From contig NC_133660.1 of assembly GCF_037893015.1 (NCBI RefSeq), positions 287,715,078-287,779,077 on the forward strand: a stretch of 64,000 bases of DNA, written 5' to 3'. Made by a program: the position numbers and the translations under genes. The notes under the pieces are model-generated. The model was not told the DNA's origin. It worked only from the letters and a program-made list of their open reading frames with translations, and made no database searches. Source of the stretch: Macrotis lagotis. Its lineage: Eukaryota > Chordata > Mammalia > Peramelemorphia > Peramelidae. Shown piece after piece: positions 1 through 64,000 of the stretch; the stretch's first letter is position 1, and every line of letters starts with the position of its first letter.

Positions 1-204
1 TAGGGGTGGAGGATGGGGGGGGCTCCAGCACTTTGGCCCTAGGTTGGGGGGCAGGGCACATGCGCCCCTTTCCGCCTTACCTGCTCCCCCACCAGGCTGT
101 ACTTTCTAAGAAGGCAATTCCCATCCCCCCCAACAATACATGTTGATCTTGTGCAATATTTTTTATTGTGCCAGGAAGCCTCAAAGACTGAGATTAAAGC
201 TATT

Positions 205-365
205 TTAACAAAAGAAGGAGGAGGAGGAGGAGGAGGAGGAGGAGGAGGAGAAGGAAGAGGAGGAGGAGAAGAAGGAGGAGGAGGAGGAGGAAGAGAAGGA
301 GGAGGAGAAGGAGGAAGAAGAAGGAGGAGAAGGAAGAAGAGGAAGGAGGAGAAGAAGGAGTTAAA
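205..365 (+). repeat. (GGA)n purine microsatellite
   Basis: An impure GGA/GAA array of about 150 nt, entirely purine on the plus strand. The glycine-rich reading frame across it is an artefact. Confidence 0.95.
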
Positions 366-524
366 GGTGATTTTACATTAAAAAATCTGAGATCTTAACA
401 ACTGGTCTTCTGGTAACTCTAGGTGGACAAATAGGGAGAAAAGAAAAGGAAGCAGTGTCAGATTTTATATTCAAGGACTCAGAGAGTACTGCAGATGGTC
501 ATTAGAGCCATGAAATTAAAAGAT

Positions 525-960
525 ATTTTCTCCTTGGAAGGAAAGCTATGACAAATCTGGATAGGATACTAAAAAAGCAGAGACATGGCCTTGCCATCCA
601 AGGTTCATAGAGTGAAAGCTATGGTTATTTCAGGAGTAATGTATGGCTGAGAGTTGGATGATAAGGAAAGCTGAGCACCATAGAATTGATGCTTTCAAAC
701 TGTGGTGTTGGAGAAGACTTTTTGAGAGTCCCTTGGACCCCCTTGACCATAGAATGAGAAGACAGGACTCATTGGAAAAGACTCTCATATTGGGAAAGAT
801 TGAAGATAAAAGGAAAAGGGAATGACAGAGGATGAGTTGGATGCCATGGAAACAAGGAACATGAATTTGGATAGGGATTTGGGCTGAAGGGCCGAAGGGC
901 CTGGCATGCTATGGTCCTCAAGGTCATGAAGAGTTGGACACAACACAACAACATCAACAA
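525..960 (+). mobile_element. BovB-like RTE LINE, 3' end
   Basis: The plus strand encodes MAESWMIRKAEHHRIDAFKL and later QDSLEKTLILGK, the C-terminal part of BovB/RTE reverse transcriptase (CESWTVKKAEHRRIDAFELW in bovine BovB, from memory). It ends GGTCATGAAGAGTTGGACAC followed by CAACA repeats, the usual RTE terminus. 5' truncated. Confidence 0.85.
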
Positions 961-1043
961 TAAATTGACTTTTACCACTTTTCTGCCACACATGTCTTTC
1001 TCAAATTTTCAGCCAAGCAGCATTTATTAAGAACCTAGGAAGT

Positions 1044-1205
1044 AGGGCAGCTAGGTGGCACAGTGGATAGATCACTGGCCCTAGAGTCAGGAGGACCTGA
1101 GTTCAAATCCAGCCTCATACCTTTAGTAATTGCCTAATTGTGTGACCTTGGACTAATCTCTTAAAAAAAAACCCATTGCCTTGAATAAATATAATTTTTT
1201 TTAGA
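1044..1205 (+). mobile_element. tRNA-derived SINE
   Basis: GGGCAGCTAGGTGGCACAGTG through an A-rich tail. Contains the box B-like GTTCAAATCC. Confidence 0.9.
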
Positions 1206-1370
1206 AAGAGAATATTAAGAATTGGGGACTCTCCTAGGCACTGGGAATTCAAAGACAAAAATTAAGCAATCTATATGCAAAGATAAAATGCATGTATATG
1301 AATGCATTCAAATATTTTTTAAAATATAAGGTAATTTTGTGAGTGAGAAACTAGACATTGGGAAGACCAA

Positions 1371-1565
1371 GGGCAGCTAGGTGGCATAGTAGATAGAGCA
1401 CTGGCCCTGGAATCAGGAGTACCTGAGTTCAAATCTGACCTGAGACACTTAATAATTACCTAGCTGTGTGGCCTTGGGCAAATCTAAATAAAAAAAAGAG
1501 AATGAAGAACAAACAAATATCACTATCCACTTAATCCCATTGCCTTGCAAAAAAAAAAAAAAAGA
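1371..1565 (+). mobile_element. tRNA-derived SINE with a ~45 nt internal insert
   Basis: The SINE runs to GGGCAAATCT. It then has about 45 nt of foreign A-rich sequence (1486-1529), and resumes TTAATCCCATTGCCTTGCAAAA with a poly-A tail. Confidence 0.8.
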
Positions 1566-2336
1566 AAGAAATTGGGAAGACCAGAAATGCCCTAGAAGGT
1601 AGAGCTTGGGCTGAACTTTGATAAAAATTAATGATTGTTAGAGATAGAAGTGAGGAGAGAATGTGTTCCAGACATGGGGACAGCCTGTACACAGGCTTGA
1701 AGATAGTACATTGAGTTTTATGTTAAGGATGGCAAGAAATCCAATTTAAGTCAACTGTACAGTATATGAAGGGAATGATACATTATAAACCTGGAAAGGT
1801 AGGGTGTAACCAGAACACGAAAAACTTTAAATGCCAAATGGAGCAGTCTGGTTTTGATCTTAGAGGTTTATTGAACAAGGGAGTGGTATGGCCAGCCCTT
1901 TACTTCAACAGTCATATGACTGATAGATAGATTGAAGAGGGTTGCAGACAGACACACTAGCTAGAAGGCTATTGCAACAGTTTGCATGAGAGATAATAGA
2001 GTAGTGGTTTTCTGAAGAGAAAGAAGGGCTGGAATTGAGAAATGTCATGGAGGTGAGACTTACAAGACTTGAAAATTAATTGGATATGAATGGTGAGGGA
2101 GAGTGCAGGGTGGAGGATAACTTCCCAATCTCTCAGTAAGCCATCTCCTGTATGTCTCTGGGTTTTGCCCTGAATTACAAAGCCTGAAAAAAAAACTCTG
2201 TCTGGGCCACTGAATGAATTTCCTGATAGGGGCAAGAAAGAAAAATGGTAGATGGCTACAGGAGGAGATGGATTTATAGGAAAACAAGACCTGATTTGGA
2301 CTCAGGAGGGACCTATCTTAAAAATTAATGAGTTAG

Positions 2337-2495
2337 GTGCAGCTAGGTGGTGCAGTGAATAGAGTACCAGTCCTGGAGTCAGGAGGACCTGAGTTCAAAT
2401 TTGACCTCAGTCACTTAATAATCACCTAGCTGTTTGACCTTGGGCAAGTCGATTAACCCCATTTCCTTATATAAATAAAATTTTAAAAAAGAAGA
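2337..2495 (+). mobile_element. tRNA-derived SINE
   Basis: GGTGCAGCTAGGTGGTGCAG through CCATTTCCTTATATAAATAA; a slightly older copy. Confidence 0.85.
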
Positions 2496-2499
2496 AAAA

Positions 2500-3612
2500 A
2501 ACTGATGAGTTGTGTGGTCCTGGGAAAATCACCTAATCTTTAGCATCAGTTTTCTCGGCCATAAAATGAGCACAATGACTTTGAAACTTATTACTTCCAA
2601 GGCCCCTCAGTGAATCTGGAGTAGCAAAGGGTCCCACAACTATACAGGGTCTACTCTCCTAAGTAGTTGGCCAGGCTGGCCCAGAAGTCTAGCCTTGACC
2701 CAACTCTACCAAAGTAATCTAGTCTCAGTGTTTCTGACTTTGAAAGAGCCAGGGAGGAGAAAGAAAAAAAAATAACAAGGCAGCTGGTGACACTGGTGGG
2801 TCTTCTCTTGCATAGCTGCTACCACATGAACGGTTCCAAGCATCAGTAGGGGAAAATTTCAGAGGCAGATTTTGGCCCAATGGAAGGCAAGATTTTCTCA
2901 GAGTTGTGAGGGTGACACAAAAATAATGTAGTCTTAATGAGTATCAAACTTTTCTTGGGATTTATTGAGTTAGTCATCAAGGGAGTTTCATCTTCACAGT
3001 AAAGACTCTCTAACAGATAAAGGAGGGAAAGTTCAGGCAAAATAGGTTTGAGAAGGGATATTACAAAGGTCTTAGATAAGATACACCTGAATAAAGTGGT
3101 CAAATTCATTTCTGTAATCAGGGAATCTTTGTAGCCTCCCAGAACAGATGGTATCCCAACAGGATGTTCTTGTGGAGGGATCATGGGTGGGAGTTTGGCA
3201 AGGAAGGTCTCTAAGTTTAACACAAGTTGGAGGTAATTGCGCTCAGATCACCAAGATGGAGGGAGCTGAGCTGTATGTAAGGGACAGAGAGTAGTGCCCC
3301 CTCACTGGAGTTTTTCAAGTAAAGACTAAAAAACTTTATTCTTCGGTATGCTATAGGAAGACTTGTCACCCATCTGGGTTCCACCAGATGGTTTGGGTGG
3401 TCCCTTCCAACTTTGAGATCCTGGTATCCTGCTAGTCCCTCACCTGCTGGTGGATGGAGCAGCCCCACTAGCAAGTCATCTGTGGTACACTTCACTCACA
3501 GCTTCCACTTTAAGAATGGGCACATCGCTCATTCTTAAGTTCCCAGATGGACTGCCCGTTGTAGGGCTGAAACTACTCACCTATTCACAGTATGTGTTCA
3601 TCCATAGCAACT
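2500..3612. other. Non-coding stretch, MIR-like fragments only
   Basis: A MIR-like piece (about 2512-2600) and one further weak old fragment are visible. Minus-strand frames of 126 and 92 codons at 2843-3495 show no family motif and no splice support. No MS4A TM1 exon was found here. Confidence 0.5.
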
Positions 3613-3855
3613 AGGGGATGCCTAGTGCATAGAGCACCAGGCCTGAAGTCAGGAAGACTCATTTTCCTGAGTGCAATTCTGGCCTCAAACACTTATAACT
3701 GTGTGACCCTGGTCAAATCTCTTAACTCTGGTTGCCTGCCTTCCTCATCTATGAAATGAGCTGGAGAAGGAAATGGCCATTTTGTTTTTGCCAAGAAAAC
3801 TCAAATGGGGTCATGAATTTAAACGTGACTAAAACAACTGAGCAACAACAACAAA
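3613..3855 (+). mobile_element. SINE with BovB/RTE-type tail
   Basis: A tRNA-like head (CTAGTGCATAGAGCACCAGG) is followed by GCTGGAGAAGGAAATGGC, AAACTCAAATGGGGTCATGA and ACTAAAACAACTGAGCAACAAC. The end matches the RTE LINE terminus at 525-960, so it was probably mobilised by RTE. Confidence 0.8.
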
Positions 3856-3889
3856 ATGATAAATACATTTAAAGAGAAATTCAACTTAC

Positions 3890-4101
3890 CCCTAATACTT
3901 TGCCTTCTTTCCAGACCTTCTGTGCCACAGTTCCCTGCCCTTGTGGTGAGATCATTTGGTTTTGGTATGCAGGGTACAGAAGAATTTGAGGTTGGTTAAT
4001 AGGGTAGGGAGGAAGTGAAGATGGCATAGGAGGGGTAGGGTTGGGAGGGACCACAAATACCCTGTTCAATTCGGGGCCTGATGAAGTCATTGTATTCCGT
4101 T
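3890..4101 (-). CDS. MS4A8: First coding exon of an MS4A8-like gene (rest outside window)
   Basis: The acceptor tatatttttctag precedes 4101, the ATG is at 4090 and the donor gtaagttg follows 3890. It encodes 67 residues, beginning MTSSGPELNRVFVVPPNPTP and ending AQKVWKEGKVLG. The proline- and tyrosine-rich N-terminus with a VFVVPP motif and the final KEGKxLG match MS4A8 (QKALKEGKTLG in human, from memory). MS4A15 has a similar start, so the symbol rests partly on gene order. No TM1 exon was found between 1 and 3880, so the following intron is at least 3.9 kb. Confidence 0.75.
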
Positions 4102-4109
4102 CTAGAAAA

Positions 4110-6415
4110 ATATAAGAAAGATCATTTTTCTTAGAGAAAAGTGAAATTGGTCATCAATTTAAAAAAATTTGATTTATATGTACAATTCTGTGATTAATTG
4201 GTGATTAAAATTGTGCATATATTATGTCCTAATGTGGGAAGCAGCCAGGGCATATAAATATAGACACAGATAAATAAAAGCAGAATAAATCCATTCATAT
4301 AGTGCTTTCTAGATAGACAAAGCAATTAAATACAAAGTAATTCAAGATGGGGAGCGGGTCACGAAAGGCTTCATGCAGAAGATTCAACTTGAGCTGCATC
4401 TTAAAGGAAAAGAAGAAATTTATGAGATGGAAGTAAGGATGAATTACATTCCAGGCAAGGAAAACAAGAAATGGAGTTAGGCTTGAGGGACAGAAAGGAG
4501 ACCAATTTGGCTTAGTCAAAGCCAAACAACATAGAAGGGTGAGTGATGTCCAGTGAAGGTGGGAAGGAGGTTGGGCTCAGGTTGTGTCGGACGTTAAAAG
4601 CTAAACAACGCTGTCTATATCTGACTTTTGGAGCCACTGGATGTGGTTGAGAAGGGGAGGTGACTTTACAGGTAGGTTCTAGCAGTAGTTCCTTTTGGAT
4701 ATGGTTTGGACTTGAAGGTTACCAAGATGGGGTCTTGCAGGTCTGCCATGCTATATTTCTGACACCCATTTTCTAACCAGATACAAGTTTTCAAAGCTAA
4801 TCCCAACTTGACTAGAGAAGTTTAAATCCCACTTCTGATGTATTCAGCAACTATTTATCTGACTTTGTTCAATTTCTGAACTTATTTGGCTTTATTTTCC
4901 TTTCCCTAAAATAGAAGGATTCAGCTAGTTGACCTTTGAGGTCTTTTTCAGCTCACCCTTTTGGATCTATTTCCTTATGATCCTAAGAGTCATTAGCCCC
5001 TGGACCACAATGGACTGCTTTTTTTCTCTTTTCTCTAAATCACTGATAGACTGAGTCATATCCTGACTTTCCCCTCTCTATTCTAGAGCAATTACCAGCT
5101 GAGAAACCTTTGTCCTTTGTGAAAGTGGAATGGGGGTGTATCTCCTAAATAACCAGGAAAACAAAACTCAACTCACAAATAAAACTTGAAAGGAGAGACA
5201 GGTGGAGGCACTATTATAAGTCCATATTTCTTTTTATAGGAGAGAAGTTGAGTGATCCGAAAGAGGAAGGGAACCAAAAAATTGTTCCCAGTGACCCTTA
5301 GCCTCTTTTTTTTCCCAATCCAAATAAAATTAGAAACCCTAGCTTGGCTATGGAGTCTTTTGTATCAACCTTGCTTCATCAACAGAGTCTTCATAAGTTA
5401 GGTGACTGGCTTGGTGTCAAGGCAAAAGAAATGAGGGCTTACAATAGAATTTATTTTTTGTAATAATGGAAAGTCAACACAGTATAGAGGAAAGACAATT
5501 GTTTTACAAGGAGGTAGGAAAGGACTGACTCCAAATTTTACCTCTAATTTACTCATTGTTATGATGGGTAGATTATCCAGGGGTCACTGGGAACAAATTT
5601 TTGTTCCCTTCCTCATTCTGATTACTCAACTCCTCTCCTATACAAAGAAATATTGTCACATAACAGCTTCTCTACATGCCTCTCCTTTTAAGTTTCATTA
5701 TGAGTTGTTTCGTTTTTCTGCTTTTTATTCTACTAGTTTCCTCATTTGAAAAAATACTGGGGAGAATGATATCTATGATATACACAAAGACAAGGCTGTC
5801 ATGAGATCTAATAAGAGAATATATGTAAAGTGCTTTGCAAACCTAAAGTCATATCTTCATACCAGTTGGTAGCATTTTCTCTTTCCAATCAGGTGCTTAT
5901 TAGGTGGATAACCTTAAAGAATCATTCTTCTTTCTGCATGCCAACTTCCCCATCTTTAAAATGATAGGATCACCTTTAAAGCCTCTTCCACCTCAACATT
6001 CTATGTTCTTCTGAGAAAATAAACTAATAACATTTATTTTTTATTTCTATAATACTTTAAGGCTTTCAAAGTGTTTTACATTCTATCTCATTTGATCCTC
6101 ATAACAACCTGTGATATAGGCACAATTTTTTAATTCCCATTTTGCGGTTAAAGAGATGGAGAGAAATGGTTCATTTGGATCCCTACTCTATTTTAATTAG
6201 TATCTGTCAACCAGATATGATTCCATAGGGCAGTGATTATAAATTCCATATATCAGAATTCACTTCTATGAAATGCAGATGGTTAAGATCACTTGTGAAA
6301 TCATAGGAAACTAGCTAGAGACCCTCAACCCTTTTCCTTGTCTTGGGGACCAACCCAATGTGGCAGAGGTGACTGAAATACTTGGAAAGCCCCAATTCAT
6401 TTTTTATTTTTAGTT
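4110..6415. other. Intergenic or intronic DNA, nothing clear
   Basis: Lies upstream of the MS4A8-like coding exon. MIR-like snippets occur near 5960-6150 (CATTTGATCCTCATAACAACC). I see no exon, RNA gene or well-preserved transposon. Confidence 0.4.
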
Positions 6416-6417
6416 TT

Positions 6418-6564
6418 TTTTAGTTTTTACAAGGCAATGGGGTTAAGTGGCTTGCCCAAGGCCACACAGCTAGGTAATTATTAAGTGTCTGAGACCAGAT
6501 TTGAACTCAGGCACTCCTGATTCCAGGGCCGGTGCTCTATCCACTGCACCACCTAGCCACCCTG
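6418..6564 (-). mobile_element. tRNA-derived SINE
   Basis: Reverse copy: T-rich tail, CAAGGCAATGGGGTTAAGTG, ending CACCACCTAGCCACCCTG. Confidence 0.9.
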
Positions 6565-6934
6565 TCCCAATTAATTTTTGTACCTCCAGACCATGTCCTC
6601 CTAATCTAACCTAAGATATGACCATCTAGTCAGCAAAGACTTTTTCTGCATCACCCAATTCGTGATCCTACTGACATTGATTTTGCCTATTACAGCCTAT
6701 GTGCCATATATCAATCCATGGAATTATTCTGTATTTGAGATAACTGTTCTTGAATGTCTAGATATCAACCCCTATAAAAATACAACCTTGGAAGGAGAAG
6801 GCATCACAGATCATGAGGAAGATCTGAAATCCACTTCATTAGAGGGAAACATGGATCCTTTGCTATTGACTCAGAGTTCTGCCTCAGTTTCTGTTATCGA
6901 AGGTGGGACAATTTTATTCCCCACAAGATTAAAA

Positions 6935-7085
6935 GAAATTAAATAACTTTCTCAAGGTTATCCAGTTAGTATCTGAGGCTGGATTTGAACTCAGGTCTTC
7001 CTGACTCTTAGCTGTCTCATTTTTCACATAAGAAAACTGAGGCTCAGGACAGTTGAAACCACTCACCCAGATAGTCAGTAGCAGT
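6935..7085 (-). mobile_element. MIR relics
   Basis: CTGAGGCTGGATTTGAACTCAGGTCTTCCTGAC and then GAAAACTGAGGCTCAGG, in order but rearranged, mark one or two old MIR copies. Confidence 0.6.
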
Positions 7086-7104
7086 GATGCCAGTTTCAAG
7101 AATA

Positions 7105-7620
7105 GTAGTTAATGATTCAATGTCAACCTGGCTGGTAGTCTCCGATGGAGTTCCCCAACTTTTGAATCAATGACCCTTTTAATCAATGGGTCCTTTTTAT
7201 CAATGACCTTAATATGGGGATCTCTGCTATGTTCAGTTGTTTCAGGTGTTTGAAAAACCAACATTGTGTATGACTGAGATAGTATCTAGAGGAATCTTGA
7301 TAATGGCAAGCTGCCTAATAAGAAGAAATAAAATAGGGATAAATATAAAGTTTTGTATTTCATAAGAAGAGAAAGGTATTGTGAGACAGCAGTTCTGAAA
7401 AGTATCTGGGGTTTTTTTTTAGCAGAGGACTGGCTGAATAAGCAGAAGGATGTCACAGACAAAAAGTTAGGGCTTCATTAAAAGGGATATAGCATCTAGG
7501 ACTAAGGACATTAAGAGGGATAATGGCATTCAGAACTGATAGTCTCACTGCCACTGTTCTATCAGACCTCATCTGGAGTATTGTATTCATTTCCTTTTGC
7601 TACAGTATAAGAAAGATATT
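7105..7620 (+). mobile_element. L3/CR1 LINE fragment
   Basis: GTTAATGATTCAATGTCAACCTGG...GGAGTTCC matches the CR1/L3 reverse-transcriptase block 'V.NGSMS.W..VSSGVPQ'. Later blocks (ACTGGCTGAATAAGCAGAAGG; GACCTCATCTGGAGTATTG) follow in L3 order. A short hAT-like remnant may sit at 7150-7215. Confidence 0.65.
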
Positions 7621-7654
7621 AATCAATTAGAGATCTTGATTCTCTATTTCAAAA

Positions 7655-8480
7655 TATTGACTTTATTTTCTTAATGTTCTTTATTGTCGTGGATTGTTCT
7701 TATTTTTCTAATTTTTCCTCAATCTCTCTTATTTGATTTTTAATGTCCTTTTGAAGTTGTTACAGGAAATCTTTTTGTACTTGGAGCCATTTGACATTTC
7801 TTACTGAAAAGGAGTAGCTTTTTTAGCTCTATTTACTTCCTCTGAATATGAACCCAGATCTTTATTTCCATAGGAGCCATCTATGGTTAGCTTCTTTCTC
7901 TTTTGCTTGCTCATTTTTTGTTTTATTATTAATTATTATTTATTATTATTAGCTTTCAGTGTAATTAACTTCTAGTCCTGAGGTGTGAGGAGCAATGTCC
8001 CAAGTATCAATTCCTTTTTCATTTTCCTGTGACTGCAAACTATAGCTGTCCTGGAAATGAAACCAGAAACTACTTTCCCTGCAAGTGTCTACAGTCAGGT
8101 GCGTGCTGGTTCCTTCCCCCTAGCAACAGCCCAGCCCTGGTCAGCACAAATGAGGTTGGCAGCCCTCGACAATCTCCTGCTCTGCCTTCAGACCCCCACA
8201 CTGTCCTTGAGTTGAAGTTTCTAAAGCTGAGGTTGCCTCCCAATCCCATCTGCCCCTAGGTTAGTTGGTGATTCTGTAGAGTTGGTCTGGTGGGGGGGAT
8301 CAAGTCTTTCTTGAGGGTCTTCTCAAGTTGCTTAGGAGAGCAACTGCTTTTCCTTATGTTTATTTCTTTTGCTCTGAGGGGATGTTATCTTTTTTATTGT
8401 GGAGGGAAATTTGGAGAGTTGAAAGTTTTCTGACCTATTCCACCATTTGCCAAGAATCCTCTCCCTAGTTACACATTTTT
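7655..8480 (-). mobile_element. L1 5' UTR and ORF1 fragment
   Basis: Read on the minus strand, it has the L1 order: a 5' UTR segment from about 8470, then AGCAAAAGAGAAAGAAGC and the ORF1 start near 7900, then a Lys/Glu-rich ORF1 part. It lines up with 29400-29650 of the full-length L1. Confidence 0.65.
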
Positions 8481-9500
8481 TTATAAAGTTTTTTTTTGCC
8501 TCACAACAAACAGCTAATGAGCTATTTGTCATTAATATTAGAAATTAGATAATCACAAAAATTAATAACATTTTCTTCTAAGTCCAGCCCCAGGAAAAGA
8601 TATATGATGCTTGAGTTATATAAATATAAATCATTATTATTAATGAGGAAAAAGGAGTTATATAATAAAAATGACATGGCTAACTTTTTCCCTGTTAACA
8701 TTATTTGGAGACTAGGGTAGGGACATTTGCATTTCCTAAAAATGTTAGCAATTAGAAGTGATATATTTGGGTTACAGCAAATCTAGTTTCCAGCAAATTT
8801 CTAAGTAAAAACATAATATAAATTATAGTAGAAATGTGGGGCATTTGGGGGTATTCTTTGCTGCATAAATAAATGGCTTCCATTCAATTTTAACCTATCA
8901 TTAGGTTTAGATTCCCTGTGGTTCAGTCCACATAAAGACTAAATTCTCTTCTACTAAGACTAATGCCTAATGTAGTGAGCCTAATGCTATGATCCATTTT
9001 TATAATATTTTTCTTATAGCTTCTTTGGGACTTTGTTCTTGATATTCCTAAAGAAGTCATAATTCTTTAAAAAAAAGGAAATCACCATAAACTTTTTCTA
9101 TACTCAAATTCTCATGGTGTTTTCCATAGTTTCACTGAAGCAATGTAGTTACACATGTTTTAATGGAATAGCAACTGATCCAGGAATAAGTCCACCAAGC
9201 TCTACCCAAGTCAAAGACAGGGTTTCTTTATATTAAATTAGTTCTTGCTGGATTGTTTTTCATTATATTCATTATGGTCCTGGGAGATGAGATCTGCCCC
9301 CAAAGATGAGTTTTTCTACATCCCTGTTCAATAAATACCCTTTCAGAAAATGAAGCTCTTTCTCTCCAAACTACATTGGTGAAGTTCTCAAAGATCTGTA
9401 ACTAGGCATGCCCCACGACACTGAATTGAAGGTGAGCTAAATTTAACTGTCCTGGGTCTAGTTGGTGAGAATAATGAAATTAAGAGCTGGAATCTTTAAG
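8481..9500. other. AT-rich DNA without recognised features
   Basis: No open frame, repeat family or splice-flanked exon was recognised. Confidence 0.4.
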
Positions 9501-9625
9501 CTGAGAGATCATTTAGTCCAAAATAGAGAGGAAGTAGCAGGACTTAGCCAAAGGCTCACAGATAGAGACAGACTCAAATCTAGAAACTAGGTCTCTGGCT
9601 TCCAGGTCCAGGCAGTCCTCAGTCA
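9500..9625 (-). mobile_element. MIR fragment
   Basis: GGACTTAGCCAAAGGCTCACAGAT...TCTGGCTTCCAGGTCCAGG follows the MIR core in reverse. Confidence 0.5.
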
Positions 9626-9832
9626 CAGTTCATTTCCTTCTGTATTTGCCTCTTTTCCTGCCTTAGTTCCTTAAAATAATTAGCTTCCCCAGAGACCAGG
9701 CAATGGACAACAGGTGCCCAAAGTTTCTCTCTTTGGGTTCCCATGAGGCTGATCTACCAGGCCAAAGGAGGAGGCACAGTCCAGCCGCGACCCCCCTCCA
9801 TTACTGCCCTCAAAGTTAGATAAAATACTCAC

Positions 9833-9960
9833 TGTTCTCTATGGATGATAGGCACTTTGTCTTCCCTCCCCTGCTCCGGATCACCCTCTCTGCCTCTGGT
9901 GGTTTTACTGATGCAGAGTTTGAATAGTCCATAAAAAGCTTCTGCAGTTAATGAAAATCC
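9833..9960 (-). promoter_or_regulatory. Possible TATA-type promoter and first exon
   Basis: On the minus strand a TTTTTATGG element (about 9933-9941) is followed about 100 nt later by a donor-like ACA-gtgagtattt. It lies 5.7 kb upstream of the MS4A8-like coding exon and could be its untranslated first exon. There is no direct support. Confidence 0.2.
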
Positions 9961-10139
9961 AAAGTCTACTTCCCTTTTCTTTGTTATCAGCGGCCTGCCT
10001 GCCACTCACTGAGAGTTTCCCTGCTCAAAAGAACAGGCAGTGCCTACCTCAAATCAACATGCATATGAAAAATAACACATCAGTGTAAATAAATTAGATG
10101 GGATTAAATAGGAAATTAAAATCCCTGATCATAGATTTA

Positions 10140-10268
10140 GAGCTAGAAGCATCCAACCTTCAGTATTTAAGTGACTTGTCCAAGGTCATACAGTAAGCAT
10201 CTGTGACAGAATTTGAACTCGGGTCTTCTGAACTTCATATCTCTCACTCTATCCACTGTGCCCCTTAT
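10140..10268 (-). mobile_element. MIR-type SINE fragment
   Basis: AAGTGACTTGTCCAAGGTCATACAG, GAATTTGAACTCGGGTCTTC and CTATCCACTGTGCCCC. Confidence 0.65.
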
Positions 10269-10734
10269 CCTGGATCCAAGGGTGCCTGAGATCTGAAAGA
10301 CACTAGTCAAATGTCTTCCTCAGGACCTCTGAACTTTTTTCATGTTTTTGTTTTTTGTTTTTAAATACATTGTCTAATCTGGAATCCTTTAATAGTTTAT
10401 TAACATTCTGATTGGGTTAGCTCTAAATTAAGGACCTCTGGCAGAATGTTTATCTCTGCCTTTCACAGGATCTGTCCTTTTCATAGATCAAAGAGAAAGG
10501 TTTTGTCTGGGCAGCTTCTTTTGAAATGTGCATCTCCAAGAATGGCTTTCAAGTTGTGTTATCAGAGAGAGAATCCTGTGAAATCTGGAGAAAACAGCCT
10601 GGGTCACCTAGACCAGAGATACATTCTTTGCTTTTAACATCTGGGTAAAAAAGAGACAGCAGTCCTGGAAGGAAATCAGATCTTAGCAGTTTTGAGAGAA
10701 GAACAGAGCTCTGCATTAAAGTAATTAATGACAA

Positions 10735-10945
10735 GCAAATCTATAACCTGATTGGTTAGCCACCAAAAGTTTTATTGCTCATTTTCTAAATTGTATAAAA
10801 GTCCCTCAAAATGTTGGATCAGGGTTAGCATTTGTAAGAATGTCGTCCACTCATGGGTTTTCTGGTAAGACTTAGAGAATTAAAGTTCATTTGTAAAACT
10901 AACTTTGCTATTTTGTTTTAGCCAAAGGGAAATTATGGTTAATGG
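10735..10945 (+). mobile_element. LTR-like fossil fragment, copy 1
   Basis: About 200 nt shared with 54330-54530: a TATA-like TGTATAAAAG, then GCATTTGTAAG..., then GAATTAAAGTTCATTTGTAAAACTAACTTTGC. The TATA-then-polyadenylation layout suggests part of an old solo LTR, with no internal gene region seen. Family not assigned. Confidence 0.45.
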
Positions 10946-11113
10946 CATAAAATAGGATATAAAAGATTCCTTAGGAAATCAAATGTTAGTGAAAATAACA
11001 ATGTCATTTTTACCCCATCAAGGAATTCTGTCTGAGAAAGAAATGAGAAAGAAATCATCACAGACCCCTTGAAATCTGTCTGGGGAGCATGGGTTAAGAT
11101 GTTCTGCTGTGAG

Positions 11114-11262
11114 GGGCGGCTAGGTGGCGCAGTGGATAGAGCACTAGCCTTGGAGTCAGGAGTACCTGGGTTCAAATCCGGCCTCAGACACTTAATAATG
11201 ACCTAGCTGTGTGGCCTTGGGCAAGCCACTGAACCCCATTTGCCTTGCAAAAAACCAAAAAG
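11114..11262 (+). mobile_element. tRNA-derived SINE, well preserved
   Basis: GGGGCGGCTAGGTGGCGCAG to CCCCATTTGCCTTGCAAAAA; close to the apparent consensus and so fairly young. Confidence 0.95.
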
Positions 11263-11345
11263 ATGTTCTGCCCTGAGAGCTAAGACAACTGTATTAGACT
11301 GGCTATGGACTATGATATTCTCATCCAGAAGGAGAAAAAGAAAAC

Positions 11346-11346
<1 letters not shown>

Positions 11347-11419
<73 letters not shown>
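11347..11419 (+). repeat. (AC)n microsatellite inside L1 3' UTR
   Basis: About 36 AC units. It lies exactly where the full-length L1 has an AAAAC-rich run (35380-35420), so it likely grew from that. Confidence 0.95.
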
Positions 11420-11799
11420 ACTCTTCTGAAACTGATGAACACTTTCTAAAAATGATCTCTTATGCATCTCTTTCCCTTAATCCTAATTCCTCATACCGAA
11501 AATAACTAACCTGTAAACATGTTTATCAAAATATGTAAAATGCTAACCTGGCAGTTAGGGGAGGGGGGTGGGAAGGAAGGGTGGAAGGAAATTTTGTAAC
11601 TTAAAAATATGCATGTGCAAATGGATGAAAATAAAAGTTTTAAAAAGCACCCCCCCCCCAAGATGTTCTGTTGCATGAAAAAACTGGATACTCATTCAAT
11701 CAAGTCACCAAACAATTATTAAGGACCTACTGCATGTCCAAGTGTTTTACAAATATTATCCTCATTTGATCACAATAACCCTGGGAGGAAGGTGCTTTT

Positions 11800-11948
11800 A
11801 TCGTTCCCATTTTTACAGATGAAAGAACTGAGACAAGCAGGGTGAAATGACTTGCCCAGGGTCACACAACTAGGAAGCATCTGAGATCCAATTTGAACCC
11901 AGATCTTCCTGATTCCAGGCCTAGCACTCTATCCACTGAGTCACCCTG
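11800..11948 (-). mobile_element. MIR-type SINE
   Basis: CCCATTTTTACAGATGAAAG, GACTTGCCCAGGGTCACACA and CTCTATCCACTGAGTCACCC in reverse order. Confidence 0.75.
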
Positions 11949-12689
11949 CCCTCAAGGTGTTTACATTTTTTCAGGGGAGGACAATAAATGAAGGGAAGCA
12001 GAAAGAGGGACATCAGGGAAAGAGAGGAAGGTATCTCCTGTCTGGGGAATGGAGGAGAAAATCTGTAGAGTCAGGGGTGTAATTTCAAGAGAAATGGGGG
12101 CATCCACCTTTAATTGGAGGCTCTGGGAAGCAGCAGCCAATCCAAAGAAAGGGACAGAACAAATCTTTCCTATGGATCATTAAGATCACACAGCACTGGA
12201 GTGGAGGGGACTTTAGAAGTCATCTGGTCTGACACCTTCCATTTTCAGATGAGACCTGGTGGGGTGGGGTCAGGGGTGAGGGTGAGGATATGTCTCTCTC
12301 AAGGTCTCATAGCCAGTAAAAGCAGAACCCCAGTTCTCTGGGCTAGGGAACCAGTTCTTCTCCCAGCACTCCATGTTGCTTTCCTTGAGATCTTTCCTGT
12401 ATTTCCTGGGTCCTTAGTGCTCCTGGATCTTGTCCTATGACTGGCCCAAATTCTTTTACAGCTGCACATTTCCTTGACAATATCACCTTATAGCACTTTC
12501 TGCTTAGAATTCACCATTAGACACACGATCCATCTTTTGGCCCCCATCCTCTGTCTCTGTTGTCCCTTTTGTCACCTGTAACTTCTATTTGTCAGTGATT
12601 ATGGTTCCCAGCCAACCAGTATTACAATGTTTTGTTGCCAGGGTGGAATTTTGTGTTAGGAGAGTTCGTTTGTGAGAAGCCCCACATCA

Positions 12690-12832
12690 TTTTTCTTTTT
12701 CTTTTCTTTTGTTTTCTTTTGTTTTGTTTTCTTTCTTTTCTTTTCTCTTCTCTTCTCTTCTCTTCTCTTCTCTTCTCTTCTCTTCTCTTCTCTTCTCTTC
12801 TCTTCTCTTCTCTTCTCTTCTCTTTTCTTTTT
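12690..12832 (+). repeat. (TTCTC)n pyrimidine microsatellite at a SINE tail
   Basis: A long TTCTC array directly adjoins the T-rich tail of the reverse SINE at 12833-12960. Confidence 0.9.
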
Positions 12833-12960
12833 TTATTTAAGGCAATGGGTTAAGTGACCTGTCCAAGGTCTCACAACTAGGCTATTATTAAATGTCTGAG
12901 GTCGCATTTGAACTCAAGTCCTCCTTGACTCCAGGACCAATGTGCCACCTGGCTGCCCCA
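12833..12960 (-). mobile_element. tRNA-derived SINE
   Basis: TTTAAGGCAATGGGTTAAGTG through GTGCCACCTGGCTGCCCC. Confidence 0.85.
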
Positions 12961-13539
12961 CTATATAATTTTTCAAACAAAATCCAGTTTTGTTCCTTCC
13001 TCCTTTGTCTAAACTCTGAAATTCAATTGATCACAATTATAAAAGCCTATTGGAAAAAAAAGAAAGACAAATAAAAATGTGAGTTACCACTGGTCCCAAA
13101 GATCTGGTAGGCTCTAGAGTCACAGCTAAAAGAAAAAGGATCCCTACCTAGGAAATGTGGAGAGGTATCCAGAAGAACATGGAATCTGAAGTCTATAGAC
13201 CTGTTTTCAAATCCTAGCTTTGCTATTTATGACCCAGAAGATCATGGGCAAATGATTTCTATCATCCTAAGTCTTCTTTTCTTCATCTTCCTTCTCCTTC
13301 TCTTTTCTCTTCTCCCCTTCTCCTCCCTTTTCTTCTCTTCCCTAGCCTCCCCTGTTTTACCTCCTTCTTCTGCTATCCTCCCCTCTTCACTTTCCTGGTC
13401 CCTTTCCCCTCCCTCCCTTTATCTCTTTCCTAAGAGACAAGAAGGTGACTTCATATACAGAGGTGTCCATCTGGACCTAAGAGAGGTGAGAGGTAATCCA
13501 ATGCATTCATTCTCTTTCTGGCAATAATTATATACTTTT

Positions 13540-15540
13540 TTTTATCTTAGATTTTATTTATTTTGAGTTTTACAATTTTCCTCCTAATCTTGCTTTCTTC
13601 CCCCCACCCCCCACAGAAGGTAATTTGTCAGTCTTTATGTTGTTTCCATGGTATACATTGATCTAAGTTGAATGTGATGAGAAAGAAATCATATCCTTGA
13701 GGAAAAAAATAAAGTATAAGAAATAGCAAAATTATACAATAAGATATTGGGTTTTTTTTCTCCTAAATTAAAGGCAATAGTCTTTGGTCTTTGTTCAAAC
13801 TCCACAGTTCTTTCTCTGGATACAGATGGTATTCTCCACCACAGACAGCCCCAAATAGTCCCTGATTCTTACACTGATGAGATGAGCAAGTCCATCAAGG
13901 TTGATCATCACCCCCATGTTGCAATTGTATACCTTTTTAAAAAGATTTTATTAAAATTTTAAAAAAAATTATTATTAAGGATCCCAATTCCACAACTTAA
14001 AAGTCATAGCTGGTAGATTTTTATGTTGTTTGGCTAATAATTTCAGCCTTGAGTCTAAGGGTAGTCTATTGTACTGTAGATTTCAGAATCCCCATGCCAG
14101 AGAAAGGTGTCTTTGGGAGGATTATTTCCAGGTGCTTGAAGGTCAAAGTCTAAAAAATTCCAGGCACCCTGAGACTGTAATAGATTTGGGTATTTGACCC
14201 AACAGTAGCTGGTAGAAACTGAATCTTAGTGCTTTAACTGCAGTCATAAATAGATTTATGCTCCATCATGCATCCGTCCCCTGGAACTAATATTAGCCTT
14301 GACTTTGGTTTTCCACTTTTCATTGACCTTATTATAGCCTAAGTCTTTCATTGGAGTAGATGGCCTCTAAAGTCAGTCCCCTTAAAGAATCTATGAAAAC
14401 AATGCCTGAAAGTCATAGATAGGATTTTCATGGGTTTATTTTCTTTGCATCAGTTCACAAGTCTTCCCATATCTGAATTCCTTGTGTTTTTCATTCCTTA
14501 GGATACTGATACCACAATTGTTCAATGATTTCCTAATTGTTAGGTACATATTTTTTCTCCCATCTTTTTTGCTACTACTAGAAGAAACCACTTTCTGTCA
14601 TTGATCTTGGGATATGTGTATGCCTGTTTGCTTCCATGTGTTCCTAGGAATGAATAGTGTGATAGCAATGAAATCTGCAGTTGAGTGTAGTTAAGAAAAT
14701 TTCTCTGAATAATTCCAAATTGTTTTTCAGAACCAATTTGTAGCTCTTCAATAGTTATTTTGTACATGTTTATTCCCATAAGAAAATCATTGTGATTGAT
14801 AGGTTTTTTTTTTATCAGGTAATAGCTTGGGTTCATTGAAAACATTTTTTTTGAATTTTGTCATTTTTACCAATTTGATGCCATAGTGATTTTTAGGGTT
14901 GTTTTAATTTTCATTTTTCTTATTGTAATTCGGAGAATTTTTCACATGGCTACATTTTTTAAAAATTATTTAAATCCTTTTAACATTTATTAGGAGTTTG
15001 CAAGGGTTTAGGTTTCCCCCCAATTTCTCAGCTTCTTTGTTTATTAGAGTTGTATTTTGTTTAGGCAAAAATTTTTAAATTTATGTAATTAAAATTATCT
15101 GTCTTATTGTAAAGTCAATGAAACTTGTTAGGTAATTCTCCCTCAGTCATAGCTATAAAAGATGAATTTTTCCATTTTCATCATATAAAAAATACCTCTT
15201 AATATTCTAATCACTTCTAATTCTGGATTTTTATTTAGGTCAAATATGGTAAGCATTCTAGTCTAAACCTTTTTTTTTTTTTGCCAAAGTACTTTCTGGT
15301 TTTTCTGGTAGCTTTTATTGAATAGAGTGTTCTTTCTCCATTATTCTGTATTCTTGAATTTATTAAACATGAGCTACTGTTATGCTTTGCCTATCTAATC
15401 TGTTCATTTGATCTTTTCTATTTTTAACCATTACCAAAGAGTTTTGATTATTGCTTTGTATTCAAAAATAGTAATATTGAATCCCTTCAAATCTATTTTT
15501 CATTTTCTTGAATTCTTGATCTTTTTGTCCAAAATAAGGA
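13540..15540 (-). mobile_element. L1 3' part, decayed
   Basis: 13540-13960 is the reverse of a known marsupial L1 3' UTR layout (AAAATAAATAAAATC end; GATGAGAAAGAAATCATATCC; GATGGACTTGCTCATC block). 14400-15540 resembles ORF2 in reverse. Stops are frequent. 13980-14400 is less certain. Confidence 0.6.
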
Positions 15541-17038
15541 GGTATGTGAATAGTTGGTTGGTTGGTTGGTTGGTTTTTGTCCTTCATTATCAAAGAAGAC
15601 CAAAATGATATTACTATGTCTGAGACAATTGACAGTGTGCCCGAACAATATGAGCTTGGAATGCTCTACTACAGGTTGATAGAACACCTAGGGTGCTCCA
15701 ATTCTACCTTCCTTATAGAGGGCACCCAGGTTTGGTGGTCCTGTGTCAGTGTGTGCCACGCTGTACAAGCAATTCTTTTTTTTTTTTTTTAGGTTTTTAC
15801 AAGGCAAATGGGGTTAAGTGGCTTGCCCAAGGCCACACAGCTAGGTAATTATTAAGTGTCTGAGATTGGATTTGAACCCAGGTACTCCTGACTCCAGGGC
15901 CGGTGCTTTATCCACTGTGCCACCTAGCCGCCCCATGTACAAGCAAGTCTAAAGTTCTTCAATGAGTCTTTCAGGGTGTCCTGGTATTGCTTCTTCTAAC
16001 CCTCTTGTGAGCACTTGCCCAGTATGAGTTCTCCATAAAATAACTTTTGGGGGGCAAGTGTACACCTGGCATTCTAACAACGTGTCCAGCCCATCCTAGT
16101 TGCACTCTCTATAGTAATGTTGGAATGCTGGGTAGTTTAGCTGGAGAAGGGTGCTCAGGGATCTTCTTCCAGGCGATCTTCAGAAGCCTCCTAAGACAAT
16201 TTAAATGGAGGCAACTCAGTTTCCTGACATGGCACCGGGAGACTGTCCAGGTTTCACAGGTATATAGCAATGAGGTCAACACAATGGCTCTGTAGACCTT
16301 CAGTTTGATCATCTAACACCTCTTTTTGGAGCCTCCCAAATACCGAGCTATCTCTGGCAATCCATGTGTCAACCTCATTGTCAATATGTACCTCCATGGA
16401 CAGGACACTGCCAAGGGAACACAGTCCTCAAAACTTCTCCATTTGCTGGAATCGATCGTTCCACATCTAGATGGTGTGGTGCTGGCTGATGGAGCACCTG
16501 GGTTTTCTTGGTGTTAACTCTGAGACCAAAATGAGCACAAGCAGCAGAGAATCGATCCATCCTTTGTTGCATCTCAGCTTCAGAGGCCGCATTGATGCAC
16601 AATCATCTGCAAATAGAAGATCAGGTACCAACACTTCCTCCACTTTGGTCTTGGCTTGTAGCCTTTTCAAGTTGAAGAATTTGCCATCAATGAGGTAGCT
16701 GACCTTGAGACCATGTTCACCCTTGTTGAAGGCATTTGATAACATGGCTCAGAACATCATGCTAAAAAGGCAAGGACACTTCATTGGTGACTGGGAAATC
16801 TTGAGAGCATCATCCACTATCCAGAACCTGGGCAGGCATACCATCATGAGACTGACAGACAATACTGATGAACTTCTCTGTGAAACCAAATTTTCCACAA
16901 TTTTCCAAAAGATCTTCATGACTGATGGTATCAAAGGCCTTGGTCAGAATCTTTGTTTTGTTCCTAGCATTTTTCCTGGAGTTGTTGCACAGAAAACACC
17001 ATATGCACTACACATTTCTTTAGATAGTTCCAATGTTA
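15541..17038 (-). mobile_element. LINE with C-terminal zinc-finger-type reverse transcriptase
   Basis: Minus-strand frames give LKRLQAKTKVEEVLVPDLLF then ADDCA (the xADD catalytic motif), VNTKKTQVLHQPAP, and IKLKVYRAIVLTSLLYTCET. These match a vertebrate LINE type whose reverse transcriptase ends in a C2H2-like finger. The 3' end (GAGAATGAAGGAC-like, then CCAACCAACCAACC) is at 15541. It is split by a SINE at 15779-15935 and has several stops and shifts. Clade not certain. Confidence 0.75.
15779..15935 (-). mobile_element. tRNA-derived SINE inside the LINE
   Basis: Complete reverse copy flanked by TGTACAAGCAA on both sides. Confidence 0.95.
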
Positions 17039-17039
17039 A

Positions 17040-17860
17040 TATTTAATAATCATTTTTGAAAAATTTGAGTTCTAAATTCTCTCCCTCCCTTCTGTCCCTC
17101 CTCTTTCCCTGAAGGCAAGCCATAAAATTTCTTTTCTACTTATGAAATAATGTGAAACATTTCCATATTAACCATGTTACAAAAGAAAAGACACATACAC
17201 AAAGCAATAAAGTAACAGACATCAGCTTCAATCTTTACTCAGAATCTACCAGTTTTTCCTCTGGAGGTGAATAGCATTTTTTATTCATGGAGCTTTTGAA
17301 AGTGCCTTGATCAGTATTTTGATCAGAATATCTAGGTATTTGAGATTATAATATTGCTGTTACAGTGTAAAAGATAATCCTAGTTCTGCTCACTTCACTT
17401 TGCATCAGTTCATTTAAGTCTTCTCAGTATTTCACAATCATTCACCACAACTTGTTCAGCTGTTCCACAATGGATGGGCATCCCCTCAATTTCCACTTCT
17501 TTGCCACCATAACAAGAGCTTCCTTGGATATTTTTATACTGTGGTTTCCCCCCTTTTTATGATTTCTTTGGAATATAGATCTAGTAATGTTATTGCTGAA
17601 TCAAAAGACATGCACAGTTTGATAGCCCCATTGGGCATTGTCTTTGCCTACTTTCTGCCAAACTGCTTAACAATTTTCCCAGAAATGTTTGGATATTTGG
17701 GTTTCTCAAGTAACAGACGACAATCTTCACTTGCTACTAGTTTGGGTAATTTACTACTAATAGCAATTTCCTAATTGCAATTGTACTAATTCAGTCATTT
17801 ACTCACCTATTCTGCTCAACTCATCACCCTATTTCTTAGCTAGCACCATTTTTTTTCATG
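17040..17860 (-). mobile_element. L1 3' portion
   Basis: It has the reverse of L1 ORF2 end phrases: GTTCCACAATGGATGGGCAT and TTTGCATCAGTTCATTTAAG, with a 3' UTR at 17040-17230. Confidence 0.65.
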
Positions 17861-18335
17861 ATTATTAGTTTGTAGAAATTTTCTTACAGTAATCCTAGGA
17901 GGTAGGAAGTCAGACTGTTATTCTTTTAGAGATGAGAAAGTTTGAGGCTCTGAGCATTAAAAAGTTACCAAGTTAGGGTCACCCGATCTCATATCCAGCT
18001 CTCCATCCAAGGTGCTGTGTATGTGGGAGGATGGGATGAAAGCTTCCCTCCCTTCTTCAGGCTCTTCCCAGAGTCACTTCAAGACTCACCTGTACACACT
18101 GAGTCTAATCTCATTCTAACTTGGACCACTGGATGGTGTCATAGTGTAGAGCACCAGGCTCTGTAGCCTTGGGCAAGTCATTCTGCCTCCATTTGCCTCA
18201 TTTTCCTCATTTGTTAAAAATGGGGATTGTGGTGGCATCATCCTCCCAGGTTGTTTTGAGGATCAAAGGAGATAATTTTAAAAAGTTCACACAGTGCCTG
18301 GTGCATAAATGTTATCATCCAAAAAAAGCAAACTG
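17861..18335 (+). mobile_element. MIR copy and flanking unique DNA
   Basis: 18130-18320 reads as a near-complete MIR: GCCTTGGGCAAGTCATTCTG, TTTCCTCATTTGTTAAAAATG, GAGGATCAAAGGAGATAAT, CAGTGCCTGGTGCATAAATG. Nothing was recognised at 17861-18130 beyond a weak MIR piece. Confidence 0.65.
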
Positions 18336-18348
18336 ACTTCATTTCACT

Positions 18349-18354
18349 TTTATT
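18349..18354 (-). terminator. Polyadenylation signal AATAAA of the middle MS4A gene
   Basis: The minus strand reads CTGTTCAATAAAAGTG. It lies 228 nt downstream of the predicted stop codon, after a U-rich stretch. No SINE or LINE tail overlaps it. Confidence 0.55.
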
Positions 18355-18581
18355 GAACAGGAAAAAAACATTTAGAAAAAAAGACACTGTTAACATTTTC
18401 AAACAGTTGACCCTGCTCAGCTGGGGTCCCAGTGAGGCTATGTCCTTGCCACACTCTCTCGGTCACCTGACTGTCCTGGTCAATACACCCTGGGTGGAGG
18501 GCCTGTCTTGCCAGGCACCATTTTGACTGCATCAAGGGAAATGTGGAAAGACAGCCAAGGACACCAGCCCAGAAGGACACC

Positions 18582-18625
18582 TCAGTTCTCCTGAGTGGAA
18601 TCTTCAGCGGACGTCCGAGGTGTAG
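18582..18625 (-). CDS. Middle MS4A gene, last coding exon
   Basis: The acceptor tctgttctaccctcccag has a good pyrimidine tract. Two bases complete the phase-1 codon, giving the tail ATPRTSAEDSTQEN and then TGA at 18584-18582. An AATAAA polyadenylation signal lies about 230 nt downstream, which supports this as the terminal exon. The joint spans about 4.2 kb and needs RNA evidence. Confidence 0.6.
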
Positions 18626-21600
18626 CTGGGAGGGTAGAACAGAGAGAGTCTTCTCATCCCTCTGCATATCCTCACTCAGAGGTATCCCCTCCCCCCAATT
18701 ACCTAAGCAGGATGTGGCAGTGGTTTGAATCCTGTGGGACCTGGGTTTGAATGCTCTGTTGCTTAGGATCATACAGCTTGAGTTGTAAAGACTTTAGAAG
18801 TCCTTTAGTTTAATCCTTTCATTTTACAGAAGAGGAAACTGAGGCAAAGAGAAGTTCGGTGACTTGCCAAGGTCACACATCTGATTCTCCACCAGCAGGT
18901 GGCGGAGTTGAAGATCCAAATGGAGGTCCTGTGTCTCTGAGGTGAGAACCTTTCCCTCTGTACCACCCAGCCTCTCTCCTAACTGTGGTCTTGGGTAAAA
19001 GCTGAACCTCACTTTTTGCCTCCCTGAAATGAGAGGTGAGTTGATTGACTCCCAAGGTCCCTTCCAGCTTTGCCCAGGATCCCTTAGAACCCTAATCAAA
19101 GAATTTTTCTCACAGTCATTTTGTGGGAGTAATAGTTAAGTTTTCTGGGGAAACAGACTCAGAGAAGGGGAAATAACTTCATTCAAGGGCAACCAAGTAG
19201 GAAATCTTAAGAGCCTCCATTAGCACCTTTCTCACAAAGAAGGCTGAATCACAAGACTTGAGTTTGAATTCCAGCCATCACCAAGATCTAAGTAACCATG
19301 AGTCATCGTTTAACTTCTCAGACTCAGTTTCCTCATCTGTAAAATGACAGGTTGACAAGCATAGGAGTGAAGGTAGGTCAGGGGGTTGTCATCTCCTCTG
19401 TCTCCTCATCGCTAAAACACATCCAGTCATCTCATCTGATCCTCCAGCTTCTTCACTGAATCTCAACTACTGGATTAGTCCGTGGTAAAAGGAGGGATTC
19501 GGTCCTCTGGCTTATTCTTCCTCTTTCCAGAAAGCAGAGCATATCAGATTCACTCTCTGAGCTTTTCAGTTAAGAGTTGGAAAGGGGAAGTCCCTCTCTT
19601 TTTTGCGGGGGAGAAATGGCTACTGCTTGCATGTGTCCTGGGTGAGCCTGATCCAGGATTTCTGGTAAAACCTCTTCTGCTTTGTGTTTCTTTCCCTGTT
19701 TTTCAGTTGCCTTAGTTATGTCTAGCTCTTTGTGATCCCATTTGGGGTTTTCTTGCCAGAGATAATGTAGTTTGATATTTTCTCCTCCATCTATTTTACA
19801 GATGAGGAAACTGAGGCAGACTTGCCCGGGGTCCCAAAGCTAGGAAGTGGCTGAGGCTTAATTTGAACTTCAGAAGAGGCGTCAACTGGGCACTCTATCC
19901 ACTGACTGACCTCACTTCCAAAAGTTGGGAGTTCTTGGGTCCCAGAGTCTGTAATAACTGCACTAGGGAAATTCTCCTCACAGCTACTAGATACTTCTTG
20001 GAGAATATAGCCAATAGGAAGAAGAGCTGAAGAAAAGCCCAGCTTGTCCAAAGACTGGACCTTAAGGGAGACAAGAACTCAATCAAAGGCTAATCTGGCA
20101 ATGCCCCAGGATGCATCATTTTTGATAGTTGAAGTATTAGCTCTTCCAGAGAGCATAATTATGATAGAGGGGGCAACTAAGTGGTACAGTGGATAGAGCA
20201 CTGGTCTTGGAGTCAGGATGGGAGTTCAAATCCAACCTCAGACTCTTATGATTTACTAATTAATCCAGGGCCATCTCTAGTCATCCCGTTTCCTCTCTGG
20301 TCACTGAACCCAGATGGCTTTGGAGGAGAAAGTGAGGCTAGTGACTTATCACAGTCCCCCCCCCCCACCTCAGGTTCAATTCATATGCTTGTCATGGCAT
20401 CACCTTCCTGATGTCAGGGTCTTCTTCAAGAATGAAGGACAAAACATCAATTATAATAATGGTGTTACTTTGAGCCTGTGTATGTTGGCTTCCAATTGTG
20501 GGGAAGAAATAAACTGTCCTATGCCTTATCTATATTGCACATTAAATACCTTTCTTCCCTTTTTCTGGGGAGACCCAAAGGTGGGTCAAACCCATTCTTC
20601 AAGTGATTTTCTCCTGGGGTTTGGTGAATAAAGGGCAGGAAGTAATAGCAAGAACAATTTTTCTCAAGTGTGGCTGAACCAGATTATTTTAAAATATTAA
20701 TCTGATATTTTAAAATGATATTTTAAATATTTAAATATCCTGATATTTAAAATATTTAAAAATGAAGTCCCTAAGGATCCTTCTCTTCTGTTGAGTGGCC
20801 CCAGTTCTGATACCTTTAGAGAGGGAGAGGGTCAGCTGCCCTGAATCCAAAGGCAGTTGGGGTTTATCACAGTTAGGTACCTCTCCCAGGATCTGAAGGA
20901 CCATTTATGATTTCAAGCCAGCTCTAATCCTTAGAGGGAGCCCCAAACTACTTGAGGCTCCTCTGAGTATGTTTGTTTGCTTTTTGAACCAAGGCTGCCT
21001 GTCCTATCATGGGAGGTGAATTTGGAGCTTCCCAGGATTTCTCTCTGTGGAAAACCTGCCCATTCAAAAGAGGGGTGCAGAAGAGGTAGCCAGAAGTCCA
21101 GACTTAACCTTCCCTAACTGAACCCCTTCTCTCATTGTCCCATGTGCAAGCAATGGCCCTCTGGGGGAATCTTATTTGCTATGAGTATCACAGAGAGGAA
21201 GGAAACCTTAGACAAAAGGTGAGTGGACAGCACCCCTTGGCTCAGATACAGCTTGGACACAGCCCTTCCCCTCCTACATATGTATGTATGGAGAGGGGAA
21301 AAGGGACTTCCCAAGGACTGCTAGGTCTTCCCTATTTTTCAAGAATAAACCCTGAAACCTGAAAAAGTTTTAGGAAGAACTTGATTTGGTCATTTGACAG
21401 GTGAGGGGGAGCCAGAGAGGGTGTGGCTCCTCTGCCCCCCAAATCTGGAAAGTTTATATCATTATAGGGTCTAGGAAGAGGGCCTGCCTTCAGCTTCACA
21501 GTGGACAAGATAGGAAGATTCCCAGGAAAGATTCGCTAGGATGTATTTCAAAAATAAACCTAAATATTCAAATGAAAAGTCTATCACGAAAGCATAAATA

Positions 21601-24600
21601 TTTAAATCTTGGGAAAACACACATTGGGTGGCCCCCAAAGCAAGGCTTCCCCTTTGCATCTCTTGAGTTCAGTGTGATTGATGCTGTAAACTTTGAGGTT
21701 TGACAGTGTCTAGACATAGAATAATCATCAGTCATGCTTTCTCCCAGCTCAAGGACCCTGTTCTTCTGAGATGAAGCCAGATGTGGGCAATTTTAACTCT
21801 CCATGGTTTGTGTCCGGCACATACAAGGTCCTTCCTAGATGCCTATACCTTCACAATTACCCTCTGATACTAATATATCTTCATTTTGCAATTCAGGAAA
21901 CAGACTCTGAGATCACTTGACCAGGGTCATGGAAGAAGGGATTTGAACCCAGATCTTACCTGTCTCCAAGACCAGCCCCACTTTCCATTCCAAGAGAGCT
22001 TCCTTTGGGGTCCCTCTAGAAAGTATTTCCTGCTTCCTGCCCTTCTGCTATTCCCTCTCCTAGTGCAGCTCCATATATTATCTATGTTTACATATGTGTC
22101 CCTCTACTCACACCTCCATGTAAGCTCCCAGAGGGCAGGCTAGTTTTTGGTTTGTCTTTGTATTCCCAGGGCCTAGCAGAGTGATGAACACATAGCAGGC
22201 ATTTAACAAATGGTTGCAGAATTAAATTGTGAAGTGAGTCCCTGTTCCCATTTTATAAATGAGGAAAGTAAAGCTTGAAGCTATTCAGTTATTGTTTAAC
22301 CAATGGTATTTGTTACGTGGTTTTTCACTTAGTTTTGTGCCAGAAATAGCAGCACATTCTGTTTTGTTTTTTTGCAAGGCAATTGGTTTAAGTGACTTGC
22401 CCAAGGTCACACAGCTATGTAAGTATTAAGTGTCTCGAGTCACATTTGAACTCAGGTCCTCCTGACTCCAAGGCTGGTGCTCTAGCCACTGTACCACCCA
22501 GTTCTTTTTCACTAAAGAAAGTTAGGCACCCTAGGTGGTTTTCTCTGGAATTCCCTTTTGTGGATTATGGATTGTGGATTATAGATCGGTAGAAAGTTGG
22601 TAGAGCTTCCTAATTAGAAGGTAGGTGACTTGGGTCAAGTCACTTAACTTTCTAGGGCCTCAGTTTCCCTCACTGTAAAACAAGGTTATTAACTTAGAGA
22701 GCCTCTTATGGGTCCTCCATGTCTGACATTCCATGGCAGAAGGTCTTCGGGGACACTGGCAGAGCACCCATCCCTGGTGCTGCTAGCCTTGACCATGTTC
22801 ACCTCTCCGTTCGACCCCCAACCTTACCTTCCAGGGAGAAAGGAAGCATTTTTCCAAAGATGGCTCTGTAGTTCCATTTGAGGATGATGCAGCAGACAAA
22901 GATATACAGGGAGGTGTAGATGAACAGGTAATTTGAAAGTAAGTTTTTGCATTGCTGAAAAAGGAAAAAACAAGCAACTGGGTCAGTGATCATTGACACC
23001 TGTAGAATGCCTGCAGCCCTTAAGTGACCAGGGGACCTTGGTGACCAGGCAGTCACCTTTCACCACTGACTGATGGGGAACCAGGCTGCACAGCAGTCCT
23101 GCATCACCTGGGTCAGCCAACATGCCCCTGCTCTAGGAGATGGTAAGACTCTGGCTCCCAGACTGGACCACAGGGTCTCAGCCTCTGAAGCCTTGCACAG
23201 CAAAGATCCACTAGGCATATCCTCTCATTTCACAGATGGGAAAACTGAGCCAGAGAAATTCAATGATTTTCCCCAAGAGCACACAAGCAGCAGAGAAAGA
23301 ATGAACATGAACTAAGTGACTGTCTTATGCCAGGAGGGACTGGGTCAAACCAATGCTTTTTTCCACTGTGCCATTCCACCTCTCTGGAGGACTTGAGATT
23401 TCTAAGACCACAGATTAAATCCCAGAACCAAGCCCAGCATCAATCCCCACTCCTGCTTCAGACACCATTGAGCCCAGCCCTGTCACTTTACTGATGAGGA
23501 AGCTGAGGCAGGGCTGGGAAGGCGCGTGACTTTTCCAAGGGCACACAGTATCAGAGACAAGACTCAACAGAATCAGAAAATGAGCCTCTTTGCTCCGTCC
23601 ACCCCCTGGCTCCTCTGCTTCTTCTCAGAGGTCAAACAGGACAAATGTCTTTTCTGCAGCAGCCCTTCAGGGACTTGAGGGAAGCTTGTAGTTGTCTCCT
23701 TACAAGTGACCCTCTGGTTGTATGGCCTGAGCTTGAGGCCCTTCACCAGGCTGGTCACTCTCCTCTGGGCACTTGACACCTAATCAATATTTTTCTTAGA
23801 CTGTGTCCAAAGCCTCTGCCATCACAGTCAATAGAAATACAAGATTTTTGAGAAAAATTGATGTGAGAACTAAATATTAGTTTCCAAAATTAGTGCTCTT
23901 CCACTCCCTCCCTCACTCTCTCTGTCTCTGTCTCTTACTTTCACTCTTTGTCAGTCTATCTTTTGCTCTCTTACTTTCTGTATCTATGACTCTCTCTCTC
24001 TCTTCCTCTGTTTATGTCTGTCTCTTGTGTCTCTCTGCCTCTATCTCTCTCTGTCTCTGTCTCTACCTCTCTTTCTCTGTCTCTTTCTGTCTGTCTGTCA
24101 CTCTCTGACTCTGTCTCTCTGTCTCTGTCTCTATCTCTCTGTGTCTCTGTCTCTGTCTCTCTGTCTCTCTCTGGGGAAAGGAAGGGCAATAGGAAAAAAG
24201 CAGCTCCTCTTGGCCAGGCTTTTTATACATGTTCTTTCATTTGATCCTCACAAACACCCCCCATTTTATAGTCAGGGAAATGGGCAGACAGAGTAGGGTC
24301 ATCCAGCTAGTAAGTGTCTGAAGGTGGATTTGAACTCGAGGCTTCTTCCCTCCAGCCCCAGTATTCTAAGCACTGACACCACCCAGGGCACTCCTGTGCT
24401 CATTCCACCAGCAGATACAGACTTGCCTATACTATTTTGCAGATGACCAAACTGGGCCAAAGGACTGGGGGTTTGAAGGGGTGAATGTGGCATTCCGGGT
24501 CTGAGTGCAGACAACCAGCTTCATAAGGAGGCACTTTGTCAGCAAGAAGCCCAGGGACCTCATGGAGGAAGAGGAACATTTCAGCTCCAATGCTTGTTTG

Positions 24601-27232
24601 ATAGATTGACTTCATCAGACCACAATGGGGTCCTGGGCATCCTATTTGTGAAAGGATTTTGATCCATTGGAGAGAGAGTCACCATCCCCAGGCTTCTTAA
24701 GCTAGGGATCTCTAGAAGAACCAGGGATGTTTGTCTTGGAGAAGAAATGACTTGGGGCTTAGGGCTGGGGTGGGAGAGAGCAGGATAACTGCATTGAAGG
24801 TTACCCCAGGCAAAAGGGAGGAGACTGGTTATGAATGACCTCCAGGACAGATCTAAGAGTAATGGTTTCAAGTTCCCAATGGGCAGTGTGGGATGGACCC
24901 CTTCTGGAGGCTCTAGCTTCACCCCGCCCTCAGATGCTGCTGTGTCCCCTTCCAGCTCATGCATGGTAAGTTTATTCACAATGGGGTCCTAAGGAAGGGA
25001 AGCCCAGAAATGAAACTGCAGAACCAGAGGAAGTCACTGGCTGGAGCCCCTGGGGCAGAGGCCTGCCCATTGAACCAGGTTACTTACCTCAGGCCACCTA
25101 GGGCTCATATTCTTAGGGCCATAACTAAGAAACTCAGTGATAAGTATAATCATCCCATAGATGGAATAAATGACACCGATGATGTTAATAATCCCTGAGA
25201 GCTTTGCCTGAAATGGACAGAACCAAAGTTCACCAACTGGCCTTTGGACCGAACTTGGACCAGCCCAGGGCCACCCAGCATCCTTATCGTCCACCGTGCC
25301 TCATGCTCCCTTCTCTGGGATCGAGGACCCACAAGGGTCCTGGGTAGGTGGGTGGGGTCTCCCTCCCATCAAGGTGGGGCAGAGCCAGCTTTGGAAACAT
25401 AAAACATTTGGACTTACCAGAGAACGTCGACTCTTTTTCTCTGTCAATATGACAAAGGTTCCTGAAATGATGTGCTAGGTAGAAAACCACATACATACAT
25501 ACATACATACACACATGCAGAGGCATGAATCAGTTCAATGTGTCATCTGTCGATTTTCCTTCTTCATCTGCCTTTACCAATGGTAGGTACATATCAGGAC
25601 TCACAGAGAGGTGGGAATCCCTTTGACTTTGCAGAAGTGGCAGGGGAGCGTGAGAGAGGGGCAATGCGAATTCACTGGACTGTAGGGTTCAGAGCCACAT
25701 GAGGCCTTATAGGCCAACTCCTTCATTTTACAGGGGAGGAAACTGAGGTGGAGAGAGAAAAAGTAATAGTCCCCTGGATCCTGATCTGGGCCTCTTGCCA
25801 CTTCCCGCACCTGCTGAAGCCAGCCTCCAGGTGCTTTTTACATCTCATTTGAAACTCACTGCTAATCTGGGAGGAGGGGCGATTATTCATCCCTATTTTC
25901 CATTTCAGGAAACTGTCACAGATGAGTTGACTTGCCCAGGGTCAGCTGTCAAGGGTCAGAACTGGGACTGGGACACTGGAATGAGAGAATCCCAGGGATA
26001 CCTTCCAGTTTCACTCACCCCTGAACAAGATGGTGAGTAGACTCAGTTCTGAACCTGTGATTTCACTGGTATTGGGAGCTCCCAGCTGAACCAGCTCCCT
26101 TTACTAATACAGGTCTCTATCTTCTTTGCAATTTATAACCTGCCAGAGCTGCTGAGAGCAATGAGAGGTGAAGTTACTTTCCAGGGTCATTCAGCTTGGT
26201 GTGTGTCAGAGGCGGCCTTGGAAGGAAGACCTTGGCTTCCAAGATGGCGTTCTACCATCCCACCCTGTGGTAAGACTTTCAATGGCTCTCCATAGAAGGA
26301 AGTTCTTCCTGAATTTGAACCTGTACTCCTAATTCATACTCCTGCCCTGGAGTCAAGAACAATTCTGAACCCTCTTTTACTGGGGGGGGGGGGGGTCATG
26401 GTTTTTTCCCCAGAGAGAGAGGACCACTATGTTCTAACCAAGTTTCATCCAATACAGCAAGGACTTGGGCTACTCACAGTAACTGCTGCAACTACTGGGT
26501 AATTTTCTTTCAGAATATAAGTTTTATAACTATTAATTTCTCCTATCAAATACGTCATTTGGATATAATACCGCAGGCTGCCCAAGAACAGGTGAAATAT
26601 GCCGATGTTGATTTGGAGAGTCTGTAGGAAAAGAATGTCATTAATGGGATACAAGACCAGGATGCTTGCCAGCCCAAGGGCAGATGGAGAGGGCCCACCA
26701 TGGGAGCTGTTCCTTCTATAAGGGTGAGTCTGGGCCTTTGCTCTGAAGGAAGTAGGCTCCACTGAGACTGGAGGGCTCTCTGTCAGGGATATCATCCCGG
26801 GAGGAGCTCATCAGATACTGCCTGGAAGGTCCCTCCTTGCTCAGAGAGTCTGTCCTCCCTCTATCACTTCCACAGATTTTGATTCATCCTTGTTCTCTAG
26901 GTTGTAGAGAGGGCAGACTGGTCCCTAAGAGACCCGTAGCCTGAAGCTTGGCCCTGGAGTCAGAAAGGCCATCAACTCAGAAGATTCCATCACTCTCAAT
27001 ATTCCACTGACTCATTCCTCTCTTTCCCTTTATCTAAAGCTTCCCTTTAAGGAGAGTGCCCAGTTCAGACTTCTCCACTCAGCCCTGGGGGGAAGGGGTG
27101 GGTGGCTTTTTTCTATCCCACCCTCCTTTTTGTGAATGGTCTCTTCCCATTAGATCTTAAGCTCTTTGAGGGCAGGGATTGTCCTTTTTTTTTTTCTGAC
27201 TTGTCTTTTTTTCTCATCTATAGAAAAAGGTC

Positions 27233-27283
<51 letters not shown>

Positions 27284-27598
27284 ATGTGAGGGGCAGGGAG
27301 TAGGGATCCAAATCCTTTTGTGTACATCCCTGACCCTTTGGGCAGTTTGGTGAAAAACATGAAACCTTTCACAGAATAATGGTGTAAATGCATAAAAGCA
27401 AAATATATAGGATTCCAAAGGAAGCCAGTTCTTTGGAAATACAGCCATCCAATATATATCCAATATATACGTGTCTATAAATACATTGATACACATATGT
27501 ATTATAATATATATCTGATTGCTGGGTTTGTCTATTTTAACATATATTTCGCTTCAAATGTGTGTGTATGTGTGTCTCTATATCTATATCTACATCTA

Positions 27599-27629
<31 letters not shown>

Positions 27630-28297
27630 ATTCCCACATATAAATAAAAAAAAGTCATGGACTCCAGGTTAAGAGACCTTGGGTTGTGATCTCTTATTTT
27701 CTCTTTATTTCTAAAAATCTATTTTCTAAGATTTTTCTTTTACTGCTCCCCACAATTCCAGGATTAATGTCATATATTAATATCAATCTCTTTTCCAGCC
27801 TAAGTTTTCCTTAGGAACAGGGAGGGGATTTCAACCCAATTCTTTCTATCTTTTTTCCTTTCAAAATACATAATACAACCACGAGGGTTCTTCCCCCCAA
27901 AATAAACTCCAATAGTTTGCCTGCCTTTCTTTCTAGATATGTATGTATTATATATGTATATACATGTATATATGTATATATTCCTTTGTTTATACATGTA
28001 TAAACATGTTTGTATGCATATATACATATGTATATATATATATATATATATGTATGTATATAGAGTTTGTCAATTTTACTCATCCTCTACAAAAAGGCAT
28101 CTCACATTTTTATCAGTTAGCCAGGTGCACCAGGCTTCGTAAGTGCTTTCTGAAGTCATAAATGATCTGGAACTTTTGACTTTGATACTCCCCAGACCTC
28201 TACCATCTTTGAACCCTGGCATCATGAGTTCTTAGTCCTCACTTACTCCCAAAATCCGGATTTCTTCTTGTATATGGAAATAGTCATGGACATCCAT
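18582..28297 (-). CDS. Diverged MS4A-family four-transmembrane protein
   Basis: Six minus-strand exons join in frame: 28297-28247, 26621-26478, 25474-25418, 25207-25088, 22954-22828 and 18625-18582. From the ATG at 28297 they give 180 residues (17+48+19+40+42, one split codon, then 13). MS4A hallmarks are ILG-TLQINIGIFHLF at TM1, HIISGTF at TM2 and the 57 and 120 nt TM2 and TM3 exons. TM4 (NYLFIYTSLYIFVCCIIL) lacks the usual LEF motif. The gene lies between the MS4A13-like and MS4A8-like genes on the same strand. I cannot match it to a named human member; the GIFHLF run suggests kinship with MS4A13. The true N-terminus may be longer (see the exon candidate at 38041-38133). Confidence 0.8.
18795..18965 (-). 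mobile_element. MIR copy
   Basis: CATTTTACAGAAGAGGAAAC, GACTTGCCAAGGTCACACA and a degenerate 3' part. Confidence 0.65.
19240..19360 (+). mobile_element. MIR copy
   Basis: GACTTGAGTTTGAATTCCAG...CTCAGTTTCCTCATCTGTAAAATG. Confidence 0.65.
19692..19920 (-). mobile_element. SINE with BovB/RTE-type tail
   Basis: In reverse: CAGTTGCCTTAGTTATGTCT, TTTGTGATCCCATTTGGGG, CTTGCCAGAGATAATG, GATGAGGAAACTGAGGCAG, CTATCCACTGACTGACC. Confidence 0.75.
20165..20460 (+). mobile_element. SINE with tail of the zinc-finger LINE
   Basis: The head GGGGGCAACTAAGTGGTACAG is followed by CCCAGATGGCTTTGGAGGAG, TTGTCATGGCATCACC and finally GTCTTCTTCAAGAATGAAGG. The end matches the LINE terminus near 62960-63000 (TTTTTGAGAATGAAGGAC). 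Confidence 0.8.
20461..21855. other. Intergenic to intronic DNA, nothing clear
   Basis: It lies within the last intron of the middle MS4A gene. An AT-rich ATTTTAAAATAT palindromic stretch lies at 20685-20765. No exon or known repeat was recognised. Confidence 0.4.
21860..22235. mobile_element. MIR and L2-end relics
   Basis: 21880-21990 reads as a reverse MIR. 22120-22215 has CCAGAGGGCAGGCTAG and CATAGCAGGCATTTAACAAATG, typical of an L2/MIR 3' end. Confidence 0.55.
22359..22505 (-). mobile_element. tRNA-derived SINE
   Basis: TTTTTGCAAGGCAATTGG through CTGTACCACCCAG. Confidence 0.9.
22828..22954 (-). CDS. Middle MS4A gene, TM4 exon
   Basis: 127 nt, starting QCKNLLSNYLFIYTSLYIFV and ending FGKMLPFSLE plus one base. 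The acceptor is ttccttttttcag-like and the donor gtaaggt. A cysteine pair (CC) follows the membrane core. The exon leaves phase 1 for the last exon. Confidence 0.85.
23215..23590 (-). mobile_element. Two MIR relics
   Basis: CATTTCACAGATGGGAAAACTG... and ACTGATGAGGAAGCTGAGGC...GGCACACAG, both reverse. Confidence 0.6.
23895..24175 (+). repeat. (CT/GTCT)n low-complexity tract
   Basis: About 280 nt of CTCT, GTCT and TCTCTG mixtures. It produces long Leu/Ser frames on one strand and Arg/Glu/Thr frames on the other; neither is a gene. Confidence 0.95.
24215..24390 (-). mobile_element. MIR copy
   Basis: TTCATTTGATCCTCACAAAC, CCATTTTATAGTCAGGGAAA, GGATTTGAACTCGAGGCTTC. Confidence 0.6.
25088..25207 (-). 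CDS. Middle MS4A gene, TM3 exon, 120 nt
   Basis: Forty codons: AKLSGIINIIGVIYSIYGMI begins it, and the exon ends GPKNMSPRWPE before gtaagtaa. NMSP is a weak N-glycosylation sequon in the predicted extracellular loop. The acceptor has a long pyrimidine tract (ggttctgtccatttcag). Confidence 0.85.
25418..25474 (-). CDS. Middle MS4A gene, TM2 exon, 57 nt
   Basis: It encodes HIISGTFVILTEKKSRRSL, with the IISG hallmark and the same 57 nt length as its paralogue at 48043-48099. The donor is gtaagtcc. The acceptor ttttctacctag is preceded 14 nt upstream by a (TGTA)n tract at 25489-25516. Confidence 0.85.
25489..25516 (-). repeat. (TGTA)n tract next to the TM2-exon acceptor
   Basis: On the minus strand it reads CATGTGTGTATGTATGTATG and on, ending 14 nt before the 57 nt exon. 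UGUA and UG runs are RNA-binding-protein targets. Confidence 0.9.
26478..26621 (-). CDS. Middle MS4A gene, TM1 exon
   Basis: 144 nt, 48 codons, phase 0: TLQINIGIFHLFLGSLRYYI, then a loop containing a KTYILKENYP segment, ending AAVT. The acceptor is cttttcctacag and the donor gtgagtag. The YP near the end sits where other MS4A proteins have YPFWGG. Confidence 0.85.
27236..27282 (+). repeat. (GT)n microsatellite
   Basis: About 23 GT units in the intron between the first and second recognised exons of the middle MS4A gene. Confidence 0.95.
27330..27680. mobile_element. hAT-type mini-transposon, split by simple repeats
   Basis: CAGTTTGGTGAAAAACATG, CAGAATAATGGTGTAAATGC and ATATATAGGATTCCAAAGG, then (TATC)n repeats at 27580-27630, and the far end GGACTCCAGGTTAAGAGACC. 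Same family as at 47589. Confidence 0.55.
27930..28068 (+). repeat. (TATG/TA)n low-complexity tract
   Basis: TATGTATATACATGTATA-type sequence, nearly self-complementary. It lies about 180 nt upstream (in intron terms, downstream) of the exon at 28247-28302. Confidence 0.9.
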
Positions 28298-28302
28298 TGA
28301 AT
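28247..28302 (-). CDS. Middle MS4A gene, exon encoding MDVHDYFHIQEEIRILG
   Basis: The acceptor ctttcctttccag precedes 28302 and the donor gtaagtga follows 28247. The in-frame ATG at 28297 has T at -3 and G at +4, a mediocre start. The five nt before it read through, so this may be an internal exon. The next exon continues G-TLQINI in phase 0. Confidence 0.75.
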
Positions 28303-31300
28303 CTGGAAAGGAAGGAAGACAGGAGAGAAAGATGATGATTGAAATGAAATAATGTAATTGAGGTTGCTCACTGAATCAAAACGAATAAAGTACATTTTAA
28401 ATCAAGACATTTGCCATTATTATATGCATTAAATTCCAAGAAGAATAAAGAGGGTTTTTTCTTTCTCAAAGCACCAAGAAAAGTTTAACTTTCAACTGAA
28501 CTGATATGTTGGAATAAAAACTGAACTAGGGACAATTCTAGACAAAGTACTGAGAATTGCATTGCTTCAGTCCATTTCCACTTCCCAATTTTTACCATTT
28601 TCCAATTCCCTGCAAATTAGCTTTTGTCTAATCCCCAACCATCGCCCTGAGGGTTCTGTTGAACTCACTTTGGCCAAATCCCAAAGTCTTTCTTAAATCT
28701 TGACCTTTGCCAGCCCCCCCCCCCAACACTGTGCCTTAAACATGGGGGCTTAAGAAATGCTTTTTGAATGGAAAAATAAATTCCTAAATAGTCATTGATT
28801 CAATCCTACCTCTTAGAAACTGCTCTCTATTCTTTGGTTTATCTCTTGGACTGATGAGGTCTTCTCTATCCTTTAAAATGGGAATTTTTAGACTTCAGGG
28901 GCAGAGCCAAGATGGCAGCATGAGGCTAAACATGCTTCCAGAGCTTTTCCCTACCAAAGATAAATGAAACCTCTGTTCTGACATTCAAGCTACAGATCCC
29001 ACCAAGAAAAAGAGAAGATTCAAAGAAGTTTTCAATAGTAGGCACTGTAGTGAATCTTCAGTGAAGGTCTGTTTCTTTAGGGGAAAGGGGTAAGCCAGGA
29101 GGTCAGAGAGTAAGAAAACCAGGGAGGCTTTTAGCTACAGTGCAATCCAGGTCCCAACAGCTTGATAATAGCAGAGGTCCCAGAAGTGAGATAGCAAGCC
29201 AGCAGAGAGGTTCCCGACCCCAAACAAAGTCTGAACCCTAGGATAACAAGGTAAAAGACAGGACTGGGTCAGGAACAAACCACTGCTAAGTTAGAACCTG
29301 GAAGGAGGAAACAAATCTCTGCAAAGACAAGGCCTGGACTGCATAGGCAACATCTTGGTTAAAGACAAGCTAGGGATCAGACCCCAGCCCCATCCAAAAA
29401 AAAATAAACAAAACTTTGGATCTATACTTCCTATAACCAAGGAGCAGAGTAAAAACAACAAAGATGAGCAAAAAAGATAAAAGTGCTCACTATAGAAAAC
29501 TACTTTACAGACAAAAATGATAACAATGTCATGTCTGAAGAAGAAATCAGTGAAAAATCACCCACAAGGGAAGTTTCAAAACAGTCTACGAATTGGACTC
29601 AAACCCAAAAGCTCATTGAAGAATTTAAAAAAGAATTTAAAAACCAAAGAAGAGAGAAAGAAGAAGAATGGAATAAAGAAATAAGAATCATGCAGAAAAA
29701 TTATGAAAAATCGACCAGAGAATTCAACTCTTTTAAAAAGGAAAGAGAAAAATAAAATTATAAAAATTAGAATTGAACAAATAGAAACTCATGAATCTGT
29801 AAAACTACACAATTCCATCAAACAAAATAAAAAGGCTGAAAAAATTTTGAAAAAAACCTAAAGTACCTTTTAGGGAAAACAAATGACCTAGAAGATAGAT
29901 CCAGAAAAGACAATTTATGAATCATCAGACTACTAGAAAGCCTAGATCTAAAAAAAGAACATGGAAAACATCATGCAGAAAATTATTAGAGAAAACTGTC
30001 CAAATCTGCCAGAATATGAAGGCAATATAACCACTGAAAGGATCCATAGAATGCCTCCACAAAGAGACCCCAGGATAAAATCTCCAAAGGTTGTTATAGC
30101 CAAATTCCACTCTCAAATAAAGGAGAGAATAATGCAAGCAGCAAAAACAAAAAGCAAAAAACAAAAACAATGGAAACACAATCAGATTCACACAGGACCC
30201 ATCAGCCTCAACACTCAAGGACCAGAAGACTTGGAATACCAAATATAGGAGGGCAAAGGACCTGGGATTACAACCCAGGATTTACTACCCTGAAAAATTC
30301 AGCATATACTCTCAGGGAAAATGATGGATGTTCAGTGATATAAAAGACTTCCAGAATTTTATGACACAAAGAATAGAACTGAACAGAGAATTCAATCGCC
30401 AAATACATGACTCAAGATTTGCATTAAAGGTAAATGAAAGGGGGACAGACTATCAAATTGTATACAACCCTAATAACACTTCTAATTCTTGAGAACTTTA
30501 CTTCTTTTAGGATAATTAAAGGGTAAATTATAATTGAAGAGATTGGATTTAAAGGATATGGGTATAGTTGGGTCTTATCTTTCCATTGAAGAGGTCCAAG
30601 ATGACATCAAAGTGTTTGAGATAAAAAGTGCTGAAGAAAAGCAAGAGTGTTAACTTTAAGAGGACCTTAATCAGTGTCTCTGTAACTTATATCATTTGTA
30701 AAGTTCTCAGGTGAAACTTTCAAAGCCTCCCAGTACCTAGAGTTCTTTAAGATTCTTGTAGTTAATTACATCAGGGTTTGACTTAATTGTCCTTCACTTA
30801 ACAAGGGGTTAAGTACCCTGGGTGGGTGGGGGTAAAATGTGAGAAAATAGGCTTGGGGGGGGAAGGGACAAAAATAGTTCAAGAAATGATTAGGTCTTGG
30901 ATGATACTTTGGCTCATTAGGAGGATTGTGGGAACTTGGAGGATACTTGAAAAGGGGACAAGGTAAAAAATGATTATAATTATAATTTGATGTAATTTGA
31001 GACAATGCTGCTTATCAAGCAATCAGTGATGATACCTTGATTAAAAATATGAGCTTATCAAGCAATTAAATAATCAAATGGTGATAACACCTGATTAATA
31101 GTACTTGAGAAATAAATAACACCAGTGAAGGGTCACAAAGATTTATAATTTTAGAGGGAAAGAATGGAGGGTGTGAACACTGAGTAAATTCTATTCAATA
31201 GATTTGACCCAGAGAGGGAATAAGATACATTTCCACTTGGTTTTATAAATCTATTCTAATCTACAAGGAAAGGGTGGAGCAGGGAAAGGGAAGAAGGGAC

Positions 31301-32767
31301 TGATAAAAGGGAAGATAAATAGATAAGTGAAAATAAACTGAAAGTTAAATTTAAAAAAGTTAAAGGTGAAAAGGGAGTAAAACTTTGGTGAGGAGGAATG
31401 AGAAGAAAGGAAAGAGAAAAATATAAATGGTGAAAGCATGGAGGGAAATACAGAATTAATAATCTTAACTGTAAAGGTGAATGGGATGAACTGTCCCATA
31501 AAACAAAGCAGATAGTAGAATGGATTAAAAAACCAGACTCCTATAATATGTTTACAAAAAACACATTTGAAGCAGAGAGATACACCTAGGATAAAGGTAA
31601 AAGATTAAAGCAAAATATATTATGTCTCAGCTGAAATGAAAAAAAAAATCAGGGGTAGTGAATTCTGATCTCAGATAAAATAAAAACAAAAACTGATCTC
31701 ATTAAAAGGGATAAGGAAAGAAACTAGATATTCTTAAAAGATACCATTGGTAATGAAGCTCTATCATTACTAAACATGTATGCACCTAGTGGTATAGCAT
31801 CCAAATTCCTAGAGAAAAAGCTGACTGACTTACAAGGAGACATAGATAATAGGAAAACTTTAATAATGGGGACCTCAATCTCCCTCTCTCATAACTAGAT
31901 AAATCTAATCACAAAATAAACAAGAAGATAAGTTAAGAAGGTGAATGAAATCTTAGAAAACAGATATGATAGACCTCTGGAGAAAACTTAATGGGGATAG
32001 AAAAGACTATACCTTTTACTCAGCAGTGCATGGCACCTATACCAAAACTGACCATGTATGAGGGCACAAAAACCTTATAATCAAATGTAGAAAGGCAGAA
32101 ATAATACACACTTCTCAGACTATAATGCAATAAAAATTACATGTAATAAAGGGTGATGGAAAGATAAACCAATAACTAATTAGAAACTAAATAACTTAAT
32201 CTTAAATAATGGGTAGATCAAACAGCAAATAATTGAAATAATCAATAATTATATACAACAAAATGATACTAATGAGATATCATACCAAAATTTATGGGAT
32301 GCAGCCAAGGCAGTTCTGAGGGGAAACTGTATATCTCTAAATGCCTATATGACTAAAATAGAGAAAGAGGAGATCAATGAATTGAGTATGTAACTAAAAA
32401 AGGTAGAAAAAGAACAAATTAAAGATCTCCAATTAAATATCAAAGTAAAAATTCTGAAAATCAAGGATAATAAAATTGAAAGCAAAGAGACCATTGATCT
32501 CATAAATAAAAATAAGCTTTAGTTTTATGAAAAAGTCAATAATAGAAAAACCTTTGGTTAATCTAATTTAAAAAAAGAAAGAAGACAACTAAATTACCAG
32601 TATCAAAAATGAAAAGGATGAACTAACCACCAATGAGGAGGAAATTAAAGAGATAATTTCAGATCTACTTTGCTGAACTGTGTACCAATAAATCTGGTAA
32701 CTGAGGGATATTGATGAATATTTACAAAAATACAATCTGCCCATATTAACAGAAGAGGAAATAAAAT

Positions 32768-32911
32768 ACTTTTTTGGATTTTTTTGGATTTTAAGTGGCT
32801 TGTCCAAGGCCACCCAGCTAGGTAATTATTAAGTGTCTGAGGCCAGATTTGAACTCAGGTACTCCTGACTCCAGGGTCAGTGCTCTATCCACTGCACCAC
32901 CTAGCCACCCC
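32768..32911 (-). mobile_element. tRNA-derived SINE inside L1 ORF2
   Basis: Reverse copy of the common SINE: TTAAGTGGCTTGTCCAAGGCC through CACCACCTAGCCACCCC. It is younger than the L1 it splits. Confidence 0.9.
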
Positions 32912-34783
32912 AAATTCTACCAGACATTTAACGAACAATTAATTCCTAGTCTACATAAAATATTTTTTAAAAAATAGTTCTGCCAACTTCTGTTATGACA
33001 CCAACATGGTGCTGATACCTAAAGCAGGAAGAACCAAAACAAAGAGAATTATAGACCAATCTCCCTAATGAATATTGATTCAAAAATCTTAAATAAAATT
33101 ATAGCAATGAGATTACAGCAAATTATTACTAGAATAATATACTACAATCAAGCAGGATTTATACCAGGTAGGCAGGGATGGTTCAATATTAGGAAAACAC
33201 TCAACATAATTAACATATCAATAGCAAAACCAACAGAAATCATAACTATCTCAATAGCTGCTGAAAAAGCCTTTGATAAAATACATCTATTTCTATTAAA
33301 ACACTAGAAAGTTTCAGAATAAATGTTTTCCTTAAAATAATAAATAATATCTATCTAAATCCATCAGCAAATATTATATGTAATGAGAATAAACTTGGAT
33401 CATTTCCAATAAAATCAGGGGTGAAACAAGGATGCCATTATCATCAATATAGTATTAGAAATGCTAGCTGTAGCAATAAGAAAAAGAAACTGAAGGAATC
33501 AGAATTGGCAATGAGGAAACAAAACTTTTACTCTTTGCAGACGATATGGATGGTATGCCTAGAGAACCCTAGAAAACCCTAAAAAACTCCTTGAAACAAT
33601 AAACAAATTCAGAAAAGTAGCAAGATACAAAATAAACTCACATAAATCACCATCATTTCTATATATGAACAACAAAGCCCAAGAGTAAGAGATAGAGAAA
33701 TTCCATTTAAAGTAACTACAGACAACATGAAATACATGGGAATCTATCTCCAAGACAAACCCAGAAACTGTCAGCATTATAAAGCACTTCTCACACAAAT
33801 AAAGTCAGATTTAAATAATTGGAAAAATGTCAATTGCTCATGGTTAGGTCGAGCTAACATAATAAAAATGACAATTCTACCCAAATTAAATTACTTATTC
33901 AGTGCCATACCAATCAAACTACTCAATAACTATTTTACCAAGCCAGGAAAAAAAATAGAAAAAAAAATTCATCTGGAACAGCAAAATATCAAGAATAGCA
34001 AGGGAACTGTTAAAAAAAATATAAAGGAAGGTAGGTGACTTAGCTCTACCAGATCAAAAACTATACTATAAATCAGCAGTCATCAAAACTGCCTGTTACT
34101 GGTTAAGAAATAGAGTAATGGATCAGTGGATTAGGATAGGTTCAAAAGAAACTGCAGTAAATGACTACAGCAATCTACTATTTAAGAAATCCCAAACCAT
34201 CAGCTTCTGGGATAAGAACTCACTATTTGACAAAAATTGTTAGGAGAACTGGAAAATAGTATGGCAAAAACTAGGCAAAGATCTACATCTCACAACCTAT
34301 CCGGAAATAAGGTCAAAATGTGTACAGGAATTAGACATCAAGGGCAATGCCATAAAAAAGTAATAGACCAAGAAATAATCTATCAGATCTATGAAAAGGG
34401 GATAAATTTATGACCAATCAAGAATTAGAATACATTATAAACTGCAAAATAAATGATTTTGACTATATTACATTAAACGTTTTTGTCCTAATAAAATCAA
34501 TGCTGCCAAAATTAGAAGTACAAAGCTGGGAAACGATTTTCACAACTAGGAGTTGATAAAGGCTTCATTTCTAAAATATATAGAGAATTGTGTCAAATTT
34601 ATAAGGTTGCACATCATTCCCCAATTGATAAGTGATCAAAGGATATGAACAGTTTTCAAATGAAGAAATTAAAGCTATTTACAATCATATGAAAAATGCT
34701 CCAAATCATTATTGATTAGAGAAATGCAAATTAAAATGGCCATGAAGTATCATCTTATATTTATCAGATTGGCTAAGATGTTT

Positions 34784-34931
34784 GTTTGTTTTTGGCTTTT
34801 TCCAAGACAGTGGGGTTAAGTGACTTGCCCAAGGTCACACAGTAATTATTAAGTGTCTGAGGCTGGATTTGAACTCAGGTCCTCCTGACTCCAGGGCTGG
34901 TACTCTATCTACTGTACCACCTAGCTGCACC
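34784..34931 (-). mobile_element. tRNA-derived SINE inside L1 ORF2
   Basis: Reverse copy with a T-rich tail on the left. The flanking AAGAT on both sides is a likely short target duplicate. Confidence 0.9.
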
Positions 34932-35652
34932 AAGATCATCTAAGGTGAGAAAAAGGGAAAATAATCGATGTTGCAGATGTGGGAGGATTGGGACATTGAT
35001 GCATTGCTGGTGGAATTGGGAATGGATCCATCTTTTCTGGAGAGCAATAAAGAACTATGCCCAAAAAGCAATGAATTGGAAATTAAAAGGATGCCCATCA
35101 ATTGGGAAATGGCTAAACAAGTTATGGTACATGAATATTATAGAATATAATTGTTCTATAGGAAACTATAAATGATAGGACTCCAGAGAAGCTTGGAATA
35201 ACTTATAGGATCTGGTGCTGAGCAAAGGGAACAGAATCAAGAGAACAATGTACATATCTACAAAACATTGTAAGATGATCAATCTTGATGGAAATATCTC
35301 CTCTCAGCAGTTCAGAGAGCTAGGACAACTCTATTAGCCTAGCAATGGACAATGTAATCCCCAGCCAGAGGAAGAAAAATAAAATAAAACAAAACAAAAC
35401 AAAAACAAAAAAAAACACGCCTTCAGAATCTGATGAACACTTTATAAAAATTTTCTGTTATGTATCTCTTTCCCTTAATCTTAATTCTTCATACTGAAAA
35501 TGACTAATCTGTAAAATGTTTATGAAAAATATGTATATACAATGCTAACTTGACCATTTACTGCTGAGGGGAGAGGGGTGGGAAGGGAGGGTAGAAGTAA
35601 ATTTTGTAACTTAAAAATATGCATATGGATATGGATGAATGTTAAAAAATAA

Positions 35653-36000
35653 AATGGGGATTCTTAACTCTTGTTGACTCTTTGGTGAAGCCCATGGACC
35701 TTTTTCAGAATTATGTTTTTGAATGCATCATATAAACTACATGGAAATATAGAGGAAGCCAATTGCATTGAAATTGTTCTCAAAACCTTTTTTAAAAAAT
35801 GTTATTGGGGTGCCTAGGTGGCACAGTGGATAGAGCACCAGCCCTGGAGTCAGGAGTACCTGAGTTCAAACCAAACTCAGACACTTAATACTTAACCTAG
35901 CTGTGTGGCCTTGGGCAAGCCACTTAACCCCATTTGCCTTGCAAAAACCTAAAAAAAAAATGTTATTGATTCCACTTTCACTGATGGCTTCCTTTGGAGA
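35653..36000 (+). mobile_element. hAT-type mini-transposon split by a SINE
   Basis: GGGGATTCTTAACTCTTG... followed by GTGAAGCCCATGGACC and ATAATG/ATGCAT blocks is the same family as at 47589 and 56045. A plus-strand SINE at 35808-35958 is flanked by the 13 nt duplicate AAAAAATGTTATT. The transposon remnant is only partly recognisable. Confidence 0.6.
35808..35958 (+). mobile_element. tRNA-derived SINE
   Basis: Complete copy from GGGGTGCCTAGGTGGCACAG to CCTTGCAAAAACC plus an A-tail, with AAAAAATGTTATT on both sides. Confidence 0.9.
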
Positions 36001-36680
36001 CTTTGCCAGACCTTTCCCACAGTCAATTGGTGGCTGTGCTTGATCCATCATATTTTGTCTTATAGTTATCTAGTTGGTTTCTTGTTTCCCTCAATAGATT
36101 GTTAATCACATGAGGACAGAGACATTGTGGTCTTAAATAAACCTCACATTACTTCTGGTGCCTGGCCTGGTAGCTCTATAGACAGGTGAGGTACTTAGGT
36201 TACTATGTTGTATAGTCTATTGCCTTGCCTTTCTGGGGATCGAATGTAAGCACCTTAAGGGTGGTTGTTGCATTGTTGTCATTGTCATAGCATCATTGTT
36301 GTCTTCTTCCTCTTCTTCATCATCATGATCTTTTCTTCTCTTCTTTCCCTTCCTTCTCCTATTCCTCCTCTTTTCCATTCCTCCTTTCATTTCTCTCTTC
36401 TATTCTTTCCTCCCTTCTTTCTCTCTCTCTCTCCACTCTAGTCTCTGCACTCTCTTTTTTTTCTCTCTCTCTTTCCTGACTACCCTGGGGATTACCTTCT
36501 AACACACATGCTACCTTTTAGCTAAACAATACTCCTCCATTTTCCTAAACACAGAGAGGGAAGAGAAAACCCAGGTTCTGGGCTAAATGCTTTTAAGTTT
36601 TTTAAAAAATATTTCATTCATTCATCAGAACAACAATGCTGTTATCATTTCCATTTTACATTTGAGAATAATGAGACAGA
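36001..36680. other. Pyrimidine-rich unique DNA
   Basis: A TCTT/CTCC-rich stretch lies at 36300-36475. No gene or known transposon was recognised. Confidence 0.5.
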
Positions 36681-36681
36681 T

Positions 36682-36880
36682 AAAAGCAGTTAAGTGGTGC
36701 AATAGATAGAGCCAAGTCTGGAGTCAGGAAGACCTGAGTTCAAATTTGAACTTAAATCCTTCCTGGATGTGAGACACTGGGCAAGTTATTACATCCTGTT
36801 TGCCTCAGTTTACTCATGTGCAAGAAATTTCCAAGAAAACCAGAAACAGGATCATGGAAAATCAGATACCATTGAATGAG
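36682..36880 (+). mobile_element. SINE with BovB/RTE-type tail
   Basis: CAGTTAAGTGGTGCAATAGATAG, GGAGTCAGGAAGACCTGAG, CTCAGTTTACTCATG, CCAAGAAAACCAGAAACAGG. Confidence 0.7.
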
Positions 36881-36899
36881 GCAGATAAGGATCAAGCAT

Positions 36900-38030
36900 C
36901 TGCATTTTAACTCATCTTCCAGATTTCAGGTCCTAAGTCTGTGTGCTACAGTGCCATCTGGTGGTCATGGTGCAATCTCCCACCTCAGCCTTTGCCCCAT
37001 CCCTGGAAAGTTCTCCCTTCCTCAGAGGCTCAGCTTCAGAGCTCCTTCTGGGAGGGGTGGGCACCAATTCTGTCCTTCTCTTTGTCCAAACACTGCTCAG
37101 CTTCCTGCTGAGCAAAGAGAAGGCAAGCTTCGTTCATCTGAATAGAAATTTGAACTGAAATCTTCTGCTACATTATAGACCTCTGGATATTTGAAGGCAG
37201 CTCTTTCTGCCCACCCTTCCTCCCACTCCCCACCTGAGACTTTTTCAGATTAAACCTCCTCCCCTCCCAATTTTGATTTTTAGGATAACACCTAAGGGAA
37301 CACTGTGAGAAACTGCCATTGGTAAAGCAATGCAAATCAAAATCCATTCTGTAATTTATAGTTTTAGGGAGTCTATGGGGGGGGGGAGGGACTTGCTCAG
37401 GGTCTCAAAGTTAGTATATGTCTGAAGCAGGAAGGGTACCCAGATCTGACTCCAAGGCTAACTCTTTGCTCTCAAGGTGGTGAGGATAAAGTTTAAAGTG
37501 AAATTCCAAATGATTAATACCCAAGATTACTGAAAAGGGAATGTAGTTTCTTACTTTTAAGGATGACTATGACCTAGGCTAACAAGAGTGTTTCCCAGGA
37601 AAGCAGCTTTCTTATGAAGGAGAGGAGAAGGTTCTGAAATGACTCACAGATGTTCCGTACTTCAAAGAAATCACAGGTCCAGTTTAAAAAATATCAATCA
37701 ATAAATTTTTTAGAATATTTCAGAATGCAAATGGAGTAATACTCATTGGAGTAATGTTGGTCATCCAAGGAAATACTCAGACTGAATTTTGAGGTTACTT
37801 TTTAGTTGCTTGATGATGGCCAGGAATGCAGCAAATTTGGAAGTGATTCTAGGTCATTCTAGAGAGGAACTCAAAAGAGCCTGCCTAAAGGATGTATTCT
37901 CCCAAATTCAAATTAAATTCAAAACCAAACTTAAAATTGATCAGATAATGTCCAAAGATCTTTTTACTAAACAGAAACAGAATTTGAAATTCAATGGGAG
38001 GATAGTGAGATCTGGCCTTCCTTAACCAAT
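36900..38030. other. Possible intron of the middle MS4A gene, nothing clear
   Basis: Reading frames up to 89 codons overlap with no family motif. A MIR-like piece lies at 37380-37480. Confidence 0.4.
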
Positions 38031-38040
38031 TCACACTCAC

Positions 38041-38133
38041 CACTTTGGGGGTACACAATGAGGCTCTGGGGGTGGGAGCTTGCTTCTTGCTGGGCTCCTT
38101 TGGGGCTCCAAGCATCGAGAATGGAAGCTGCTT
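38041..38133 (-). CDS. Candidate N-terminal exon of the middle MS4A gene
   Basis: This 93 nt segment has the acceptor ggggtctcaatag and the strong donor gtgagtg. Read so as to join the 28302 exon in phase 1, it gives 30 codons ending SSHPQSLIVYPQS, then D-SMDVHDYF. An 'IVxP' motif is common in MS4A N-termini. No ATG occurs in this frame, so an upstream start exon would be needed. The only ATG (MLGAPKEPSKK...) is in a different frame that does not join 28302. It may also be a 5' untranslated exon. Confidence 0.4.
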
Positions 38134-39265
38134 CTATTGAGACCCCAATCAAAATCAAGGAGGACTAAGAAGGGAGATAAGTGCATCCCTTCGGTTTCAT
38201 AACCTTCCCTTCCGGTGGTCTTCAGGAAAAAAAAAGATGAACCTTTGAAGAGGGTGTTAGGAGCTGGAGGAGGGCCTAAGCAGCTGGGGGGCTCCAGAAG
38301 CAGCTTGGGGCAACGGTCCTTCCGATCTCCAAACCAGCTAAATTGTCCACACAGCAACGTCCCTAGATTATCTCTATGGTCTTGGTCCAGTCCTAAATGC
38401 TGTGAAGGATCATATAGGCAAAATGATCAAACGGGTGGACAAATCAAAAAACCTGAGTTCGAATCCTGTCTCAGATACTTAACAAGTCACAACCTCTCTG
38501 GGTCTCAGTTTTGCCTTCTGTAAAATGAGGTGGTGGACCCAACTGCACTGGAGGTGGGGGAGGATGCGGGGAGTCAAAGATGCTCAGAGCCAGGACATGC
38601 TGCCAGTTCCCTGTCCCAGCCACGGGGCTGGGACATCACACCATTTAGGACTGGACCGAGACCTTAGGGGGCTGCGAGGTCCTTCGTGGAAAAGCCCTGG
38701 AGATGGACTTAACGCTGCCCCATTAACCAACCGCCGTCTTCGGGACCGACAAAGTCCAGCAAGAATCCCCGTAACTCAGGGAGAGCGCGAGGACGTCTTT
38801 AGTGGGGCACCGGGTGGGGAGGGGCCCCTCCAAGCCAGTGTCGTCCCCCCACTCATGGAAAGCACTCAGGATCCTGAGTGATCTACGGATCCATCTGCAC
38901 TCCCTCGCCCCTCGAGTGCCGGTCCACGCATTATCAGGTGCCCCCAATGGGGGGGGGGCTCTCGCACGAATTAGGTCATCCCTGCAGTTCCCCCACATTG
39001 GGCATGGACTAAAAGGCTGGGGACGACCGAGTCCAGGGGATCTGGGTTCTAGTCCTGCCTCTTCCTATCTCTGTAGGTTCTGGTTCGCTTAGGTTTTAAT
39101 TTTCATCTCTGTAAAATGAATTTCTGAGATTGCTTCTAGGATGTTCAACGGAATCCCCTTGCCCAGGGAGGGGGAGATCCGACCTGAGAACTGGAAAGAA
39201 ATAACCTTTGCAAGCCCTATTTGACTAGGGAGCCAGCACTCTTCGGGCTACTTAGGGCATCCCCA

Positions 39266-39440
39266 TTTATTTTTTATTTCTTTGGGATTTTTAGGTTTTT
39301 GCAAAGCAAATGGGGTTAGGTGGCTTGCCCAAGGCCACACAGCTAGGTCATTATTAAGTGTCTGAGACCGGATTTGAACCCAAGGTGCTCCTGACTCCAG
39401 GGCCGGTGCTTTATCCATTGCGCCACCTAGCCGCCCCCAT
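39266..39440 (-). mobile_element. tRNA-derived SINE
   Basis: Reverse copy ending GCGCCACCTAGCCGCCCCC, flanked by CCCATTTATT on both sides. Close to consensus. Confidence 0.95.
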
Positions 39441-39479
39441 CCCACCCATTTATTAAGAGTGCTGATCTTCTGACCTCCT

Positions 39480-40720
39480 CAGGTGAAGAAGCCTCTTGGC
39501 TAGCTGCTGATTCTAAGATAACAGATGAACTCATTAGCCTGGCCTCTAAAACCCCCCTCCATCTGGCTCCATTCTATTATTCTAATCCTATGGGATCCAT
39601 CCCTGTTAATATGCTTTGTAGCTAGACTGTAAAGGTCACATCACTCCTCACACTCTTCCTAAATCTGACTTCTGACATTTCATCCAAACTGCTCTCTCCA
39701 AGGTGACCAATCTTTTTAGTTCTCGAACCCCATAACAGACTTTTCAAAATCGTTTCCCTTGACCTCTACTGTCTCCCTCACTTCCCTCTCCTCCTTGATC
39801 TTCTCATCTCTAGGTTTTTGGGACCCCCATCCCTCTCTCACTCTGGTTCTCTTCCTTCCCCTTGGATCACTTCTTTCTTCTCTTTGCCATCTCCTCCAGA
39901 TCATATCCTCAGCCTTCATTCCCAGGCCCTCTTGCCTTCTCCCTCTCTTCTACTCCCTTGATGATCTCAGCTCCCATGTATTTCATGACTATCTCTATGC
40001 TGATGCTTCCTGCTCTAACCTCTTTGCTGACTTCCAATCTCCCATTTTTAACTACTTTTCGGACATCTCAAACCAGATATCTCAAAAGATATTTTTATGT
40101 CCCAAACAGAAATCAGAATCCCCCCCCCCACCTTCCCTATTACTGTAGATTCACAATTTAGGAGAAACCCCAGACCCTCCACTCTCATCGCCAATATCCA
40201 AACTATTGCCCAAAGCCCTGTCAATGTCACCTTTGCAGCATCTCTTGTAGACTTCACCTGCAGCATCTTCCCAATGCGCCCCCTTCTCTCCTGACACCTC
40301 ACACCCAGACTATTACAATACCTACCTGGGGCCAGGTGAGGTGACAGGAGGGCTGGGTTCTGCCTGCTTCAACTTTCTTCCCACTCCCATCTATGTCCCA
40401 TTCAGCCACTAAAGGGATTTTCCCTGAGTGTGAGTTTGATCATTCCCTTCATAACCTTCAGTGGCTTCCTATTTTAGTGCCTGGGTCCCTCCAAACCTCC
40501 ATATTCTTCAATCCAGCGACCTACTTTGGTCTCCAGGTGTACTAGATCCTCTATCTCTGCTTCAAGAACCAGACCCTTCCCTCAGTTTCCAGTGTATCCA
40601 CCAAACAGCTCATCAGCACCTACTTGTTAGCATGGTCTCCCCAATCCATTTTGAGCTCCTTGAAAGCCAGGCATCTTTTGCCTCTTTTTGTGTTCCCCTT
40701 GTCAAGTACAGAAAGAGGTC
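39480..40720 (+). mobile_element. L2 LINE, reverse-transcriptase region to 3' end
   Basis: L2 phrases follow in order: CTTGATCTTCTCATCTCTAG-GTTTTTGGGAC, GATCTCAGCTCCCATGTATT, CTATGCTGATGCTTCCTG (the YADD region), CTTTTCGGACATCTCAAACC, CACACCCAGACTATTACAAT, CATAACCTTCAGTGGCTTCC. Heavily decayed, so old. Confidence 0.8.
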
Positions 40721-41520
40721 CATAGTAGCAGTCCCTGAACTCTGAACTCTTGAGTGACTCCAGGTTTGCTCTCTCCCTCACTGCTATTGCCCCTTCCCAC
40801 CAACTGCTCTCTCCCTCCTCAAATCACCTCATTGTTTTCCAATATAGACCTGTCGGCCTCCCAACTACTCTAGTTTACTCACTGCCCCAGTTACCTTGGA
40901 TATCTTATTTACTGGTATGTGCTTTCTCTATTAGTAGATGACTATTTATGGAATGCTTTGACTGAGGAAGTGGGAAATAATATGAAGGTAAATCAGGGAC
41001 AAGGTGATTTTGGAATTTTCAAGAGCTAAGCAGGGAGAGGCATCATGGTGGGGAGTTAGGAGGCCTGGGTTTTTGCCTGGGTGACCTTGGACTGTCCCTC
41101 CTAGGGTTCATTTTCTTCATCTATAATATGCAGAAGTTGTAGCTCAGAAGAAAAACCAAATCAAACCAGTACTTGGGTTCAAGCCAAGCTTTCTTTGTGA
41201 ACTTATACCTCACTTTTCTCATTTAAGAGTTGAGAGGACTTCTGGGGTACATTATAGATCTAGCTCAATGACCTCTGGTTAGGTGACTTCCAAGGTCCTT
41301 TGGAGCTCTAGTTGGAAGAACCAAGAAAGCTTCATTTTTAGGGTCAGGAATTGTGAAGTTGAGGTTTAGAGGTGACCAGGCCTCACTTTTCCCCTCCTCA
41401 TTTTACTAATGAGAAAACAGAGGCACAGGGACTCCCAGAACTTGTGAGGGAATGACAGACCCAACTGCCTTTTGGAGAGAGGCAACTGGCAAGAAGAACA
41501 GACAAGGAGAAGACACAATC
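40721..41520. other. L2-end and MIR relics between the two MS4A genes
   Basis: L2-like text continues to about 40920. MIR-like snippets occur at 41040-41310 and 41390-41430. This stretch should hold the promoter of the middle MS4A gene, but I could not place it. Confidence 0.4.
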
Positions 41521-41539
41521 AGACAGTGAGGTGAATCCA

Positions 41540-42072
41540 TTAACATGGTTTATATGCCCAACCCAAGGCTTCCTGGGAGGCTGAGCCCAGAATCATGGGG
41601 AAAACAATGAGCTGCTGCTCGAAGACCAGTGAAACAGGTGATTGAGGAAAGAGGGGAACCACGTAGAAGAGAAACCTTGACAGCAGTAAGAACTAGTAGA
41701 GTCCAGTCTGCGAGAGTCCCAGCCTGATCCAGGTTAGGGGTATGCCAAGGACCAGAGCACAGGGAGAAATTTTTGAGGGCCATGTCTGCCCAGGGACCTG
41801 CCAAAAGACCTGGGGATCATTATTTCCTGACCCTCTTCTGTTTGTATTTGCATGGTGACAAGCTTTTGAAGATACCCTGGAGCCTTGACTGGGCACCAAG
41901 TTTAGTACCTCTGAAAATATTCTGGGGAGGGAACATCACCCTCCAACCCTGGGAGTTACCTGGGCATCAGTGGCAAAATGGAGGCACCAAATTGGCTGCT
42001 GCTGTGGTCTTGGCTGTGAGCATGAGATTCCCCACAAGGCTAAGCTCTCTAAAGGGAAATCTTTTTTGTCAT
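41540..42072 (-). other. MS4A13: Predicted 3' UTR of the MS4A13-like gene
   Basis: It follows the TAG at 42073 and runs to a possible TATAAA at about 41543-41548. No canonical AATAAA occurs. The extent is an inference. Confidence 0.35.
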
Positions 42073-42192
42073 CTACTCCCCCACTGGCTCCTTTGCATCT
42101 TTCTTTTCTTCCTCCTTCACCTCAATATCATCCACTTCTCTGATATCACAGTGTGAGCCTAGCCCAATTGAATTGTCTTCTATGAAGTGATC
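42073..42192 (-). CDS. MS4A13: MS4A13-like exon 6 (cytoplasmic tail)
   Basis: The strong acceptor gcctttttcccccccc-ag opens an in-phase 39-codon tail (DHFIEDNSIGLGSH..., then EVKEEEKKDAKEPVGE) ending in TAG at 42075-42073. An acidic, lysine-rich cytoplasmic tail is typical of the family. It was chosen over a weaker acceptor near 41815, which would give a hydrophobic tail. Confidence 0.75.
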   Translation of the reverse strand, partial: DHFIEDNSIGLGSHCDIREVDDIEVKEEEKKDAKEPVGE

Positions 42193-45100
42193 CTGGGGGG
42201 GGAAAAAGGCAAGTACCTATCAGGGATGAACTCAGGCAAAAGACAAGTACATGAGGTTCGTGGAGAATGGGGCAAAGAAGCCTCCCACCCAAGGCTTCAG
42301 GATGCTTGTGGGGGACAGTGGGAAGGCTTGGCTTGGACTGATGACCACTGACACCTACTCTGACCTGGAAAGTCTATGCTTTTCTAAGGCCAGATTTGAC
42401 CTCTGGCTAATCCCTCCCTTTATAGGGCCAGGGCTCAGAGCACAATAGTGACTTGCCTAAACTCAGACAGGAACTATAAAGGGTTTTTTTTTTTTTTTTT
42501 TTTTTTTTGCTGGTTCCTGCTTGCTTTGATTGAACTTAAAAAAGTGTTATGTTTGATTATCGATTCTTTCGTTTTTTTTTAGATAAGAAAGTCCTGAGTC
42601 TAGAGACACAAGATCAGGCCTGGGACTTTTCTAGTCTTTCATGTCCCTTTCTTCCAGGTCCCAGTATTAGCTGAATTTCGAGAACCAGAGTCTGGGCCAG
42701 ATTGAGGTCAAGGAGTCTGTGGACTCAGGGGGTGGGGGGTGGGGGGGAATGATGCCTGTATTTGAAGTGAACTGGTTTCCTTTGTAATCCTATACATTTT
42801 ATTTTTTCATTTAAAGCTATCATTCTGATAAGCAACTTTCAAGATTGCCCAACGAGTCCAGGCCACAAACAGGTCCATGAACCCTTGGTTTAGAAGCAGA
42901 GTCGAATGGTGGGAAGAATACACAATGTGGGCAGAGGGCTTCATCTCTCACAGTGGATGACTACACCTGGAAGACCACCTGAAGCTCTATGTCTCTGGGT
43001 CCTTCATCCTAGTCCAGGCTCTGTTAGGTACAGAGCAAGCTGGACATGGTGCCTCAGCTGCAGAGGGAGGGCCCTGGACTAAGGATCTCTGAGATACCTT
43101 TCAGCTGGTCCTTTCCAATCCCCTCCACCAAATTTCTGCTCCTCTGGAGTTATGGTGCCTGCCTTGGCCCCAAGCCTAGGGAGTGACCAATTAAAGTGAT
43201 GTGTACTAAACTAAATCTATTTGAATTCAAGATCTGAAGACAAAAGCAAAAGAAAAGGTGAGGCTGTACTCTTCTACATTCAGAGCATACATTCCCCAGG
43301 GTCAATTTAACAGAACCTGTGAAATCCAGGTCAGCCTCAAGGATGATTCTCTACTTTTGTTGTTTGCTTTTGTCCTGAGTCTTTGAAGAAAAGGACCATG
43401 ACATAAAGAGGGTGATGCTGTGACAAGCACATGAATTGGATTTGAGGGAGAGGAGGGGCTGTGCTAAGTCACTAGCCTCACTTACTCCTCCAGAGTCATC
43501 TGGGTCCAGTGGCCAGATAGAAATCAGGATGTCTGAAGATGGTCCTGGATGGGAGACAGTCAGGATTAAGTGACTTGTCCAAAATCACACAGTAAGTCAA
43601 GTGTTCGGTGTATGAGGTTGGATTTGAACTCCCCTCCTCCTACCTGCAAGACCAGGACTCTATCCACTGAGCCCTAGCTGCCCTCTCTACTTTTGTCCAC
43701 AGATACTGAAAAATCCTGAATCCCTGAGGGAAGGCTCCTCACCTTCCTGCACCATTCAAGAAAGATGGGATTGTTCTAAGTAGTCAAGGCAAATAAACCC
43801 CAAGGCTAAGGGAAGGAAATCTCAGTCAGTTCAAGGGTCTGGGTGCAGCCAAAGCCCCTGAGAGAGGCCAGAGTTTGAGGGAAGAACAAGAACGTTGGGT
43901 TCCTATCCTGCCTTTTGGGATCCTGGGCTGGGTGACCATAGACCAATCACTTAACCTTGGGAGCTTTTGTAAAAGGAGGCTGGATTGGAGGGTCTCTTAG
44001 CTTTCCTTGATGTGAATCTTATATCATGATCATGGAACTATGAATGCTAGCTCTCTTCATTGATCCTTATTGGCATCATTTAGTTTTGTGTATCTTGTTA
44101 GGATGCCAGAAAGGAATCTGATCTCAGAGCCATTAGAATAAGGCACTGGGATCCAGTAGCCTCAGGACCTAGATCTGAGATCTGCATTGACCCATTCCAT
44201 CTAAGGAACCATTTCTTAAGTGTTGGAGAACCTCAGCCCCATTCCTCTCAGAATGACATTCTGGACTCCTTGGGCCCCATGGTAAAGCCCAAGCTTCTCC
44301 CCCCATGCCCCCCTCCCAATCATGTCTGTAAAGGCATCAAATCAAAGACAAAGGATTATAAAGGAAACCAATTCTACTGAAATACAATTGTCAAAACATT
44401 TGTTTAGATCTCTAGTTAAAAGTCCAAGTTTTAGAGGATGAAACAACAGTCAATGGTAGTCTATCTGAAAGAGCCCTTAAATAGGAGCCAGAGGACATAG
44501 GCTTGACCCCCCAGTTAGCCATATGTGCCTTCTTTGGCCTCTCCTTGCTGGGCCTCAGTTCTTACCTTGTAGAAGGAGGCTGCTGGACAAAATGAACACC
44601 TAGGTCTTGTGACCATGATTTGAGAAGGCTGTTTCTCATTCCTTTTCTCTTGTCTTAGCCTGGGTCCAGTCAGAGCAGGGAAGTCGTTAACTATTTGCTA
44701 AATGACTGACTCATTACCTACATTTTCTTCATCCTAAATCTCCTTCCCTGGGGTTTGACACCTTCTGCTCCTTAGCCCATATGAGTTATGCCCACTCGAA
44801 ATGGATTATTTCCAGACTGACCAGAAAGAAGACCACTCACCCAATTACAGAGTAAGTAATAGATGTAGGTACATGTGAGGCTGAACTCTAGGAGGGAGGT
44901 GACTAACAAAATTGAGGAAACAATTCTTCCCAAAATCTGCAAAAGAAATGCAAAAGGAGAACTCATCACCCTCTTCAGAGAATAAAGTTCTTTAGAGAAG
45001 CAGAGGAGGGTCAAGGCAGCTGGGGAGGGCAGTCTAGCCTGGGTCAACAGGGAGGCTGTGGGAGCTCACAGAGCTCATTGAAAAACCATCAGTCTGAACT

Positions 45101-48100
45101 TCTGCACCTCAAAAATCTGCAAAGGTGACAAAATCGGGGTTTGAGTATTTTGCTGATTGACTATGCTTAAGAAAAGGATGGAGAAAATGGTGTTATTGTT
45201 ACGATGTGTCCCCATGTGGAGTTTTCTTGGCAAGGATACTGGAGCTTTTTGCTCTTTCCTTCTCTGGCTCATTTTACAGATGAGGAAACTGAGGCTAACA
45301 GAATGAAGTGTCTGAGATCGGATTTGAACTCAGAAAGATGAGTCTTTCATGCTAGGCTTCCATTGGGTCACCTAACTTTCCAAGGGAGAAAAGGACAAGG
45401 CCACAGATTTTGTTTTTTTCCTGTTCAATATTTACCAGCACACCTCTGGGTCAATGGAGATACAGAGTGGATCTCCATGGCTTTGGTTGGTGAAGTGGGG
45501 AGCTGATTTACCCTAAGAGACTCATAGGTGACCAGGGAGTCAGAATGTCACTCCATCAACATTGATGAGTATTGGAGATACAGTCGAACAATGTAATAAA
45601 GCACTTCACTTAAATGTCTTCTTCACAATCCTGTGGACGTGGTACTATTGGGATTCTCTCCATTTGAAAGATAAAGTGAAGTTAAAAAGATGCTCAGGGT
45701 TAGAGGGTTAGCAGATGTCTGAGGTGGTGTCTGACTTGGGTCTTCTTGACTCCTAACCCGGCATTCTCTCAATGGATAATCTAGTAACCTATTGAACAGG
45801 GGGCTCCAGAAGCCCCTAGGTCCCCACATTTTTCTGGAAAATGCTCTAGCCCCCAATTGTCCTGAGTTCCAATCCTGACTCAGACATGGCCTGGCTGGGT
45901 GACCTTGGGCCAGTCACTTTACCCTGTCTGCCTCAGTTTCTACATCTGTGAAATGAGCTAGAACAGGACATGGTCCACCCCTCCAGTATCTCTGCCAAGA
46001 AAATTCTGATGGGATCCCACAGGGTGAGACATGACCAGACAAGGACTAAACAAAAAATCAGTCTGACCTTCTTGCCCAAATTCTGAGGTGTGGTGCTGGT
46101 TATATACCACTCACATTCTAGATTAGGAGGGAGAATAAAAAAATCCTCTCCCTTCTCCCTATAGATTCCCTCCCCCTTCTCTCAAAGTCAGGGTGGGAGT
46201 CTATGATGGGAGGGAATTCTAGACAAAGTGCTCCTCTTGACTAGCTTATATGCGGCACTGGGGGATTCTGGGAAAGTCATGTCCTTTCTGCCTCAGTTCC
46301 CTCATCCATAAAATGGGGACAACCCCACTCCTGCCCCCAACCCCTGTGAGGATCAAGTCAGATCACTATGGCAGAGGGTTTCCCAGTGAGTTTGGTGTCA
46401 CAGCTCTGGAATCTTCTGCCTCAAGAGCCCCTCCACAGCCCCTGGAGCAAGGGGATCTGCATCCCCAGACTTGGCAGAGAAGCACTGTTTCTTAATTCTC
46501 CAAGCAGCTCTAGCTTGCCTGCCTCAATCCACAAGACTGCCCCTGGCTGGCCCTCCTTTTCTTCTGGAAGATGCCACCAGAATGATGTTAGACTGACAAT
46601 TCAGGTCAACAGGAGCTTGGGAGGCTCCTCTGGGATGGGTCTTCTACACTTGGGCATCTCTCATTTCCCTAGAGGCTCTTCCATTTGGTCTTTTTTTTTT
46701 TTAGGTTTTTGCAAGGCAATAGGGTTAAGTGGCTTACCCAAGGCCACACAGCTAGGTAATTACTAAGTATCTGAGACCAGATTTGAACCCAGGTACTCCT
46801 GACTCCAGGGCTGGTGCTTTATCCACTATGCTACCTAGCCGCCCCTCCATTCAGTCTTGCTCCCAGAGTGCAGCCCCTTCTTTGAGGCGCCAGGCTGGGC
46901 AGTCCTGGGTCAGGGTCTTGCCACCGTACAATCAATTCCAAAGTTCTGTGTATGCATGTGCATCTATGTGAGGAGCATCAGAATGGAAACTCCTTGGAGG
47001 AGGCATCGTTTCCTGCTCCCAAGATGGCTCCTCCTGAATCCCTTGTTCATTGATGAGTGGGTCACTAAGTGCGCCACCCACTCCAGTTCCCATGAGAGCC
47101 CCCATGCCTCCACTATGACCTTGCTGTGTACCTGGCTACTTACTGCTCTTGCAAAATTTCTGTATGATACTTCAACTTCCAAACGCAACTCCATGATTAT
47201 GAGAATGATTCCGACAGTTGCTGCAGAAGCACTCACCATGTTTCCACATAGAGACATCTTTTTCTGAAAAAGGCATGCATGTTAAATTTAGGAGTAAGGA
47301 GATGGTTTTGGAAGAAATGGCTCTGGGTTTCTGTCAGGGGTCTTCCAGTCTCTGACATCACTGGGGTCCCCCCCTCCTAGTCTCTAGGGTCTGTGCACCT
47401 GGAAGACCATTGGATTTGGGGTCACAAGTCCCAGACTGATCTGGGCTGCCTGTAGGAACTCTGACAGATCCCATGACCTCTCTCTGGCCTCAACTTCTGC
47501 CCATTAACCTCCAAGTGAGGATTTCTAGAGCTGGTTAGTTGGGGGACTAAAGTTCAACTGAGTTGGGAACTTTGCTGAAAAAAACCAAAGGGGTTCTTAA
47601 CCTGAGGTCCATAGCTCTGCTGGGGGTTTGTGAGTTTAGACGGGAAGAGAAAATAACATAAATGAAATTTAGTATTTCTTTCCATTATGAATGGTAGCAA
47701 CTAACATTTTGAGAAGTCAACAGGCTTCACCCGATTGCCCCCAAGGATCAAGAAGGGTGAAGAACCCCTGAAAGTCTCTTCAGGCCTAAAATGCCAGGAT
47801 TTTAATTTAATAGTCCATCAGAGGGGAGGAGAGAGGAATGAAGGGGGAGAGAGGGGAGAAGGAAAGAGGTGGACACTAGTGAACTAGAGAACAAAGGGAG
47901 GCCACAGAGCACAGGTGGCATCAGGGCCTGGGAAGGTCTCTGGGTCCACTGCCACTGCTCCAAGCTGACTATTTTGGGAACTCTGCTATCTCTGCTTTAC
48001 AAGCCAGTGGCTACAAGAGCATTTCCATACCTTCTAACTTACCAGGCAGATGGAGGAGAACTTTGCTTCACCTATTGAGAGGATTCCAGATATGAAAAAC

Positions 48101-48107
48101 TGCATAG

Positions 48108-48151
<44 letters not shown>

Positions 48152-50341
48152 ATGCCATTTGCCATTGCTAAGGGTGACCCCCCTCCCCAGCACCACATGC
48201 TTCTGGGAGCCTGAACAGACCTTGTGGGCCCAGGGCCCCATTGCCGCCCCACTCAAGGAAGCCCTCCAAGGAGCCTCCTCAGGCTGCCCGGCCTCTCCAG
48301 AAGACTTCCAGGGGGGATGGCTCTGGGAGACTCTCATTGCTAGGGGAGTCACAACTTCCTCCTTTTGCTCCTATTTCTAATAGTTTGAGTTCTGGGTTCA
48401 CACCTGCCCCTTGTCATTGACCACCTTGTGACTCGGCAAGCTCTTTCCTTTCCCTGGGCTCTTTGATCCCAAGATCCCAGCTGCCTCAATTACACAACAC
48501 TTGCATCACTTCCTTCTTTAAAGTCTTTTCGGAAAAACAAAAGCTCATTTTCTGGAATTCTCTTTCCTTCCCCTTGACTTCCAATGGGGAGGCCTGAATG
48601 TGGGTGCTCAGAACAAGTCTGAGGCCACACCTTGGGGGGGGGGGGGAGCTGGGAACTCCACGGGAGGTTTAATAGAGAAGGCAGATGGAGCCCCTTGAAG
48701 TGGCTTAAGTGAAGAGCCTTGCCCAGGGCTCCCAAGACAGTGGATGGTGGAGGAGAGCCCTGTGATCCATCTGGTGGTGGCCCTCTTTACACTCTTTGGA
48801 ATTCTATCAACTGCCCATCACATCCAAGTAATTAGGCTAGGTTCTGTGCTTGCACTTTCCCTCAAGCAGCTTGACTTTCATAGTATCAATGGCAATGTGG
48901 CCATGGGAAGGTGATGCCAGCCAGGGCAGCATGGTCCAATGGGCAGAACACTGGGAACCTGGGGCAGACAGGTCCCTCCCCTTTCTGGGACTTATTTTTC
49001 CCCATCTGTAAAATGAGAGAGTTGGATGAGATGGTAGGCAGGGTTAGCTCCCCCTCTAAACTCTCTCTTTGCAATGTCTGCTGCTTTTGCAATACAACCC
49101 ACAAATGATGTGGTGGCATGGAGGAAGCAGCCCCCTCCTCTGGCCCTGGAAGAGGGACCTGAGAAGAACATAGAAAGAGCCTCTCTCTTGCTCATAGGTA
49201 GCATCAACTGCTACCTGAGACAATGAGTTTACATAGAACACCGCTTCTGGGCAGCCAGATGCCAAAAGAACCTGTGGGCTCAGTTCTGTGGTGGGCACTT
49301 AAGCCCCTTCCCAAGTTGCTTCCTTCTGGTTTCATTTTTCCTTCTGACAACATATTGTTCCCTTCCAAGCTCTAGCTGAGGGAGCCTTGGCCTTTCCAGG
49401 CAGGAGGTTTCCAGATCTGTCTCTGGCTCTTTGACCATGTTTTCTCTTGCTACTGCCTTCCTTACAGAGCTTGGCTCAAATAGTGGAGGCAGAAAGGTCT
49501 AGTGGAAAGAGGACTATATCTGGAACCTGAGGTCCTGGGTTCAAATCCCATCTCAGACCCCTTGGGCCTCAGTGTCCCCATCTGTAAAATGAGGGGATCA
49601 ATGCTAAAGGCTTGAGGTCTTTTCAAGCAATCTCTGTAATGGGGCGATGTCCTTCATCCCCTTAGGCATGCTGAGTACCAGAGTATAAGCAACTTGAGGC
49701 CAGCCCTGCTTTGGTCTTGGTGCTGGACACCCAGCAAAGATGATCTCCATGCTTGGTGAACTGTACAAGGACACCATGAGGTCAAGGGAAGAACCTCAGG
49801 TTGGGAGTCAGCAGGGAGAAGTGTGTTCAAATCTGGACTCCCATTTGTATCAGTGATATGACTGAAGCCTCAGTTTCCTCCTCAGTAAAATGGGAAGAGC
49901 CCTTTGCTTGACCACTCATGCTGCCCCAGCCACTGAGCAAGGCAAGTCAAAGATGACAGAAGTGGTTCCTAGAAGGTACAGTATTTCTAAGGACCAGACT
50001 GGAGTTGGAAGGACACTGACCAACCTCTCACTTTATATCTGAGGACACTGAGACTTGGGCAGAGGGAGGCATGAGATTCCCCCCACACATACACACACAG
50101 AGGGGGTATTGAGGGCAGGAGTGGACTGGTCAGTACACATCTCACTGTGCTGAGCTCATCACCAATCCTGCGTCATGACTGTATGGAGACTGTGTGTGAA
50201 AATGGGACCTTCCCTTAACTCCCAGATGCATTTGAGCCAAAGAACTCCAGCTAAGAAAGTCTTCCTTTTCCTTAACTCTACCCCATGCTGAGAGAGAGGC
50301 ACACAGAGAGACAGAGACAGACATACACAGACAGAGTCAGA

Positions 50342-50432
<91 letters not shown>

Positions 50433-51217
50433 GTTTTCTACTCACACTGAATGCCCATGTTGGATAACATGCTTTATAGGTTATAGGATTATACAAGCCA
50501 AAATATCCTTTTATCTGATTGCTATAAAGGCCATGCAGGAAAAGCCACATTAATATGTGGAAGGAACTCGTCATGATCTGGAGGACCTGGGAGAAGAGGA
50601 GGTGGTCAGTATGGGTATAGTGGAAGGGTTGGGCCACCCTTGGGGATTCCTTGGGCATCACCCCAAAGGAGCAGGGCACTCCCACCACCCCCCTCACAGG
50701 GCTGTGCATGAGCATTAGTCAAGAAGCAGATGGAATTGATCATAGACCTGGGGCAGAACAAAAAAGCTGAATTCTAGTCAAGGGCTTGGGCCAAGCTGAC
50801 AGTGCGGTTTGTCATTCTTTAACCAGGCTGGCCACATAGCTTCCTCTGCAGGCTGAGTCTGAGCCCCAGACACAGCCTTGATGCCCAGCCACCCACCCTA
50901 GCATCCCCTGCAGGTAGCTCCAGGCACAGTCTTATGTCTACCCTGTCCACAAGAATCTCTTCTCATTATAAAAAAGGAATTCATTTTTACTTCCAAAGTC
51001 TACTACTAGCTGGCAGGGATTTCCCTGTGTAAGGGGGGGGGGGGATGGACTGAGATAGGGAAGAGCCAGTCTCAGCATTATTAAATCTCCAGGTCATTAT
51101 CTGAAAGAATAGAATTATAGATGAACAGGCAAACTTGGATGGGAGTGCCAGCCCCCTCCTATTGAGTTCCCCTGTGGGAAGGAGAAATGCAGGCTTTGGA
51201 AGCAGAGAGCTTGGTTC

Positions 51218-51262
<45 letters not shown>

Positions 51263-51346
51263 ACACAGACACACACAGACACACACAGACACACACAGAC
51301 ACACACACAGACACACACACACACACACACACAGACACACACACAG

Positions 51347-51378
<32 letters not shown>

Positions 51379-52439
51379 ACACACACACACACACTGTCCT
51401 TGTGACCAAGCACCAACTACGCCACCTCTTTGCTCCTCAGTTTCCTTGAAAGGACAGCTGTCCCAGCTCTCATTAACAGCTTATCCTTGGCAACTATTGA
51501 CCACTTTCCTTTAGGGCAAGTTTTCAATTTCTCATTCAAAGTCAAATGTTTCTGTAATACAAGCAATCACTCCTGATTTCTATCAATTGTGGGAGTATAA
51601 CTTTTGAAAGGGAGGCTACAGACCCAAACTGAATTTGGAAGTCTGCCTCTATTCTCTCAACTTCCTCGGTCAATGACCAAGAGCATCCCTAAATGGACTT
51701 GGGATAGTATGCTGCTCAGTATTTCCACTAAATACCTGCAGGAAATCCCTAGCATCAAAGTCCTAGAATGCTTCTCCAGTCCATGCCTTGAGGGAGCACA
51801 TTCCCCAGACAGAAGTTATGATTCTTAAATTAAGAGTTAAATGAAATAATATGAGGTACGATGGAACATTTTCTAGAACTCACTTTTGTGCTACATTTTT
51901 TAGTACCAAATTAGGAGGAGAATAAGTTTATAAGAGTCAAAGATTAGTAGACTCGGCTCATAGCACAGCAACTGCCTGTGGAGTCTGACCAGCAGAGGGA
52001 GGGATCTGCCCCCTTTGGGACAGAAAGGAGGCTTCTCACACTACCTTGGATGTGCACAAAAAACTAGACATTGTCTTTGCCTTCAAAGACTTGGTGTCTA
52101 AGAGAAGGGACAAAGGAATCTTTCCTGAAACGTATAGGACCAGATCAAACTATAAAAACTATCTCTTGTTAGCTGCGGGTCACAGCCTGCCTAAAATGTC
52201 TCAGGCCCTGTTTATGGCCCAAGGTTCTTTAGGGAGATTGATTTTGGGGTCCTGCTGCTAAGTATCAGGTACAGTGAGCCACCTGGAGATGGCTGGCATC
52301 TCATACTCCTTGGAAGTCTTTATTCTTTGACTTCACCAAAGCCAGACTACTCCATTACATTCATCTTTATAAAATGGAAAGTTCCCAGGGTTACACTCAC
52401 CCCCAATATCAAGCAGTTCACAACAGAAAGGTTTTCCAT
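42073..52439 (-). CDS. MS4A13: MS4A13-like four-transmembrane protein, complete coding region in six exons
   Basis: Six minus-strand exons join without a frame break: 52439-52401, 50586-50446, 48099-48043, 47263-47144, 44936-44841 and 42192-42073. They encode 190 residues (13+47+19+40+32+39). Every joint has AG/GT sites and all phases are 0. MS4A hallmarks are visible: LGVLQIMTSSFHIL at the start of TM1, FFISGIL in TM2, a TM3 ending IILIIMEL, and LLEFSLT in TM4. The tail is acidic, as in CD20. The strings QIKG, VSYRN and LGR.VS.ILL agree with human MS4A13 as I remember it. MS4A proteins are membrane proteins with both ends in the cytoplasm; the role of MS4A13 is not well defined. The ATG sits in an ideal CCACCATGG context with an in-frame stop upstream. 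No AATAAA was found downstream; a TATAAA lies at about 41543-41548. Confidence 0.85.
42483..42509 (+). repeat. Poly-T run
   Basis: About 27 T in a row, with no SINE attached. On the gene strand it is a poly-A in the last intron of the MS4A13-like gene. Confidence 0.9.
42715..42900. mobile_element. hAT-type mini-transposon copy
   Basis: GGTTTCCTTTGTAATCCTATAC, CATTTAAAGCTATCATTCTG, GGTCCATGAACCCTTGGTTTAG. Reverse relative to the 47589 copy. Confidence 0.6.
43560..43685 (-). mobile_element. MIR/tRNA-type SINE fragment
   Basis: TTAAGTGACTTGTCCAAAATC, GGATTTGAACTCCCCTCC and CTATCCACTGAGCCCTAGCTGCC. Confidence 0.7.
44275..44420. mobile_element. hAT-type mini-transposon copy
   Basis: GGTAAAGCCCAAGCTTCTCC, then GGATTATAAAGGAAACCAAT and GAAATACAATTGTCAAAACA. 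Confidence 0.55.
44841..44936 (-). CDS. MS4A13: MS4A13-like exon 5 (TM4)
   Basis: 96 nt, 32 codons, beginning ILGRIVSSILLVTSLLEFSL and ending LLCNW. The LLEF motif is typical of MS4A TM4. The acceptor is tttcttttgcag-like and the donor gtgagtgg. Confidence 0.85.
45185..45375 (-). mobile_element. SINE with BovB/RTE-type tail
   Basis: GAGTTTTCTTGGCAAGGATA, CATTTTACAGATGAGGAAAC, TCGGATTTGAACTCAG. Confidence 0.7.
45865..46060 (+). mobile_element. SINE with BovB/RTE-type tail
   Basis: GTTCCAATCCTGACTCAGAC, CTCAGTTTCTACATCTGTG, CCAGTATCTCTGCCAAGAAA, GGATCCCACAGGGTGAGACA. Confidence 0.7.
46690..46845 (-). mobile_element. tRNA-derived SINE
   Basis: Complete reverse copy. The flanks CTTCCATTTGGTC and CCTCCATTCAGTC are imperfect target duplicates. 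Confidence 0.9.
47144..47263 (-). CDS. MS4A13: MS4A13-like exon 4 (TM3)
   Basis: 120 nt, 40 codons, beginning KKMSLCGNMVSASAATVGII and ending EVSYRNFARA before gtaagtag. The hydrophobic run SASAATVGIILIIMEL is TM3. VSYRN followed by LGR in the next exon is the best MS4A13-specific signature. Confidence 0.85.
47589..47770. mobile_element. hAT-type mini-transposon, both ends visible
   Basis: Left end GGGGTTCTTAACCTGAGGTCC; right end GGGTGAAGAACCCCTG. The inverted ends (CAGGGGTTCTTAACCT-like) and the length of about 180 nt fit a non-autonomous hAT-Charlie-type element. This is the reference copy for the others in the window. Confidence 0.65.
48043..48099 (-). CDS. MS4A13: MS4A13-like exon 3 (TM2), 57 nt
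   Basis: It encodes FFISGILSIGEAKFSSICL. The length of 57 nt and the ISG motif match the TM2 exon of CD20. The acceptor is ttctatgcag and the donor gtaagtta. A (GT)19 tract ends about 10 nt before the exon, so the usual polypyrimidine tract is short. Skipping this exon would keep the reading frame and delete TM2. Confidence 0.85.
48110..48147 (-). repeat. (GT)19 just upstream of the TM2 exon
   Basis: On the gene strand it is (GT)19 followed by ttctatgcag and the 57 nt exon. Confidence 0.95.
48930..49650 (+). mobile_element. MIR relics in intron
   Basis: CCATCTGTAAAATGAGAGAG at 49003, and GGTTCAAATCCCATCTCAGA with CCCATCTGTAAAATGAGGGG at 49538-49593. The rest of this intron part is unrecognised. 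Confidence 0.55.
50342..50430 (-). repeat. (CT)n(GT)n compound microsatellite beside a donor
   Basis: On the gene strand it starts 15 nt inside the intron after exon 2 of the MS4A13-like gene: about 21 CT units, then about 20 GT units. Confidence 0.95.
50446..50586 (-). CDS. MS4A13: MS4A13-like exon 2 (TM1 and first loop)
   Basis: 141 nt, 47 codons, phase 0 at both ends. It encodes VLQIMTSSFHILMWLFLHGL (TM1), then a loop with QIKG and ITYKACYPTW, equivalent to the YPFWGG segment of other MS4A proteins. The donor is gtgagtag. Only 15 nt into the intron a (CT)n tract about 42 nt long begins, followed by (GT)n. Confidence 0.85.
51222..51394 (+). repeat. Composite (AC)n / (ACACACAGAC)n array
   Basis: About 170 nt with regular CAGACACACA interruptions, in the first coding intron of the MS4A13-like gene. 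Confidence 0.95.
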
Positions 52440-52508
52440 GGTGGATTAAGGCATGCTCATACCAAGTTTGATGGGTCCTCCAAGTATGTCTCCAGGATAC
52501 CTCTGAGC
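52401..52508 (-). CDS. MS4A13: MS4A13-like exon 1 (5' UTR plus start codon)
   Basis: The acceptor (tgtctttctgatccag) precedes 52508 and the donor gtgagtg follows 52401. Coding begins at 52439 and gives MENLSVVNCLILG. The 69 nt before the ATG are untranslated and hold an in-frame TAA. The short N-terminus ends in ILG, the usual MS4A lead-in to TM1. The intron acceptor implies at least one further upstream non-coding exon, which I could not place. Confidence 0.75.
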
Positions 52509-52639
52509 CTGGATCAGAAAGACATAACAGCATAACCTTGATTCTTTCCTGGGCAGCTCATTCTTCCAAGTTTGGAAGAGTGCACTTAATCTTCCAAGAG
52601 TCTTAGAGGTGATACCAGGCAGAGAGCAAGCAGAGTGAA

Positions 52640-52880
52640 AAGAAGACTGCATTTGGAGTCAGTTGAGCCGGGTTTGAATCCTGCCACACTGCCTCCCTGG
52701 GTCTTGGTCTCCTACTCCAAAAAATGAGTGTTGGATTCAAGACTCTTTAAAAATCACTTTCAGCTTTAAATCTATGATCCTATAAGTTATTCTCTTATCA
52801 AAGCCTCAGTTTACCTATCTGTAGAATGAGGGGGTTGCATAACATTATCTCTCCTATTCCTTTTCACTTTAAATTCATGT
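52640..52880 (+). mobile_element. MIR relics
   Basis: GACTGCATTTGGAGTCAGTTG...GGGTTTGAATCCTGCC and CAGTTTACCTATCTGTAGAATG. Confidence 0.6.
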
Positions 52881-53664
52881 TCATGAACTATCTAGACTTT
52901 ATTTCTGTAGAAAAGGCTGTTAATGTGCACATAGGTTTACTGAATGGGGAAATGACCTTCCTAGGGGACAGTTATAATGGAAAGTTTATGGAAAATTTTC
53001 AATGAGATGTGTAACAATTTTTTATATTATGTTTGGAGTTTTCAAACCACCCTTGAGGGTGATGAGATAGAAAAAAGGTATCCTATGAGAAATGCAGCTG
53101 AAAGGAGAAGAGAAAGGAACACCAATTTATATGGCAGCTTCTAACACCAGCACTTGAAAGATCTTGTCTCATTTAATCCCCATAACCACCTTGGGAGCCA
53201 AATGCTTATTTTACAGCTGAAGAAACTGAGGCCCAGTTCCCACTCTGGGAGAATTTTTCCCCTCCACATTCGGTGATTTTCACCTTTTTACAATGTCCAC
53301 CCCTTGTTTCTCGATTCAAACACAATAGATTTCTCCCCTCTAGCTCTTGGCTATCCTTCCTACACTGCCTGTCTTCTCCAGTCGCCTGGCAACTCCTTGA
53401 AAGCAGGGACTGGTTTTTTGCCATGCTTTCTATACCAGCACTTAGCTGCCTGACTGACCCTGAGTCTTCTCTAGGTTAAATATCCCCAGTTCTTTCAATT
53501 TCCAGCTGCTGGGGAATCAAGATTCTGTACCATCCTTCTTTAAGTCTTCTTAAACCATGGTGCTCAGAATTACACAAATCATTCTAGATGAAGACTGGAG
53601 TAAAGGGTAAAAAAAAAAAAGCACAGCAAAGGAATGATCACCTCCTCATCCCTGGAAGCTTTAA

Positions 53665-54000
53665 ATGAATCATTTTTCAGTCTTGGCCAACTCTGTGTAA
53701 CCATTTGGAATTTTCTTTGCAAAGATACTGAGGTGGTGTGTCATTTTCTTCTCTAGCTCATTTTCAGATGAGGAAACTGAGGCAGATAGGGTTAAGTGAC
53801 TTATCCAGGGTTACACAGTGTCTAACCTGATATATTTTTTTTTTGTTTTTTGCAAAGCAAAGGGGGTTAAGTGGCTTGCCCAAGGCCACACAGCTAGGTA
53901 ATCATTAAGTGTCTGAGACCGGATTTGAACCCAGGTACTCCTGACTCCAGGGCTGGTGCTTTATCCACTGCGCCACCTAGCCATCCCTCTGATATTCCTT
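53665..54000 (-). mobile_element. RTE-tailed SINE followed by a younger SINE
   Basis: 53670-53825 is the reverse RTE-tailed type (CAGTCTTGGCCAACTCTGTG, CTTTGCAAAGATACTGAGG, GATGAGGAAACTGAGGCAG). At 53833-53988 a full reverse tRNA-SINE sits between CTGATAT duplicates. Confidence 0.8.
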
Positions 54001-54329
54001 AAGATGGAATTAATAATTCTTGAGAAATATATTTATGATCATAAGTTTGTCTTTTAACCTTTAACTAAGGGTTATAAAATGCCATTTGTTACTAAGGCCT
54101 ATCTCCAAAGATGTTGACTACACCTGTGTTAGTACTATCTGGTTATCACAATATTAGTACCTCGATCAACAGACTTTAAGATGAGACATCCTGGATGAGC
54201 AGAGAGAAAATCCTATTGTTGTTTGTAAACATTTACTCTTCAGCATAAGTGGAATTCTTTTCAATAGGAATTTCCAGTAAATATTATAAAATTTGAGAGA
54301 ATTGTATTTGTAAAACCACGTCATCTCTG

Positions 54330-54530
54330 TGAAATCTCATGGTTGGTCACCTAAAGTTTTACTGCTCTTTGTCTAAATTGCATAAAATTCCTGAAATGTT
54401 GAGTCAACATTGGCATTTGTAAGGATACCATTCACCCATGGCTTCTGGTAAGATCCTAGAGAATTAAACTTCATTTATAAAACTAACTTTGCCGTTTTAT
54501 TTTAGCTAAAGGGAGAAAAGGGTTAACAAC
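54330..54530 (+). mobile_element. LTR-like fossil fragment, copy 2
   Basis: Shares about 200 nt with 10735-10945 in the same orientation, with the same TATA-like and AATTAAA-like order. Diverged, hence old. No internal region was seen. Confidence 0.45.
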
Positions 54531-54559
54531 AGCTAGGAAGATTTTGAGACCAGATTTTA

Positions 54560-55170
54560 ATTTAGGAAGATTAGTCTTTTTCACTCCAGACCTGTTTTTC
54601 TATCCATGCTACCACCTAGGTCTTGGAAGCTAGTCCTTTCTTAATGCAGCCCAATATTGTGGTAACTTTTTTGTCTGCTGTGTTACATTGCTGACTCATC
54701 TTGAATTGGCAGTCTATTAAAACTCAGAGATCTTTTTTCTAAAACTCATCTATCTATCCATGCTTCTATCTTATAGTTGTAAAGTTTTACATTTATCCTT
54801 ACTAAATTTCATCTTATTAGATTTAACCCATTTTTAGCTGGCAGCATACCAAAACAGGTAGTGGATTTGATTTGGTCTATGGGTCATAGTTGGCCTGACT
54901 CTGTTACTATCCACTGAGCTCTTTTTGGATTCTGGCAACCAGCATGTTAGGGATCCCTATCAACTTCATATTTATGTACAAATCTGATGAGCCAACTTTT
55001 TCCTTTAAATTTTTAATAAACATGTTCAACAGTATAGGGCTAATTATTGGTACTTGGTCTTATCCATTAGAGACTTCCTACCACCTTGAGATTGAACCAC
55101 TAATGATTGCTCTTGGAGTTCAGCTATTCAACCAGTCTGACTCTATTGAATTTTAGAGAAATTGAAAATG
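54560..55170 (-). mobile_element. L3/CR1 LINE, reverse-transcriptase region
   Basis: The reverse strand follows CR1/L3 phrases: TGGTTGAATAGCTGAACTCC, AGTGCC-like turns, GTTGAACATGTTTATTAAAA, then the thumb region and a GTAAAACTTTACAACTATAAG-like part. Decayed by many stops. Confidence 0.65.
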
Positions 55171-56040
55171 GGCTTTGGCTTATACTAGGCAAACTCTGTT
55201 CTCTTTTTGAAAATTGTGACAAAAAGACCTCTAAAGTGGTACCTCTTTCATTTTCCAATTTAATTATAACTGATAGTGGTTCAACAATCACACCTGTTGT
55301 TCATTGTGGGTCAGGTGTCTTGAAATTTATCAAGGGCAACTAGTTACTCTCTTCTTATCTTGGATTTCTATTGTTATTCAGGCTTGTGATAGTCTCTCCA
55401 CTACCATAAACTCTAGGAGGGTCTTCCCTATTAGCTTGAATCAGTAGGATTATATTGGTATTAAGTCAAGAACTTTAGACACACAGAATTCTAGCAGATG
55501 CCTGAATCCTCCACTTTTTTGAGCCAGATTTGTGATCAGTTTCTCATCAATTGTGAGGGCAAAACAATTTGTGCCCCTCCCATTTTCAAGTTCCTGTCTC
55601 AAGACTAATATTTGACCATATTTTTTGGTGCTCCTAGAGGCATCGTCAGTGCCCAGATTGGGATCCATGTCTATTCTGATGATTCTTGGGAGGTTCTCAC
55701 TTAGGTCTTGGTTACCCGTCTGGGGAAGACAATAGACTTCATTAGTTTCTTCCATTCCCTGAGCAGGAGATCCCCATCTCCTCTTTTCTTCATGGAGGAC
55801 AACTGGCTACCTTCCACCTTGATGCTCTGTATCCAGCTCTTTCATCTCTGGGGAGATCTCAAATATAGTAGTGCCTCAGACAGCTGTCCCTAAAATAGCA
55901 TTTTGGTGCTGTTTACCCATAGGGCTGAGGAGACAGCATCTAGCTGGATTGTGTCCACTGCCTGCTCCTCTGCACTTACACTATGCCCATTCAAGGAAAT
56001 CCTTTTCTTTAGGAAACCCAGCCAATGCTGCCCTTCCCAA
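55171..56040. other. Unassigned DNA with a 101-codon minus-strand frame
   Basis: The minus frame at 55755-55450 begins MEETNEVYCLPQTGNQDLSE. It shows no membrane segment, no MS4A motif and no domain I recognise. It lies just 5' of the L3 fragment on the same strand and may be older repeat DNA. Confidence 0.3.
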
Positions 56041-56044
56041 ACTC

Positions 56045-56165
56045 TAGATAAGAGCTTCTTACTTTTTTTGTGTCTTGGATCCTCTGACACTCTGGAGAAA
56101 TTCATGGCACATACAATAAAAATATGTGATTACAAAGGAAGTCAAAGGTTAATAAAAACAAAGAT
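56045..56165. mobile_element. hAT-type mini-transposon copy
   Basis: GAGCTTCTTACTTTTTTTGTG, GGATCCTCTGACACTCTGG, ATATGTGATTACAAAGGAAG. The far end is missing. Confidence 0.6.
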
Positions 56166-56169
56166 GAAC

Positions 56170-57770
56170 CCTGCTGTAGAGGCTGGGTGTCACTTAAAGT
56201 GGATTAGTCTGATTCAATACACTGGCCCTAGAAGTAGCCCTTCCCTCTGGATTTAAAGCTATAGAAACTTTATTCAAATCATGGACCTGCTACTTACTAA
56301 CTATATGACCCTGTTTGAACACCATCTTCTTGGGTTTGTTTCCTTAAATATGGAAAATGAAGGGACTGGTTTAATGACTTCTAAGGTCTCTAGGGACTCA
56401 CTTCCTTAACCCACACTGGTACTGACAGGCTGGTTCCACAGATGGACACCTTGAGATCAAGCACAACCTGGTATTTGATGAACCTTCCAACACCATAGTT
56501 TTAGTCCCAACTAGTATGCTTCCCATGAACAATAAGCCAGTAGACTCAATTAGTTTTCAGAAACACATTTTACTAAAATGTAATAGCAAAAAAGAGTGTT
56601 TACAAGTATTCTCCCCTGAACCTCAAGCTCAAGCTTCCCATAAATCTAAAGATTTGGGGCAGGGCTGGGAGAACAGATATGAATGTAAAATACATTAGTC
56701 CTGAGCAACATAAAAAAACACATGACTAAGTTGACCAGCCTCCTCTATGTCCTTTCTTTTCACAGAGAAGGGGAAGTTAATCTTGTCAATAATGAATGGA
56801 TCACTCTCTCAGGCTTGTTCCTTGTAGTCTGAAGTGTCTTGGATGGGCAGGTCAACCCATCAGACTACCTGGGTTCACTACTGATGAGCAGATCTTTAGC
56901 ACTTCCACTCAGTCAGAGGCAGTTATGTTCCTTTCAAAGGGAGCCCAACTAGAGTGTGACTGAGCCTAGGACTGGCAGAAGCCTTTCCCCAGATTTCTTT
57001 AGGGTCTTGGATCTGAGGTCCAGACTCTCCTATTCCACATATCCCTCTCAGTGAGGCTTCCTCACCCTCAGTGATGGTAATCTTCAATACCTTTTCCTAG
57101 ATTCCCATCAGGGATGCTCTGTGAGTGGTTGGGCCTGGATCTCGAGGTGGTAGTTTGTGAATGTGTGTATATGTGAATATCTAAATTTCATTGTCTATGC
57201 TGGCCTCTCTCATAAGCATCTTAGCTTAGAGCTGACAAGCTTCTACTTCATATCTCCATAGCTCTCGGCCTTCAGCTAACACTTTAGTGGACACTCAGCT
57301 GGGATCTAGTGAGACTCACCCCATTTCCCATCTCCTGACAGAGCATTTCACTAGGCTGCTCCCCATGTCTGGAGGAATCTCCTTCCTCCTCTAGGTCTAT
57401 TAAATTCCCACCTTCTGTAAGAAATAATAGTAATTTCCCTCTAAGAGAAGGAAGCCCCAATTTATCCAGCTGTTTACTACAAGATCCAACTGCTTGCATG
57501 CTGAGTCCCCCTCCCCCTCCCCCATGAGACTTGGAGCTCCTTGAGGGCAGGGACTGTTTCTGCCCTTTTTTTTTTGTATCCTCAGCTCTTAGCACAATGC
57601 CTAGTACACTGGAGGCATCAATGCTGCCTAAATGACTGATCTATTCCATTTCATTGCATTTAAAAAAAGTTTTTATTACAACTTTGTTTTTATATCAAAA
57701 TCATTTCTGAATATATTTCTCCTCCCCCAGTGTCCATGATTCATTCTTTGTACAAAGGTGACAAACACTG
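56170..57770. other. Intergenic DNA, nothing clear
   Basis: A short L2/MIR-end phrase (GAGCTCCTTGAGGGCAGGGA) lies at 57533. No exon was recognised. Confidence 0.4.
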
Positions 57771-57771
57771 G

Positions 57772-57940
57772 GGCAGCTAGGTGAGGCAGTGGATACAGCA
57801 ACTAGCCCTGGAGTCAGGACAACCTGAATTCAAATCTGGCCTCAGACAATGAATAATTACCTAATTGGGTGACTTTGGGCAAGTCACTTAACCGAATTGT
57901 CTTACAAAAACCAAAAAACATTAAAAAAAAACAAAGGTTA
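57772..57940 (+). mobile_element. tRNA-derived SINE
   Basis: GGGGCAGCTAGGTGAGGCAG through an A-rich tail. The flanks ACAAAGGTGACAAA and ACAAAGGTTACAAA are target duplicates. Confidence 0.9.
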
Positions 57941-58184
57941 CAAATAGCTAATGACTACATCTGTTAGTACATACAACATTCTACTCCCAGGGTCTCTTCT
58001 CTCCTCTCTTCTCTGGGATCACATCTTATTATCACAATCTCACAGCAGTCCACTTTTGTTTTTTCTTTTTTAGACAGCACTGTGCTAACCATTGTAGATG
58101 TCTCTTTCATCACTCTACTCCATTAGTTCCCATATGCCTTCCCATGACCTTCTGAAATCTTCATAGTTATTTAAAAAAATTTTT

Positions 58185-58320
58185 TTCAAGGCAATGGGGT
58201 GAAGTGACTTGCCCAAGGTCGAACAGCTAAGTAAGTATTAAGTGTCTGAGGCTGCATGTGAATTCAGATCCTCCTGCCTCCAGGGCCCATTCTTTATTCA
58301 CTGTGCCACCCAGTTGCCCC
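58185..58320 (-). mobile_element. tRNA-derived SINE
   Basis: TTTTTCAAGGCAATGGGGTG through CTGTGCCACCCAGTTGCCCC, flanked by CATAGTTATTT and CATAGTTGTTATTT. Confidence 0.85.
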
Positions 58321-58389
58321 ATAGTTGTTATTTCTTAAGAAACATCATAGCTTATGATATCCATGTATCCACATTTTCCCCTAGAATAT

Positions 58390-59120
58390 TTGACTGAATG
58401 TAAGATGGAATTGAACAGGAAGAAAATTAAAAATTTACACTTAGGACTAAAAAAATTATCTTCACAAGTACAAGACTGGGAGGGGGAGGGAAGAGACTTG
58501 GTTAGATAGTGGCTTTATCTGAAAAGACCTAGGTAAAAGTTTTAGGGCACAAGTAAGTACCATGATATGGTGCCCAAAAAAGAGAATGTCACCTGAGGCT
58601 ATATAAAGAGAAGACCAGTTTCCAGGAAAAGGAGATGCCAATCCTCTCTGTACTTTTGTTTTTGTCAGAAAAATTTGGAACATGATTTTCAGTTATAGGT
58701 TCTTCAGTTTCAGAAGGCTCATGATATGCTGGGGAAATAATCAGAGGAGAGCAGTAAGGTTGGCAAAGAGCCTGGCATCCACATCACATAAAAAAGGTTG
58801 AAGGAACAGTGGATGTTGAACTTGAAGAAGAGAAATAGGAAGGACATTGTGGTTCCATTCAAGAATCTGAATCCTCATAGTGGAGGAGGAATAGCAGAGG
58901 GTGAAACTAGGAGCAAGGGGAGGAAGTTACAAAGAAGTCAATTTGGGAAAAAAAAACATCTCAACAATTACAATTAGAGGCCTCACCTGAGAGTGGAATG
59001 GTTTGCCTGGGGAAGTGGTGGGCTTAACCTCAAGTACATCTGTTGTTGAGTTAAGGGGGTTATCTACCCCAAGCATATAAAGACTTCCACTGGTAGAAGA
59101 GGCAGAAGAGAACAATTAAT
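58390..59120 (+). mobile_element. L3/CR1 LINE, 3' region
   Basis: Order of phrases: AAAATTTACACTTAGGACT, CTTCACAAGTACAAGACTGG, CTGAAAAGACCTAGG, GCTCATGATATGCTGGGG, GTGGAGGAGGAATAGCAGAG, ACCTGAGAGTGGAATGGTTT. This follows the C-terminal and 3' part of CR1/L3. Confidence 0.7.
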
Positions 59121-59199
59121 TCCAACTGCTCAATGAAAAAATGAGAATTCAACGAGGTTTACCAGCAGGATAGTTCATCTATCTCTAAGAAGGCAGCAT

Positions 59200-59725
59200 A
59201 TAATTCCACCAAAACTAAAATATAACTGAACCTTTGAGAGATGCAGGATTCTTGGCTTAGTAAGGAGATGGAAGAAATTCAGTTTTATGTAGATGGTAAC
59301 AACCCAAAGTGCTTTTATGAGGCCCTGAAGGCTAGTTATGGGCCAAAGACATATGGTGCAGCTTGGTACTGATGGATCCACATTGATTAGTGTGATAGGG
59401 ATATGATTCTAGAGAGATGGAGTGAATACTTCCATAGTGTTTTTAACAGACGATCATCAATCAATTGACTGTTTACCTCAAGTTGAAGTCAGTCTGTCCT
59501 TAGCTGACTGAAGAGGTTTTTGAAAGGCTCTTTTATGTTACTACAAAGAGCAAACAACAATAGGCTTGCCATAAAGACTATTTTATGGAGAACTCACACA
59601 GGTAAGTGCTCACATGGGGGTAAAATGAAGCAAACCAGGGATACTCTGAAGATCTCGCTTAAGAACTAATTGTTCCATGGGAGACATTGGCATAAGACTG
59701 CGCAGCATGGTGTGCCCTCATCAGA
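59200..59725 (+). mobile_element. Zinc-finger-type LINE with an internal deletion
   Basis: 59260-59500 matches the middle of that LINE's ORF (TTTTATGAGGCCCTGAAGGC, CTAGAGAGATGGAGTGAATA, CCTCAAGTTGAAGTC). 59560-59720 matches its 3' part (GGCTTGCCATAAAGAC, GGAGAACTCACACAGG, GGTGTGCCCTCATCAGAG). Much of the reverse transcriptase between them is missing. Confidence 0.65.
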
Positions 59726-60149
59726 GAGGATTGTTCTCTAATTATAACTGTAAAAGTTTTCTAACAGCAAATTTGTCTGCTCAGGATCTTATTTCTCACA
59801 TATATGGAGGGTTGAATCAAATTTATAAGAATACAACTCATTCCCCAGTTGATAAATGGTTAAAGTTTATGAATAGACAATTTTCAGATGAAGAAATCAA
59901 ACCTATTAATCGAATATGAAAAATACTCTAAAATATTTATTGATTAGAGAAATGTAAAACAATTCTGATTTACTACCTGACACTTATCAGATGGGTTGAT
60001 ATGACAGAACAGGACAATTAAAAGTGTTAGAGGAGATGTGGGGAAATAGGGACACTAATGCATTGTTTGATGGAGTTGTAAACTGATCCAACCATTTTTG
60101 AGGGCAATATGAAACTATGCCCAAAGGGTTATAAAGCTGTATATGCTAT

Positions 60150-60658
60150 TTTTTTAAGGTTTTTGCAAGGCATAAAAAAGGTTGAAGGAACAGTGGATGT
60201 TGAACTTGAAGAAGAGAAATAGGAAGGACATTGTGGTTCCATTCAAGAATCTGAATCCTCATAGTGGAGGAGGAATAGCAGAGGGTGAAACTAGGAGCAA
60301 GGGGAGGAAGTTACAAAGAAGTCAATTTGGGAAAAAAAAAACATCTCAACAATTACAATTAGAGTTGTGGGCTTAACCTCGAGTACATCTGTTGTTGAGT
60401 TAAGGGGGTTATCTACCCCAAGCATATAAAGACTTCCACTGGTAGAAGAGGCAGAAGAGAACAATTAATTCCAACTGCTCAATGAAAAAATGAGAATTCA
60501 ACGAGGTTTACCAGCAGGATAGTTAACCCCATTGGGTTAGACGGCTTGCCCAAAGCCACACAGCTAGGGAATTATTAGGTGTCTGTGGTCAGATTTGAAC
60601 TCGGGTACTCCTGACTTCAGGGCCAAGGCTCTATCCACTGCACCACCTAGCTGCCCCA
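60150..60658 (-). mobile_element. tRNA-derived SINE broken by a pasted copy of nearby DNA
   Basis: The reverse SINE starts TTTTTTTAAGGTTTTTGCAAGGC. It is interrupted at about 60173-60525 and resumes ATTGGGTTAGACGGCTTGCC through CACCACCTAGCTGCCCC. Confidence 0.85.
60173..60525 (+). repeat. Near-identical copy of 58789-59180
   Basis: About 350 nt match 58789-59180 almost base for base, in the same orientation. The copy lacks about 38 nt (GCCTCACCTGAGAGTGGAAT and on) and has a few single changes. Confidence 0.9.
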
Positions 60659-61489
60659 ATGTATATACTCTTAAGACACAGCAATACAACTACCAGGTCT
60701 GTATCCCAAAGACATTTTTTTTTAAAAAGGGAAAAAAACCCAAAAAACATTTTAAAGAAGTTCTTTTTTGTAGTGCAATAAGTTGAAAGTTGAGAAACTG
60801 GGGAATGGCTGAACAAGTTATGGATGGCATGCTATTGTGCTAGAAGAAATGATGAGCAGAAGTCTTTCAGAGAAATCAAGGAAAATGGAGATGAATTTAT
60901 GATGCAAAGTGCAGCGAGCAGAACCAGAACATGCTACGCAGCAACAACAGGACTGTATGATAACCGCTTGTGAACGACGTGGCCTTTCTCAGCATTACAA
61001 GGATCCAAGGCAATTCCAAAGGAATGCTTAGGGGCTGAGTCCAAGATTCGTGGTTATCAGGAAAGTGGTCGGCCAGCTGGGGGGGGGGGGGTTTCGGGCT
61101 GCCCAGTTTGTAATTCCCTTGTTTCCACAGCTTGACTCTTGTGATCCTCTTCTTTCTGGGTCTTCAAGATCTTTCCCTTCTGTACCCAGGAAGGCCTCCT
61201 TTTGGGGAGCCCCCCCCAACAGCACCTGGCTGGCCTCTTCCTCCCAGGGGCCCCCCAGTTGTCCCCGTGTCTTGTGGCGAGGCTCCCCTTTTCCTGAGGG
61301 TCCCAGCCTTCTGATGGTCCAGGCTGCAGACACCCCAGCTTACAGCTCCATTTGGGGGGTTCAGTGTCAGGTTCGGGGATGGGGCCGCCAACACATTTAT
61401 TTCCCACAGGCCCCGCCTCCTTCCATGGAAGTGCACGTGGGGGGGTGCGGGTGGGGGAGGGGAGGTTCCCGAGGCCACACCCCAGGGCC

Positions 61490-61560
61490 CCGCCCATTTT
61501 ACAGGAGAGGAAACTGAGGCCCCCGCCTCCCCCATCCCGGCACTCCGAGGCCCGCTAACC
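61490..61560 (-). mobile_element. MIR relic at the edge of the CpG island
   Basis: CCCATTTTACAGGAGAGGAA, ACTGAGGC and then CGGCACTCCGAGGCCCGCTAACCGCTGCG, in MIR order. Confidence 0.5.
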
Positions 61561-62148
61561 GCTGCGCTCCCGGTGCTGCGCTCCTCTAATGGCGGCTGCG
61601 TCCTGCTCTGCTCTCCTCCGCTCCGCTAGGGGCGCTCGCGAGCCCCCGGGGGCTCGACCGCGCTTGCGCAGCCCAGGACCGCGGGCCGCCGGAGGGGCCC
61701 CGCGAAGGCCTTCTCCTTGAGCATGCGCACTCAGCGCAGGGCCACGTGTCAGGATGGAGGTGCGTGGCACCAGCCGGAGGACCGGAACTGGGGAAGGGAG
61801 GGAGGGAGTTGCGGATCACGTGGCCTCCTCTCTGAGCGTGCGCACTAGTCCAGGGCTTCGTGCAACCCGAGAGCCACTGACCGGAAGCTGGCCCCTTCCC
61901 GTGACCAGGAGGGGGCGGAGCTAATGCTACCTGCGGGGGGGGGCGCCCTCGCTGCTCCTTCCCTTCCCCCCTTTCCCTTACGCAGGCCCCCAGGCAGCAT
62001 GGGGGCTCAGGGACAGAACCCTTCCGGCCTGTAAAGGGCCCTTTAATGCTTGCAGAATGCTCTGCAAATATGGGTGGCCTCTCCCCAGGCCCCCACCCCC
62101 GCGGGGTGCAGGAGAGGAAAGTGGGGCAGCCTGCTGGAGCCCTGAAGG

Positions 62149-62156
62149 TATAAATA
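62149..62156 (+). promoter_or_regulatory. TATA box in the CpG island
   Basis: TATAAATA lies within GC-rich DNA (GAAGGTATAAATATGGGGC). A plus-strand start near 62180 would run into the truncated LINE about 160 nt later. Confidence 0.35.
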
Positions 62157-62339
62157 TGGGGCAGCCCGGCTTGGGGCACCTGGCCCGGCCTCCGGGCAGC
62201 GAGTCCTGGCGCCCAGGCTGTCGTTCCCGGGGGATGGTGCACCCCAGGCATCCCCCCACCTGTGTGTGGAGCCCCAGGTTGCAGCCAGGGTCAGGCGTTG
62301 AATGCCATGGATAAGTTAATCCCTGGGTGATGAGGCTGG

Positions 62340-63005
62340 CGCGCCCAGGGCCGGAGAGAAGGGGTACTAGACTGACCACCAAACTGAAGGTCTAGGGAGC
62401 TGCCCTTGCGCCGGCCTCATTGCTCTATGCTTGTGCAAACTGGACGGTCTCCCGGGAACATGTCGGAATTGCTTCCATTTAAATTGTCTTAGGGAGATTC
62501 TGGAGAATCTGGCAGGAAAGATGCTTTCTCAAGCCGAACTGCCAATTATTCATACTACAGCAGAGAATGCCACTCTGATGGGCTGGCCATGTTGTTTGAA
62601 TGCCAACAGTATATTTGCCTAAACAATTATTTTATGGCTTAACACACAAGCTCTTACTCAGAGGTGTTTATGTGGAGAATTGAAGAAGGTCTCTTTGAAG
62701 AACTTTGGAATCCTTTGCATGACATGGGAGATGATGGCAAAGTGGGCATCAGCATGGTGTGTCCACATCAAAGAAGGCTCTATTTTTGTATGAGCAGAGC
62801 AAAGCTGTAGTGGTTGAGATGTGCAAATTTAGAGATAGCTCCACTCCAAATGCTCACGTGGACTGTTTGTACCTGATCTGTGGTAGAGCATTCTGAGCTC
62901 ATGGAGGTAGTATATCAGCCACTATTGGACACACTGGAACTTGACTCCAACATAGTAATGCCATTTTGGTCCATTTTTGAGAATGAAGGACTGCAACCAG
63001 CCAAC
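62340..63005 (+). mobile_element. Zinc-finger-type LINE, 3' end
   Basis: It starts ACCACCAAACTGAAGGTCTA and CTCTATGCTTGTGCAAACTG, equivalent to the TKLKVYRA..LLYACETW part of the reverse transcriptase. Near 62873-62890 it has the CTGATCTGTGGTAGAGCATT finger region and ends GAGAATGAAGGACTGCAACC then CCAACCAACC. It is 5' truncated against the CpG island. Confidence 0.8.
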
Positions 63006-64000
63006 CAACCAGCTCAGTGGGAGAAGCAGAACTACTACTGGTACACAGGAAAGAAACTGGGATAAGGTCAGTCACTTTCCTTCCATTCATAACAAGATCT
63101 TAAAACTTCTAGAGAATAATCATAAAATATAGTGACTGGATTCATGAGCAAATGGCTATTGGGTGCCCTTCACCAGGACAGATTCCCCCCTCCTCCTTCT
63201 GATCAGGTTTTATCCATCTATACCCCCAATAATCCTTCATTTAGTGTAGCTCATGGAAAGCAAGTTTACCAGGAAGAGGCAGCTCTTAGGATCATAGATT
63301 TAGAGGGGGAAAGTAGCATCATGACCATCTGGTTCAGTTCCCTCATTGGTGAGAAAACTGAAGCTCATAGAGAGCCTAATTAATTAGGTTAATTAATAGA
63401 GAACCAGAAAGAAAGAGAAAGTATTTATTAAATGCTTACTGCATGCTAGGCAGTGGGTTAAACAGTGACCATTAAAGTTCAGACAGAGAGAAAACTCTGC
63501 CCTCAAGGATTTTCCATCCCCATTAGGAGATACTGCTATTACTTTCAATTTTCATATGAGGAAATTGAGACTTCTAGCGGTCCTACTTTTTCCCAGGCTC
63601 ATTCAGCTTCTAAGAATTAACAGCAAAGTAAGTTCCTGTATGTTGTTGAGTCTTTGAATGGGATACAAAATGGGAAATAGCATCAATCCAAAAAATCCAT
63701 TTCATTTGTCTTTGGAGTATAGGAATTTCTAACTCTAGACCACCTGATGGAAAGTGAAAGAGATTCTGATGGCACTTAAATAGAGACTTCCTTCCTAGGT
63801 GCCATCAAAGCTTAGGGTTTTGGGTCTATTGATGAAATCAGTTCTCACTCTAATTGTGTTGCTGTTCCACCACAATGTGGTGTCTTACTTCATCCTAACC
63901 ATTGGAAAGAGAGCTTCTGTGCCCCAAGATCATGGAATTTCAAGTGGCTTGATTTTGATCCGGATGCCTCATAGGCAACAGGTATCCATGCTCACCTTGA
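63006..64000. other. Non-coding DNA with MIR relics
   Basis: MIR-like text occurs at 63285-63380 (GTGAGAAAACTGAAGCTCAT) and 63415-63610 (AAATGCTTACTGCATGCTAG; GAGGAAATTGAGACTTC). No gene was recognised up to the window end. Confidence 0.5.

Follow-up and report, generated by a model that had tools for sequence, protein, structure and literature searches.

A UG-repeat-dominated 3' splice site before an in-frame 57-nt exon of a predicted MS4A-like gene, and its possible part in exon skipping

Results

The window analysed here, a stretch of 64,000 nt from Macrotis lagotis, carries two MS4A-like genes on its minus strand (Table 1). The first was modelled as five exons, termed A to E, which join in a single open frame running to a stop codon and encode 173 residues counted from the first ATG. 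All exons were predicted from sequence alone, exons D and E through a search for AG/GT-bordered stretches that are open, hydrophobic or in phase, together with visual inspection. Exons A-C matched the Pfam CD20-like family PF04103 with 32.5 bits (E 1.1e-7; cut-off 27.9) and the full A-E reading with 29.0 bits, also above this cut-off, while exons A-C without exon B returned no Pfam family at E up to 1. Exons A-C could also be aligned to the solved CD20 structure 6y97 (E 4.4e-6), over a stretch that covers the TM1 region. By these homologies the predicted first gene is a member of the MS4A / CD20-like family. A SINE-like element with an A-rich tail, which we take to resemble a marsupial SINE, lies in the intron after exon C (about 46850-46690, minus strand). 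The name MS4A13 for the first gene is tentative and fits the human protein. MS4A13 has been described with a 'truncated N terminal cytoplasmic domain' (PMC2826416), in agreement with the ATG inside exon A; further upstream coding exons are possible. The second gene matched the Pfam CD20 family with an E-value of 1.1e-12 and shares 33% identity with the first over 55 residues (E 8e-4).

Table 1. Predicted exons, repeats and splice signals of the two MS4A-like genes, in window coordinates.
Feature	Position	Strand	Description
Exon A	50586-50446	-	141 nt; ATG at codon 5 is a possible start; holds the first part of TM2 and, by homology, TM1; AG / GTGAGT borders; CD20 match
(CU)21	50430-50389	-	after 15 intron bases
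UG array, donor end of intron A-B	50389-50343	-	23.5 copies, 95% matches; uninterrupted 35 nt at 50377-50343
Likely branch site CAUUGAC	48154-48148	-	A at 48149 (-50), touches 5' end of the tract; simple-consensus score
(GU)19 tract	48147-48110	-	downstream of the likely branch point, upstream of the AG; TDP-43 site (predicted), pUG fold (possible)
Remnant pyrimidine tract and acceptor, UUCUAUGCAG	48109-48100	-	10 nt separating (GU)19 from exon B
Exon B	48099-48043	-	57 nt, phase 0/0; FFISGILSIGEAKFSSICL; roughly half of TM2, and the loop to TM3
Exon C	47263-47144	-	120 nt; TM3
Exon D	44936-44841	-	96 nt; TM4
Exon E	42192-42073	-	acidic C-terminal tail and stop
Second gene, exons	26621-26478, 25474-25418, 25207-25088, 22954-22828	-	the four exons traced
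Second gene, UG-rich tract and acceptor, UUUUCUACCUAG	25518-25475	-	mostly UGUA repeats; precedes its 57-nt exon
Second gene, 57-nt exon, HIISGTFVILTEKKSRRSL	25474-25418	-	homologous to exon B

The intron between exons A and B (50445-48100, minus strand, 2346 nt) bears repeats at both ends. A preliminary description had it starting, 15 nt in, with (CU)~21(UG)~20 and ending with (UG)19 about 10 nt before the exon, and was right in both coordinates and counts. Read in the frame of exon B, the UG tract stays open (about 48165-48043, minus strand) and gives alternating Val-Cys, so that the last intron bases bring no stop. A third UG array near the gene and on its strand, 175 nt long and UG-rich, lies about 630 nt upstream of exon A (51220-51394, minus strand).

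Scored with a simple six-position branch-site consensus, CAUUGAC was the only candidate with a score of 5 or more (of 6) within the 68-nt AG exclusion zone of the exon B acceptor; a weaker candidate (score 4) was located at -70. Since this match at -50 is the only good one and the tract contains no A, the UG tract most likely occupies the interval between the putative branch point and the AG. AG exclusion zones were longest at the two 57-nt exons (68 and 72 nt, compared to 23-57 nt at the other six of eight acceptors), and the branch-point match of exon B lies farther from its AG than the best match at any of these six. The longest U-run left before the AG of exon B counts three bases, in the remnant UUUCU, and 10 of the 17 bases at -20 to -4 are pyrimidines, fewer than at any other of the eight acceptors (11-16 there). 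The donor of exon B, CTG/GTAAGT, agrees with 8 of 9 consensus positions, which is equal best of eight donors, and is identical over nine bases to the donor after the second 57-nt exon. Exon B also contains a UAGG, a candidate hnRNP A1 silencer motif.

Across the window and on both strands, at least 19 UG in the preceding 50 nt were found for only one of 2520 pyrimidine-preceded AGs (defined by 6 or more pyrimidines among the nine positions from -12 to -4), namely the exon B acceptor, and for 5 of 9694 AGs when the pyrimidine filter was lifted. When the five long UG/CA-bearing arrays of the window were placed at random in 200,000 trials, 0.45% of the trials brought a UG array to within 15 nt of any of seven acceptors and 0 framed both ends of one intron (0.88% and 1e-5, respectively, with strand ignored), but such nulls, chosen post hoc, are overly strict, and the chance figures overstate the surprise because the site was chosen by a reader scanning for oddities and because UG repeats of 12 or more are reported to be enriched near human splice sites, both 5' and 3' (PMC12276007; PMC12697283, preprint). 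About 20,000 such repeats are reported in humans, commonly near splice sites (PMC12697283, preprint; PMC12276007), which makes one more site of this kind unremarkable.

What is new here, and the part worth following, is a UG-rich tract at the same acceptor of the second gene. This acceptor is preceded by GCAUGUGUGUAUGUAUGUAUGUAUGUAUGUGGUUUUCUACCUAG and has 10 UG in 50 nt, a count reached by 7 of the 2520 filtered AGs (both 57-nt exons included) and by 16 of the 9694 unfiltered ones. RTGY tetramers in the last 60 nt number 19 before exon B and 9 before the second 57-nt exon, as compared to 0, 2, 0, 1, 0, 0 and 1 at the other seven acceptors, a likeness that was spotted after reading the sequence, though the homologous exon is the natural comparison, in a sample of two genes. 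Near the acceptors, convincing alignment between the flanks of the two tracts is limited to the repeat and the pyrimidines that follow it, a result compatible with common descent of the tracts as well as with their independent growth.

Skipping of exon B would be in frame, as previously proposed, the joined exons measuring 477 nt in place of 534 nt for A-E, and would remove FFISGILSIGEAKFSSICL. This segment aligns with the later part of CD20 TM2 and the loop to TM3. The exon at 48043-48099 had been called the TM2 exon: its length of 57 nt was confirmed, but by the CD20 alignment it covers roughly half of TM2 and the loop to TM3, and not the whole of TM2. In a hydropathy scan of the full protein, TM2 (best windows 35-53 at 1.27 and 44-62 at 1.42), TM3 and TM4 passed, and TM1 stayed below 1.0 in the full and skipped forms alike. 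On skipping, the TM2 windows were gone and TM3 and TM4 remained. The predicted change from a four-pass to a three-pass protein is thus borne out for the loss of TM2, but TM1 fails even in the full protein and holds by homology only, so that 'three-pass' is valid by homology only.

Discussion

A 3' splice site repressed through UG repeats belongs to a kind that is already known, and exon B is a further candidate. In CFTR, exon 9 is in frame and the branch point lies upstream of the UG tract. The (UG)m(U)n element of CFTR intron 8 resembles the site described here in that a long UG tract directly precedes a very short U-run and the AG of a membrane-protein exon. The 11 or more UG repeats that sites of this type carry just 5' of their U-run have their counterpart at exon B in (GU)19, ending 10 nt before the exon, and the short U-run and upstream branch point in UUUCU and in CAUUGAC at -50 (simple consensus). 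In CFTR, (TG)11-T5 functions as a TDP-43 site; where a long UG run adjoins a short U-run, TDP-43 can repress exon 9 jointly with hnRNP A1, and skipping also requires an exonic hnRNP A1 silencer (PMC12171016); the same source upholds the earlier statement that (UG)n beside a 3' splice site recruits TDP-43 and promotes skipping of that exon. The exon B site differs in its 19 repeats (11-13 in CFTR) and its U-run of 3 compared to T5 (PMC12171016), as well as in the 57-nt length of the exon and the second repeat cluster at the start of the intron, and TDP-43-dependent skipping is at exon B a prediction.

The position and uniqueness of the tract, the putative branch site upstream of it, the long AG exclusion zone, the poorest pyrimidine count and the in-frame exon lead us to favour a reading in which the 3' splice site of exon B is dominated by UG and is of the same type as that of CFTR exon 9, where TDP-43 binding would lower inclusion, although we would give it about an even chance. 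Skipping of exon B as such appears plausible, with the balance about evenly poised. TDP-43 would bind the single-stranded UG lattice, whose 38 nt offer space for about three 12-nt sites, and would hinder U2AF65 and SF1 on the adjoining tract and branch point. Hindered recognition of the 3' site would in turn lower exon B inclusion, the strong donor would keep some transcripts full-length, and the protein read from the skipped mRNA, still in frame, would be without roughly half of TM2 and the loop between TM2 and TM3. Each step from TDP-43 binding onward is one that we infer. The affinity of TDP-43 for (GU)6 is picomolar and its binding excludes the pUG fold (PMC12697283, preprint), and mouse spermatocytes express TDP-43 highly (PMC8569592), which bears on this gene only if it is expressed in testis.

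Against strong skipping stands the exon B donor, at 8 of 9 positions, and since the full A-E frame is intact, the form that includes exon B must be made if the gene works. Reportedly, to judge from the title of a cited study, the effects of UG arrays near donors are unpredictable. The good donor and the intact frame would also suit neutral growth of a microsatellite in a tolerant pyrimidine tract, with exon B constitutive by virtue of that donor and of a tolerance of U2AF for UUUCU, an account that we regard as possible but somewhat doubtful. The five long UG/CA-bearing arrays within 64 kb, which make such arrays common here, speak for it, as does the general UG enrichment at human splice sites (PMC12276007), whereas the pyrimidine count of exon B, lowest of eight acceptors, its branch-point match, farther out than the best at the six acceptors of exons other than the 57-nt ones, and the repression exerted in CFTR by UG tracts shorter than (GU)19 (PMC12171016) argue against it.

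We consider it improbable that RNA structure governs the site, (GU)19 forming a pUG quadruplex that either keeps U2AF off or draws the distant branch point and the AG together, in which case TDP-43 would act as an anti-folding factor and could even aid inclusion. Repeats of 12 or more fold, a length that (GU)19 exceeds, and TDP-43 binding and the pUG fold are mutually exclusive (PMC12697283, preprint; PMC12276007), but at nuclear TDP-43 levels binding is argued to outrun folding (PMC12697283, preprint), and the tract of the second gene is imperfect as a UG repeat. Human pUG RNAs resemble the exon B site in having at least 12 UG repeats next to splice sites, 5' as well as 3' (PMC12276007); unlike in that set, two paralogues here have UG-rich tracts at the corresponding acceptor, that of the second gene being interrupted. 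Very unlikely, in our judgement, is a looping of the repeat-bearing intron ends, with PTBP1 on (CU)21 and TDP-43 or CELF on both UG arrays, that would decide splicing instead of local masking and possibly affect exon A. UG arrays do lie on the transcript strand at both ends of intron A-B and TC-rich motifs reportedly occur, though less enriched, downstream of exons enhanced by PTBP1, yet the second gene is without such an array at the start of its intron and the intron ends do not pair (duplex of -13.6 kcal/mol compared to -32.1 +/- 4.0 for 200 mononucleotide shuffles), a result with which protein bridging is compatible. A base-paired loop between these ends was rejected, the duplex being weaker than the shuffles and also than the mean of the other segments of the same intron. 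At Rfam gathering thresholds the window contained no known structured RNA.

In-frame skipping of exon 3 has been described in two members of the family, giving MS4A7-s and the MS4A2 product t-FceRIb; exon 3 spans residues 50-94 in MS4A7, and its skipping in MS4A2 loses the first two TM regions (PMC10031966, PMC8776166). By these positions exon 3 would be the larger exon that precedes the 57-nt one. Along with the CD20 variants, MS4A7-s and t-FceRIb are nevertheless, like the exon B-skipped form, MS4A members that lose membrane-region exons in frame, although the passages on them name no UG repeat as the cause. Within the open-licence literature, none of the papers that came closest to joining an MS4A gene with UG, TG or GT repeats, TDP-43 or a splice site named MS4A. 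If TDP-43-dependent skipping of exon B is true, the site would be a natural relative of the CFTR exon 9 acceptor outside CFTR, with a longer repeat and a shorter U-run. Since such repeats often vary in length among individuals, the isoform ratio could then vary too. The gene family is also one where loss of a transmembrane exon is already known to alter protein trafficking and function (PMC10031966, PMC8776166).

Both paralogues having their tract at the same acceptor, and the other seven acceptors showing few or no such motifs, a UG-rich tract with a distant branch point might be an old or recurrently selected feature of the MS4A 57-nt TM2 exon, that is, a shared switch between four-pass and shortened proteins gated by UG-binding proteins (e.g. 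TDP-43); we think this unlikely. The affinity of the TDP-43 RNA-binding domain for the interrupted-UG RNA GUGUGAAUGAAU was about 10^5-fold lower than for (GU)6 (PMC12697283, preprint), and for this reason the UGUA tract of the second gene may be a poor TDP-43 site; it might serve another UG-binding protein or none. The comparison of paralogues makes the idea checkable across the MS4A cluster.
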